From contig CP142453.1 of NCBI GenBank assembly GCA_038049695.1, positions 116,414,001 to 116,478,000 on the forward strand: 64,000 nucleotides of DNA, in the 5' to 3' direction. Positions 1 to 64,000 of the stretch are shown here, one piece after another. This stretch comes from Cinnamomum chago (lineage: Eukaryota; Streptophyta; Magnoliopsida; Laurales; Lauraceae). Numbering within the stretch: position 1 is the stretch's first letter; each line of letters starts with the position of its first letter. Below the pieces are notes generated by a model, which saw only the letters and a program-made list of their open reading frames with translations, did no database searches and had not been told where the DNA came from. Position numbers and translations under genes: made by a program.

Positions 1-85
1 ATGATTCCCCTGCAGTTCCAATATAGGACTTTAATCATTGATAACTGGGTAGGAGGGAGGACCAGTTGTGCTTCTAGTCTTGGGG

Positions 86-2125
86 TCAGAGGAAATAGTT
101 GCACGGCATGAATTTCCTATTAGATTTCACCTTGAAGGAAGGTAAGTCAACAATGAGGGAGGAAGTCTGGGTTGTTTGCTGGGTAGGGATAGCCAAGAAA
201 GGATATTTAGTGGCTGTGGAGGAAGGGTGCTTGATTGGACTAAGGACTTCGACACCATCACTTAGGGAGGAGGGAGACAATTGAGGCTTGGGATTGCTAG
301 AAGTAATGATAGGGTCTGCAATGGAACAGTCCTCCAAAATGGAGAAGGGATTAGAACACTCAATAATAGGGGCTGGGATAGTACCTACGATAGAAGAAGC
401 TTCTGGGAGAGCAGATAGGGGGTCATCTGATTTCCCTTTGGATAATGGAAGGTTACTCCTTGAGAAAAAGAGAGGAGGAGGCAAGGGGGAAGGAACAGAG
501 TTAACAGTATGCTGAGAATCTTTAGAAGAGGTGGGGGGATTTACCATAGAATGAATTGAATCCTGATGGCTGACTTCTGTTACTAGAAGGGATTCCTGAG
601 ACTTATCCAAGGAGGGGATAGCTGAAGAGGGATTTATCAGTCTGTCTGCTTCCATCGGGGTTTTCAGCAATCCAGGCCTCTGGCGATAGGGGCACTTGCT
701 AAAAAGGTGGCCAACCACTAGACATTCTGCACAAGGGATATTTTCATATGACACTTTGACCTCCACTGTGGCATCCCCTTCCAATTCCACTATAAGGAGA
801 TTAGGACCGATCTTAGCCACATCCAAAAGAACCTGCACTCTAGCAAAAGTTAACATGCGCTGCTTGGCCGTAATTTCATCTAGGAGCAAGGGCTTACCAA
901 TAGATGCGGCAATAGAGAGCAAGATGTCACTGCTCCAACAGTGATAAGGGAGGCCTTTGAGACGAATCCACACCGGAGCTTCTGCTGGCCAAGGGCTCTC
1001 TTCTTGACCTAGAGACCATGGACGAAGAAGAAGCTTTTTCTTATCAAACCGGAGGGGGCTTTGACAAGTAAGGCCATCTCTATCTGCCTGGGAATTAAAC
1101 CTAAAGATGAAATTGCCTTTCTCTGTGAGTGAGATAAGGCAGGGCACGGTAAGATGCCAAGAGGAGGACACCCACTGCTCCACAGCTTCCAGAGTTGGTC
1201 TTCTACCCGCAAATTTCCCTAAGGCAGAGAAGGAGAAGGATTTTTTGCTGTTTGTGACCATTTGCTTTGGGATCCGAATGGTGAGTTTGCCATCAATCGA
1301 GGACGCTGGGGGAATGGCAGGAAGGGGAGAGAAAATCATGGGAGAGAGGCATTTGGCAAAGGATTTGGGAGGGGATATGGGGGAAATGAGGGTAGGGGAA
1401 CATGGGTTGGAGTGTTTGGAGTAAGGGCCAATGGATGGGGGAATATGTTCAGGGTCCCAAGAGGCCAGGGTAGAGGGCAGGGTTACTGGGTTCTCTTGGT
1501 GGGGAAGAGGGTCGATGGTGGAGGTGGAGGGTGTTGGAGATTTGGGAAGGGGAGGGTTTAACTCGGAAAGGGCGGGGGCAATGGGAAAGGAGGGGACTGT
1601 CATCTGCTGAAACCCATCCACTACCTCCAATTTAGCCTCCGCCACCGCGTCCACCACCTTCTGCAGCGCCACGATCCGACGGTTCACACTCCTCCTCAGC
1701 TCTCGCACAGCAGGATCGATCCCCCGGACGCCGTCCAGCCGAAGCAGCAGCGACATCAGCCCCTCGCTCACCCTCAGCCTCTCCCGATCATCGCTCCGGA
1801 CGGCGTCAACGGTCTCCTGCCGACGGATCAGCTCCTCGTACCGGCCAGCTTCCGAATTGACGGCTGAGATCTCTATGACCAGCTTCCGTACCATGTGCGA
1901 CCGGTATGCCGACTGTATCTTGACCGCTGCGGCGGATCGGACGGATTCGAATAGGATGACGGGGATCGGGATCGGGGTCGGGTTCGGGCTTTCAGGGGTC
2001 GGGGATTCGATGGTGATTGATGTGGTTTTGGTGTGGGGAAGAGGAGTAATTTCGTCATTAGCGTTGGGGTAGAGAACAGAGTAGGAGAAGCGGCGAGTTT
2101 TGATGATGGATGTTTTTTTACCCAT
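86..2125 (-). CDS. Chimeric ORF: BAG5-like co-chaperone fused to LINE ORF1 (DUF4283 + zinc knuckle)
   Basis: A single uninterrupted 679-codon frame with an ATG start and TGA stop. Residues about 65-81 form an IQ calmodulin-binding motif (AVKIQSAYRSHMVRK) and about 83-162 a BAG domain rich in Arg/Glu helices. This is the layout of plant BAG5-type regulators, which bind Hsp70 through BAG and calmodulin through IQ; such proteins are normally only about 200 residues. From about residue 175 the protein changes to a Pro/Ser-rich linker. A DUF4283 region follows at about 290-385 and then a CX2CX4HX4C knuckle (C465, C468, H473, C478), the standard N-terminal protein of plant L1-type LINEs. The base composition also shifts, being GC-rich from about 1620 to 2100 only. 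I infer that a LINE landed in frame at the end of a BAG5 gene. It could be a working fusion gene or simply read-through into a transposon. The BAG and LINE assignments are firm; the existence of a fused protein is not shown. Confidence 0.75.
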   Translation of the reverse strand: MGKKTSIIKTRRFSYSVLYPNANDEITPLPHTKTTSITIESPTPESPNPTPIPIPVILFESVRSAAAVKIQSAYRSHMVRKLVIEISAVNSEAGRYEELIRRQETVDAVRSDDRERLRVSEGLMSLLLRLDGVRGIDPAVRELRRSVNRRIVALQKVVDAVAEAKLEVVDGFQQMTVPSFPIAPALSELNPPLPKSPTPSTSTIDPLPHQENPVTLPSTLASWDPEHIPPSIGPYSKHSNPCSPTLISPISPPKSFAKCLSPMIFSPLPAIPPASSIDGKLTIRIPKQMVTNSKKSFSFSALGKFAGRRPTLEAVEQWVSSSWHLTVPCLISLTEKGNFIFRFNSQADRDGLTCQSPLRFDKKKLLLRPWSLGQEESPWPAEAPVWIRLKGLPYHCWSSDILLSIAASIGKPLLLDEITAKQRMLTFARVQVLLDVAKIGPNLLIVELEGDATVEVKVSYENIPCAECLVVGHLFSKCPYRQRPGLLKTPMEADRLINPSSAIPSLDKSQESLLVTEVSHQDSIHSMVNPPTSSKDSQHTVNSVPSPLPPPLFFSRSNLPLSKGKSDDPLSALPEASSIVGTIPAPIIECSNPFSILEDCSIADPIITSSNPKPQLSPSSLSDGVEVLSPIKHPSSTATKYPFLAIPTQQTTQTSSLIVDLPSFKVKSNRKFMPCNYFL

Positions 2126-2250
2126 CTGTTTTGCTATCTCTTTCCGTTAGCGAGAGAGAGAGAATGAATTGAGAGGGGAAAGGAATGGTGGTGGTGATGT
2201 GATGATGACAACAACGAAGGAGGGTTCTAGAGTCGGTGCTGGGATGCATG
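2126..2250 (-). promoter_or_regulatory. CT-rich leader upstream of the BAG-LINE ORF
   Basis: On the minus strand the 100 or so bases before the ATG are pyrimidine-rich (GA-repeat on the plus strand at 2151-2162), as is common in plant 5' leaders. No clear TATA box was identified. From here to about 2548 the sequence is AT-rich and shows nothing else. Confidence 0.35.
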
Positions 2251-2548
2251 CATACATACAGATTTCTTAAAAAGTTTTGTTCTTACCCCACCCCCGGATG
2301 GTATGTCCCACTTCTTCAATGGAATTTCGCCAAAAGCTATTCTATTCTATATGTTGAATTCTTAAATCCTCTGTTAGGGCAGAGCATCTAGAAATTTCAG
2401 TGAGGCATTTGGATTTTTAGAAATTCCTAAGTTCATTTGAAATTTTTTCAGGCAGGAAGCATTTCAGATTTTAGAAAAAAAATATGACATTTGAAAATAT
2501 GAGGATAATCCATCACATCATGTTTATGAATTCTCAGTATGTTAAAAT

Positions 2549-4333
2549 CTGTTTGGACGCACAAGAAAACACAAAAAAATAATATTTTATAAAATATAAT
2601 ATTTCATTTTTTAAAAAGAAAAATTTGTGCGTTTGGTAATCTAAGAAAAATTTGAAAAAAAAAAATTCTTTTCTTTTTAAAAGCTCCATATTTTTTTCCG
2701 ACAGCTCCCTTGTACAAAACTTTTTACAAGATAAGAATCATTCAAAATGACTATTATAAAGTAGTAAAGTAAAGTAAAGAATTTAGTTCACCAAATGCAT
2801 CATACTGTGTTTGTTTACATATATGATAAAGCAAAGTAAAAGTAAATTTCACAGCATGGTAAAGGTGGGTGTAAGTGCCTAAATCTTACGGACTTGATTA
2901 AGTGAGTATGAAACTCTTGATACTGTTGTTAAGCTTCTTCTTGAGAGAGATCAAATGCCCAAGACCTGAAAGGGAAGGAAACAGAGGTTAAAGGCCCTGA
3001 CTATAGTCAGCCGAATGCACTTCGATATCTAAATTAGTACAGTTACTGAACAAAGGATGAGTGGAGAAGAAATGCAAGGTCTGGATTATATGACTTTGTG
3101 TTGTATTGCATTACATTGCATACATCTTTGGGATCTTACCCTTGTATATATATAGGTGAAAGTCCCATATGACGCTTCCTTAGTGGAGGTAGGTGGATGC
3201 ACTGTCCCGTCAGCCCATACTATGTTTCCTTAGTGGAGGTTGGTGGAGGTACTGTCCCATCGGATCATGCCTAGACTTCTTATATTATTACGGATGTGAT
3301 CGTCGGATAAGGAAAACCCCTTATCTATATCCGGCGCCCATCTTAACAGTCAGTACGTTCTGTAACGTAGCCGTAGTTTTATGGGAATACAATTATTACC
3401 CAGTACTCATTTTAGTTGACCGGACCGAGCTGAAGATGATACCGAGACCAGGTATGGATGTATCCCGGCACTGTTGCCGAGGTGCCTTATACCGAGACCA
3501 AGGCGAACCTAGCTGGTACTTTTACCGAAGCTAGCTCGGTGTTAGCTAGCATTGTTGCCGAGCTGAATGTTCCTTGGCACTATTGCCGAGTTGCAAACCG
3601 AGATCGAGATAAGCCAAGCCGGTACTACTACCAAGACTAGCATAATCTCGCTATTAGGGAAATGTCCCACACAGTGGGGTAAAGTAAATGTGGGATAAAG
3701 TATATGGTGAAGTAAAGTGTGAAGAAATAGTAAAGTAGTTTCTTTTTGTTTGACTTTATTTTATCACATTTTATCGTAGTTTTATATGGTAAATAAAAAG
3801 TGACTTATTTACATGTGTGGTAAAGTAAAATAAAGATTGATGTCATATCATAGTCAAAGATGTGGTAAAGTAAGGTGAAATGAAGTACATGGTAAAGCAA
3901 GGTGGGAGAGAAAGTTGCAAAGTAGTTGTTTTCAATGAAGTACGTGGTAATGTAAAGTGGGAGAGCAAGTTGTAAAGTAGTTATTTTTTTTATTGACTTT
4001 ACTTTGCTAAACTTTGCCATGGTTTTATGTGATAAAAAGAAAGTAACTTATTGTAAAAAAATTTGGTGGTTGAACTTTACTTTACCACACTACTTTTTTT
4101 ATCTAGACATGGTAAATTAAAGATAAATTAAAATATTTAATAAAAACTATTCTAATAGTGTAATTTACTTTAATCATAGCACCTTCCAACCATCTCAATT
4201 TAAAATCTGTCATATTTTTCAAATAATTTCAAACAACAAAAATATTATAATATCATAATTTTGCATTATTCTATTTTATTCTTGTAATATTTAAATAAGT
4301 AAATATTTTATTCTGTAAATATCCAAAGGGGCC
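2549..4333. mobile_element. TIR DNA element, copy 1 (GTAAAGTAAAG-rich), interrupted by a solo LTR
   Basis: Starts with CTGTTTGGACGCAC and ends near TATCCAAAGGGGCCC, weakly inverted termini. The body is a dense mix of GTAAAGTAAAG and its reverse complement CTTTACTTTAC, so it can fold into long hairpins. It aligns base by base, with many substitutions, to the neighbouring copy at about 4520-5619 once the LTR at 2870-3673 is removed. No transposase frame is present, so it is non-autonomous. Confidence 0.6.
2870..3673 (+). mobile_element. Solo LTR (804 bp) with 5-bp target duplication
   Basis: Begins TGTAAG, ends CCCACACA (TG...CA), and is flanked on both sides by GTGGG (2865-2869 and 3674-3678). 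Removing it and one GTGGG restores the flow seen in the sister copy of the host element at about 4800-4835. A TATA stretch (TATATATATAGG, about 3146-3157) suits an LTR promoter. The short ORFs inside (3193-3640) are not genes. No internal retroelement sequence is present, so this is an LTR-LTR recombination remnant. Confidence 0.8.
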
Positions 4334-4519
4334 CTAGATTTTTGAAATAGGCTCCTGTAAAATAACAGGCCTCATGAACCCATTTGTTTGCAAGAATATT
4401 GGGAATTCTTATTTTGGGAGAATTTGGGGTTCTCCCAACATTGTCCTTCAAGCTGTTGTTAAAACTCTCAAATAGAGTACAACATTTAGAAAGTTAGTAA
4501 GAATTTAAAATGCTAAAAG

Positions 4520-5619
4520 TAACTTGTATAAGAAAACTCAAGAAAAAAATATTTTATGGAATATAATCTTTTATTTTTTAAAGAAAAAATATTGTGCATT
4601 TGGTAACCCCAGAAAAATATGAAGAAAATATCATTTTTTTTAAAAAAAAACTCAATATCTCTTCATACAACTCTCCCATGTAGAAAACTTTCTACAATAT
4701 AAAAATATTTCAAAATGAGGTTTGCAAAGTAGCAGAGTAAAGTAAAAAACTTCACCAAATCTATCATGATGTTCACATGTATAGTAAAGTAAAGTAAAGG
4801 TAAATATCACATTACGGTAAATGTGAGGTAATGTAAATGTGAAATAAAGTATATGGTGAAGTAAAGAATATAGTGAAAGTAAAGTGTGAGAAAGTGGTAA
4901 AGTAGCTTCTTTTTGTTTGACTTTACTTTATCACACTTTACTTTATATGGTAAAGAAAAAGTGACTTGTAATAGAGTTTATGGTAAGAAAGTGGCGGTTT
5001 GACTTTACTTTACCACACTACCTTGTTATTTAAACATGGTGAAGGGATACTATGTCACGTCTGGGTCAAGGCATGTTTGTTTATTTATGTAGTAAAGTAA
5101 AATAAATGTTGTTATTACATCATGGTAAAAGGTGAGGTAAAGTAAGGTAAGATGAAGTATGTGGTGAAGTAAAGCAGGAAAAAGAGAGTTGTAAAGTAGT
5201 TGCCGTTTGTATTGGTTTTACTTTACTACAATTTACCATAGTTTTATATGATAAATAAAAGTGGTTTATTATAAAAAAAAATGCAGTAGAGCTTTTCTTT
5301 ACCACACTACTATTCTCATCCAGACATAGAAAACTACACATAAATTAAAGTATTTAATAAAAAATTATTCTAATAATAAACTTTACGACAATCAATAACA
5401 TTAACTTCTTGTTATTTTGAAAATTTTAAATATATATTAAAATCATATATAGTACAATCCAAATAACTCAATTTAAAATTTGCAATATCTTCAAAAACTA
5501 CCAAACAACAAAAATATTACAATATTCTAATATTACACTATTTTATTCTGTACTATGTTGTTCTTGTAATTTTTAAGTCTGTAAATATTTTATTCTGCAA
5601 ACATCCAAACGAGCCCTTG
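4520..5619. mobile_element. TIR DNA element, copy 2
   Basis: Second copy of the GTAAAG-rich element, about 1.1 kb and lacking the LTR. Its end (ACATCCAAACGAG) is the approximate reverse complement of the start of copy 1, which supports a GTTTGGAYG-type terminal inverted repeat. About 190 bases of other sequence separate the two copies. No protein is encoded. Confidence 0.55.
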
Positions 5620-5639
5620 GTTAATTAGGTTGGTTTTCA

Positions 5640-6783
5640 AATTTCAACAACTTCAAACATTGAGGGACCAGATCTCACACTAACACTAAGGTCACGTTTG
5701 GTAACGTACTAGGCAATGAAAAGATTTTCAATTTCCATGATTTTGTGTTTAATTCAAGTTTGGCAATTACAATTTGGCGCTAATTTTTTGTGCGTAAGGT
5801 CCATGATCGACATGATTTTAGGATCCGATCCCCTCCCATCGGATGTGCGAATCCTCAATGTAAAGGGGGTGGGTATGAAAGCTAAAATCCCACCCTCGCT
5901 TCAGAAATCTTCTCTCATATTGATCTCCCCCCACGAAACGACTCTCCTAAAGAAGGCCTCTCTACGAATCTCTTTGAACCTCTCTCTCTCTCTCTCTCGC
6001 CGGTCTTCACTCCCAGGTATGTCCACGTCTTTTCTATCTTCCTTTCTTTTCCCAACTATCCATCTCTCTCCTACTGTTGTCTTTTTTTTTCTCTATTTTT
6101 CCAGTTTTTTGCACTCCCTCTCCTCATTTTTGTTCTCTGCCAATGGCCAAACCCCTGTTCCAAAATCCCATCTTGTTATTCTCTATGCTGACAAAGCCTC
6201 TATACTCTTCCTTGCCAAGCCAACCTCCCCCTGTCATTTCTTGATAGCCAAGCCCCCTCTCTCTCTCTCTCTCTCTGTGTGAACCAAATAAAGTATTTAT
6301 GCATTTGCTTTGAGTTTTGAGGTTTAAAGTAGTTTATTTCTATGTGGAGATCCTGTGTTCCAATTTCTTTGATTGAACTAAGCATTTTGTAATTGCAAAT
6401 GCCTTTGCTTTTGCCTTTTTCTTTTTTGAGGTTTTAAGTTCTGGATTTCTGTGAGTTGATGTGTTATTTTTATTTCCGTGATTGAACATAATCATGTTGT
6501 AGTGGTAAATTTCTATTTCATGTTATTTTCTAGATATAAAATGCTTGAGGTATAGTATTACCTGTTATGACTATGAGATTTATTAAAGAATGGTAGGATG
6601 TTCTAAAAAAATTTAGAACCAGATAAGTTTCCACTATATCATAAGAGAAATCCATTTTATCGGAGCCAATTATTTCTTTTATGTCTTGGGCAATTCTTAC
6701 CGTATGGCTTTGAATTTGAACTGATTTCATTGAACATGTTTCCTTCTGCAATTGACTTGAACTACATCAATTCGACGGTATGT
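5640..6783. other. No clear gene; CT-rich leader-like patch at about 5925-6016
   Basis: A Tourist-like edge (GGTCACGTTTGGTAACG) starts at about 5692. Positions 5925-6016 look like a pyrimidine-rich 5' leader that ends at a good splice donor (CCCAG before GTATGT at about 6016), followed by T-rich intron-like DNA. No coding exon follows, so this may be a captured or decayed gene start. A (CT)n run lies at 6260-6278. Confidence 0.3.
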
Positions 6784-7640
6784 CACTACAAGAAAGTTGG
6801 CTTTTAGTGGCGACTTTTTTAGCCGCAGTCTAATTTTTGCCACTAAAAGCCCACCTTTAGTGGCAAAAATTTGATGTCGCCAGTGAAGGTATTATAACGC
6901 CCACATTTAGTGACAACTTATATGTCGCAGCTAAATTTCGTCACTAATTCCTTGGCGGGAATTTTTTGCGCCATGGGATTTTGGAGGGAAAGAGATTTAG
7001 TGGCAACTTTTAATTTATCGCCACTAATGGTGTACGGTTTTAGTGACAACTATTTATGATCGCCACTAATTTCTTAGATTATTACATTTAGCCGCGGTAT
7101 ATTTTTTGCCACTGTTTGTTCTATTTTTTGTGACTACTTTATATTGCCACTAAAGATATATCACAAGAAAGTCAACTTTTAATGGCAATATTTTTTGCCA
7201 TAATTTAATTTTCGCCACTAAAAACTCACCTTTAGTGGCTAAACTTGATGTTGACACTAAAGGTATTATGTCAGGACATTTAATGACAACTTATATGTTG
7301 TAGCTAAATGTCATTTTGGAGGGGAAGGAGATTTAGTGGCGAGTTTTCTTTTTTTGCCACTAATAGTCTAGGCGTTCAGTGGCAACTTTTTATTTTCGTG
7401 GCTAATTGCTTAGTTGTCTTATTTTCGCCTCCTTTTGCGGCGACTTTCTATTGCTTCTAAAAATATATTATATGAAAGCTGGCTTTCAATGGCAACACTT
7501 TTAGCCACTGTTTTATCTTTGCCACAAAAGACTCACTTTAGTGGTCACATTTGGTGGCAACTTATATGCCGTGGCTAAAGGTTATTTTGGAGGGGAAAGA
7601 GAATTAGTGGCGAGTTTTAATCTTTCACCACTAATGTGGT
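6784..7640 (+). mobile_element. CACTA (En/Spm) terminus with three subterminal repeat copies
   Basis: CACTACAAGAAA at 6784 is a classic CACTA end. It is followed by many TTTAGTGGCGAC / GCCACTAA subterminal motifs in both orientations. The whole unit recurs with divergence from about 7159 and about 7465, each starting with an ACAAGAAAG- or ATGAAAGCT-like edge and ending at a GGAGGGGAAAGAG motif. The opposite terminus (TTTCTTGTAGTG) is not found nearby and there is no transposase, so this is a fragment. Confidence 0.65.
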
Positions 7641-8802
7641 CTAGGGTCTAGCTAGTGACATCGTCAAATTTTAGTTCGAATGGGGTGGGTCCCATTGCAC
7701 GACTGATCACACACTATCAAAGATGTCGACAAAGTCTTCTAGCAGAATCAATAAGTCTTAAAATCAAGTTGCGATTTGAGCAAAAAATATACTTATGACC
7801 GAAATTGAGGGTGTCGGTAGACTACGTATGTGATTGAAATACATGCGGAGCTCCATGTATGAATGAACCATCTTTCTAATACTAATGCAAGGATGAGAAT
7901 CACGGTATTGGTCGATCCCAATAAATGATATCATTAGGGTATCGATCACGTAAGGTTCTTTATCCGCCGCAATCGTTGTGGTGCAAAATGTTTTTACCCC
8001 AAATTTTTTTTGAGAAAATGTCCTAAGTAATCCATAACATTGGAAAATGCTAGAGAATGAAAAGTAGATTTCCATTAGTAACTATAAATTAAAATATTGG
8101 CCACATAAATCATCCATCCGGTATCTGTTTAATCTTTATCGATTTAATATGCTCATTGTCATGTTATAATTTTTCTAGTCATCTTTTTAATTTACAGATC
8201 AATTATGTAGCTCACATTGACTACGTCTACAAGAACACTACTTGAACTTTTTCTCAATATTTTTTTAAAATTTTTATAAATAATAAATATGACATTGAAC
8301 CCAACTCCCTATACGAATATAATCTATTTGAGGGCTTATTAGGGAGGCATTTGTTATGAGTGATTTAGTTTTTTTATAAGTGGGTTCTATTACGGGAGTG
8401 TATGTCAAGAAAAATTTTGATACATGATCGAATTATCATTAGATTGACTACTATAAAGCATTTGAATTTTACCTTTTATATTTTTAATTCAGGTGATTTA
8501 ATAAGTGACAAATCCGATGGGCCCAATGTAAGTTCGATTAAAATTTGTTGAGGACCCAGAGGAGGCATTTATTTTTAATGGCTTATATTTTTATAATTAA
8601 GTAGGCTCACTATAAAGTCTTTCAATTTAAAAAACGACTTGGGTACGGTCCATTAGACAAAAGAGGGGGATTCTCCAAGGACTTGGTCCTACCATCATAT
8701 ATATTTTTTATCTAGATGGCTTAAAAGTGATAAATTTCATAGGCCCAATTTTAGTTTGATTAAAATTGGTTAACGGCCAATATCAAGCGGAGGAATTTAC
8801 TT
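7641..8802. repeat. AT-rich spacer with a diverged direct repeat
   Basis: No gene is seen. About 100 bases at 8505-8612 recur with divergence at 8723-8830. Shared blocks are AAGTGAYAAATYYSAT, a GGCCCAAT core, TTTGATTAAAATT and a TTTTTAATGSCTT tail, which suggests an old local duplication. Confidence 0.4.
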
Positions 8803-8940
8803 TTAATGCCTTCTAATTTTATAAGTAGATGCACAGGAACAGAGTATTTCAATCCACTGGGATTTTGGTCTTTAATGCCTTCTAATTTTATAAGTAGATG
8901 CATAGGAACAGACTCTTTCAATCCAGTGGGATTTTGGTCT
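8803..8940. repeat. 69-bp tandem duplication (2 copies)
   Basis: Units 8803-8871 and 8872-8940 match except for a handful of bases; each runs from TTAATGCCTTCTAAT to GGGATTTTGGTCT. The unit is a multiple of three, which is why a reading frame stays open, but the translated product resembles nothing known. Confidence 0.85.
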
Positions 8941-8959
8941 CCTGCCCATCAAACAACTA

Positions 8960-9243
8960 CAATTATAACTCTAAATAAATCCCGCCCCCGCCCAATACCC
9001 ATTCAGTCCCGCCAACTATTTTTTGCTCTAAGTAGAGAGAAAATCCTCTCCTCCCTCTCGTCTCTCTGCCCTCTCTCGGTCTCTTCTATCTCTCTTCCCT
9101 TCGAAACGCAAAAGGAAAGAAAGAAATCGGTCTCTGTCTCTCTTCGGAGGGAAGAAATCTCTCTCTGCCTCGTCTCAGGCTGTCTGTCCGATCTCAAGCT
9201 CCGGTGCCCGGGAATCCTCCCTAGCAGATCCGACCCCTCTCTC
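8960..9243 (+). promoter_or_regulatory. Orphan promoter / 5' leader with splice donor
   Basis: A CCCGCCCCCGCCC-type patch at about 8982 is followed by 220 bases of CT-rich leader-like sequence ending at CTCTCG before GTAACC at about 9244, a plausible splice donor. T-rich intron-like DNA continues to about 10610. This could be the leader of the eIF5B-like copy further on or of a gene lost to rearrangement. No coding sequence is evident. Confidence 0.35.
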
Positions 9244-10617
9244 GGTAACCCTCCTTGTATAACTCTTTTCTTGTTTTTGTAAACCCATCACTATCTCAAT
9301 AACCCTCTCTCCCTTTCTCTTTGATTTTGGATTCTCTCCAACATCAACACAAAAGGCTTGAGGATCTAGTTGAAAAACTGTAACATCTTTGTTGTTCTAT
9401 TTCTGAGGGTTTCGGGTTGGCTTTTTAGAGGTTTTCTTACTTGGGGATTTACAGTTGTTTGGGTTTTTCTCTTTAATGGGGTTTGATATGGAACTTGTGC
9501 TATTGGATAATTGAATTTTGATTTCATTGGTCTTAAGTGTGGTTAATTGTTATATGATATATTATATTATGCCCCTTCCTATTGAACAATTTAGAATTGC
9601 TTAATAGGGATTATGTTAAACCCATTCTGTTTAGTTGCATTACATATTGGATCTATGTTGCAAGTCTCTAATTCTTGAACCTTTTTGTTTCTCCTTCATT
9701 TAAGATCTATGTTGCCATTTTCTTTTTTTTATTTTTTAATCCCTTTTGAATGATGGAACATTGTTACTTCTGATGTTCATGCGTTCCATCTGGCTAGTAT
9801 TTGTTTTGTTTCTTTGTTTGTTTTTTTTTTTTTTTTTTTTTGTTATATATGAATAATAGTGCATGCAGAACGTTTTCAATGATGCAATTAAAAAAGAACT
9901 TTTTAGTATTCTTGATGTCGGACTTGCGAGACAAGGTTTATGCAAATACTTTATAAGAATTTATATAATCATTGTTTAATGTCTTAGCTGACATCTATGG
10001 ATTTTGGTTATACAGAAAGTCACATGTTTTCCTACTCTACTGGTTTAATTTAAATTGCATAATTGAGTTTCTGGCTTAGTTGGTACATGTAGAATGGGAC
10101 TTGACGTTGTCTCGGGCAAAGAAAATTTGCACGGTGGATCTGGATCTAATTGATGAATTGTGTTTGGGGAACTAGATTGAGATGTTTCAGTGGAATTCGG
10201 AAAAATTGTACCAAGGCATAAGGTATAAGGTCATTCAAATATATATATATATATATATATTTAATGTGTAGATAAAGGATTTGAGCTTGAATGAGAAAGT
10301 TAGTTCAAGGGCATAGTTTTGTTGATTTTGTTGATTTGGAGTTGAATTAACTTATTCTTGCTTTCTTTATGTTTAAATCGGAAAATTTATACGTTTGGTA
10401 CAATGTGTAGCAAGTGCATACTATTGCGGGCTTGACTTATGGGAAGCAGTAATTCATAGCATAACATAAAGAATTTGACTTTCTTACTTTTCTTTTGGTT
10501 TTTTGAAGTTGAATGTCTATTATGTTGTTCATTGTTCATACTTTTTAGTGCTATTATATCATCATAGTAGTACATATTTATTAATTAAATTTAGACATTG
10601 CTGTCATGTAAATCCAC
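9244..10617. other. Intron-like AT-rich DNA, no gene
   Basis: T-rich sequence with a poly-T run (about 9821-9841) and an (AT)11 microsatellite at 10239-10260. No coding potential above background is seen on either strand. Confidence 0.5.
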
Positions 10618-10860
10618 CACTACACCAAAACAGGGTTTTTACGGCGTGCAAATTACGGCTTACATCAGGTGCACGCCGTAAATGATATAAAATTACGGCG
10701 TGCCTGAAATGCGGGTCGTAAATTTTTTTTTTTACTCTTTTTAACGGCGTGCGTGTCTCGCATTGTAAATGAGTGTCAATTACGGCACAATATGCAGGTC
10801 GTAAATGAATACCTTTTTACGGCCTCCACCACACACTGTAACCGATATTCTCGCTGGCAA
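10618..10860 (+). mobile_element. Second CACTA terminus (CACTACACCAAAA type)
   Basis: CACTACACCAAAA at 10618 is followed by subterminal repeats of TTACGGCGTGC / GCACGCCGTAA in both orientations over about 200 bases. The matching end (TTTTGGTGTAGTG) was not found in the window. Because gene fragments of eIF5B and CYP707A follow within 6 kb, this may be one edge of a gene-capturing CACTA element. Confidence 0.6.
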
Positions 10861-10899
10861 AGGACGTCGAATGTATTCTCAGCGTTTTTTTTTTTTCGC

Positions 10900-12122
10900 G
10901 GGCAAAAGGTCAACGTTTTACTTCTCCGCTCCCGCCAGCGAAATTCTTACATCCCGCGTTTTCGTTCTCTCCTCTCGAAATTCCTGTTTCCCTCGTTTCG
11001 TTCTCTCTCCTCTCTCATTTCTTTCTCTCCCGCCTCCATCGCCCTCTCCCTCTGCTCACTCATTTCGTTCTCTCTCCTCACCCATTTCTCTCTCCCGCCT
11101 CCATCGCCCTCTCCAGAGCCCATCTCCTCTATCTCTCCCTCCCTCTCCACTGCACGACGACCACAACAGCATCGCCAAGAGCTCGCAGCAGCCCCCGGAC
11201 GCCTTCATCTTCCTCCTCGCGCCGCGGACCCCTCCCCTACACCAGGTACACCCCTCCCTCTTCCTGCACTCACACACCATTCCCCCTCTCCTCTCTCTTT
11301 CTTCTCTGTTCTTTCTCTCCCTCGTTCCCCATCACTCTTTCCTCTCTGTCTGCTCTTCTCCCTCCCTTGCTCTCATCTTCCTCCCCTGTCTCCCCTCGCC
11401 TGCGCTTGCTGCAGCTCCCATCTGTACACCACTCCCTCGCTCCCTCGGTTCTCTCTCTCCCTCTCTTCTCTTCTTCCTCCCCTGTTCCTCTCCCTCTCCC
11501 CTGCTTCCTCCTCTGTTCCGCCATGCGCCCACCTGCACACCACTCCCTCTCTCCCTTGGTTCTCTCTCTCTCTTCCTCTCTTCTCTTCTTCCTCCCCTGT
11601 TCCTCTCCTCTCCTCTACCCTGCGCAGCCGCCCTTTCCTCCTCCTCCTCTTCTTTCTTTCTTCCTTATCTCCCTTTCCCCTTTCTCTTTCCATGCTCTCA
11701 GCAGCCCCCGCTCTCATTTCCCTCTCCATTTTCCACTCATTCATCTCATCTCCCATTTGATTTTCTATTCTCTCTTTCTTCCTTTCTTTATTTCCTCCTC
11801 ATTCGTTCTTCCCAGCAACGTCACTGAGCACCCACCCATTTCACTCTCTCTCTCTCTCATTCTTTCTGATTTCTTTCCTCCCCCTCTTTGCCCAGTGGAC
11901 CACCGAGCACTATCACCACCACTATTCCAGTGGGCCATCGATCAAGTGGGCCCCACGATCTTCATCATCCCTAATTTCAAGCTTCATTGTTTTGTAAGCT
12001 TCTTCCATTTGATTAGGTTTTGTTAATTGGGGGTTTTCCATTAATTAGTGTTAGATGAGTTTTTTAGTACCTTAGATTGTGATCTGTAGAGTTATTGATG
12101 TGGGTTTGTTTCTAATTCATAG
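10900..12122 (+). other. Very CT-rich tract, leader-like, ending at a splice acceptor
   Basis: About 1 kb of CTCTCC/TTCCTC sequence with local CCCTGTTCCTCTCC-type internal repeats. It is open in several frames only because it is low complexity. It ends in T-rich DNA with an acceptor (TTCATAG) at 12122, directly before the eIF5B-like exon. It is best read as captured or ancestral 5' leader and intron of that copy. Confidence 0.4.
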
Positions 12123-14290
12123 GTCCCTTACATGGACATAGTGGTGCAGCTGCAGAGGTGGTGGAAACTGTGGAGGTTTTGGAAAACAAACTCGACAGCA
12201 TGCCTCTTGTCTTTGAATCACCAGAAGTCGAGATGGTGGAAGAGGAGTCCTCCTTCATTGACACTGAGCAGCGGGTGGTTGAAGAAAATGAAATTGAAGA
12301 AGATGATGACGTTGAGGAGTGGGATGCCAAAAGCTGGGATGATGTGGACATCATCTTGCCTGCAAAGAGTGCATTTCCTGAGGAGGAGGCTGAATCTATG
12401 GTGAAGAAAGACACCAAGCACTTAACAGCATCTGATTCCATGAACGCTGAAGTGCGTCCTCCACCTGCCAATCCCACAATTACCACTAAAAAGGCAGCTC
12501 TTCCGGTCCTTGTGAAAAGTCAAGATACAAGAAGTAAAGGTGAAGATCACGAAGTTGAAGAAGCAAAAGAAAAGACAGAGAAAAGAAGCTGCAGCAGAAC
12601 AGGAGCAATTTGCAGCTGATTCTCTGTCAAAAAGGAGTGCAGATAACCGCCGCTCTCCAATTTGTTGCATTCTCGGTCATGTTGACACTGGTAAAACCAA
12701 GCTGCTTGACTGCATTCGAGGCACTAAAGTTCAAGAGGGTGAGGCTGGAGGCATTACGCAGCAGATTGGTGCTACGTATTTCCCTGCAGAAAATATAAGG
12801 GAGAGAACAAAGGAGCTCAAAGCTGATGCAAAGTTGAGGGTTCCTGGTCTGCTGGTGATTGATACCCCAGGACATGAGTCATTCACAAATTTACGATCAC
12901 GAGGTTCTGGTCTATGTGACATTGCAATTTTGGTGGTTGATATTATGCATTGCCTAGAACCACAGACTATTGAATCTATTAACCTTTTGAAGATGCGGAA
13001 AACTGAATCCATAGTTGCCTTGAATAAGGTGGGATGGTTTACTTGATCAATTTACATTATGAATTTCAATAAGCTTTTGCGTAATGCTGCATTTGGCTCC
13101 TTGCCATCATGGGAGGAGAGATTCTTCTATGATTTTGAGAATTTAGATCTACTCATAAAAAAAGCCCTGAAAATCGAGAGAAGAATTTCTCCACTTCCTA
13201 GTGGAAGATAAGGGGCAAATGCAGTATCATTATGTTATTAGTTTCTTCTTGTGGTCTGATACTTCAGCGTTTCAATTTCAAAGGTTGATAGACTGTACGG
13301 ATGGAAGACTTGCCCCAATGCACCTATTGTCAAGGCTATGAAACAACAATCCAGGGATGTGCAAAATGAGTTCAAAATGAGGCTTACTCAGGTCATTTTA
13401 CATTCATGCCTTTTTGTCTCTATGTTAGGACATATGACTTATAGTGAACCATCATTGTGAACTTGCAATTGCCTCTCTTTTTTTTCTTTCAGATCATCAC
13501 CCAGTTTAAGGAGCAAGGCTTAAATACTTAATTGTACTACAAAAACAGAGAAATGGGGGAGGCTTTCAGTATAGTCCCTACAAGTGCAGTCAGACATGTA
13601 CCATGAACTTTAAGCTGTGCCATGTTCACCGGGTATGAAATTGTTTTTTTTTTTTTTGGTGCTTGCTGTAGCTGATTTAATGACATTTGTTTGTTTCTGG
13701 TATTCCAGTGGTACAGGCATCCCGGATCTTCTTTTGTTATTGGTTCAGTGGACACAAAAAACCATGGAGAAAAAGCTTATGTTTGTGAGTGAAGTACATG
13801 TGTGAACAATGTAGAATCTATTTAGGCACATTTTTTGTTTACCATGTTTGATATCAACACCTGTTCATACAGTTTTCACATTTATTGTTTACTCATCGTT
13901 ATCATTATCCCATATATTTAAGGTTGGCTACATTTTACTCAACCCTATATGCAACCATACAGTTTCTAACATCTTACCAGAACAGTGGTAGTTACTGTCG
14001 CTAACTTCGGGTTTGTTTCAACTGTTCTCAGTGCACGGTCTTAGAGGTAAAGGTCATTGAAGGCCTAGGGACAACTATTGATGTTGTGTTAATTAATGGC
14101 GTCCTTCATGAAAGGGATCAAATAGTTGTTTGCGGCTTGCAGGTAAGTCGTGTGACCCTTAGTTCTATCTTAAGCTTTATGGTGCTGAATGTTTCTGCTC
14201 ACATGTTCATCGTTCCATGTTAGGGGCCTATTGTTACAACTATCCGAGCTTTGCTAACAACCTCATCCTATGAAAGAGCTCCGAATAAAG
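12123..14290 (+). pseudogene. Truncated eIF5B (translation initiation factor IF-2 family) pseudogene
   Basis: Six exons can be traced: 12123-13028, 13284-13391, 13493-13593, 13709-13799, 14032-14142 and 14224-14290. They code for the acidic tail, the GTPase domain (G1 GHVDTGKT, G3 DTPGHE, G4 cut by an intron after ALNK) and the start of domain 2. Plant eIF5B is a cytosolic GTPase of over 1000 residues that joins ribosomal subunits. Here most of the N-terminus and everything after the early domain-2 region are missing. Lesions: a 1-bp frameshift near 12550-12590, a TAA stop at 13529-13531 where the family has Glu, a donor at 13594 reading AC instead of GT, and an extra base near 14256-14262. 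Introns are retained, so this is a DNA-level copy and not a retrocopy. It is almost certainly non-functional. Confidence 0.88.
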
Positions 14291-15479
14291 GTGAGTCTGC
14301 AAAAGCTATTGTTTTGTTTTACACTCCGTGGCATCTATTTCTTGTTAGTCTGCTTATTGTGGAGGAGCAAAAATTTCACGATGCAAGTTGGGCCTTGAAA
14401 TTGTATGGAACTATGGATTAATATGCAGTGTTTTCTTTAGCATCTTTTTTATGCCTTGGTTTGTTTGGCTACCTTGAAATACAGATGCATATGGCCTCAA
14501 CATTCCAAACATCCAAATTGTTCAAGTCCTGCCCTGTTTTCTTATCATAGGCTTGAGTTCCATTGTAGTCAGCACAAGGGAAGTGCAAGCTATAGTCAGG
14601 CCTACTGAAGCCTAAGGCAAAAACCTAATTTTATTGGCCACCCCTTTAAAAGAACTAGAAAAACAGGCTTTTTTTTAAAGCTTCTATCAAATGCCGCACC
14701 ATTATTAACTAATAGAAGCCATTCACTCATTCAACTCACTTCATACTCTAGATGATCCATGTATTATGCATAAGCTAACTCAAAATCAAAATATAAGAGT
14801 ATTACAGAATAAGAGAAGAGGAATGAAACCACACTACCAAACCTGTACTTCATAAATTAAAATATTTTATCAAACAACCTCATCAAAACCATTTGACAAT
14901 CAAACAATCTCCCCTTCATTCATCATCTCCATCATCAATTCATCCCATTTATTTTCCATAAATCAAAACCATTTGACAATTAAATATAAAACAATAATGA
15001 AATCATTTCAAAGCTACAGTTCCATAAAAAAACACATGCATATCCATAAAAATAAATACATATTCACTTGGCTTTGGGTGAGGAAATCCAAAATGCTCAA
15101 ATCCACAACTTAGCTCAAAATGCCCAAAACGTATGAATTAGAAAAAAACCCACCCACCATAATAATAATGCAATAAGTTCAGTTTATTGCCACAAAAAGA
15201 ATTCCTCAATATTACCATGATAATTAAGGATACTATTTGATTTTTATGAAACACAGATCCATGGAGAAAATTGTTCTGATTATGAGACAAATGTGATTTG
15301 AAGTGAAATTAGACTGACTTGTGATTTTATGAAGAGAGTTCAGGAACTATGTCTTCTTTGCCACAAAGCAGAAAAGGTTTCTAGCTAGTCTTTTATCACT
15401 TGTACATGTGCCTTGTTCTCTTCTTTGCTCCTGAGTCGTTGGGTGCATGGACTGAAATGGGGTTGTTTGTTTTGTTTAG
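14291..15479. other. Spacer between the two gene fragments
   Basis: Intron-like and AT-rich sequence without coding signal. The first part may be remnant eIF5B intron; the last 100 bases before 15480 are probably CYP707A intron, since they end in a T-rich acceptor (TTTGTTTAG). Confidence 0.4.
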
Positions 15480-16437
15480 GTATGGGGAGATTTTTCAAGA
15501 CCCATTTGCTTGGATGCCCTTGTGTGATGCTGGCTAGCCCAGAGGCTGCCATGTTTGTGCTGGTGAACCAGGCCCACCTGTTCAAGCCCACTTACCCTAA
15601 AAGCAAGGAGCAGATGATTGGCTCATCTGCTCTGTTTTTCTACCAAGGGGACTACCACACATGGCTAAGGAAGCTGGTCCAGGCCCCTCTCTCACCTGAT
15701 TCCATCCGAGGCCTTGTTGCCGACATCGAAGCCATCACCATTTCCACATTGGAGTCATGGGTCGGCAGTCGAGTCATCAACACCTTCCATGAAATGAAGA
15801 AGGTTGGTTTTGGTTTTGAATGTCACTAATATATAGTACTATATGTTCTCTCAGCTCAATAATCTAATTCTCCTCCTTCCGGGTTTTGCTTTTCATCTAG
15901 GAACTCTTTTCCAATATTGATGGGTTTCTGAGTTATTAATGGGTCATGTTCGTTTATTTCGCTTGAGTCTTGATCTTGCAGTTCTCTTTTGATGTGGGTA
16001 TCCTTGCTATCTTCGGTCGCCTGGATATGAGGTACAAACAAGAGCTGAAAAAGAACTATTGTATAGTTGACAAAGGCTACAATTCATTTCCTACAATCAT
16101 ACCTGGAACTACATACTACAACGCCATCTTGGTATGGGAAATTCTAATGATCCACTCTAAAATTTAACTATCTTGCGGGTTTTTAGTTCAACTTACCTTT
16201 CTGTTCAAATTCTCCTAGGCAAGGAAAAGACTGAGCAAGATATTGAGTGAGATCGTCCGAGAGAGGAAGGGAGAAGAGATTAGAAGAGAATGATCTCTTG
16301 GGTTGTCTTATGAACTCAAAAGACGAAAAGGGGAAGTATCTTAGCGATGATCAGATCGCAGACAATATCATTGGTGTGCTCTTCGCCACACAAGACACTA
16401 CTGCCAGTGTTCTAACATGGATTCTCAAGTACCTCCA
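15480..16437 (+). pseudogene. CYP707A (abscisic acid 8'-hydroxylase) pseudogene fragment
   Basis: Three exons, 15480-15802, 15982-16131 and 16219-16437, match the central part of plant CYP707A P450s. Recognisable blocks are THLLGCPCVMLASPEAA, LFKPTYPKSKE, RGLVADIEAI, VDKGYNSFPT and the I-helix oxygen-binding motif in FATQDTTASVLTW. The family hydroxylates ABA at C8' in the ER and controls dormancy and drought recovery. Missing are the membrane anchor exon and everything after the I-helix, including the ExxR and haem-Cys motifs. An extra T in the T-run at 15491-15495 shifts the first exon and a second shift lies at about 16260-16285, with an in-frame TGA just after. Both introns have canonical borders. 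The third exon is cut at 16437 by an LTR. It is non-functional. Confidence 0.88.
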
Positions 16438-17315
16438 TGCCTTAACGGTTATCTCTGTATTCGGAATTGGGGCATTACAAAGTTGGAGGATATGATTAAC
16501 CATTGATTTGAGCACTTATAAACTTGTAGCGGACATTGATTGAATGGCCTGAGTAGTGGGCTTTCAGGACATCATTTCAACTGGTTCAAACAGAAACCAA
16601 TTGATTACATAAACCGGGATCATAATATGATTCATCATGTATGACCACTGAGATCAAAGTCCTCAAACTCATCAACCATGAACAGTAATAAACTCTATCT
16701 AGAAGATAAAAACAACACCTAACAGGCCACCATGAAATCTACAACATACAAGTAAGTAGATTATACATTTGAAGCTTGGTAGAGCTCTAATGGAGAAGTT
16801 AATCTCTTTCTTTGATGAAGAACTCTTTCTCAAAGCAAATTTGAATCTTCAAGACCTAATCGTCTTCCATGTTATTACCCATATCAGATCTCTTTTCTCA
16901 AGGAGATGGGTGGGATCTCCAAAAGAAAACTACTCGAAGCTCTTAGGAAACGGAAAGAGAAACTAGAAGAGGAAAAAGAGAGGGAGTGCAACACTTGCAC
17001 TATATGGGACTGAATTCCAAGGGTGTACACGTCCATGGGGTGGCTCTCCTTATTTATAGCCTCAAAGTAACCTCTCACTTACTAATTAAATTAGAAGTCC
17101 AACTTCAATTAAGAATTAGTAACTTTCTTCTTTCTAATTAAAATAGAAATCTCACTTCAATTAGCAACTTACTATTACCACTATTAGAAGTCTCACTTCA
17201 AATGAAAATAGTAACTTTCTATTTCCCTTCATTTTAGAGTTCAAATTGAATTAGTAACTTTCTAATAACTTGGGCTAGTGTGGGGACCACTAGGTAATAG
17301 CTGATTTACCAGACA
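16438..17315 (-). mobile_element. Probable solo LTR (878 bp) inserted in the CYP707A fragment
   Basis: Plus-strand edges are TGCCTTAACGG and ACCAGACA (TG...CA), flanked by TCCA at 16434-16437 and 17316-17319. A minus-strand TATA (TATAAATAAGG, about 17050-17060) points to minus orientation. No retroelement genes are inside. The duplication is only 4 bp, so the exact edges are less certain than for the LTR at 2870. Confidence 0.55.
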
Positions 17316-17319
17316 TCCA

Positions 17320-20300
17320 TCTCAACATTCTCGTCTCTACTATACTCATTTTTGCATGTGTTGTTTCTTAATTAGCAAACATTCTACTCTATAGGTAATA
17401 GCTGATTTAAATCAATGTTTGAATGCTTTAGACTGTTTGGCAAAGTTTATATAAATGTCTTAAAAATTATCTTTAAGAACTTTCGCCTCTTTTTAAAAAT
17501 GTAACAAAAAGTTTGCTTTATCAAATAGACATAAAGGTCTAATGCAATCGGATATCTTTTAGGGTTCTCTTTGACAAATATTCCCATATGACTTTTGTTA
17601 TATGACAAGTTTGCATGTACTATTTTAACTTCCTGACAAATTTTCTTGTACCCCTTTTACCATATGCAACTTTTCCCACTTAACTTTTTCAGTATGGCAA
17701 ATTTGGCTATTCTAATTGATCGCATATCAAACATCTATTTGTATGAGGGAATAATTGAAACAGCTCTCTTTCAAACATATCTAATTGAATCAACTCTATT
17801 TCAATCAAATTAGTTTTGCCAAAGTGTCTAGTGGGCCTCTGCATTAAGATCATGTAATTTCTTGCTTTTTATATATACCACAATGCGAGTATAATTATTT
17901 GAAAGTTATGGTGCCAAAACTAGTCGTTGTGCTTGCGTGAAGGGTCCCATTCTAGATGCAAGGGAGGCGTGATTGTAGTTGAGAATCATATAATACACTT
18001 CTTATGTTAGGGCGTAGAACAACTGAGCTTGTGCAGGTATTGTTTTGTCTCTGGCTTTTCTTTACATCTTTTTTCAAAGAAGAGAATTAATTTGCATAGT
18101 GCTTGTAATTTCCACATCCCGTGCCACTAGAGCAAGGACTTTGTTCAAAGGAGTGAAGGAAGTTGCAGGCTGCTTTCACAGAACTATATAAGTTTGGGGA
18201 GAAATGCCTTACATGTTTGTATCCTGTCTTACTAATATTGGAATATTAAAGATTAGATTCACTATCGTTTCTGTCCATATTTCCCCAGCAGAGGGGTGTA
18301 TCATTTATTCTTTGTTAATGTAGAAGAGTGTTTCAATTGCTCTTTGGTGCTTAATTTGGAAGAAATCACTAAGAAAAGGAAAGAGAGAATGGAAGGATAC
18401 CTTATTGCATGGTTCCCAGGGGGTAGAGATCTTGTGGGTTCTACAAATGGGTGCCAAGGGACCAACTAGGTAATCATGTTGGTCCACAGAGAGAATGAGA
18501 GGTAACAGAATCGGCCAACCAACCACCTAATTAAAGAGTCCGCGAAGAAAGTTGGATTGTGTTGTGGTTTCTATCAATGGAGGCCACGCAACCGACTCAT
18601 TTGATAGTTGTGTTTGTCCCCATTTGAAGACTGGTGAAGGTGACCATGCTTGTATTGCAGTAGGCCCTGCTAAAATGGCTAGATCTATTAGGCAGGCCCC
18701 TTCCAACAGGGGTCTGAATACTGTTTACCAAATGATTTTTTTTACCGGTAAGTATTCACACACACTCACCCAAATTTCTCACCATTGGTGATGCAATCAG
18801 GAATTTTGTGGAAGAAAGGTGTCACATCAACTGAGCTACCAATGTTTTTTATCAAATGACAAATGGTATATTAGCAAATGCAGCGATTATTTCAGACCGA
18901 TCAAGTAATAGGCCACTGTTGAATGACCAATTGAGGCTAGGAGGATGGTGATGAAATTAAATGATGACAATTACATGTTGATCGGAGCTTTTAACTGTCC
19001 CAACTCTCAAATGAGAACCGATAGAATGAAAGATTAATAACTTAAGGCGACTTTGGGCATTGCTATCCAAGTGATAGTTCACTTGCTGGATGGTCCAGAT
19101 CCAATATGAAAATGATTACACTATTGATTTGCGCCTTTTTTTTTCTTCTTCTTCTTCTTTGCTCAAGAAAGATTACAGAGAAACCAAAAGGGAGATCAGG
19201 ACAACATTTCCTAAAAAACCAACTCCTCCAAAAACCCAAAAGCCCAAGACCCATTTGCAGGGTTAATTTGTAATGATATATTAAATGTCATTTGACCAGA
19301 TCCTAATCATTCTAATTTTCTTTACTCATTTCAAGATTTTTATTCAAGTAGATAGATGCACGGAAAGTTCATGCAAGTTTGCAATGTAAACTGGGAACTT
19401 AAGAATTCAGATAGGCTCAAAAGGTCAACAGGGGAAGGATTGAGGTAGGGATAAAAATGGGTTCTAGGTCCAAGATTTGGCAATTTTGGTCATTACGTAG
19501 GCCTGAATTCAACTTGGGCCAGCTCCAGCTATCCAAGGGACTGAATACCCCATTGCCATTGTCATATGTTATATATTACATAGTCTTCAAGCATATAGTC
19601 TCTCTATTTAGGTCCAGCTCCAAAACAAAAAATTGGTATGGTCATGGTTCCGTACGTGGGCCCATGTTTGGTCTAGGTCTCTGTTCTGGTTCTCCTTTCC
19701 TGATCTGGGTCAAGGTCCATTGTAATCCTTATTAAAGTGCCTGAGATCATTTCTCCAAAGATGAAAAGAGTATATGAAACGTGTAGGCCTCAAATTTCAC
19801 GGATAAAACAACAAGATCAAGGAGACAACATCTTTTCGTTTCGTTTCAACTTTCAAACCTCACCCATTGAATAAATAAAATGTCCACATCATTGGGTTGT
19901 TGTTTCAAGAATTGACCAAGAGAGATGGTTATTTTTATCAGCAATTCTGTAACTGTTAAACTTACTTACGAAATCACATTGTTTTAGGCTTGTCAGAGTT
20001 TTATGACCAACCTATTGGTCTAATATTTTTCTTCCTTTCTATTATTTTTTGTTGGTTGAAATTGGATCGAACCAGTTGTCTTAACCCAATGAGTTTTAGG
20101 CTAGCTTCCATTCTGATTCGTGGACCAACCTAAATCTTTGGGTCCAGACTATATGGCCTGTATTTAATACCAACCTGTGGATCCATCTCTTACACTCAAT
20201 AACCCCCATGAATTGGTATCCACCTTAGTTCTAAACTAATATGATATGAACTATCTTTACTACTGAATTGAATTTTATAAAAAAACAAAAAGATATAACT

Positions 20301-22355
20301 TTAAAAAGCCATGAAATTTTAAGGCCTCCAAATCAGTGGTTGTGATAAATCTCGTTAGATGGTTCTTTTGCCCAAAATCATATCCACAATCTCCATTAAC
20401 CCCTATAATGATCAGCATCTATTCAAATGGGTCCTACAAAGATCTTAGGTTTTACCTTTCAAGCATGCCTTAAGGGCCCGTTTGGTAATTTTACTTGTCA
20501 AGTAAACTTAAGCAGAAGATCAAAAGCACTTTAATTCAAACTACCACATGATGGAAAAGTTCTCTCATGGTCACACCTCTCGTAGGTTTTTCTTAAGAGA
20601 AGGCTTTCCATAATTATTATACGATATATAACACATGCGTAATGAATACATACCTAATACATGCATATATTATACTTTATTTTGATTGGGTGTTCAATTT
20701 TGATTCAGATAAGACTTGACCAACAAATGATTCCTATCCGAATGCTTTACATTAATTAGTTTGCATATCCTCCTCTAGATAGACTCATGATTTCATGACG
20801 GCAGTTGCCAGTGGATGTCATCCAATCCCATATATGTCCGAAAATATGTAGAGATGTCGACGACCTTCAGCTACAACACTTTCACCCCCACGCGAGTTCA
20901 AGCATGCATGCATGTACCCAAGAATATCATCGACCTGTCAAAAACAAAAACACAATACAAAGAAGAGTGCCCAGTCTCCACGCAACGATACTCAATATTT
21001 TAAGCACACACGTACGTTTTTTTCTCCTTTGTTTTGGTATGACAGATACCAAGAGGATTTTGTCTGTTCATGTGCATGTGAAGTCTGTACCGTTGCATGT
21101 TGGTCTTGAGATAATTGCCGTTTCAAGGCCTCCTGCTGAGGTAGCTAGCTTTGTGTCTCTCCCACGAGCCCCTGACACTACTTTGTGCCACCTTCCTATG
21201 TCGTTTTTTAATCAGCATTTGTACAGTTGATACGGCACTCACTCAGTCTCCCCGGCTTGCCTCCTGTCTTTTGTTGTCACCAAGACAAATATAACATCGG
21301 CCTGTCTGACTGACCAACTTTTTCTTCATCAAAGACGTACGTATTGTGATTTCTTATGTTCAAATCCACTCACAGTTGTATTGTTCATCAGATTGCAGAA
21401 CTTGTGCCAGCTTAATATGGGCCCAAGTTTTATAACTTCCAGGTAAGATGCAATTTAATTTATGATCATATAAATTAAATTGACTGACTGCTTTTAACAA
21501 CTATTTAAAAAAAAAAAAACACTTTCAGTTTCTTACAAACCGAACAAAACACACCCTAAGCCTGTACCATCGCCCCTACATACTTGTCTTTCTTGTCAAT
21601 TTTTGTTTAAGAAGTGTTTTTTGTTTAGTGGGAGCTGTAGGCCGGATAATTGTGTGAGTGAATTGCAGACAAGTTATAAAACATGTACTTTGAATTTATC
21701 ATGATCATGCGATGGTATTTTAATTTCTAAAAAAGGATATTATCCCAATATTATTCTAATTAGCTAAATTTATTTTTAAAAAAGATAATTGGGATATTAT
21801 CGCAGAATTTAAGAAAACACTGGGAGATTAGTGATGAGAAATAATGACCGAAAGAAGGGGCTTCCATACCTAAAACACAAAGGAAAGAGCAGCGCCCTTA
21901 ATTTGCTCCTCTAGAATCAAGCAATTGTAGCTTTGCTTAATATAGTACATGAAATCACCCATTAATATTTACTCTTTTTAAAGAATTTTCGCATAATTTT
22001 AACTAAAATAATACATGAAATTATCCGCTCATTTTGTAAATGCAAAAGTTTTGATTAATTAGAGATGAATCAGTTGCTACAATTGTGATTACAAAAAAGT
22101 CGATTAGTTCACACCGAAGGATCCAAAGGTAAAAATGGACACCTAATTGTGCAGTCAAGCGATAAGCAACTTAGATCGACTGACATCAAGCCATAACTTG
22201 GGGTTCCTGCGAAATTAACTTTGTTTCTCTCTTCTCTATTTCACTTAAAATGAAGCAAATTAAGTATTTTAAGAAGGTCTCATTCCAAGAATAAAGGGAC
22301 ATTTAATTAAACTGATTGTGGGGGTCCCATTCACACCCATCTGCCCAATGTTTGA
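17320..22355. other. About 5 kb with no recognisable gene
   Basis: AT-rich spacer. Contains the repeated TAGGTAATAGCTGATTTA (17290-17307 and again at about 17393), a Tourist-like edge GGGCCCGTTTGGTAATTTT at 20474 without a detectable partner, and an imperfect hairpin at about 21736-21801 (GATATTATCCCAAT against ATTGGGATATTATC). Open frames here (for example 20805-21230) have no family signature. Confidence 0.5.
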
Positions 22356-22359
22356 TCCC

Positions 22360-22600
22360 AAGGTCCTAGCCACCTTGGGTGTATCGCCCAATTGAGTACA
22401 TGATTGAAAAATCTAACTAATTGGGTACTAACGTGGCATCACTGTGAAAGTACATTAATCACGTTTTGGTTATATGCTCAATAGGATAGTCGGACCCCAA
22501 CTGAAATCTCAAGATATATCAAAGGAGGGAAAATATTAGTCTTGAACGGTCTGAATTATCATCATGTGGGCCATAGTGGAGTTTTGAATACCTAGTATTT
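22360..22600. repeat. Dispersed repeat, copy A
   Basis: Shares ordered blocks with 31290-31600: GAGTACATGATTGARAAA, a GGGTATTA-like core, AGTACATTAATCACG, CAATAGGATAG-like and ACGGTCTGAATTAT followed by TGTGGGCC. The order and orientation are the same, so both are copies of one family, probably a non-autonomous transposon. Confidence 0.5.
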
Positions 22601-23222
22601 GAGTACCATGTAATAAGCATGAGCGTGCGGCGCAGCTGGCCCCTTAATTTGTTGACCGAAGTGGCGGATAGTTGGCTCAGTGGAGCTTAAAGACGTTTCA
22701 GTTTTGGGGTCATTGACAGTTAGTGCAGCTCCTTTGCAGCCCATTGTGGGGCCCAGCCCATGATATGGACGATACGGACCAATATCCAAATCACAGGTAA
22801 GGTACGGTCTGCCGTATATGTATATATTGCGGACTATGATTACCAAGATGCATGCCAATTGCCTTTGCGAGGAGCAACATGATGTGTGTTTGCCCTTTTT
22901 TTTTTTTTTTTTTTGCAGGGGTGAAAAGCCTCAACTGTTACGTGTATAATCATTTGTTTGTTTGAACCAGATTCTTAATTTTAAAGCATTAGAAATACCA
23001 AGCTGACAATTGGGACAGTATCACAGATTTGTAGAATATGCCACATCTACAAATTGACAGCGGACTGAGGCCTATTCTTATAGCGATGTTTTCCCTATCC
23101 GCTAATGTGTAGAACTCTACCATAGGGCCCACCTATTTGTATTTGTATTATGATTCGTTAAAATTAAGAGTGTGGGAGTTCCATGCATCCACTTTCAAGA
23201 AGAGTGTGGGAATGGTCTCTCG

Positions 23223-23476
23223 TAGGGATGCAAATAGACCAGTTTCGGATTGAAACCATACTGGATTCATAATTGAAATAATTTTGTAAAGTTTAATTTG
23301 GTTCTAGATGTAGTTTTGATTTCAAATACTGGGCTCATTTAGTAATTAGAACCTAAATTAGGTTCCAAACCCAAACCTCTTTACAAGTTAAAGACCTAAA
23401 ACAAATTCCAAATCCAATCTTTTATGAGTTGAAACCTTTGGATAGTTAGAGAATTAGATATCTGTATCTATCCCTA
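23223..23476. mobile_element. Small hAT-like MITE (254 bp)
   Basis: Begins TAGGGATGCAAATAGA and ends TATCTATCCCTA, an inverted TAGGGAT terminus typical of hAT MITEs. Flanking octamers GTCTCTCG and GTCTTCAA only partly agree, so the target duplication is decayed. A related right edge (CCCATTTACATCTCTA) is at about 26724-26740. Confidence 0.45.
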
Positions 23477-24424
23477 GTCTTCAAGGATTTAAGCCCTAAT
23501 CGTTCAGTGTGCTAGGATGGGGGCTTATGTTCAATAGTTCAATGTCCCAAGACAAGACTAATCCATGCTTAAAGGCCTAAGAGCCTAGCCCACCGAACAA
23601 ATGTGTCACAAAACAAAAGGGAATCTTGTAAAAGTTTGTAAGTAGTTGTGGTTGAGTCTGACTGTGTGAGACCTTTGGTTGGTTCTGGACAGAAATGGAT
23701 TGAACTTCTAAAGTCCAATAGACATGAAGGAATCAGCGGCTCAAATCTTCATTAAAGTGGGCCACAATGTGAGTTCCACTATTTCCATTCACAGGAAGCA
23801 TCATGAATGATGAGGAAAGATTACAAAAGCGGATCCGGATTCAATCCAAAAAGGCAAAAACCCTACTCCCACTTGGCTTTGTACGTTAGCTGAATTCGAA
23901 TATTCCTCTATATGACTATATTCGTTCCGTCCTTCCAACTCTGTTCTAGCCAGCGAAGTGGACGGTGGACTGCGCACTTTGATACAATCCTAGCCATACA
24001 TTCAAAGGCCCAGGATTTGGACGGTTTGGATTCACTAGACAGCCAATAGTTTCCAATTTGAGCTGTAAACTAACAGCACCCAAAACTTGGCATAAAATAA
24101 AAGAGCAGGGGCAGACAAAGTGGCACTCCCATCCGTGTGCTCCGTATAAAACGGTTTTGTCCGGTTTGACTTCTCAATACCCAAGATGCAATTTTTATCA
24201 AACAAAGTTAAAAAGGACTTTAAAGAGAGCATAAAGTACTCAATCTCCTTCTGTTACCGCGAATCAAATATCAAGATGAAAGACAAAAGACGATACCAGA
24301 ATACCTGCTCAAGTTCGACACCCGAAGTGACTCTTGACTTCCTCGCCCCTACCAGTTTTTATCTCTCTACTTGAGGTTATCGCGTGCCGACCTCTTCTTT
24401 TTGTTTGTGACCCTCATCCTCTCT

Positions 24425-24431
24425 TATAAAA
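24425..24431 (+). promoter_or_regulatory. TATA box candidate upstream of the SAUR gene
   Basis: TATAAAA lies 400 bases before the SAUR ATG in otherwise unremarkable DNA. If used, it implies a long 5' leader; the CT-rich stretch 24735-24785 would be part of it. Confidence 0.4.
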
Positions 24432-24824
24432 CACGTTTCAAAATCCTCCATCAGAAGAGCAAATTAACCCCATCCCATTCTCCTGTTGCAACACCGCAAC
24501 TCACACGGCAGAAACAAAGAAGAGAAGAAAGTGAGTGGAAAGCATACATGCAGATCACAGCAGTGGAAGGAGCAATCCTACTACGACTAAAATCCTCGCT
24601 GTTGATGATGTTTCCGTCCTCTTCTAACTTTCTCAAGAAAACCCCACATGTCAAACACCTCCTCTTCCCTTTATGACGTCTGTCTCTCCACCTCCATTCC
24701 AGACCCACGGCCCTTCTCCTAAACAAACCCCATTAAACATCTTCTCCTTTTTCTTTCTTTTTTCCTCTCTCTAATCTCTCTCATTTGATATCTAGCCCGG
24801 CCACCTACTGTTCTCTCATAAACC

Positions 24825-25310
24825 ATGAGAAAAACCAGGGGTTTTAGGCTAGGTCGGAAGGTCGTGAAGCTATGGAAATGGCTGCTTAAACCAAAGAGAA
24901 AGCCATCCACTGGAGGATATCTACGCTTAAGCACTTCCAACCTTACAAAAACCAGAACGATGACGAAAATCTGCAACTGGGGCCGCCGCATCACCCAGAG
25001 TCTCCGCCCCCCGCTCCTCCGTGCGTCCTCCTACTCCCGAATCGATCGGACACCGTTCGATGAAAAGCCGGTGCAAGTCCCAAAAGGCCATCTGGCCGTC
25101 TACGTCGGCCAAAAGGACGGCGACCCCCACCGGTTCCTGGTCCCCATCATCTACTTCAACCACCCTCTATTCGGCCAGCTCCTCCGTGAGGCAGAGAAGG
25201 AGTACGGATTCCACCATCCCGGAGGGATCACCATACCTTGCCAGATATCGGAGTTCGAGAGCGTGCAGATGAAGATCGCCGGAGAGAGTTGCCGGAGGAG
25301 GCGACGCTAG
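24825..25310 (+). CDS. SAUR family small auxin-up RNA protein
   Basis: An intronless 161-residue protein with an ATG start in a good context (ACCATGA). SAURs are short-lived proteins that promote acid growth by inhibiting PP2C-D phosphatases at the plasma membrane. The SAUR domain spans about 78-146, with the hallmarks VPKGHLAVYVG, HRFLVPIIYFNHPLF and LLREAEKEYGF. The long basic N-terminal arm (residues 1-75) and the Arg-rich tail place it nearer the SAUR36/41-like group than the compact SAURs of about 90 residues. It stands alone: no tandem SAUR neighbours are present. Nothing is broken. Confidence in the family is high; the subgroup is inferred. Confidence 0.93.
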   Translation: MRKTRGFRLGRKVVKLWKWLLKPKRKPSTGGYLRLSTSNLTKTRTMTKICNWGRRITQSLRPPLLRASSYSRIDRTPFDEKPVQVPKGHLAVYVGQKDGDPHRFLVPIIYFNHPLFGQLLREAEKEYGFHHPGGITIPCQISEFESVQMKIAGESCRRRRR

Positions 25311-25810
25311 CTGCTAGGTGAATTTTAATACTACTGTCATAATTTTTGTACTTTGTTCTGTTAATATATAGGTTTAGAGGCGTAAGCTGTAATTAGTGTT
25401 TGGATGCTAAAACATTAGATTTCTTTTATGATTAAAGGCAAGTTTTTCTCAATGACATGGATTCTCATGCGGTCTTTGACCTATCAAGATTATAAAGTTT
25501 GATGGCATTCCACTAAATTCACACAAATGCATACGGACTGTGATGATGTAGATGACAGCACGCAGGAGGTGGATTGAAAAAGGTTATTAATACGTTGAAT
25601 GATTGGAGTTGCAAAAGAATGGGTAAAAACTGAGAAGTCATTGTAGTGGGAATCGCTTTCACGGATGGAGTGGGGAATCTGGCCGTGGGGGCACTATCGA
25701 TAAAGGAAAGGGTCCAATGGAAGGCATGGAGAGACGTCCACGCCTCTCTTGATAAAAATCGAGCATGTATTGTTGTTGGATGCAGTTTTCCACCACTAGG
25801 ATTGTCTTTT

Positions 25811-26107
25811 GGCCGTTTGGTAATTTTATTAATATAGTATAGTCAAATGAAGTCAAGTCAAGTTAAACATTCCATCAAAAGTACTTTTTATCAAAACTCT
25901 CCTTATCTTTTTCAAAAAAATTAAAAAAATCACTATATTTACTCACTAAAAAATATAAAAAAATTCATTTCCCCATACAAAAAGTCAAAAAAATTCTATC
26001 ACAAACAACTAAAAACAAAATACCATCATAACTCACTTATATTTTATTCATTCTTTTCATTTCACTTCACTCCACTTTATTTTAAAAGTAAATTATCAAA
26101 CGGGCCC
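25811..26107. mobile_element. MITE of about 300 bp with GGCCGTTTGGTAATTT termini
   Basis: The left end GGCCGTTTGGTAATTT is the near reverse complement of the right end AAATTATCAAACGGGCC. The interior is AT-rich with AAGTCAAGTCAAG and TTCACTTCACTC motifs, which are also inverted. The target duplication is not clear. It lies 500 bp downstream of the SAUR stop codon. Confidence 0.6.
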
Positions 26108-26109
26108 TT

Positions 26110-29100
26110 CATGAGGATTTGGCCTATGTCATATCTTTGTGGGTCCCGCTGCTAGAATGGTCCAAACCCATCATGCTTTCATGCCACGTGTATGGTTGTA
26201 TGGTTCTGTGCTTCGCTGTCCCACCTTCCACGTCCTTTTGAATTGACGTGACATGATTGATTATTTCCGTCGGAGATGGGACCCGTTAGAAGGGATCTGG
26301 TTTAGCGCCCGTTTATGTACGGATGTAACGGTTCCGGACTGTGTGCACAGAACCGGAACCATTAGATGAGACAGAGACAGTGGAATTGTGGAATTCAATT
26401 ATGACAACCGACAACCGCATAGGATCGATTTCTTTGTTAACAACCTTTTATGAGAAGATGAAATTAAAATAAAAACTGTACATGGGTCACTGATGAGACG
26501 GTCTGGACAGAGAATGATATAAAATTAATTTTTGGGAGAGAATCTTAAAAATTAAAGTAATATGTTGGATCCTAAGTTTACCGGTGGAAATCAAGATGGA
26601 AAATTTTGGAGAGTTTAAAAAAAGATTTATTACTAGATCCATTTACTTATTCGGACCTAAATAAAAGCTAAAATTCAATTTTTAACAAGTCGAAACCTCC
26701 GAAAAATTGAAGAATCCAATACCCATTTACATCTCTAGATTTATGGTTGCCCAAAGGATTGCCCGTTTGCTACTGATTTAACTATTTATTAATAGAATAG
26801 AAATATTTTTAGTGTGAATTAATACCTCTCATTTCAGTATGGTGTATGGAGATGGCAAGAGGCTGGGTGAATTAAGTGATTCACCCCGACCCACCCTTAT
26901 TAGGGAGAATTTGATAGCAATTATGTTGGGCTTGAAAGGATATAGGTATTTATATAGTTAAATTCAAAGTGGTTAACATTTTTTTTTTTTTAGTAAAAAG
27001 TATTTTCATGACCATGAGGATTGTTATGTTGGATTGGAATGAAAAAATATATATACCTTTTAAAACTATCAAACTTTAGGTCTATGAATCATGGGATTAG
27101 GTGATATAATGGATTTAAAATTTTCTGTACAAGCTCTCATTTTGGATCTTCAATCCCCAATCCTTTCATGATTGATGTAATCCTAGGGAGACCCCACGAG
27201 TCCATCTGCACAAACCACCGGTAGGGGAGCTTGTCCCATTTTCAATAAAACAATACAATTATCTCCCTTAATTCGATTTTCGCATTTTGAATGAGTAGAT
27301 CATATTCTAAAATAGGATAAAATATAGCAAAATTTCTTGAAATATCTCGAATCTAAACACCCCCTTAAAAGGAAAAATATCAGTGAAGTTGCAAGTTCAA
27401 ATTGTTGAAGAGTGGGCTCCAACCAAAGGGAAGTATTGAAAAGTATTTATGTTGCCTCTACTAACACAGGTTTTGATTATTGTAATGGTTAGCTAAAGTA
27501 ACTTAAATGGTATGAAAGCAATTAATCGGTGAACCAAAGGAAGAACGACTCGGTGTGAAAAAATAAAGGTGTATTGCCTCTAAAAGTGCGCCAACAGATT
27601 CCACACGAGGGAAAGTGAGAAAAAGGGGAGAGAATTTTTATTAGGAAACTTCATGTAAGACTTTATCCAAGTCATTTATTCATCATCCGGTATCATAATC
27701 AAGGTGTCCATGACTGCCCTTAATTAGATCATGTGGAGTGAACTAGACGGGTAGATCTCTAGTAAACGATATCAGATCTCCCATCTCCGATTAGAGGTTT
27801 CTCAAGCTCATAAACAATCAATTACATGAAACAAACAGACCCCACGAACTTATGCTTGAAAATCAATTCAGTCAACTGATACAGGACAGGGAATCTCATG
27901 TTTGAAACAAACCATCAATCCCGTAATTAGTAGCCAAGTCTTTCAAAAATTATATACAATGTCGAGGATACATGTTTGTTTTGTGGGCGTTGGTTCCCAG
28001 TCCAAAAGGCCAAAAGGGTTGAGCAGTTGAGCTATACTTGTGCTTCTTGTAGTTTAACATCGTCTCGGCATTGTCCAAAGGTTGTTGGCTCAGCAGCACA
28101 AATTAAGAATCCAGACCCCTGTCAATGTGTCACCTATGTAGGAATATGTAAGAGCACGGACCCGAAATGCACTGATCTTTGTCTTTGCCTCTTTCCTGCT
28201 CATTTCGTTCACTAAAAAACTCTTCTCCTTTTTTGTTGTCATGGTGTCTATGCTCTGCTTTTACGTATACTACCAATTCAATGGAAAGTAGAACTGAGTT
28301 CTTCGATTGCTTTCGAGTCTCCACCACATGTTTTGAGAAATCCGGACATTTTTCTCACCTTCTGTAGGACGGAATGCTCCAATACAAAGACGAAATACAC
28401 GGAACCATTGAATCTGTGGTGTGATCTTTCACCATGGCCCATGAAGAAGGGGACTATTATAGCCTATTACAAATGAATGAAATGGATCGATTATTGAAGT
28501 TTGAGAGGCCAAAGCAACTGAAGTGTCCTTGATTTTGCAGTCACTCTTGACGAATTTCCATCATATGAAATTATTTTAGTATATGCTTAACAAAAAGAAT
28601 CTAGACGCAAACATCCTCACATGTGAAATCATGTAAAATATTGCTTAATTTGAAAACTTAAGTTTAAAAAGCAATGTGAAATTCTATTTGCTGAAATATT
28701 TCAACACTCGTAGGACCCAAAAATGGATTTACATCAAGCCCTTCATCTAGTCTGTTTCAAATATCATAATCTTATTTCCATGTTCTGTTTTTCTAAAATC
28801 AATTATATATATATTGCCATCCAAGCCTATGGTTGCCACCAAACCAAAGTTTGTACTATCTTCATCCAAGGTGGGACCCCATTTGGATTTTGATTAAGCC
28901 CTTCATCTTGGGTATTTATTTCTCCGAAGGAGATTTCAAGTCAGAACTCTGTACTTGGCTTGATTGTTGTCAAAATCCAACTGCCTAAAATTTGTTAAAA
29001 TTCAGTGTACATTGGCCCCCAAGGCTCAGTGGGTGGACTATTGGCCCCTGGACACCGGTCCAAACATAGCAATTGACTGAACAGGATCATCTGTTATTTT

Positions 29101-29447
29101 ACAGGATTTGCAACTGTTATTGCAGGGATTGTTTATATTAGGATAGTTGAGATTGTTTCGAATAAACTAAGTTGATTTAGAATATCAGAACAATCCATGT
29201 TTCCAACCAATGATATATATAGGTAGAAATTCAATTGCAGTACAAGGATATAGTTGCTATCTTTATCTGACAAAGCAGAGACGTAATTCGATTTTCATCA
29301 CCTTTGGAGGGTATTGAAAAGCCTCGCCTCTATTTTTGATCCTTGACTGTGTCACAAAATATAATTATGGTATATAAACATCATTTTTAACAAGATGACC
29401 ACAAAGACACAACTTGTATATAACATCATCATCACCCACCATAATCT
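26110..29447. other. About 3.3 kb without a supported gene
   Basis: AT-rich spacer. Contains the hAT-like edge near 26740, a diverged duplication of a CATCAAGCCCTTCATCT-like block (about 28733 and about 28892) and a cysteine-containing short frame at 27976-28215 that matches no family I know. Confidence 0.45.
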
Positions 29448-29915
29448 TTAGCAAACTGCTAAGAGTGTGCTGGCACGCCTTCCTGAAGGGGTGGTAAGAG
29501 GGTTTGTCTCAGTCCGACAAAGCGGGCAACTGGAGTGCGAGTAGAGCCACATATCAATACAAAGAAGGTGAAACAAGTGCAAGCACTCAGGCAACCGACG
29601 GACCTCTTCTCCTTCCTTGAACTCGCACAGGCACACCGCACAGGTGCTGTCCTCATCACCTCTGGCTATCAAGACCTCCTCTTTGGCAGTTTTATAAGCA
29701 GGAATAAGTTGAATGAAAGAATTGTTTGGGCTGCTCCGCAATTGTTCTTCGGGTGGCGGTAACTGGCTACTGATCTGAGGGAGCCTGAACTGTTGGCGCC
29801 GACTGCACCACGCATGCAAGATGCAGTGGTAGACCATAAACAAAATGGTGGGCAACATCATTAGGATGAAGATGACGAATCCTGTAACGTGGGGTTTGGG
29901 TTCAGGGTCCTCCAT
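29448..29915 (-). CDS. RING-H2 finger protein, ATL family E3 ubiquitin ligase
   Basis: Start chosen at the ATG at 29913-29915, giving 155 residues; a longer frame to 30029 begins with GTG and has no upstream ATG before a stop. A hydrophobic segment (about residues 10-32) anchors the protein, followed by a linker with a LIPAYK motif and a complete RING-H2 finger: C92, C95, C111, H113, H116, C119, C130 and C133, with CX1HX2HX2CIDMWL spacing and the Pro before the final Cys pair (CPLC). ATL proteins are membrane-bound E3 ligases that pair with E2 enzymes, often in defence or C/N signalling. The GLD motif common in ATLs is not obvious. The protein is single-exon, as usual for ATLs, and looks intact. 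Confidence 0.9.
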   Translation of the reverse strand: MEDPEPKPHVTGFVIFILMMLPTILFMVYHCILHAWCSRRQQFRLPQISSQLPPPEEQLRSSPNNSFIQLIPAYKTAKEEVLIARGDEDSTCAVCLCEFKEGEEVRRLPECLHLFHLLCIDMWLYSHSSCPLCRTETNPLTTPSGRRASTLLAVC

Positions 29916-30074
29916 GAGAGGGAGATTGAGATTGGCATGGCTATGTCTATTAGAAGACGATTCAGTGGTGTTGATTACAAGGAGAAACCATTGTCCTAGT
30001 GATAGCTTTGCAGACGACTGCAAGGACACTCTCTTGACATTAACTAATTAATTAACGACAGTTCTGATTGGGCC

Positions 30075-30525
30075 CCTGGGGCGTTTGTTTGCAAGCATTT
30101 GGAAGTTACCTGATGCTGGGGATTTCAAACGGCAGGCAGTTCGCTGTATCCCATCATTTGATTTGTAAGTCACCAAAAGTCCAGCGGATTGTGGACTCTA
30201 CTTATTGGCATGTAGAATTCTCTGATTATGGGGCTGTTGATCATTTGTGAATCCAATTGCCTTTATTAATTTGGCATATGTTAATGGGCCTATATGTGAT
30301 CACATGTGGTGAGCCCAAGCCCCAACCAATAGAAGACGCTCGTGACATTGGTTTATTGAGATTCAATTGATTCAAATCTCTCTTTGGTTTATCTCTCCTT
30401 GGCAAATATTGGTAGGATATTGAGTGATCACAATTGATTCAAGGGGTGCGTTTGTTTGCAAGAGTTGGGAAATCCTTGGTGTTGGGGATTCCGACATGCT
30501 AGCTGCATGCCCATCATTGAGAATT
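30075..30525. repeat. Direct repeat pair upstream of the ATL gene
   Basis: About 85 bases at 30078-30165 recur with divergence at 30446-30527. Both contain GCGTTTGTTTGCAAG and TTGGGGATT / CTGGGGATT, and both end at CCCATCATT. A third, shorter relative (TTTGTTTGCAAGAATATTGG) sits at about 4383. The first copy is about 160 bp upstream of the ATL start codon and so may lie in its promoter. Confidence 0.5.
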
Positions 30526-30569
30526 TCCTGCTTGGTATGTCCGTTGAGTCCTGCTTCTGATCAAATAAG

Positions 30570-30960
30570 ACTCATCGCAGGTGGTGATGGAAGATTCCAT
30601 GGGTTCTCTCTCCCATACATGTACGGTGAACGTAAAGAGTCCCCACCGCATTGTCATATTTGAAAAAGCAAAATTAGTCAAATATGGAAGGGACAATTTT
30701 CTCCTTAGAGTGGACTGAATGTACGGTCTACCTCTGAGGGGGCCCACTTGGGACCACCTTTGTTTAGTGCATCTCCTTTCACATTTTATCAACCTGGTGA
30801 TCCAACGCTATGTTCAATTTAATGCTAATTAAACCTTTGGTGAGGTTATTTTTTCATGACCCTTATATTTGAATAGACTATTTTATGATAAAAATGCCTC
30901 TTAGTGGGCTCCATAAACTAGGCCGCTTAAGCACAATATTATGCAGCCCCACCCTTTTCA
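30570..30960. repeat. Dispersed repeat shared with 58440-58800
   Basis: Matching ordered blocks in the same orientation: GCCCACTTGGGACCACCTTT versus GCCCACTTAGGCCCACCTTT, AGTGCATCTCCTTT versus AGTGCATCCCCTTT, a GATCCARC segment, and GGGCTCCATAAACTA versus GGGCTCCACGAGCTA. It is probably an old transposon family. Confidence 0.45.
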
Positions 30961-31289
30961 TTACCAAAAGGTCTAATATTGGTTGAGTGATGTTGGCACC
31001 TTTCATATGCATATTTTGTATCGATCTCCAGGTCTCAAGTTAGGGGAAAAAAAATCACTCCTAACTTATATACTAATATAGGAAAAAAATCGAGTTTGAA
31101 GCGGTTCGATTTTGATAGCCTACGACTCGCCCAAGCCCTTTCGTGACGAGTATATACATATTACATTATAACATTTGGCAAAGGTTTGTATAATTAATAT
31201 TATATTTAAAATGAAAACCAATATTGATGTCAATAAGCCCATATTCCTTGTGTCTCAGCTATTACACCAAAATTGTTTACATATATTGG

Positions 31290-31600
31290 GTACTCCATTG
31301 AGGGCCCACATAGAGATAATCCCAACAGTCTAAGATGGATTTCTTACCCTCCGGGGGTTTATCCTAAAAGTCCAGTTCAATAGGAGTGGGGTCCAACGTC
31401 CGATTAAGTACGTGATTGAGAAAATGACTAGGTATTATGTGTTATCGCTATTGACGTAGCATTAATCATGTTACTATCATATATTCAATCGTGTGGTGGA
31501 CCCACTCCTATTGAATTTAAATTTTAGAATATATTTCCGGAGGAGATAAGATTCATCTTTAACGGTCTAAATTATATTTATGTGGGCCCTCATATTTAGT
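31290..31600. repeat. Dispersed repeat, copy B (see 22360-22600)
   Basis: Second copy of the family at 22.4 kb, with GTACGTGATTGAGAAAATGACTA, GTAGCATTAATCATG and ACGGTCTAAATTATATTTATG-type blocks, ending in TGTGGGCCC. It has no coding content. Confidence 0.5.
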
Positions 31601-32086
31601 TCCTCGCATGTATTACATGGTTTCTATCAAATGTTACATGGCTTCTATCTGGACTCCAAAATGGATACAACCCATACCTATCATAGATCCAGTTAGTTTG
31701 AGAACGGGGCATATATTAGTTGAACCAAATTTGAATTGAGTCGACAAAGCGAAATCCTATCCTTGCCATCCCTAATACCTTTCAGACGTTTATGTGGATG
31801 AAAAATTGGATTATAATCTTATGTCAAACTATTCTCTTTCTTATTACGCCTTCGTTGTCACTCAATTGATTAGAAATTTGTTGCGAGAATTTGTGAGTTG
31901 TAGTCACCGTAGCAAAATTAAAAAGGAAAAAGTAAAAAAAAGGAAAAGATAAGATTGTATAGAAGTTCTCACATGTAATTATCCAGGTATTCACCCAAAA
32001 GAGTTTATCGTCTTGAGTATATCAATTACATTGAACTCTATCTAATGCATTTATAGTTGAGTGTTATTGGTGCCTTTGTATCATAG

Positions 32087-32440
32087 GGTCCGTTTGGTAG
32101 TAGCATTTTGGAAATCAATATTAATGCTGATTGAAATGCTGATTTAAAATGCTAATGTTGTTTGGTTGGACATTAGCTGGCAGCATTTAAATGGGTGCCA
32201 AATTACATAAAGGGACATACCTTATAAAACAACTACAAAAAAAGAAAAGAAAAAAGAAGGGGTTACTTTTGTCATCTTAGGGGTTAAAAATTTTAAATGC
32301 TACAAGAATGTTCCTTTTTTCAGCATTAGCATTTTGCAAAAAAATGCTACCAAAATGCTAATATAAAAAATGTTAATGTTGATTTTTAAGGAATGTGTTT
32401 GGTTACAAAATAGCATTAAAATGCAGGTACCAAACGAAGC
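32087..32440. mobile_element. MITE (354 bp) with CATAG target duplication
   Basis: Left end GGTCCGTTTGGTAGTAGCATTTT, right end the reverse complement of GCTTCGTTTGGTACCTGCATTTT. CATAG flanks both sides (32082-32086 and 32441-32445). The interior repeats AAAATGCTAA / TTAGCATTTT in both orientations. It ends 330 bp before the TATA box of the gene candidate at 33004. Confidence 0.65.
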
Positions 32441-32770
32441 CATAGTTATCAATATCGCTTCCGCTTCCATTTTACGCTGGACTTCGAAATGAAAAAATTT
32501 CAGCCCATTAGGAATTTGGAAAGGACTTGATTGAAAAATATTATATATGGGTTCGGAAAAAATAAAAAATAAAAAATAAAATATTAATTATAGATTTAAT
32601 CCATTATAGTAAAACTATATTATAATAGTATTTTCCATTTTTCAAATGTTTTTTTTTTACAGAGAGGAATTGATTGAAAGAAATATGTAAAATCTGAGGA
32701 CTCCATCATGAGGCCCACCGAGGGATGATTCTGACCGTCGATATTTCAGTTCAGGGGAATGGGATTCATC

Positions 32771-32780
32771 TATATATAAA
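32771..32780 (+). promoter_or_regulatory. TATA box for the gene candidate at 33004
   Basis: TATATATAAA is followed, about 30 bases later, by GC-richer leader-like DNA (about 32800-33003) that runs into ATGAAG and a splice donor. Confidence 0.5.
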
Positions 32781-33003
32781 CGATTCGTGTGTAGAGTATA
32801 ACAGCTGCGGCAGAGGTTCGCGATCTAAAAATAAGTGTTGAACTTGAATTCCAAAAGCCGACGCTTACTGGCTGGAAAATGGAAACTTCTCGTGTCTGCG
32901 ATCGATCTCTGCTTAGTATCAGAAAGAGAGAGAAAAAGCTCTGCAACCCTAATCCCTGGGAAGTCCCAGCTATTGTTTTCTCCTGCAAACATTTCGTATC
33001 TCC

Positions 33004-35680
33004 ATGAAGGTACGCAGATTCTCTGTCTTCTTCTCCCAACACAGCCTTTTCTTCTTTTGCCCTCCTTTTGTTTTGTAGCAATTGCTTCATCTTTCTGAAA
33101 CCGAAAATAAGCCCAGATCCAATTTGATGATTCCCAAGAGGGATATAACTAAGGTGCTTCCAGCATCATGCCCACAAACCCCTGAATCCATGCATCCTCA
33201 AAAGAGGGATACATTGCCTATTTTGAAGTATCCTAGTATCTTAGCTAGTGAGACCTTGTATAAGAAGAATGACTCTAATCTAAGGGGCGCTTCCGTGCAG
33301 GGTTAGTTCTGGTTAGGAATCACAACCTTTAATAATAGGTGTTCTTAATTGAGAAAAAAAAAAAAATCTGCTGATTGCTGAGAGTGTGGATGGAAACCTG
33401 AAATTCAAATGAAACTGTGGGAAGGTGAAAAAGTATCTTTCATGAGTCCATTTATCTACAATATGAATCAGCAACTAAATCTTCCCATTGGAAGACTCAA
33501 GCCACAAGTGGATTCAGATGGATGGGAAACCCAACATCCTTTTTCTTCATAACCAACACGCCTTAACTACTAAATGATCTATTTCTTTTTTCACCAGACA
33601 ATTCTTGTTGAAATCAAATGGCCTTAAGAAATAGTGTGTTTTTTTTTTAAAATAATTTGATAATCATAAGTCAAGTGGTTCTAAAATGTTATCTTCAATG
33701 TCTTTTGTGATAGCATCGTAACAGAAGCTATTAGGATTGACGCAGTCAGGGATCCACAAAGTATACCAAAACAGCGGCTATACCATCACCATACTGCTTT
33801 ATATTAGTAGGAAAGCTGGGGCTTAATTTTCAGCAACAGAATTCACCACAATGATGCTAAAAAATAAGCAATACACAGAAACTCAATTAGGCAAAATGGA
33901 GAGAATTGAAATATTGAAGAAAAATTGAAACTCATTGTCGATTGTCTACCATGCTACAGTAGACTGTTACAATTTATAGGAAACTGGTTTCTTTCTATGT
34001 GAAAACCAAGAGAACCCCAGTCTCTTTATTCATTATACTCATTGTCGACAGTCTACCATGCTACAGTAGACTGTTACAATTTATAGGAAACTGGTTTCTT
34101 TTTATGTGATTGCCATCAAATCAATTATCCTACTCATTACATAATTATTTCCATGATCATTGCAATCAGATCAATTGTCCTACTCCAACTATCAGAAAGT
34201 AGAAGGGAACTAAATCAGGAATGTTGGATCTTAAAGATGCCATGATGGCAGTTAGCCAAAGAGAAGTCATCTATAAATAGAAACCTTCTCCTGAGAAATT
34301 AAGTAAAAGCATAAATTTTGCTGGCATGGTTTAGCAATGAAGGATGGACCCTTGAAGAGCTTTGGGGAAGCTTCTCTCTGTTGAGAAATGTTTTTTTTTT
34401 TTTTTTGGTAGATTACATCACTGGCTAGCAAGCGACACTCTATCTGGAGCGAACAATGCTTGAAACCCGAACCTCCCTTCTGGGAGGATGTCTCTACCAT
34501 CACACTTTGCATGAAATACAGTGTAAAACTCTCTTTTATAATAATCAATATATGCGCTTACATTATCTTTTTTTCCTAATTATGATTCCATTGTCATTTC
34601 ACCTAGATAGCACTCACATAATTCATCTTATCCACTGGTGATATGGCACTTGTATGCACCAATTTGGGCTGTGTACATCAAGAGTCCATTTTTTATTGTG
34701 CCATTGCTTGAAAATTGCAATGATCAGATCTCAGACAATCATAATATAAGGTTGTTATTTATTTTAGAATGTGCACATTTTCTTTTCAAGCATTGATACA
34801 GTTCTCACCACTTTGATGGTTAGCAGTTAGTATTTCTCAGCAAACATGATTATTGAGCTATGATCCATCTAATTTGGGCCTAAATTGGATGGTCGAGCTT
34901 GGCATGCACAATTCCATGTGTATGGTCGGCTTGTGCAGCTGTGGTTTGCCTGGTCCCAAGTTCTCACCCTTTTCAGTTACTGGTTTAAGGCCGCATTTAG
35001 CTCATTGACCTAGGAGCTGAGAAACTTATTTCTTCATTTTTGGGAGCGCTACTAGTAGTAGAACTGTAGAAGCACCAATAGTCTAAAAAATACTGGAAGG
35101 ATTTCTTGGCTCTCAATTGTAAGGTGAAATCGGCCCAGGGTTCATCCCTGTGGTCCTCCATGCATTGCTTGCTCCACCTGAGTATGTTTCCCTCTTTAGT
35201 CCTTCATTCCGCCCGTGTAGGCCTCCACCTTCGTCCTCCACCCTAGTACACTTGACTACTCGAGGTAGTACTCTACTAGTGCCAGGGGTCGATTCCTGGC
35301 AATTAGAGTTGAGAACGGATGCCTGTGATCACTTGGGCTATCCTATGTTGTCCATAATGAGGATTTTTATTGAAGTAAGTCTTTCCATGATCCATACATA
35401 TAAAAGATCATTGCATTTAATCTTTTATCCTTCTATTTCTCATGAATCAGTAGCCAAAGTTAATTGTTATCACATTTGCTTTTTTATCTTGCTGGTCAAT
35501 ATAAATGATCAACATTTATTTGAGACCAATACAGGTGGGCAATGCATTCGTGGCCCTTGCAGAAATGTTTCAATAGTGAGCACTCTCAGAGGGATGAGGA
35601 AAGGACATGCATCTTACACCATGCACCTGGCTAAGTTTGATATTGTACCACAATACATAAAGAACCAGCTTGCTGCTTGA
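33004..35680 (+). CDS. Candidate three-exon gene of unknown function (124 aa)
   Basis: Proposed exons: 33004-33009 (ATGAAG), 33079-33301 and 35535-35680. The first intron (33010-33078, 69 bp) has GTACGC...TTTTGTAG borders. The second donor is GTTAGT at 33302 and the acceptor ATACAG at 35534. Phases agree: 6+223+146 is 375 bases, exactly 125 codons with a terminal TGA. Exon 2 reads as a basic Pro/Lys-rich stretch ([29 protein letters not shown]). Exon 3 has an [11 protein letters not shown] block that vaguely recalls the RGPTR segment of plant En/Spm-type transposases. I do not recognise the protein. A TATA box and leader upstream make it plausible. The 2.2-kb second intron holds repeats and a SINE. 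It could instead be the 5' end of a truncated gene. Confidence 0.35.
33932..34110. repeat. Direct repeat of about 73 bp containing a palindrome
   Basis: The segment starting ACTCATTGTCGA at about 33932 recurs at about 34038, nearly identical through TTATAGGAAACTGGTTTC. Each copy holds GTCTACCATGCTACAGTAGAC, a 6-bp-stem inverted repeat. A further diverged pair (TCAATTATCCTACTC / TCAATTGTCCTACTC) follows up to 34190. Confidence 0.7.
34391..34508 (-). mobile_element. tRNA-derived SINE with A-tail (minus strand)
   Basis: Read on the minus strand there is a box-A-like GTGTGATGGTAGAG, a box-B-like GGTTCGGGTTTC about 40 bases on, and a poly-A tail (plus-strand T16 at 34391-34406). The length of about 118 bases and the layout are those of a short SINE. 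Confidence 0.55.
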
Positions 35681-36102
35681 AGATTATGATTAATGCAGCG
35701 GAACAAGTTAGAGCAAGGATTGCCATGAGGCTGGTGATCACCGGCATCTCAGGTATTTCAGACTGTCTCTAAAGCCCAGGTATTTTTGGTGTACATCATC
35801 CCATTTAAAGAGGGAGTTTATATAAGTGTTCCTTTACTATTGGATTGCTAAAATGTAGGGGAAACGACTCACAGTTTCATTTTCTAGAAAATATCTATGT
35901 CGAGAAAACTTTAGGGTTAGCTAAGAGTGTTGATGTTGACCATTTCAAATAGAGTTGATGAGCTTCTTTTATGGCCATCATTTGTGGGCCACATGGGCCA
36001 CATGCCAACACTGGTAAGAAGCAAGAGATTGCTACGTGATTTTTCTTCAATCCTTCAATTCCTGTAGTAATCGAATCATACAGTTGACATGTACATGTCC
36101 GC
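34520..36102. other. Spacer and putative intron, no further gene
   Basis: Apart from the candidate exon at 35535-35680, no coding signal is seen. Positions 35100-35330 contain GGTTCATCCC and GGGGTCGATTCC motifs that resemble SINE B-boxes but lack a clear box A or tail. Confidence 0.35.
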
Positions 36103-36623
36103 CATTGGACAATGGGAGATACTCAATTACAACAACAACTTACAATTACAGCAATACAAACAACTTAATTCAAATGCACATACAACAAGAACCCACTAAA
36201 AATTTACAATGCTACACCATGCTTTCAAGCCACGCACAAAATACACAATAGGTTACAAAGCTCTCAAGACACATGCGCCTAACTTACTTCAAGCCAATAC
36301 AATTGCAAGAGGAAGCACTCACTACAACCTGTACTTTGCTACTTTCTCTTCACTTACACTTGCGCACTACTTGCACTCACCACACCACACCGTGCACTAT
36401 TTGCACATTGAGGCACACTCTCACTTATTACTTCACTTCTCTTACTTACACTCACCAAATAGCACGAGGCTCATATTTATAGATGTAGGAATAGGTCGGT
36501 GGTGGAGAGTGTGGCTGGTAGTGGACCACGTTGCCCCATTAGTTGCCATTCATCAAGGTCGGTTGATACATGTCGGTGAATGTGAGGTTGGTGATGTGAG
36601 TCGGTGCTTGTGGACTTCTCTGG

Positions 36624-36680
<57 letters not shown>

Positions 36681-36746
36681 AACTTCGAGAACTGGTGACA
36701 TGGCATTTTTTCTGCCATGTGCTTGGAGAGAAAGTGTTGACCAACA
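36103..36746 (-). mobile_element. Copia LTR, minus orientation (left of an inverted pair)
   Basis: On the minus strand it starts TGTTGGTCAACAC and ends with sequence matching the end of the LTR at 39017-39787 (CTCCCATTGTCC...). It is 644 bp against 771 bp for its partner. A (GA)25 run at 36629-36678 corresponds to the (CT)n run in the partner. Just outside its start lies a minus-strand polypurine tract (GAGGGGGAGAAA). Confidence 0.75.
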
Positions 36747-38005
36747 TTTCTCCCCCTCAACATTGACCTTCTTCATGCCAATCTATGTCCTTAGTTGTAT
36801 GGATTTGTTAGTGGGCAAAGCTTTGGTGAAGATGTCTACCACTTGTTTTGTGGTGTTACCGTACTCTAGCTTCCTTGTTTTCTCCTTTAATGAAACGAAA
36901 CCTAATATTATGCTTTATCGGATTCTTGGCAATTTCATTGACAGACTTGTTCACATATATAATTGTGGATTCTTATTATGGGTGATTGAATTCTTTTAGA
37001 AGGTTTTCCTACCATATCACTTCTCAAACGGCTACCATTGTTGCAAAGTACCTAGCTTCCAAAGTACCTAGCTTCACATGTCGATAAAGCTACAATGCTT
37101 TGTTTTTTTGGAAATCAATGTGAAAGTTGTCAATAAGACAAATGACGTATCTTGTAGTGCCTTTTCTCTCATCTTGGTCACCTCCCCAATTACTATTTGA
37201 ATATCCATTTAATTTTCCATCATCACCATATGTGTAAAAAAGACAAAGATTCATGGAGCCTTTGATGTAGCTCAAAATTCTTTTGGTTGCAACCATGGTT
37301 CAAAATAGCTACATAGCGGCTGCATTATCAATTGTAGCCGTTGAGGCCGCTATGCTATTTTGAAAATAGCGGTGCTACGGTCTAAAATTTAGTAGAGTCA
37401 AACAATCTTAATTTAAAATAATATCCTTCCTTTTTTTTTACTCCTCAATAGCCTTTTCTAAAGTTGTCTCTGCCCTTATATGGTTCTAAATCACTAATAA
37501 AACACAAGATTGGTTGCTACACTATATTCGGATTTTTTACTACTTAAAAAATCCACACCGCTATGCTGCTGCGTATCGCCTATTGCGTAGCATTTTGGCC
37601 ACTAGCCGCTATGCCAGCCACAACCGCTATTTTAATCCTTGGTTGCAACCCATTGAGACTCCTTTGACTTTTCCATATATTGGCTCAAAAGTCTGCTATC
37701 ATAGATAATGTCTAGCCTTGTGATTGTGAGGTATTCTAGGCTTCCAATCAGGCTTTTGAATAGTATTGGATCAACGTTTCTTCCTTGTCCTTTTTTCAAT
37801 CATAAGCCCATTGCAGCGTTGCTATTGGCGTACTCACAACATTGGAGCTACTCATTCTAAATTTCTCAAGGAGTTCTTTCGCATATTATTTCTGGGAGAT
37901 GAGAGTACCATCTAGTTGTTACCTTACCTCTATACCCAGGAAGAACGACATTAGTCCACAATAAGTCATCTTGAACTCCTTGAACATAGCATGCTTGAAG
38001 TTTTT
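36747..38005 (-). mobile_element. Copia pol 3' half (RT-RNase H remnant), minus strand
   Basis: Minus-strand translation gives Copia reverse transcriptase to RNase H blocks: a GTLISQKxYAKELLEKFRM-like stretch (about 37830-37925), WVATKRIL (about 37285 and 37641 across an insertion) and GKLNGYSNSNWGGDQDERKGT (37150-37215). Several stops and shifts break the frame. A MITE at 37295-37640 splits it. It runs directly into the minus polypurine tract and LTR. Confidence 0.75.
37295..37640. mobile_element. MITE (346 bp) inserted in the Copia RT, 8-10 bp target duplication
   Basis: GGTTGCAACC occurs at 37285-37294 and 37641-37650. The minus-strand coding around WVATKRIL is continuous once the insert and one repeat are removed. 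Ends are ATGGTTCAAAATAGC and GCTATTTTAATCCTT (imperfect inverted repeat), with many AGCGGC / GCCGCTA motifs inside. The 8-10 bp duplication fits hAT or Mutator-like elements. Confidence 0.8.
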
Positions 38006-38009
38006 GAAT

Positions 38010-39016
38010 GTCTGCGGACTGTTCCCAGCGAATAATAATAAAGGCATGCTATGAGCATAAAGAGAAGTATGTTGCTTTCATGATCTTTGAGAATCTTAAA
38101 GCCCCTGTAGAGGTAGTAAGTGGTTGTGAGGTTAAAATACTCAGACTTGATAGGCGTGGTGAGTACGCTTCAAAAGAATTTGACGAATATTGCTAGCAAC
38201 AGGGGATCAAGCAACAATTTACAACTACTCACACACTGTAGAAGATTGGAATTGCGGAAAGGAAAGCCCACACCATCCTCAATATGACGAGGGCTATGCT
38301 CAAAGAAAAAGGCTTGCCAAAGCAATTTGGGCTTAAGTAGTTGCATGTGCAGCCTACTTACTCAATAATGGCCTACGAAAAGTGTCAGGATAAAAAACAC
38401 CACAAGAAGAAGCATGAAGCAGCCATAAACCAAGTGTGACATACCTAAAAATCTATAGGTGTATTGCATAGGCTCAAGTACCAAAGGCCAAGAGAAAGAA
38501 GCTTGATGATCATGGCGAAAAGTGTATCTTCATTGGATATATTGAGGAGTTTAAAGCCTACAAACTCTACAATCCACTTACTAAAAAGGTGGTGGTAAGT
38601 AGAGATGTAGTCTTTAGTGAGGAAGATGCATGGAAATGGAATGAAGAAGATATATTCCAAGAAAACAAATTGAAATGGTAGAACATGATGTAAGAAAAAC
38701 AGATTGAAATGGAAGAACATAATGTAGATCTTCAAAATCTCAATAATGAAGGTTCGGAGCAAAATGGCTCAGCACCTTCACATGCAACACCATCTATTAG
38801 GGGAAGTGCAGAAGGACAGTTCACATCCCTAGCAAGCAATTCGTCAGCTCCAAGCTCTTCCTCATACCCAATAAAAAAGAGAAGCCTAAGAGATATATAT
38901 GAAAAATCTAAAGAGACAAACCTCTTTTGTCTCTATGCCGAACCTGAACCTCTTACCTTTCAAGAGGCAATGAGAGAAGATCAAAGAATATGAAGGTCAG
39001 TGTTTAGGGGGAGAAA
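38010..39016 (+). mobile_element. Copia pol fragment (integrase to RT start), plus strand
   Basis: Plus-strand translation shows integrase-core blocks (LRLDRRGEYASKEFDEYC, then AERKAHTILNMTRAML after a stop) and the post-integrase GEKCIFIGY / YKLYNPLTKKVVVSRDVVF region. It ends at EPLTFQEAM, where reverse transcriptase should begin but is deleted. A polypurine tract (TTTAGGGGGAGAAA) follows directly. There are stops throughout, so it is non-functional. Confidence 0.75.
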
Positions 39017-39096
39017 TGTTGGTCAACACAGCTCCTTATCCCCTGAAGCACATGGCAACAAAATTGCCATGTCATCATTTCTAGAAAAAGTGCCTC

Positions 39097-39151
<55 letters not shown>

Positions 39152-39787
39152 TCCACCATTCTCTAGAAGCATCGCTCAACTGGCCCTCTCACTGCCTCAC
39201 TTTGCAAACTGACATGGTGTATGGAAATGCATTGGGCCACCTGGACCACTCCTCCATCACAGGTCTTCTCTACTAATCTATTCTAGCATCTATAAATGTG
39301 GGCAGATTGTGCCATTTGGAGAGTACAATTGAGTGGAGTGCAAGCGATGAGTGTGGTGTAGTGTGGTATGTGAGTGCAAGTAGTGCACAGGCAAAGCGAG
39401 TGAAGAGAGAAGTAAAGTGTGTAAGGGAGGTGTGATGTTCAAGTTGCAAGTAAGAAATGATAAGTGAAGTCAGCTTGAGAGAGTGCCTCGTGGAGTGTGA
39501 GAAAAATAGTGAAGAGTGTAGTAGATGATAGTGCCTCATGTGTGTATAGTGAGTGTCCTGAGTATGTAATGTAGAGAGTGACTTGTGTGCCTGTAAGAAG
39601 TGATTGTTCTTAGCTATAGGTGTTTTGTAAGTTATTGTGTAATTTGTGGCTAGAAAGAATTGTATTGATGTAGTTGTGTAAAATTTTTAGTGGGTTCTTG
39701 TTATATTTGTATTTGAATTAAGTTGTTTGTATTATTGTAATTGTAAGTTGTGACTAAGTCTAGTTGAGCATCTCCCATTGTCCAACA
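39017..39787 (+). mobile_element. Copia LTR, plus orientation (right of the inverted pair)
   Basis: Begins TGTTGG and ends CCAACA (771 bp), immediately 3' of a polypurine tract. It contains a (CT)n microsatellite at 39100-39149. It aligns in reverse complement to 36103-36746. Confidence 0.8.
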
Positions 39788-40610
39788 CCTTCAAAATGCC
39801 CAAAATTTCATAAAAACGATGTTGAGCAGAGAGAATAAAATTCCTTTCATTACATGATTTGAAACATTTTTGCATTCAGTTTCTATTATACTAGGATAGT
39901 CTCAGTTTCTTTTGTACTAGGATACTCAGGTTGTCACACCAAGTCACGGGGGTTTGGCTTACCTGATGCTTGATTTGAGAAAATCAGCACTAATCATACT
40001 TTAGAAAAAAAAAAACACTTGATTAGAATTGTAAGTGCAGGTAATTATGACTCCAAAAACCTCTGTCAGAATTAGAGGACCAGAATGATTAAAGGAAGCC
40101 ATGTGGTCGGTGCACTCTAAACTTCATCTCAACAGATTCTCTTGATTAACTTGTAAGTTCAAACACATTAATCAAAACCAAATACCCACTACTGATAGAA
40201 AGATGAGTTTAGGAATGTTAGCTTATTACATTGACAGGTTACTTGAGTAAGCCAGATTAGTTTTTGAAAACCTTTTTTTATTAGTTACCAAATTATTTAA
40301 GGTTAATGGCTGAACTTTTAGAATAATGGAGTTGCTACAATTTGGCCTCATAAAAAATAAGGGGAGTCGTGTCTCTAGTTCTAGCGCATGACAGGGCTTG
40401 GATCTTGGAATGAGTAGTTCACAATCCATCCAAATGATCCTTAATATAGAGGAGCCAAGTTCTCTTCATCCATCGGTTCCTCTAAGTAAAGTGTCCATTT
40501 GAATTGATAGCACTTTCCTCCATCCAGGATTTGATAAATGCAACTTCTTGAGATGGTTGCTTGGTTTTTCATTTTAACATTAGAAAGCAGCATTAACATT
40601 ATTTTATATA
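39788..40610. other. Spacer, nothing recognised
   Basis: AT-rich, with no coding or repeat structure that I could identify. Confidence 0.4.
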
Positions 40611-40622
40611 TGTTTATATTTT

Positions 40623-40800
40623 TTTTTATTTTTTTTATGATGTGGGTAACCCTAAAGTCTTTGACCCAACAGGGCTATCCCCCTAGGTAGTGCCCGCTAA
40701 ACCCATACAAATGCACACTAGGCAAATGTAGGGCAAGTTTCGAACACAAGATGCGAGGAGCAAACCACGCCTTATGCCATTCCACCAGCTCCCAGGTGGG
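40623..40800 (-). mobile_element. SINE copy 1 (minus), with TTATATTT target duplication
   Basis: Minus strand: head CCCACCTGGGAGCTGG, box A GGTGGAATGGCATAAGG, box B TGTTCGAAAC, then a body ending ACCCACATCAT and an A-rich tail. TTATATTT flanks both ends (40615-40622 and 40801-40808). It aligns over its whole length with 42852-43038. Confidence 0.7.
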
Positions 40801-41262
40801 TTATATTTATTTAATTTGTAGTTCAAATGTAAATTTATTTTCACAAAAATTTTCTAATATTTTTTTGAGAGAGAATTCGAATTCCTTCAATTAAAAAAAA
40901 AAAAAAACAAAAAAAACATGGGAATGGTTCAGCCGTATCATTAAAGAAGGGAAAGCGTATTATTTTTAGTTTGTCATATTAAACTGAAGTCATTCTTCAC
41001 TCTTCACACTACAAAAGCCTCCCAGGCAGAGTCTACAGGTTCTGGAGTTTTTTTAATAACTTATGTTGGCGGGCTTAGTAACTTACAGTGTACGTGTGGA
41101 AGCAAGAAAAAAGAATGGGAACAGAACAAGGAAGAAGGCAGACAACTTTCGGTGATTACTGCCTGTGGTCTCCACTTGCTCATGGCCCCATTTTCATTTT
41201 TGACATAAAGTGTGGGAAATGCTTCAGATTGTTTGCCAGCTATTTGATTCCCATCCAAATGA

Positions 41263-41345
41263 GATTATTGAGACCAACAAGAAGGGAAAAATTGCATGAA
41301 GATGAAATTATTGAGACCAATGAGAAAGGAAAAACGACATGAAGG
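41263..41345. repeat. 44-bp tandem duplication
   Basis: Two copies of ATTATTGAGACCAA...ATGAAG begin at 41263 and 41307 with few differences. No gene is associated; 40810-42850 otherwise shows nothing recognised. Confidence 0.6.
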
Positions 41346-42851
41346 TGACCCAGAGCATTGTTACATTGAGCCTATCTATTATAAAGTGTCCTCCATTATT
41401 GAGGTGTCCATGCCTCAATGGAAACGAAAAATATCTTGAAGTTAGTTCCTCGGACATTATATGCAACTTGGAAGAAGGTTGGTGTTTGGGTTCAAAGCAC
41501 CCTTCTTCTGTTCCTTTACATCAACTAATTGCTGCCTGTCAATTAATGATCCTTTTATAATATATCTTGCAGTTCCTTGATAATTTTTGGAAGTTGAAAG
41601 AAGCTTCTGGGCTCAACCGTTCAAGGTACCATTCTTGTATTCCTTTCATACCTTTATTAGCTGTTTCACTTTTTTGGGTCCGGATCAAGATCATCCGAAT
41701 CCTAGACCCAACTTTTTAGGGAGGTGCTCATATGGCATAGGGACAACTGAGGCTGGTTTTCACTGTTTTTTGTAGGATAGAGGACTTTTTAACGCATTTT
41801 GAAAACGACATGATGACGAGGCGTATGGAATCCCAAAATTCATCTCTCTCTCAATCAATCAAGAACACACATTTTGTAAGACTTGCTAACCAATTTTAAC
41901 AATCAACTGCACAAAATAAATGTTTCTTTCGTGTAAGGAACATGTCAAAACTTCATTGTAATCTATTTTAGGCCCACCACAGATATAATACACTTGCATA
42001 GAGTGTTGCAAAAATTCAAATGTTTCATCTAAAGCGGGGGAGCTCATAAAAATGCATGTCTCTTGGATGCAATAGCCAAAGAAGGAAGGCTCAAGGGGGC
42101 CTCATATTGCCCACTATTGGAGGGAATTTTTTACCTTCAAATTTTTTACCAGATGAATTCCACATGTATGGGCTTTCTTTACTGTGTGTGTGGGTTTCCT
42201 TTAGAGTGTGAGAACGGCTGGTTGTCCAAGGTTTGAGCCCTGAATATGCCACCATTTGTGCATGTGCAAGCTTTCATTACCACGTGCGGCTTCTCTGATG
42301 GGACCCAGCCCCCTTGTCTAGGGTAAGCAAAAAAAATAAAGACAGATGAATTCTTCACGAGAAAGCTACGAAAATCACTGGAGAAGTATGGCAATCATTG
42401 ATTGTAACATATCTCTGTGGGTCCCTTGGTAGGCGATGGAGAAGTGCAAGTGTGGCCAAGTTGGTGTGGGGCCTGATCGTTACGGATGTGAACCGGTGGG
42501 GACGAGGTTGCATGGATGCGTGTAAACATCAGACGCTCTATATATATACAGCTTCCATCCATGAACCTGCCATGGCGCCTGCCTGTACAGTTCCCTTTAT
42601 TGGCTATATTATATGACTGCTATACATGCATGCATACAAGCTGCAGTACACCACCTTGTCTATAGAACATGCACACACACTCGTTCTTATCCATCCATCT
42701 TCCTATGATATTTCTTTAGCACGAGATTGGGAAGGACCCATTTGTTCTAGACCCCAAAGTATCTGATGGACTCATAAAATTGCAGTTTTGAGAGTTGTGA
42801 CTATTCCATGCAGTATGTATAAAGAGGAATTGTATATGCAAATTTGAAAGC

Positions 42852-43038
42852 CACCTGGGAGCTGGTGGAGTGGCATGAGGCATGAGTCATGAGTTTCCTC
42901 CTAATGTTTGTGTTTGGAATCACCTCCAAAATTTAGTTGACATGTGTTTGTGTGGATTTAACCGGCGCCATCTTGGAGATTACTCTGGTTGGGCCAAAGA
43001 CCTCAGTGATAACCACGTGATCAAAAAGGAAAAAAAAA
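42852..43038 (+). mobile_element. SINE copy 2 (plus)
   Basis: The same head (CACCTGGGAGCTGGTGGA, box A GTGGAGTGGCATGAGG) and body (TTGGGCCAAAGACCTCAGTGATAACC) as the SINE at 40.7 kb, ending in an A-rich tail. Box B (TGTTTGGAATC) has decayed. Confidence 0.65.
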
Positions 43039-43039
43039 A

Positions 43040-44008
43040 GCTGTTATTCACACAAAACAGGGGGTAACATAGTTGGGGCCATCTAGTAAATATGTGAATT
43101 GGGGTAGCAGTTTTCTGAGGTTTCTTTTTCTTTTTTAATATACAATCTGCCCTGAGCATATATAAATGGCCGTACAGAGAACTTCTGTAATTTACTGAAA
43201 TGGTAAAAAACCCTCCCTTAAACATAATCTCTGTCACAAAGTTAATTGAATTTCTTGAAAAAGATTAAAAAGTGAAGGTCTTATTTTAAACAATGAGCCC
43301 ACAAAATGATTAAAAAGATGATCTAAACATTGTGAAACCAAATAACATTCATCAAACAATCCATCTCTCCAAATATAGTTCTACGGCTTTACGTGGGATG
43401 CATGGAGATATATAACAAGTTACAAGAGGGTCAAAATTGTGTTTGGACAATCTATTAACCATCTTTGTGGGACTCATTGTGTTCCAATCATTTTAGCGGC
43501 CTCAAACTATTTCAATGACTAGTGAGTAGTGGGTCCCATTGCAATTCAAATCGTTTGGGTGCGCTCCACCCAATATTATACACATGTTTAGAAATAAATA
43601 TAACTAGAAAAAGATTAAAGGGTTTCAGAGCCTCACATGCCAAAATCTACTTAATTAAAAGCCCCCATATTTCAGACATTTCCACTTGAAAACTTGACAC
43701 AACATGAAATGAAAAGAGATAAAATGGGTCACTCTCACAAGGGCAAATAATAAAGTTTTGCTCCATGAGAGAGAGAGATAACTACTTGATTCAATCTATT
43801 GCCGGCCACAACCTTCCTATCTTGTCAACTTGAAAGGACCATTCCATCTCTGCCGTCCATCATCAACCCTCTCACACTCCCTCCAAGTTAACCACTCAGT
43901 TGTCCTCCTCTAGGCTTGTAACGCTCCCAAGTTGCACCCCCCCCCACCCACCCAATTTGCACTCTATTTGTGACCATGCAGTAATCTGTACAGACTCTCC
44001 CATTTTAC
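43040..44008. other. Upstream region of the first PMEI gene
   Basis: AT-rich spacer. A CCCCCCCCCACCCACCC tract lies at about 43938-43954, about 60 bases before the TATA box. No gene is seen. Confidence 0.4.
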
Positions 44009-44016
44009 TATAAAAG
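44009..44016 (+). promoter_or_regulatory. TATA box of the PMEI gene at 44128
   Basis: TATAAAAG lies 119 bases before the ATG, with a CT-rich leader between, a good plant core promoter layout. Confidence 0.7.
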
Positions 44017-44127
44017 GAGAGAACCCTCCTCCCTCAATTCATCATCTCAAACTCCCCTGTTTCCTAATCTCCCCTCCTTAATTGAAACATTCCTCAATTC
44101 ATCCATCTCTCCCCTTGCCTAAGGAAG

Positions 44128-44739
44128 ATGGACAGGTGCACCTATGCCCTTAGAGCCCTTGTGGCTCTCCTAGCCCTCACCACCCCTGTGAAAACATGCT
44201 TAGGTGCGAGAGTTCATCCCCATGGAAAAACCAACACCGAGTTCATAAGAACTCGCTGTGAGGCAACCACATATCCGAGATTGTGCTTCCTATCCCTTTC
44301 TTCCCATGCGAGCGCCATCCAAACGAGCCCCATGCAATTGGCGCACACTGCCCTTTCGGTGACCCTCACTGGAGCCCAGTCAGCGGCTGCAATGATAGCG
44401 AGGCTTTCAACAGCTCATCGAGTGAGGCCTAGAGAAGTGGGAGCTATGAGGGACTGCATAGAGAACATGGGCAACTCCATCGACGAGTTGAGGGAATCTC
44501 TGGCTCAGATGGGTCATCTTAAAGGCCCTGATTTCGACCTTCAGATCAATAACATACAGACATGGGTGAGTGCAGCTCTCACCGATGAGGATACTTGCGT
44601 GGATGGCTTTGCAGGGAAGGCCATGAATGGAAATGTTAAGAGCATGGTTAGGGGTCGAATTGTGAATGTGGCACAGCTCACGAGCAATGCATTAGCTCTC
44701 ATCAACGGCCTTGCGTCTCTACATTCCAAATCACCCTAA
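44128..44739 (+). CDS. Pectin methylesterase / invertase inhibitor (PMEI domain)
   Basis: A 203-residue intronless protein with an ATG start. A hydrophobic signal peptide (about residues 1-26, ALTTPVKTCLG) sends it to the apoplast. The PMEI domain is a four-helix bundle held by two disulfides, and the four conserved Cys are present: C44 and C53 (FIRTRC...RLC), C110 (MRDC) and C157 (DEDTC). The signature helix TWVSAALTDEDTCVDGF and the C-terminal NVAQLTSNALALI are intact. Family members bind and block pectin methylesterases in the wall or acid invertases; the sequence alone does not decide which. It most resembles the short 21-kDa-like PMEIs. A paralogue faces it at 50.9-51.5 kb. Confidence 0.93.
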   Translation: MDRCTYALRALVALLALTTPVKTCLGARVHPHGKTNTEFIRTRCEATTYPRLCFLSLSSHASAIQTSPMQLAHTALSVTLTGAQSAAAMIARLSTAHRVRPREVGAMRDCIENMGNSIDELRESLAQMGHLKGPDFDLQINNIQTWVSAALTDEDTCVDGFAGKAMNGNVKSMVRGRIVNVAQLTSNALALINGLASLHSKSP

Positions 44740-44875
44740 AGGAAGGAAGTAGGTTAATGTGGTTTCTGATTTCTCCCTTCTAGTACTTAATTGGTACAGG
44801 GGTATACTCTATAGCTAGTGCTGAATGTGTATGACAAGGATTTCTACGTGAAGTTAGATTGTATATTGTATATTC

Positions 44876-44877
<2 letters not shown>

Positions 44878-44920
<43 letters not shown>
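44878..44920. repeat. (CT)n microsatellite downstream of PMEI
   Basis: About 20 CT units, 140 bases after the stop codon, so probably within or just after the 3' UTR. Confidence 0.9.
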
Positions 44921-44922
<2 letters not shown>

Positions 44923-45510
44923 CCTCCCTCCATGGAGCTTAGAGCTTAAATTTAAATTCGCCGATCAAGGAAATGGTCATGCTCAAATCCACCTGTTTAA
45001 AGCCTACTAGTACATTCAGACCCAGATTTGAACTCAAGGTTATGGTACAAATACATAGAAAAGTAAGGGCCCGTTTATTTCGGGTAATTGAATTCATAGA
45101 GATTTGAGACTTCTTTTATTGACTGGAAGGTTAAAATTGATGAAGAGGTGAGTATCCAAAAATCAATATCAAATAACCTTTCCCTAAGGAGAATGAATCT
45201 ATGGAAGATGGGAAATGAAGATACAACTATCACGGTAGTAATTCAAATCCTATAAAAGTCAAGGTCCCATCTACATTGTCACCTTATATCCTTCACTCAT
45301 CACCTCGTATCCCTCTCATCACTTTAATAATCCTTAGGTGGAGCTCATTTGACCATGAGTTCTTATGTATGCAATTATTATGTCATTTGACCATATAGGA
45401 CTCTCGAAGCAAGGAAAAATACAAAAATTGATAATAATAACTAGAAAAAAAAAATATTTACATCTCTTAAGATATACGGGAACCCTCTTTTTCATTCTAT
45501 AAAATTGTAG

Positions 45511-45700
45511 GAGTCATTTGTTTGTAGTCATTTACATATGTAAATGGTTCACACATGCATAATCATTATAGCATTTATTTGCACTTATTTACACATATGG
45601 TGCATAAATAAGGTGTGAAATGGTATGTAATAAGGCCACTTTCACACCTAAATAGATGTGAAACCCTTTCACCTTTGCCACTTGAAAAACTATGCTAGAA
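45511..45700. repeat. MITE-like fragment related to 59445-60006
   Basis: The end GAGTCATTTGTTTG and following TTTACATATGTAAATG match the termini of the element at 59.4-60.0 kb. The inner TCACACCTAAATA and TGTGAAA motifs are also shared. The second end is unclear. Elsewhere in 44.9-46.8 kb I see only AT-rich spacer, with another GGGCCCGTTT edge at 45067. Confidence 0.4.
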
Positions 45701-46848
45701 CATGCTTCACACAGTGGTTGCATTTGGTCATGTAATTGGTCACAAAATCAAATCCTTATTTTTTTTCATTCTTACGTGCTCCATCTTTTTAATTCAAACC
45801 ATTCAATTTGTTTATTGAACTAATAAACCCTAAAATTTTGAGTAGTTCGTTAAAAAAAAGTCCAAGAGATTTCAACATATATATATAGATCTAGCCTTTT
45901 GCAATTATGTAGGCCCCCAATTTATAATCCGAACCGTTTGATATTTTCATGTTAACATTAGGCATTAATATATTTGTAGTCTTATATCTTAATTCTTTAT
46001 TGATTTTGAGAGATTTGTGAAAAGATCCAAAAAGATCCGAACACATCTAAGATAATTGAATGTACTTATTTATTTGTAAAAATAATAATTTTGACAAACA
46101 TAATAGTATACATGTATAGCGTTTGCATATTACAATTTTACATATTTAATATCAATTTTGCTATCCCATGCATAAAACTTTGTTTTTACAAAGACTAAGG
46201 AGAGCATGCCGTATGTATAACATAAAGAAAGAAAATTCTCATCTCACGTAGCCATCCATGACAGTTTTTTTTTTTCGGTTGTTGTTGTATAAGAAAGGTG
46301 TTAGCGCTTCTAAGTTGCAGCTGTACGTTGTGTAAATTGGGTCCCTTTCTGGGCCTCAACTCGTGAAAGACAGCTGCTTCAGCACGCATCTATGTGTAAT
46401 ATCTTTAAGCCCTTAATGGACCACTTTTAATACCAGCAACCTACATGCCACCTGCCACCTGACTTCAGATTTTTTTTTTTTTTTTTTTGTGGTTCAGTGA
46501 TAAGGCTTTCCAACCATTTCCTGCATCCACTTCCTTTCAATTAATGTGCATTGACGGGTAGGACAAAAGGCCCGTTGGAATATATAAGACCCATCAAGAA
46601 TCATACATGTATCAAGTGTGAAGAAATTATAGACATTTATGTATGCCGTGGGCCTGTTCAATTTTACAGGTCTGTCAATTCAAGGAATGTCAACAGTACT
46701 ATTAGGGGTGGGTTTCATAGTTTTTTTTTTTTTTTTTTCAGATTTCAACCCAATATGGATTTATAGATTTTGACCCATTTGGGTTCATCATCATCTCATT
46801 TTAGGATTTGTTCCACTTTGCTTTGTCCATTTTAGATATTTTCCTAAT

Positions 46849-47835
46849 GAGTGCTGCTATTAGCACACAAAATTTTACTTTTCAAACATACGAAATTTAT
46901 CTTTTTTTAAATTACATTCTTATCCCTTCATGAAATGACCAAAATATTCATTGTCCCACAAAAACTCAAAACTCATTCTCTTTTCACACACAAGCTCATC
47001 TTCATCTTCTCTTACCCATCTCACTCTCCACTTCTCAATCTCTACTTCCTCCATCTCTTTTGTGCAACTCATCTTCACTCAGATTCCTCCATTTTCTTCT
47101 CCTAGGCAACTCATCTCACTCTCCACTTCCTCCATCCTCCTAGCCTAGGCAACTCATCTCCACTCACATTCTTCTATTTTCTAGTGCAATGAAGGAAGAA
47201 AACAATAAGCAAATGGTGCCTTTAAATCAAAGCAGTAGTGGAAAAGTTCGTTTCTTACTCGCCTGGAACGAGTTGCAAGTTCCCGAAATGTACGGTCTTT
47301 CAGGACTAAACAAATGTCATATGTTCGGATGTATAGTTTCAAACATAATGTATCTATTCGAACCTATAGTTCTGAACATATGCCATCTTTTCGGACTTTT
47401 AAGACCGAACAGTGATGTTTGACCTGAGTGTCTGAACACTATTCTTTTGTTCGGACACTTAGGTCCAAACACCTGCAATATGTTTGGTCACTCAGAGACC
47501 GAACAGAGTCGCGATTTCTGGGTTAAAAACCCTTGCAATGATGGATAAAATGCAATCCAAATGTATGAAAAAACACTAACATTGTTTGTAAAAACTTACA
47601 TTGAATGAGAATCTATTCCCATAACAAGTTTTCATGGAAAAAAAAAAAAGGTAATCTAAGATGGAAAAAATGGTAAAGAAGAGATAGGGATGAGGATTTG
47701 TGTGGGAAGAAAGAGGGAAAAGGAGGGATGGATAGTTTGAAAAATTTTGGTGTGTTTGGAAAGAACTAATATAATTTTTAAATTATAGTGATGTATATGA
47801 AAAAAATAAAAAACCGTGTGCCACTAGAATTTTCC
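46849..47835. mobile_element. Non-autonomous Mutator-like element (987 bp)
   Basis: Ends GAGTGCTGCTATTAGCACAC and, inverted, GGAAAATTCTAGTGGCACAC. The flanking nonamers TTTCCTAAT (46840-46848) and TTTTCTAAT (47836-47844) agree at 8 of 9, the duplication length of Mutator-like elements. Inside, a CT-rich leader-like stretch with CTAGGCAACTCATCTC repeats (about 46975-47185) precedes an ATG frame of 77 codons (47189-47422). That frame overlaps an array of TTCGGAC / GTCCGAA-type motifs (47281-47505). There is no transposase. Confidence 0.65.
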
Positions 47836-48000
47836 TTTTCTAATATAACTTACCACGTATGTCTTGGGTTGTACAGTTGAGGACGCGTTTAAGAATCAAT
47901 GCAAAGTGTCGAAAGTTCAAAATCTTCTCCACTTTAGTTTATTATAATATTTTGAGATTTCAACTTTCTGGAAAGAAATATGTATCTAGACTCGACTAGT

Positions 48001-48305
48001 ACCCACCCATAAGAATGGCAGTTTGTAATAAGAACTAAAAACAAGGCTAAAAGGATTGAGGTGGTAGAAGAAGAATGGGACCCACCCATTGGAATGGCAG
48101 TTTGTAAGAATTAAAAACAATGCTATAAAGTATTGAGGTGGTAGAAGAAGAATGGGACCCACCCATTGAAATGGCATTTTGTAAGAATTAAAAACAATGC
48201 TATAAAGTATTGATTGAGTGGTAGAAGAAGAATGGGACCCACCCATTAGAATGATAGTTCTGTAAGAATTAAAGCAGATGATTTGATAAAGTATTAAGGT
48301 GGTAG
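48001..48305. repeat. Tandem array, about 79-bp unit, 4 copies
   Basis: Units begin with ACCCACCCAT at 48001, 48080, 48157 and 48237 (spacing 79, 77, 80). Each continues GAATGGCAGTTTGTAA and ends GGTGGTAGAAGAAGAATGGG; the last unit is the most diverged. Confidence 0.85.
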
Positions 48306-50236
48306 GACCTTGAGGCCAAAAAAATCAAAAAGCTTTCTGGAATTACGCCGTCCACTTCGCTATTTTTCAGTTCACCATTATTAGGCGAGTGGACACTTCC
48401 ACATGCCTCACTTATTCCTACCAACCACTCAGCTGTCTCCATTATATGTTTCAAATTTAACCAATGTGTTTTCACATTCAAAAGTGCTTCCTCGGTCCTT
48501 CAAGTTATATATATTAAAAAAAAAATGTGCTTCCTCCAATTACAGATGAAGAGAAAAAAAAAAAAAAAAAAACCCAAGAGAAGAAAAAATGTTACGTCGT
48601 GATTTCAATAGCAGCACCCTTAAAAAAAAAAAATTGTATTACATCACTTATATAGAATCTCAAAACCCTATCCGATATAGCAAACTCATTTTGACCTTGA
48701 AAATGATCTAATTTGGTCTCTGGCAACTCTGACCTTCTTCGGCAGTTATGCAACGCGTCGAGCTCATTGATAGTTTTGACATGTATGAATATGGGCTCAA
48801 CGATAATGCCGGAATAAAAAATTATGACCATTCAAGAACGACGCAATGAATTTAACCTTTCAAATTGACTTCTTGCAATTCTCTTATTGGAGAAGTTCTT
48901 CTGTGACTAGTGTTACATCACCTCCTTTGCTTATTAGTCGGTTAATTGCAGTGTTAAGTTAAGTTAATGTTATATAGTTGATGTACGGTCCAAATAGGTC
49001 CATCAGAGAGTATTGACGGATCCAGAATTCAGTTGAAACCCTCCCTCAGTAACTAGTATTAATTAGCAACAGTGCATGCACCATGGAATATTGATTCAAA
49101 TGGAAGAATTCCAAAAAAAAAGAGTCAAAATCAAAGCATCTGACAACTTTGGTTCATCCAGCCCATAATTAATTATTCAAGGCGCTAATTGCGCTGCGCT
49201 GCTATTTGTCCTCGTCGAACCTTTCCCTTTCCAAGCAATCTCAATTACTAGGTACAGTGTTTGTGATGATGAAATGACTCAATTAATTGCTGTGTCTCAA
49301 ACCAAATCCAATCAAATAACCAAATTAAAGGGAAGCCGAAAAAGCCCAGTGCATGAGGCCCTCCAAAATCCAAATGCAATCAAGTGACCAAAGTAGCCAA
49401 ATACACATAATTAACTTATATGAGGGCTTCTATTGGCACGGACTTTTGTCTCTCCACACCACACTAATTTATTTTTTTCTTCTTCTTAAAGTACCCCTTC
49501 CTCCCTCCATCACCCCACCCTCCCAGTCTCCGGCCACTCCCACCCTCCCAATCTCCGGCGGGGAGTGGCCGGCCTCCCTCACAGTCTCCTCCCGCCGGCC
49601 TCCCATCCCCCTCCCAGTCTCCACTGTCTCCCACACCACCAATAGAAGCCCTCTCAACTAGATATCATTACCCCCAATAGAAGCCCTCTCAACTAGATAT
49701 CATAATGAAATGACCCTCCATTCCCAAATCAAAATTCCCCATCGGTATTCGACAGCCTATCCTTGGGCTAAAATTACATATTTTCCCTTCTATCATGTGG
49801 GCTTCAGCACTCATCAAATCAGCGAGCGAGGACCCACTCTTTTCTCGGAATTGATACACCATTCAAATGTTACGTAGTATTATTATTAAGTCCCATTTTT
49901 AACCCAAAGTTAAACATTTCTAATCCCAACCAACAAAATTTTAGACCCATTAATACAAGGGTTGCATAGGGTTGAACCCAAATTTTAGGCAAATTCCCAC
50001 CGCTAGTTTAAATAAAGAGTACAAATAACCCAGAATTGTCTTGAGAATAACAAGTGAAAACTCACTCTCTGATATATTACCTAAAGATTGAAGATCTGAT
50101 AGACAAGATGTCACACATTTACTTGTGATCAGGTGTAAAAACAGCAGTACAGCAACACCATAATCTAAAATTACAAGCTCAAACCTTCACATGTTACATT
50201 CCCACAACAAAATCAACAGTCAAGCCCATCCAATGG
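48306..50236. other. Spacer; GC/CT-rich patch and a 35-bp duplication
   Basis: Positions 49490-49640 are C-rich, with CCGGCCACTCCC and its inverse GGGAGTGGCCGG. AATAGAAGCCCTCTCAACTA is repeated at 49641 and 49676. No gene is recognised in this 1.9 kb. Confidence 0.5.
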
Positions 50237-50244
50237 CCCATACC

Positions 50245-50823
50245 CAGGGCCGGCCCTGGGCAAGGGCTGTAAGTGCCCTTGCCCCGGGCCCATTTTTTGA
50301 AGGGGCCCAAAATTCCTTTTACTTTTTTTTTTTTTTTTTTCAATCATTTGGTGAGAGCAGGGCTCATCCAATGGATTCCATCGTCCTGGGCATCAATAGA
50401 CTCATCATCAAATCATCTGAGAGTGCTTATTGCATCACTTATTTGAGCATCCATCAGAGGGGCCCACCAATGATATTTTATATTTGATGGCTGAAATTCT
50501 GGGAGAATCTGGTCTAGTGTTGGGATGATTTAGGGCTTTTTTTTTTTTACAAATAGATCATCAAGCCTTCAGCCCTACACCCGTTCTTCTCATTTGTTAG
50601 TGGGGCCCACCAATGATTTTTAATTCCCCATATATGATGCTTAAATTCTGGTCTGAGTTTTCTTTCTTCTCTTTTTTTTCAAATAGTTATACTTGGGCAT
50701 CATCAACCCATTGCCAATTTTTCACATCAGTGGGACCCACCAATGATATTATCATATATGATGGCTGAAGAGGCCTAACTTTTACTCTTGCCCTGGGCCC
50801 TGAAAAATTCAGGACCGGCCCTG
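50245..50823. mobile_element. Non-autonomous hAT element (579 bp) with perfect 8-bp duplication
   Basis: Termini CAGGGCCGGCCCTG and, on the other side, CAGGACCGGCCCTG (inverted match). CCCATACC flanks both ends exactly (50237-50244 and 50824-50831), the hAT duplication length. The interior repeats a GGGSCCCACCAATGAT block three times. It ends 43 bases from the stop codon of the PMEI gene at 50867, inside its likely 3' UTR. Confidence 0.85.
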
Positions 50824-50866
50824 CCCATACCCACCTATCAAAAAGAAGAAAAAAGAGCCTACTGGC

Positions 50867-51454
50867 TTATGGGTTAGTGCCAGACTTGTCAGCATAGCGA
50901 TTAACAAGAGCAAGAGCATTGCTGGTAACCTGAGCCACATTCACAATCCTCCCCCTCACCACCTCCTTAACCTTCCCCTTCGTCACAAACCCATCCACGC
51001 ACGTGTTCTCATCCGTCAACGCCGCACTCACCCAAGTCTGCACGTTGCTCATGTGCCACATGAAGCTCCCCGACTTACCCGTCCGACCCAGCTCCTGAAT
51101 CGACCGAGTCAACTCATCCACGCTATCCCCAATATTGTCCACGCAGTCCTTGATGGCCGCCCGGTCACGTGAACTCATTCCCTTGCCGTGTGACAGCTTC
51201 GACACGAACGTAGACACAGACCGTGCACGTGCGAGGCTTACGTTCAGCGCGGTCTGCGCCAGCTGCTTTGGGCTCTGCTGTATGGAGCTGGCGTAGACGG
51301 AGAGCGACTGCACGCACACCGCAGGATAGCTTGTGGAGCTGCAGGAAGATTTGATGAAATCGCTTGAGCCGGTTCGTGATGTTGCAGAAACGCTCACGGC
51401 CACACACAAAACAGCGACGATGATGACTAGAGAGATGCTGGAAGCTCGTTCCAT
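50867..51454 (-). CDS. Pectin methylesterase / invertase inhibitor (PMEI domain), second copy
   Basis: A 195-residue intronless protein, ATG at 51454. Signal peptide about residues 1-24 (ending SVSA). Conserved Cys C38, C47, C104 and C152 give the two PMEI disulfides. TWVSAALTDENTCVDGF and VNVAQVTSNALALVN are almost the same as in the gene at 44128, so the two are paralogues. Both are secreted wall proteins expected to inhibit pectin methylesterase or invertase. They lie tail to tail 6.1 kb apart. This copy is much more GC-rich than its surroundings. The hAT element just beyond its stop may supply or disturb the polyadenylation signal. It appears intact. Confidence 0.94.
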   Translation of the reverse strand: MERASSISLVIIVAVLCVAVSVSATSRTGSSDFIKSSCSSTSYPAVCVQSLSVYASSIQQSPKQLAQTALNVSLARARSVSTFVSKLSHGKGMSSRDRAAIKDCVDNIGDSVDELTRSIQELGRTGKSGSFMWHMSNVQTWVSAALTDENTCVDGFVTKGKVKEVVRGRIVNVAQVTSNALALVNRYADKSGTNP

Positions 51455-51469
51455 TCTCTTGTCTTGTGA

Positions 51470-51594
51470 GAAAGAGAAAGAGAAAGAGAAAGCAAGAGAA
51501 AGAGAAAGCGAGAGAAAGAGAGAGCTGTTGGTCGGATTTGGGGGCTGATTGGATGAGACTGAGAAAAGATGAGGAAGTTGGGGTTTGTTTATAA
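51470..51594 (-). promoter_or_regulatory. Leader and TATA box of the PMEI gene at 51454
   Basis: Minus-strand TATAAAC (plus 51587-51593) lies about 135 bases before the ATG. Between them is a long TTTCTC repeat (plus GAGAAA, 51470-51523), a pyrimidine-rich leader. Confidence 0.65.
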
Positions 51595-51599
51595 GAGGG

Positions 51600-53671
51600 T
51601 ACTGCTTTTTACTGTAGCTTCAGGGGCTGAGGTGGGGAGGATATGGATAAGTTTTCTTGGTCTTCACATGACATGTCGACCGTTGATTACGTTATGGGGA
51701 AAGTGATCAAGCGGTAGATGCGGGCATTAATGTCTGGAGGTGGGGAATGAGAGAGAAACTTTGTGTTCACATTGCGGGTGGACGGAAAGGTGGCAAGTTC
51801 ACACACGCGAAAGAAAGAGGAGGAGAGAAGGTACCTATGAATTGAATAAAAAAACAGAGGGGTTGATTTTAATGTCGTCGGCCTATGTCTCCCGTACCAC
51901 ATGCCCTTTTCTTACATTTTTTAACAAGGACCTATGTCTTTTGGGTTTGGCATACAACCACCTCGATCGATTCTAGATATTATATTATCCAACTACTTTA
52001 ATGAATAATCTCACCTATTTTTCCTTGTTGTCAACCAAGTTTAAACTCAAAATCAAAATACTGAACTACTAGCTACTCTTGAGTTAATTAAAGTTGTCAA
52101 TGATATTATTTTCATAGTTTAAACTATTACAGTTTTTCAAGGAAATTTGTTGAGGTGGCTGGATGACACTGTAGAAAAGTTTTGGGGGTTGGCATAAAAC
52201 AAAAAGGTAGTTGTTTGTGTGTATGAGAAAAAAAAAAAAAAGTTAAGGGGTCATATGTAAGCTCTCTCAATTTGACGAGTCAAGTTTTCTGCGCTAGCTG
52301 TGGTTACGGACATCAGGTGACCAACAATACATATCTTACATCTTATTATCTTGACCATTGATTTTGGGTGATCCATCTCATCCAAGCAGTGTCATTTATT
52401 GATGTACGTCCCATTTCAACCAGAGCCCCGGCCCGTTGATATTTCTAGCTAAACTATGGAGGTCTGCCAAGTGCCAACCCTAGTAAATAGTAAAATGTAA
52501 ATCGGTTGAAGAAATATGGGATTTTTGAATGCCTGAAATAGAATGCAGGCCTCTAGCAATAGCCACAGATCTAATGAACAGCTTCAAACTCTAGAAGGAT
52601 TTTATAAGTTGTTCGGACTCCAAAAGGCATGAATGAATTATTGTGACATGAATCAGAGATACGGTGGTTATAAAACTAAAAACCACAATAATATGCGCTA
52701 TCAATGTCGTTTGGTAAGTGGTTTTCCACAAGCAGCCTGGAAAGCACGTGATCCTGTCTAATTCAAAGTTTGAAATGGGGCTGTTTGTCGCAAAATAGGA
52801 TCCAAAGTAATGCATGTCATAAAATCAGGTGTCTTTTGTCTACAGCTAAGGCTAAGATGGCGGTGACGAATGCATCAAACTGTTCAATCCTCTGCATCTC
52901 TCCTTCTATTTCGGAATACGATCTTCATGACAACTTGGATTGCAGGTTATCAAATCTCACTAGAGTAACACAATTCAAAACAATCCAATCAGCGGCCCAT
53001 ATTGCATCAAATAGTTGGATGCCCAGGATCATTTCTAAGTCACCACGGTAATACAATTTCTACAGTTCATGCAGCATGCTTACCATGTCAATCCAAGCGA
53101 GCCTGGAGTCCTTTTGGATCAAAACCATACCCCAAAAATCATCCAAAACAAATGTTTCCAACACTTAATCATTGGACTTCATGGGGATAATGCTAATGAC
53201 CATCAGTCTGATTGACCTCCTTGCCGCAACTTCACTGTTCAAAAGAACTATTAATGTGATTTCCAGGCCCATCAAAGAGGCAGTGCATTGAACGATTTAA
53301 GGGTCCCAGAGACTCATATACAATGCATATCTCAGTGTAAAAAGATGCTTTGGCTCCTCTGTAAATGAAGGAATCCTGGAAATAAGAAAACCAAACAACC
53401 AAGCATCTCAAAGCCCACTATCTGAACCTTTGATAATTCAGCTTTCGAACTACAAATGGGTAACCTACTTCACCCCCTTCCTCTTTAATAGAGGCAAATA
53501 AGAATCCCCGAAATACCAAATGTCATATAATGGAAATAACTCCTCTACTCCGCAAAACATGAGAACGGCCAAGAAACAATAATCATCCAAAGTAATATAT
53601 ATATTACACAAAACAACGTGCGAAGACAGAAAATGATCACAACATATTGAATCTCATCACAATAACAATCA
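51600..53671. other. Intergenic region, no gene seen
   Basis: Promoter side of the second PMEI gene and downstream flank of the GIL1-like gene. AT-rich, with no coding frame of note. Confidence 0.5.
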
Positions 53672-54937
53672 TCATTCAGCACACTTGGCCCCCGAGAGGT
53701 AAACCTGGCACTGAATTACACTGCCACCAATCTTGAAACCTGGCATAACCATAAACCCAACCATAGCTCGTTGGTCTCCCTCGCCTACAATCACATTTTT
53801 CACAATGCTTTCCATATAAACCTCGGAGAACTCGGTTCCCTCTCTCACTTGAAACAATGTAACATGGGGATCAAAAGAAAACGCAAGACGGTGCAGCAGC
53901 CAAATTGACTTGGCCAGTTTCAGAAATGCCTGGTAGAAAGGTGTCCTTGGATGACCACCACTCACTACATAGTTCCTCTGATCCAAACTCCCAAAGAAAG
54001 AGGATTCCATCTTTGGATGAATGACTGACAAGTATTTGCTCCGGCAGAATTTCCCAAAAATTGAATCTGGGTTTTGGCTCAGAACATCCAATGGATCCAT
54101 CGCTCGTAAAGCAAGAAACTGATGGAAGAACCCGTCATTAGAGATGGTAAGATCTTCATGTTCAACAGAAAAGCTCTCTTTCTCAAACCCACTAAACATT
54201 CTTTGGCAGATGTGTGACTCGAACGCATATTTCTGGTGGGACCTTTTCGCATAAACAACAGCAGGTTGGATTGCATTTGCTGCTGCATCAAGATCCCAGC
54301 CAGCTGCTTTCATCAGATTGATCAATGGTTTTGAGAAATCATGGATGGCCTTGTAAGCGGCTTCTGCAGCAGAGGAGAAGAGATCTGGGGTCAGCTCTGT
54401 GGAGAAGAAACTGTTCTCTTCAAAATCTTCTAATTCTTTGGCTTGCAAGCCCCTCTGCTTGAGCTTCTTTTCAAGTTTCCCCTTCTTCTGGTTTGATTCT
54501 AGGATTTGCTGTTGCAATTCAAGAATCTCAGAATCTTTGGTCTGAATCTGGGATTGAAACTTCTTCACCATAACTTCATACGTTTTCAAAAGATTCTGTT
54601 GCTCTTGGATTTCAGCAACTAATCGTGAATCCTGAGGAGAAGCTGTAGTAAGTTTTGGGTTGCCATCCCTGTAGAAATGCTTCAGTTCAGAGAGGCCCTT
54701 GAGCTCATCAATTACAAGTTTATCAGCTGATTGGATCTTGTCTGGGTCATACGGTGTATGAGCAGATTGGAGTTGAATATACGCTGCTTTTAAAGAGGAG
54801 ATATTTGTAAATATCTTGGTTATCAGGGCTTCCATCGCTTCCTGACCCTGATTCATTGTCTCTTCAACGGGTTGCGGATGGACCTTCTGGTTATTGTTCT
54901 CACGGATTTGGGTTTCTTTCAATCCTGTGGGTAGCAT
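53672..54937 (-). CDS. GIL1-like protein (DUF641 / IRK-interacting family)
   Basis: A 421-residue single coding exon, ATG at 54937. Residues about 34-160 are the DUF641 region, with the family hallmarks MEALITKIFTNISSLKAAY and QLQSAHTPYDPDKIQ. An overlapping coiled coil runs through about 105-170 (heptad-rich LKTYEVMVKKFQSQIQ...). The C-terminal half carries the conserved blocks ending FKIGGSVIQCQVYLSG. GRAVITROPIC IN THE LIGHT 1 acts downstream of phytochrome in light control of gravitropism; a maize relative interacts with a receptor kinase. The length fits the GIL1 group and no lesions are seen. Non-coding leader exons probably lie at 61151-61203 and 61317-61460, which makes a very long leader intron. 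Ortholog-level identity is likely but not proven here. Confidence 0.92.
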   Translation of the reverse strand: MLPTGLKETQIRENNNQKVHPQPVEETMNQGQEAMEALITKIFTNISSLKAAYIQLQSAHTPYDPDKIQSADKLVIDELKGLSELKHFYRDGNPKLTTASPQDSRLVAEIQEQQNLLKTYEVMVKKFQSQIQTKDSEILELQQQILESNQKKGKLEKKLKQRGLQAKELEDFEENSFFSTELTPDLFSSAAEAAYKAIHDFSKPLINLMKAAGWDLDAAANAIQPAVVYAKRSHQKYAFESHICQRMFSGFEKESFSVEHEDLTISNDGFFHQFLALRAMDPLDVLSQNPDSIFGKFCRSKYLSVIHPKMESSFFGSLDQRNYVVSGGHPRTPFYQAFLKLAKSIWLLHRLAFSFDPHVTLFQVREGTEFSEVYMESIVKNVIVGEGDQRAMVGFMVMPGFKIGGSVIQCQVYLSGAKCAE

Positions 54938-56229
54938 TGCTTTTCTCTTTGGAGGCGTGTGCTATCGATTCTTCAGCAAAAACACCAGAAGACCTTAGTC
55001 TGCGTGAACTTGCAAATTTTTGAAACAGTATGTTAGGCTAGAAGTGTTTTAGAAGTAACAGATATGTACTTCAGAAATAGATAATTTAAATGTGAGTAAA
55101 TAAATACTTCAGAACTATTCACTAACCATTATATAGATCAACATTTCCAATCAGCACCAGTACCAGTCATATTTTGAATAACATCCATAGCCAGGTTTTA
55201 ATGGATTATAATAGCTTTGTCAAGAGACGGTTATGATAAGTGGGCAATGCCATTGGGAAAGAGAATGACTAGCTTTTCTTATTTCTTCCTATTTTCAACT
55301 TCTCAAATGAGCTTATATGCTATATTTGGAGGGAAACCCACCAGAAAGAAGTTGACCAAGAGGACGGCGAAAATTTGTACTAACACTCACCAGGCATTTT
55401 CCATCAGCACATCCCCCACAGTTATATGAAACAGACCCAAAGTTATATACCCGGCAAATTGCAAATACCATGACATAGGTAGGTGACAAGCAGCAATTAC
55501 ATGTCTACTACAATCGCTGTCTCAGGCCTTGAAGGCCACCGCCCATTAAGTGGGCTACACAACTACCAGCATATGAGGCGTTCACCAAAAGAGAAAAAAA
55601 CAAAGAAGACCCTCTAGCATATGAGGCTTCAAAACAACTGTCCAGACAAGTTAAGTCTGTTAGTCCAGATTAATTAATAGTCGTTTTCATGAGTCTTCTT
55701 ACAATAAGATGTTTCACTTCCTTAATGTAGAAATGCAGTGAAAGGTTTTAAAACACCTTTTCTTTTTGGTAAAAGAGCAAGTCCCCAGTTGACAGACTTG
55801 AAGCATCAAAGGAGTGTATTTTCTTTTCTACTTTAGGATGTCATAAAATATAACAGAATACAGTAAAACAAGAAAAATATAATAATACATAATAGGGCAG
55901 GGTAGATGCTACAAAGTAAAAGTGATGCATATTAAACTGCAGAACTAGTGTTTAAAAGACAATATAAGGCAGCTGCCAAAATTGTTAAATCATGACTGAT
56001 ACCGCAGTATTGTTTGTAACGGCCTGACGAATTTTGTCATGGCCCCAAAACAGAGCTAATTCATTTTACAGATTCACATTTAGTAAAAACCATCTTTACA
56101 ATTACCAGTTAAAAACACTAATCTAATTTCAATCTTATTACTACTTTAGACTACTTTAGGTAACCACCTACGAGACAAATAGCTAGTTAATAAGGTGTTT
56201 AATGGAGTTCTAAGACGAAACAAATGCCC

Positions 56230-56420
56230 AATCAATTTATTCATGACCAAAATAAATCGTACAAAGACAGAATATATAAATTGCAACTTCAATGGGGAAT
56301 GCAGAGAGATGTGACAAAACTAATGCCATCTATATAATCAATTTATTCATGACCAAAATAAATCGCAAAAAGAAAGAATATATAAATTGCAACTTCAATG
56401 GGAAAGTGCAGAGAGATGTT
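56230..56420. repeat. 106-bp-period direct duplication
   Basis: AATCAATTTATTCATGACC...GAGAGATGT at 56230-56312 recurs at 56336-56419 with few changes, just at the start of the LINE remnant. Confidence 0.75.
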
Positions 56421-58090
56421 ACTCACGTGAGAATTGAAGATCAAGAGATACTACAAAGAGAGTCCTTCCAATGCCTGGGCTCTCTAATATGTGAGGATGG
56501 GGAGATTGGAGGATGTCGAACATAGAATAAGGTTCAGTTTGGCGTGTCTAATTTTTGTGTCTTATTGTCTTTAAACTGATTCAAACAGTTTTTAGCATGT
56601 TTGGATGTAATGTTTACTGTGCCCATTCCAAATGGATAATAGACAATATGACTCTGTTTGAAGGAGGGAAAAGCAGCAGAATTGAAACAGATGGATTGGT
56701 CTTATCCGGGCAGACACTAACTTGGACGGTGATTTTTCCATCACCGTTGTTTTAATTTTTTGTGAATATCCGAGACCCAAAACATTAATCAGAACCATTA
56801 GAATCATTCATAAGGCCCAAAACGGCCCACATACCAAATTTAAACCGTTGGTCCATCTCGGTTCTTGAGATTTGTGCAAAACATGGAATAACCACACATC
56901 AATTTTTCTAGGCTACTGTGGGGGCCACAATCACAATCCAGCTCATTAATCTTCTTTGAATTATTGAAAACAGCTGTGCATAAAATTTTCAGCCTCACAT
57001 TTGACTTATAGCTACCCAAAATCAAGAAGCATCTTAGCACCGTTGATATCACATGTGGTACTATGAAAGTAGAAAAATAAATTGACACTGGACAGTCCCT
57101 TTTTTGTTTTTCCCTTGAATTTCAGACCCATAAACCACCATCCATACCGTTGAATAGCTGGAGGAGTGTAAGAACTACTATGTGATCAAATTTGACCCAT
57201 TGATCTATCAAGGATCTCGACCAATTTGCCAAAACACGTGGATTGTCATTTCGGTTTTTATGAATTCTAAATTATTCTGGGCCACTAAATGAAGATCCAA
57301 ACCGCCTATAGTCATTAAAATGTGGAACACGTGTTTGAGATAAAATTTCAACCATTGGATGATCACAGATCTTGAGATATTTGCAAAATGCCCAGACCAT
57401 TAAATCTATTTTTACATGTGTCTTACCAAGCAGTCTATTTTTAAAATATCTATGTCTTACCAAACAGTCTATTTGTAAAATATCGATTTCAAACCGCTCC
57501 ATTTGAAATAGATCTATATCATACAGATCTGTTTCGTAAAGATAAGATTTGCCAAACAAGCCCTAAGTTGAAGTAGAGACTTATTTCTAGAGTGTTTTGC
57601 AACCAAAACATACCAATAAGATTGAAGGAAATATTTTACAAGAGAACAAGTAGTCTAGCTATGATCTATAGAGAAAAAGGTTGGCCAATTAGGAAACAAT
57701 GCATGCATAAAATAAGTTTAGTAAAGATGAAAAATGTTAAGATGAATGGGTGGTAAAACTAGGAAAGATATAATCAGAAATAAGAGCATTTGGGAGCATT
57801 TAGAGGTAGCATCAATAGGTGATAAATTAAAAAAGACTCATCTAAGAAAATAGGGACATGTCCAGCATTGGCCAACAATGTTGCCATGAGGAAAGCTTTC
57901 TCTGTGAAAGTAGTAGGCACCTCAAGAAAATAGAGTACGCTAAAAGGACATGGATTGAAGTAGTAAAAATAAATCTGAAGAAGTACAACCTATCCGAGGA
58001 TTTGGCCGAAGATAGGCTAGAATGGAGAAACAAACTTTATGTAACTGACCCCAACATAGTTGGGACAAGGTTTTGATGATGATGATGAAT
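56400..58090 (+). mobile_element. LINE remnant (3' part of reverse-transcriptase ORF), split by a DNA element
   Basis: Plus-strand translation 56415-56530 gives VRIEDQEILQRESFQCLGSL, and after the insert 57564-58073 gives pieces such as VFCNQNIPI, KRTWIEVVKINLKKYNL and the terminal DPNIVGTRF stop. This C-terminal block, with TGATGATGATGATG straight after the stop (58074-58090), is the common 3' end of a plant non-LTR retroelement. Multiple stops make it dead. It is not related to the LINE ORF1 at 86-1600. Confidence 0.75.
56531..57563. mobile_element. Harbinger/Tourist-like element (1033 bp) inside the LINE
   Basis: Left end GGTTCAGTTTGGC, right end inverse of GGGCTTGTTTGGC; TAA flanks both sides (56528-56530 and 57564-57566), the Harbinger target. 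The body holds about three diverged units, each with an AAATTTRAACCRTTGG-like and a GATCTTGAGATATTTGCAAAA-like block (about 56837, 57180, 57345). No transposase. Confidence 0.6.
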
Positions 58091-58377
58091 GATAATAGCT
58101 AATGTTTTAACTAGTAAAAAAACCCTGAAACAGTGAACTTCCAAACGATACAAAAAGGTTGGAAAGTTGTCTTTTGTTGCTTGGATAACAGTAAGATATC
58201 TCCTTTGTTATAGAGAGAAGGGATGTGGAGTTCAAACCTGTTATACTCCCATACGTAGTCCCATTGCAACTGGGCGTTGCATCAAAATTACAAAAAAAGA
58301 AAAGGGAAAGCCAAAGACTATTTCCAATCCAATTCATGTCCACAACAACTGGTTCAAGGAAAATTCATTTCCGATAA

Positions 58378-58420
58378 TGGTGTGTGCGCGTGCGCGCAGG
58401 GAGAGAGAGAGAGAGAGCAC
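58378..58420. repeat. Alternating GTGTGTGCGCGTGCGCGC plus (GA)n
   Basis: Eighteen alternating purine-pyrimidine bases (potential Z-DNA) run into a (GA)9 microsatellite. Confidence 0.7.
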
Positions 58421-58439
58421 CAATTTTTGTAGCAGTGTA

Positions 58440-58800
58440 AAAGAAGGAAAATGTTCTATGAGCGGACTACATGTGCAGTCCAACTTTATGGAGCCCACTT
58501 AGGCCCACCTTTTATCAGTGATCAGTGCATCCCCTTTGATTATATTCTTATCCCATGATCCAGCATCAGGCCAAATTTTACACTTATTGAACCTGCACTC
58601 ATCATTGGACTAAAACAGAAAAAATCTATGGTTAAGATGCCATTAAACTTTTAAGGCTATTAAATCAAGGGCTAGGATAATCTGATGGGGCTGATTTTTT
58701 TTGCCCCACTTTGCCCATAAGGAGACCTTTCCATCTACCTTCCTCCCATGGACAGAAAGTCACCTAAGAGGGCTCCACGAGCTAAACCGCGTCGCATATA
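58440..58800. repeat. Dispersed repeat shared with 30570-30960
   Basis: Second member of the GCCCACTTAGGCCCACC / AGTGCATCCCC family; see the entry at 30570 for the shared blocks. Confidence 0.45.
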
Positions 58801-59159
58801 AGCAGTATGTAGTATGTTCGTAGAAAATTCTCCATAAGAATATAACATTTTTTTTTATATATATAATCACATTTGAGAGCTTTCTTAATCAATCTGAGAA
58901 ACATAGGAAAACAAGTCAACTAACCAATGATTTGGTTATAGGAGTCATTATGTAGTGGGTTTAGATGTATTTATGAAAAATGGGAAAAAGATACAAAGAA
59001 AAAAACAAAGGAAAGGGGAGCTTTAAGAATTTATGATCAAGAGTATCACGTGAACAAAGACCTGCAATTTTGGTTGCGTGTCATCTTACATATGATGCTA
59101 CCAAAGTCTTCTTGATTCAACAGTTTAAAATTTTCATAATAAGTTACAACAATTTTTCG

Positions 59160-59255
59160 TTTCTTTTTTTCCTTTTTTTCTTGCTAATATGACTTGAACA
59201 TGCAACTTCAAGGTTGCAATATTGAGAACCTTCCACTGTGCCACGAGCTCGTCAT
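59160..59255 (-). mobile_element. Short SINE (minus strand)
   Basis: Minus strand: box A TGGCACAGTGGAAGG, box B TGTTCAAGTC 45 bases later, then an A-rich tail (plus T-runs at 59161-59180). About 95 bases long. Different from the 40.7-kb family. Confidence 0.55.
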
Positions 59256-59444
59256 AAGGTACAATAGTACAAGCACAAAAAGAAAAGGAAGACATGTCAA
59301 AAAGATACAACATGGAAAGGTGCGACGCATACTACATGAAGAAGCTTCTATAATCTTTTCTCTCAATAAAACCCAGAAGAAATCATTTTGCCAAAAATAC
59401 GACGATAGGTGTCTTGTCTTTCAAGCTTCAACACGTGAATATCA

Positions 59445-60006
59445 AGGGTCGTTTTTCTTTTACACATGGGATTTGTAAATGGGGTTTACATATGTAAAAT
59501 TTGCATATGTGAATTTTACATATGTACAATTTACACATGTTAAACATTATACCATGTTTGTTTGAAAGAACCATTTTCACATGAATAAATGTTGAACTGT
59601 TCGGATTACATATAACAAATGTTTATTATCTCAAAATCTATGAATACTTAAGAAATGAAACTAAACATTTTGGGGTTTAAGAGGTCTAAATTTTTTTATT
59701 TTTTGAATGGTTCCAATTAAGATTTTGGGGCCACATGAGTTGCAAAAAATAAAGGACGATGATAGGTTTTGAAACCACAACATGTCAAACAAGTAACTTG
59801 TACTTGCACTTCTCTAGCCATAGAGGTGTGTAACACTTTCACACCTCTTTTCATGTGCGTAAATTTTCATATGAAAATGGCATGATTACACCCTTTTCAC
59901 ACCTCATGTACGCATGTGATGCCTAAATAGGAAAAATAAACATAAGCATGCGTAAATGTTATGCATGTGCATCATTTACATAAATGGGTGCAAACAAATA
60001 ACCCCT
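59445..60006. mobile_element. MITE of about 560 bp rich in TTTACATATGTAAA
   Basis: The left end AGGGTCGTTTTTCTTTTACA is the imperfect inverse of the right end (AGGGGTTATTTGTTTGCACC). The interior contains several TTTACATATGTAAA palindromes and TCACACCT motifs. No target duplication is readable. Related to 45511-45700. Confidence 0.55.
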
Positions 60007-60009
60007 AAA

Positions 60010-61140
60010 TAAAAACCGAACATTTTAGCTTCCCCATAGCCATTCAAGATTTTAACAATTTATTTACAACGTTAGTATATCATCTAAAAGTAAATGTAGA
60101 CCTCTTAACATAGGGCACTATGTTGGAACCCGACCATCAACCAAGAATATTATTTGATTTACTCAAGAAGGTTTTCTTCTTGATAATTGATGGCACAGTC
60201 TGCTTCTTCTCATAACAGAAATTCTCAAAGATAGGCATATATGAGTATGGGGTTGATTGGCCCATTATTTTAAAGAAAAACAGCCACCGTTCTGTAGGTG
60301 AAGACAGTAATGGAAAAAAAGGACTTTTTAGATGTCTTAGGTCTTAATTTCAACAGAATCTCGTTAGTCATATGAAAAAGTACTTTGCAGCAACATTTCC
60401 CAGAAAAGGATAAAAATAAATAACGCCGCCAATTTGTTATAACTGCCAGTCCAAAGCCCAAACTAAGGAGGGTTGTGCCAGTGTAAAAGTTTTGTCACAA
60501 CAACAACACAACAGATGCTGACATATATGGGAAGCAAGGATACCGTGAGTAACATGAATAAAATGGTAGATATTCTGAAATTCACAAACTTTAGACATGG
60601 GAACCGTAATAGCTCAACTTAAAATTTACCCATACAATAATTGGTACCAACCTATATCTTCATAGTTTGATTTCAGTATTCCTCAGCTACACATCCTACT
60701 TCCATAATTTTGTTAAATTAGGAAATCTCAACAGCATTTTCCCAAATTATATCGAACATCGCATATCGATGACACAATTCCCTTTCTTGCATTTTTATTA
60801 TTAAGACTGTCTTGTGCTCTATTCTAATCATCCAATAGTGCACTGTCACTACAACCATTGTAACATTCCAACTGAGAAAATTTTAAGAAATCACTATCCA
60901 TTTCATAATTAGTTTAACAGGAACCATGTGCAAGTAAACTGTGAACACAATTAAGAACCCAACAATTCTACCATGCCATGTCCCCCAAATCCAATATATG
61001 CTTCTAAAAATGCACAAAATCTTTAGTATTTGAGATGATTAACATGATACCAAAACAAGAACTAAGATAAACAAACAAATGAAAAGATGCAAGAGAAGTT
61101 CCTAAACATAACAAAAAGAGGAGATTGAGAAGAACTGCTT
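60010..61140. other. AT-rich intronic sequence
   Basis: No coding or repeat feature recognised; within the inferred leader intron of the GIL1-like gene. Confidence 0.4.
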
Positions 61141-61150
61141 GTGCTTGTAC

Positions 61151-61203
61151 CTATTGTATCTATCGCATGTCAGTGATGGAAGCAGCCCCACAAACATAAT
61201 ATC
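61151..61203 (-). other. Candidate non-coding leader exon 2 of the GIL1-like gene
   Basis: On the minus strand a 53-bp segment is bounded by a strong acceptor (TTTTGGTTGCAG) and donor (ATAG before GTACAAG). It contains ATGs with short frames, so it would be leader sequence. Confidence 0.45.
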
Positions 61204-61316
61204 CTGCAACCAAAAGATTCAACAAAGGAAACCTTCATTTGGGATTCCATTTTTTTCAGTTCTCAATTCAGAATGTATCGTAGATTAACGGAAACGAAAG
61301 GGAATAAAAGAGTTAC

Positions 61317-61460
61317 CAGATGTTTAGGGTTTCGTCTTTTTTTTTTTTTTTTTGTGGCTCGGCCTTCTCTCTCTCTGTGTGAGGAAAGAGGGACTGAGCC
61401 GAAATGGTCTCTTCTGTACACCGCGGGATCTCCGTTTGCTTTCTGCACTCGCTTCTGTTT
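61317..61460 (-). other. Candidate first leader exon with telo-box-like motif
   Basis: Minus strand: a CT/GA-rich leader with AAACCCTAAAC just before a donor (CATCTG before GTAACT at 61316), typical of a plant transcription start. An A17 run lies within it. The 5' limit is a guess. The next exon downstream on this strand is 61151-61203. Confidence 0.45.
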
Positions 61461-62189
61461 GGGTTGGGGCCCACTGATATGATCAAAGAATTGAAAGCCA
61501 AGATTTACGGTGATTCATAATTGAAAATTGATCTCTGATGGTACAATTGTTTGGGAACTGATATGATTGCATGGGGTATCTTTCTTTGTCTTCAAGGGTG
61601 GAGAATTGAGAGTTGAGAATCCATTGGAGAGAGAGAGAGGTACTTTAATTATGGTCCTGGGGTTCATGCTACCTTAGTCTGGGTGACTAAACTGTGTTAA
61701 AATATGAGAAGACACAAATGGGTTGTCAATGATTAAAAGAAGAAAAATGATGGAGCAGTTGAATCATGAATGGTGCTAAGCAAATTCTTATATAAATGAT
61801 GTCTGTATTATGTTTTTTAGTTATGGTGGAAGCTGCCAAGCCTTTGGATCCAATGTAAGTATGGGTAGTGTTTTTTTTTCTTTTTTCTGATTCCTCCGGG
61901 CCTAAAGAAAAGTCGAGTAAAATACCATATAGCTACAGTGGTTTAAAAACTTGGATTGTGTCTCCCAAACTCACCTACTGAGTCAAGGAAAGCTACTCGG
62001 GTTGGGTAGGAGAGACTACTCACTCTAGTTAGTTAGTTAGTTCGGGGGACTTTTTGTTACGGTGTATTTGTGTGACAAGAGGACTCCACATTAGAAAGAA
62101 AAATATTATCATTTCTTGTGCAGTTCGTTGTATCCTTATTTTGTGCAATACATTAAGAGGATTTAGATTTCTTATGATAAAGGTAGGAA

Positions 62190-62566
62190 TAGGGTTGTTT
62201 ATGGGCAGGGCTGAGAAATATCTAGATCTAGCCTAACTTACATGGTCCCTAGCCCGGCTCGACATTATAAGAAAATGAAAAGCTACCTTAATGTCTTTAC
62301 TTGTAGCTCAATTGGTGTGTTGGTGTTTGTGCATGTGAAATCTTACCTGTCTGAGTCCTCAGTATTTTAACTCTCGCTTTCATTATTTTTTTAGTCGGGC
62401 CGGGCTGAGCTTGGGCTTTATTCCACTATATACAAGCACAGCCCATCTATTAACTGGACCTAAATAAATAAACCAAGCCCGACCCAGGCACAAGAACATA
62501 AGGCCCAAGCCAGGGCCAAACCGGGCTGGTCTGGGCTTGGGCCCACCCAGTCCATCAACACCCCTA
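62190..62566. mobile_element. hAT-type MITE (377 bp) with 8-bp duplication and nested SINE
   Basis: Starts TAGGGTTGTTTATGGGC, ends with the inverse of TAGGGGTGTTGATGGAC. Flanks GGTAGGAA (62182-62189) and GGTGGGAA (62567-62574) differ at one base. The interior has GGCCCAAGCC-type composition. A tRNA-like unit lies at 62300-62395. Confidence 0.7.
62300..62395 (+). mobile_element. SINE-like unit inside the hAT element
   Basis: TGTAGCTCAATTGGTGTG is a near-perfect tRNA box A region. TGTCTGAGTCCTC 50 bases later stands in for box B. A T-rich tail follows. It could be part of the hAT body instead of a separate insertion. Confidence 0.4.
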
Positions 62567-62938
62567 GGTGGGAATGTAAAATTCCTCTCCATTGGAAATA
62601 GAAATCCATGGGTGGGTACGGAAGGACATGGTAGTGACTAGTGGAGCGGAAGACTTTTAGCAAAGATAAGGGTCATTTTTATTAGATATAGGTCTGGGAT
62701 TAACCATCTAGTAATACCCCCAACTTGGCCATTTGGCCGTGAGGGAAGAAATGAGGTCAAAATCCAGAAAATGGTTTTCAAAGCTCTTCTCAAATCCATC
62801 TAAAAGTGAGAGGTGTTGGACCGTGTGGGCCTGATGGGCCCAACACGATTTGCCCATTCTCTCTCTTTAAAGATGGATAGCGGTTGGAAAAAAAAACTCA
62901 ATTCTGGCCTTAGGAGAAGCCACGTCAACTTCTTAGGT

Positions 62939-63110
62939 CCCATTTGTGAACGTGTTCCTTGAATGTGTGTTTTTGGAAACACACACGTGTCTTTTCAATA
63001 AAATGTGTCCCTTTTTGGAGCCCATTTGTGAACTTGTCTTTTTAAAATTACAGGTGAGCCTTTTCAATAAAATGTGTCTCTTGGGCCCATTTGTGTGGTT
63101 GTGACCCGAT
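62939..63110. repeat. Diverged tandem repeat (about 82 and 65 bp spacing)
   Basis: CCCATTTGTG begins units at 62939, 63021 and 63086. CTTTTCAATAAAATGTGTC recurs at 62992 and 63060. Confidence 0.7.
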
Positions 63111-64000
63111 TCAAAGGGATGCCTTCCAACTCTATAAATTAAGGTGATTTTCAAAGTTTTTATATAGTATTCAAAATGAGAGCAAAAATGCATGCGAATC
63201 ATTTGTTTTTAAAATGAAACGTGTATGCTGACATGGATTTTGAGGGAAGAAAGATGTTTGATTTTCATAACTTTTTGGTTGATTTAATTTTTTTTTTTTT
63301 TTTGGTTATAACTGGATTTATATAAAATGGATATTAGTTTTAATATGTTATTCAAGTCGCACGAGACTTAACGTGTGTACCCCAAGGGGGCTTCATGCTA
63401 GTAAGCCATAAAGATAAGGTAAAAGTAAATCCCTTATACCAAGCACACGTTTAGCATAATCCGGAGCTGTTTCTCCTGCGTTCATGGTGAAATCCACCCC
63501 TCCTTGGAATGCTATTTATATGGCATGAAAGACTCAATGTGAAACACAGAGAATGAAATACAAAGTAGAAGGGGTCGTGTGAGAAACCATATCGCCGGCT
63601 ATCACCAGCCTCACGGCATTCTCTCTAGATCACGCAGACGCACGCTGGGCTTTCAAGAGGGGCGCACAGGATGGCATAGCCCACTTGCAACCTTGCTGAG
63701 GGCTATAAATCTGCTGGTGTGGGCAATGTCCCAGTTAAAAGAATTTACTGGCTAGGACATCCTATACAATATATTGCCATCAACTGGACAGGAAAGGAGA
63801 GAATGGTTATCTATCACATTCATCACATGAAATGCAGGGGAATGCAATTGCTAGCACCACCTGATGAGCCAGAATTAAACCGCCATAGTCTTGCACTTAT
63901 TTGCTAGATCAATACATCAGCTCCCTTTACGGGAACTATAGGATACTGGACTCCCAACCTGAGCAATCAAACACAGCACAACAGACCCCACACATCATGC
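63111..64000. other. Unassigned end of window
   Basis: A GC-richer stretch from about 63480 has a GGCTATAAATC motif (about 63701) and a short open frame (63719-63907) without a recognisable family. It may be the edge of a retroelement or gene that continues beyond the window. Confidence 0.3.

Follow-up and report, generated by a model that had tools for sequence, protein, structure and literature searches.

A BAG5-type reading frame joined to a LINE ORF1 in Cinnamomum chago, probably a by-product of an ordinary insertion

On contig C3 of the Cinnamomum chago genome, a single ATG-to-stop frame of 679 codons (window 2125-86, minus strand) runs from a BAG5-type co-chaperone gene into the ORF1 of a LINE, which raises the question of whether a new protein has arisen here or whether the frame is an accident of insertion. 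The window is the whole stretch of DNA analysed, 64,000 nucleotides long (C3:116414001-116478000). A preliminary description had reported this frame as uninterrupted and as carrying an IQ motif, a BAG domain, DUF4283 and a CX2CX4HX4C zinc knuckle; the listing of open reading frames, the Pfam search and a pattern match bear it out. The IQ motif occupies residues 65-82 of the joined frame (PF00612, 21.1 bits, cut-off 20.3), the BAG domain residues 86-160 (PF02179, 41.5 bits, cut-off 23.4) and DUF4283 residues 310-432 (PF14111, 94.2 bits, cut-off 27.2). The knuckle CAECLVVGHLFSKC lies at residues 465-478 (window 733-692) and was identified by its pattern; no zinc-finger model was among the Pfam matches listed for the joined frame.

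The IQ motif sits directly before the BAG domain, as in plant BAG5-type co-chaperones; the C-terminus belonging to this type is missing, the gene being cut after codon 172. The motif reads IQSAYRSHMVR from residue 70 and is without the G of the IQ consensus given in the available text of PMC4990970. Residue 156 of the fused BAG domain is K, and E occupies this position in a second BAG5 copy and in both homologues on contig C6. Searches of the PDB returned weak BAG matches only: AtBAG4 was the best named (E 0.59, and E 0.11 in a second search), and in the second search an unrelated IQ-bearing radial-spoke protein ranked first (E 0.059). Among prokaryote contigs, the patterns matched in 23 stretches with no relative confirmed, and a literature search found no paper combining the BAG domain, DUF4283 and a LINE.

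The LINE part of the joined frame is an insertion. A DNA search of the genome (1.06 Gb in 14 contigs) with the joined frame gave at least 52 matches; 40 of the 208 candidates were scored, and the counts are lower bounds. Matches to query positions 535-2039 are dispersed LINE copies, the top-scoring one at 90% identity. The BAG5 half, among the matches listed for the candidates scored, matches only the window and C3:116304590-116305107 (L010), a second copy of the gene with 94% identity, on the same strand, 111 kb away from start codon to start codon. In this copy the target site is uninterrupted and the gene runs on through the insertion point. Within the same scope (52 matches listed, 40 of 208 candidates scored), the join of BAG5 to the LINE was seen at no place besides the window. 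Searched at protein level, the BAG5 part recovered, in addition to these two copies, the pair of IQ-BAG homologues on C6 (46% and 44% identical) and a single weak match on C12 (E 0.95).

The junction lies between window 1609, the last duplicated base of the BAG5 target, and 1608, the first base of the LINE, and M175 of the joined frame corresponds to the LINE's own ORF1 start as matched to sister copies. The preliminary description was right that the frame of a BAG5-type gene continues into that of a LINE ORF1. The 17-bp target-site duplication GGTAGTGGATGGGTTTC is single in the stretch with the second BAG5 copy, and the 122-kb stretch containing the LINE has it at two places. Its 3' copy is preceded by CATTTAGCGAAAAAA, the LINE 3' end with the A-tail AAAAAA, and sister copy L013 ends likewise in CATTTAGCGAAAAAA and has a 16-bp duplication of its own. 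The duplications and the A-tail thus bound the LINE on both sides, and the 3' end and target duplication that had been sought beyond position 1 of the window were both located. With DUF4283 in ORF1, a target-site duplication and a 3' A-tail, the element shows three of the features of a plant L1-type LINE. The inserted stretch between the severed BAG5 halves measures 46,313 bp (46.3 kb), and the severed 3' end follows in register beyond the nested elements. Its coding end reads LMSWEEIVRGDCGGGGGRRRRECENGFECFERVLWRLSL followed by a stop, so that about 39 BAG5 codons were cut off. Sequence downstream of the second copy recurs behind the window copy, from C3:116369277 towards lower coordinates, as two main blocks (93% and 96%) plus a piece of 57 nt. 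The features are collected in Table 1, together with other genes of the window; besides these, two PMEI genes lie on opposite strands, 6 kb apart (window 44086-44736, plus; 50870-51619, minus).

Table 1. Features of the BAG5-LINE locus and other genes in the window. Plain numbers are window positions.
Feature	Position	Strand	Basis
BAG5 upstream region common to the second copy, with 139 of 2479 sites substituted	2126..4609 (C3:116418609-116416126)	-	alignment
BAG5-type 5' part, start codon to codon 172 plus one base	1609..2125	-	ORF and Pfam; second copy 94%
17-bp target-site duplication GGTAGTGGATGGGTTTC, 5' copy	1625-1609	-	perfect match to 3' copy
LINE leader, 5 nt between duplication and ORF1 start codon	1604..1608	-	duplication and sister copies
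LINE ORF1, DUF4283 and zinc knuckle	86..1603	-	Pfam, pattern, sister copies
LINE ORF2 start (at 38); frame of 131 codons in this copy, closing outside the window	1..38	-	ORF listing
LTR retrotransposon nested in the LINE, 11,164 bp (11.2 kb)	C3:116412970-116401807 (L009, L016)		terminal repeats and flanking repeat
Presumed CACTA-like insertion nested in the LINE, inverted ends, 29,361 bp (29.4 kb)	C3:116399834-116370474 (L016-L020)		inverted ends
17-bp target-site duplication GGTAGTGGATGGGTTTC, 3' copy, outside the window	C3:116369295-116369279	-	perfect match to 5' copy
Elongation-factor GTPase domain piece	12516-13043	+	
Auxin-responsive protein	24822-25307	+	
RING finger protein	29451-30047	-	
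DUF641/GIL1-type protein	53675-54961	-	

The LINE is itself interrupted. Its pieces follow in order across the 46.3 kb (C3:116415591-116412971, 116401806-116399835 and 116370473-116369667), and its 3' end continues to C3:116369296, much of this stretch being about 87% identical to sister copy L013. The nested LTR retrotransposon has terminal repeats that are 97.6% identical over 1891 bp (40 sites differing), with AAGACG on both sides of the element; tandem duplications are seen within these repeats. We take the signature of the second nested insertion to be CACTA-like, and motifs in some of the open frames are presumably copia-like. Since the LTR element sits inside the LINE, the LINE insertion predates it; since the second BAG5 copy is without the LINE, the insertion falls between the BAG5 duplication and the arrival of the LTR element. 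It is thus later than a BAG5 duplication of 3-6% divergence.

Very probably, then, this is an ordinary LINE insertion that disrupted one of two BAG5-type genes, and the joined frame is a decaying by-product. Target-primed reverse transcription is the standard mechanism of LINE insertion; by this route a near-full-length plant L1-type LINE would have entered the gene in sense orientation at BAG5 codon 172/173 and placed its ORF1 start codon 5 nt behind the duplicated target. Because the element starts almost at this codon, the entry of the BAG5 frame into ORF1 needed only a one-in-three chance. Later insertions of the LTR retrotransposon and the CACTA-like element would have moved the BAG5 3' end 46 kb off, and this copy has presumably lost its normal C-terminus and 3' end. 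A transcript from the BAG5 promoter, if any, would probably end inside the inserted elements and would read BAG5 residues 1-172, two glutamines and then ORF1. The joined frame is probably decaying without detectable selection, and the other BAG5 copy and the two more distant IQ-BAG genes on C6 remain.

The preliminary description had held that the event is recent or the frame maintained. The insertion does postdate the BAG5 duplication; maintenance of the frame is not supported by the changes private to the fused copy. Five sister copies (L011-L015) out of 20 fetched served as the reference, with codon context approximated by that of the fused copy. Private changes affect 36 of 1173 sites in ORF1, comprising 30 replacement and 6 silent changes and no stop. 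Neutral simulation (random placement of the same mutation types, 5000 runs) gave 25.3 replacements, 9.4 silent changes and 1.3 stops, and 26% of the runs were free of stops. Replacements are not depleted, and selection on ORF1 finds no support. The ratios of replacement to silent changes were 10:3 in the N-terminal region, 4:3 in DUF4283, 4:0 in the knuckle region and 12:0 in the C-terminal region, the DUF4283 and knuckle counts being too few to decide alone. Elsewhere in the fused LINE, private changes against the same five sisters amount to 20/888 and 27/1602 sites in the ORF2 pieces and 16/510 in the tail, and ORF1 evolved no more slowly than ORF2 in this copy. Among the sisters, replacements are depleted in L014 (27:36, with 0 of 1000 runs as low) and L015 (38:37, P 0.001) and marginally in L013 (21:17, P 0.047), with no depletion in L011 (15:5) or L012 (21:8). 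Since it showed depletion in two of the five sisters, L014 and L015, the test has some power; purifying selection on the element-derived ORF1 of the fused copy was not detected by it.

Slow evolution of ORF1 was also considered as a sign of selection and rejected. In an initial distance table the fused copy seemed exceptionally close to the remaining ones, whose rows included as much as 300 bp of unrelated flanking sequence upstream; this closeness is an artefact, and the ORF1-only comparison supersedes it.

The LINE frames of the fused copy are partly damaged. A private 2-nt deletion near the C-terminal end of ORF1 is absent from the nine sisters aligned there (9 of 20; the other 11 are without the search motif), and the frameshift that it causes makes the joined frame stop short of the end seen in the alignable sisters, so the LINE frame is not fully intact. 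ORF2 is broken, closing after 131 codons, with a private single-base indel in each of two pieces. The internal private indels of ORF1 (-6, -33 and +9) all keep the frame, as does a shortening after the ORF1 start, where 39 nt lead to a shared block compared with 158-238 nt in 11 sisters (177 in L004). These indels and the shortening could predate the insertion and stem from the active period of the lineage. The joined frame includes 505 LINE codons without a stop, and four of the 20 sister copies likewise have stop-free frames of at least 506 codons. These were measured from one stop to the next and could include as much as 300 nt of sequence ahead of ORF1, so some may extend beyond ORF1 itself. 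The openness of the fused ORF1 is therefore not exceptional. In copy L030 (C1:19911300-19914200), an open frame of 591 codons runs from ORF1 into the ORF2 start, and the ORF1 start is repeated just upstream.

The two BAG5 copies differ unevenly along their length. Beyond the first 160 bases, 6 of 357 sites differ in the IQ/BAG coding part, compared with 139/2479 (5.6%) upstream and 86/2522 (3.4%) downstream, the latter in two stretches including the severed coding end. The smaller number of differences in the IQ/BAG part than in the flanks means that one of them, at least, was constrained. Near its start, the second copy carries an insertion of 4 bp that shifts the first ATG out of the IQ/BAG frame; an ATG farther on lies within that frame. 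Of the two copies, only the fused one thus has its first ATG in frame with IQ/BAG. Either copy, or neither, may still supply BAG5.

These observations bear on the alternatives. That the fused protein is made and still works as BAG5, with ORF1 as a tolerated tail of no new function, is favoured by the intact IQ and BAG domains and the N-terminal frameshift of the second copy. A construct comprising AtBAG5 residues 49-153 binds apo-calmodulin; it was crystallised and used in a study of Hsc70 binding (PMC4990970, available text), so the C-terminus lost here may be dispensable and the fused IQ-BAG module could still bind. We nevertheless consider this improbable: any transcript would have to terminate within the nested elements, the BAG5 3' end lying 46 kb away, and K156 stands where the three other members compared have E. 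It is less probable again that the joined frame is expressed and selected as a new protein tying an apo-calmodulin- and Hsp70-binding module to the nucleic-acid-binding domain of a LINE. The frame is continuous, with the original BAG5 start and upstream region, IQ and BAG score above the Pfam cut-offs and the private indels keep the frame, but replacements are not depleted, the absence of stops is likely due to chance, ORF1 is shifted at its end and no slower than ORF2, and K156 falls within the BAG domain. The proposed chaperone-retrotransposon protein is supported by the open frame and the frame-keeping indels, and by nothing further.

That a LINE lineage captured the 5' part of BAG5 and now spreads it would fit the sense orientation of the join; it is scarcely credible, as, among the matches listed, the BAG5 half occurs only in the window and the second gene copy and LINE matches outside the window begin at query 535 or later, and the target duplication falls inside BAG5. 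For the 40 candidates scored out of 208, capture is refuted. An assembly chimera has hardly any chance of being correct either: nothing beyond the unusual join speaks for it, and the perfect duplication, the A-tail and the way in which BAG5 resumes in register with its 3' end beyond the insertion speak against it. The ordinary insertion has in its favour the duplication, the A-tail, the ordered LINE pieces, the join seen nowhere else among the matches listed, the replacement-to-silent counts, the long stop-free frames of sister copies, the 2-nt deletion, the broken ORF2 and K156; the 505 stop-free codons, the frame-keeping indels, the constraint on IQ/BAG and the frameshift of the second copy count against it.

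The position of the junction next to the ORF1 start codon appears to be a feature of the LINE family. Of 21 sequences, counting the fused copy, 11 have a recognised ORF1 start preceded by 60 nt of sequence. Among these, pairwise identity averaged 0.86 in the opening 15 nt of ORF1 and between 0.25 and 0.29 in five upstream bins; homology among the copies apparently begins at the start codon. The longest shared words in the 30 nt upstream measured 4.49, little different from 4.42 after shuffling; the observed value was reached in 24 of 100 shufflings. The 5' end was fixed by a duplication in 7 of the 12 copies tried (the fused copy, L011, L013, L027, L035, L038 and L039), although the duplications of L027 (10-12 bp) and L038 (11 bp) are short. 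Their leaders are all different, with lengths of 5 (fused), 19, 20, 21, 22, 28 and 38 nt. No duplication was found for L014, L015 and L007, no start was recognised in L012, and in L030 the sole match, of 9 bp, is ambiguous and stops 87 nt short of the start codon. The leaders of L007 and L027, a close pair, have the last 7 nt, next to the start, in common, so leaders are not wholly new in every copy. For six leaders, local templates were no better than for shuffled leaders (lowest P 0.09), and three of the seven were without a second genome match: L013 in an exact search, L035 and L038 with up to 3 mismatches. The leaders may derive from 5'-junction filler, template jumps or rewriting from host flanks.

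It is possible, albeit on the unlikely side, that this family is practically without a 5' UTR of its own, its 5' end being rewritten at insertion and its transcription depending on the host site. If so, insertions that enter exons in sense orientation would work as exon traps, one-third of them coupling ORF1 to a host protein in the way seen with BAG5. The start-codon boundary, if upheld, would explain the easy origin of in-frame fusions and would prompt one to ask how transcription is achieved in a LINE that lacks a 5' UTR of its own. At the locus itself, a striking domain fusion reduces to a nested insertion once the empty site, the target duplication and the sister copies are compared, and the insertion is bracketed in relative time. 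This is a warning against annotating the joined frame as a new BAG gene.

Parallels to parts of this arrangement are found in three plant systems, each compared here with the available text of its report. Arabidopsis AtBAG5, of the CaM/BAG5/Hsc70 system, likewise has the IQ motif directly before the BAG domain (PMC4990970); here, everything that followed residue 172 has been severed and LINE ORF1 stands in its place. The poplar LINE Celine (PMC11288735) resembles the present element in a DUF4283 ORF1 overlapping ORF2 (here in the sister copies) and in poly(A), and the 17-bp duplication is within the 10-30 bp reported. The Celine example has a 635-bp 5' UTR, whereas homology here starts at the ORF1 start codon, and ORF2 is broken in the fused copy. 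BrLINE1-RUP in exon 1 of BrCER2 (PMC10368883) is likewise a LINE in a plant coding exon, but there a 130-bp piece introduced a premature stop and was accompanied by a 40-bp deletion instead of a duplication, whereas the element described here is near-full-length, has a target duplication and left the frame open.
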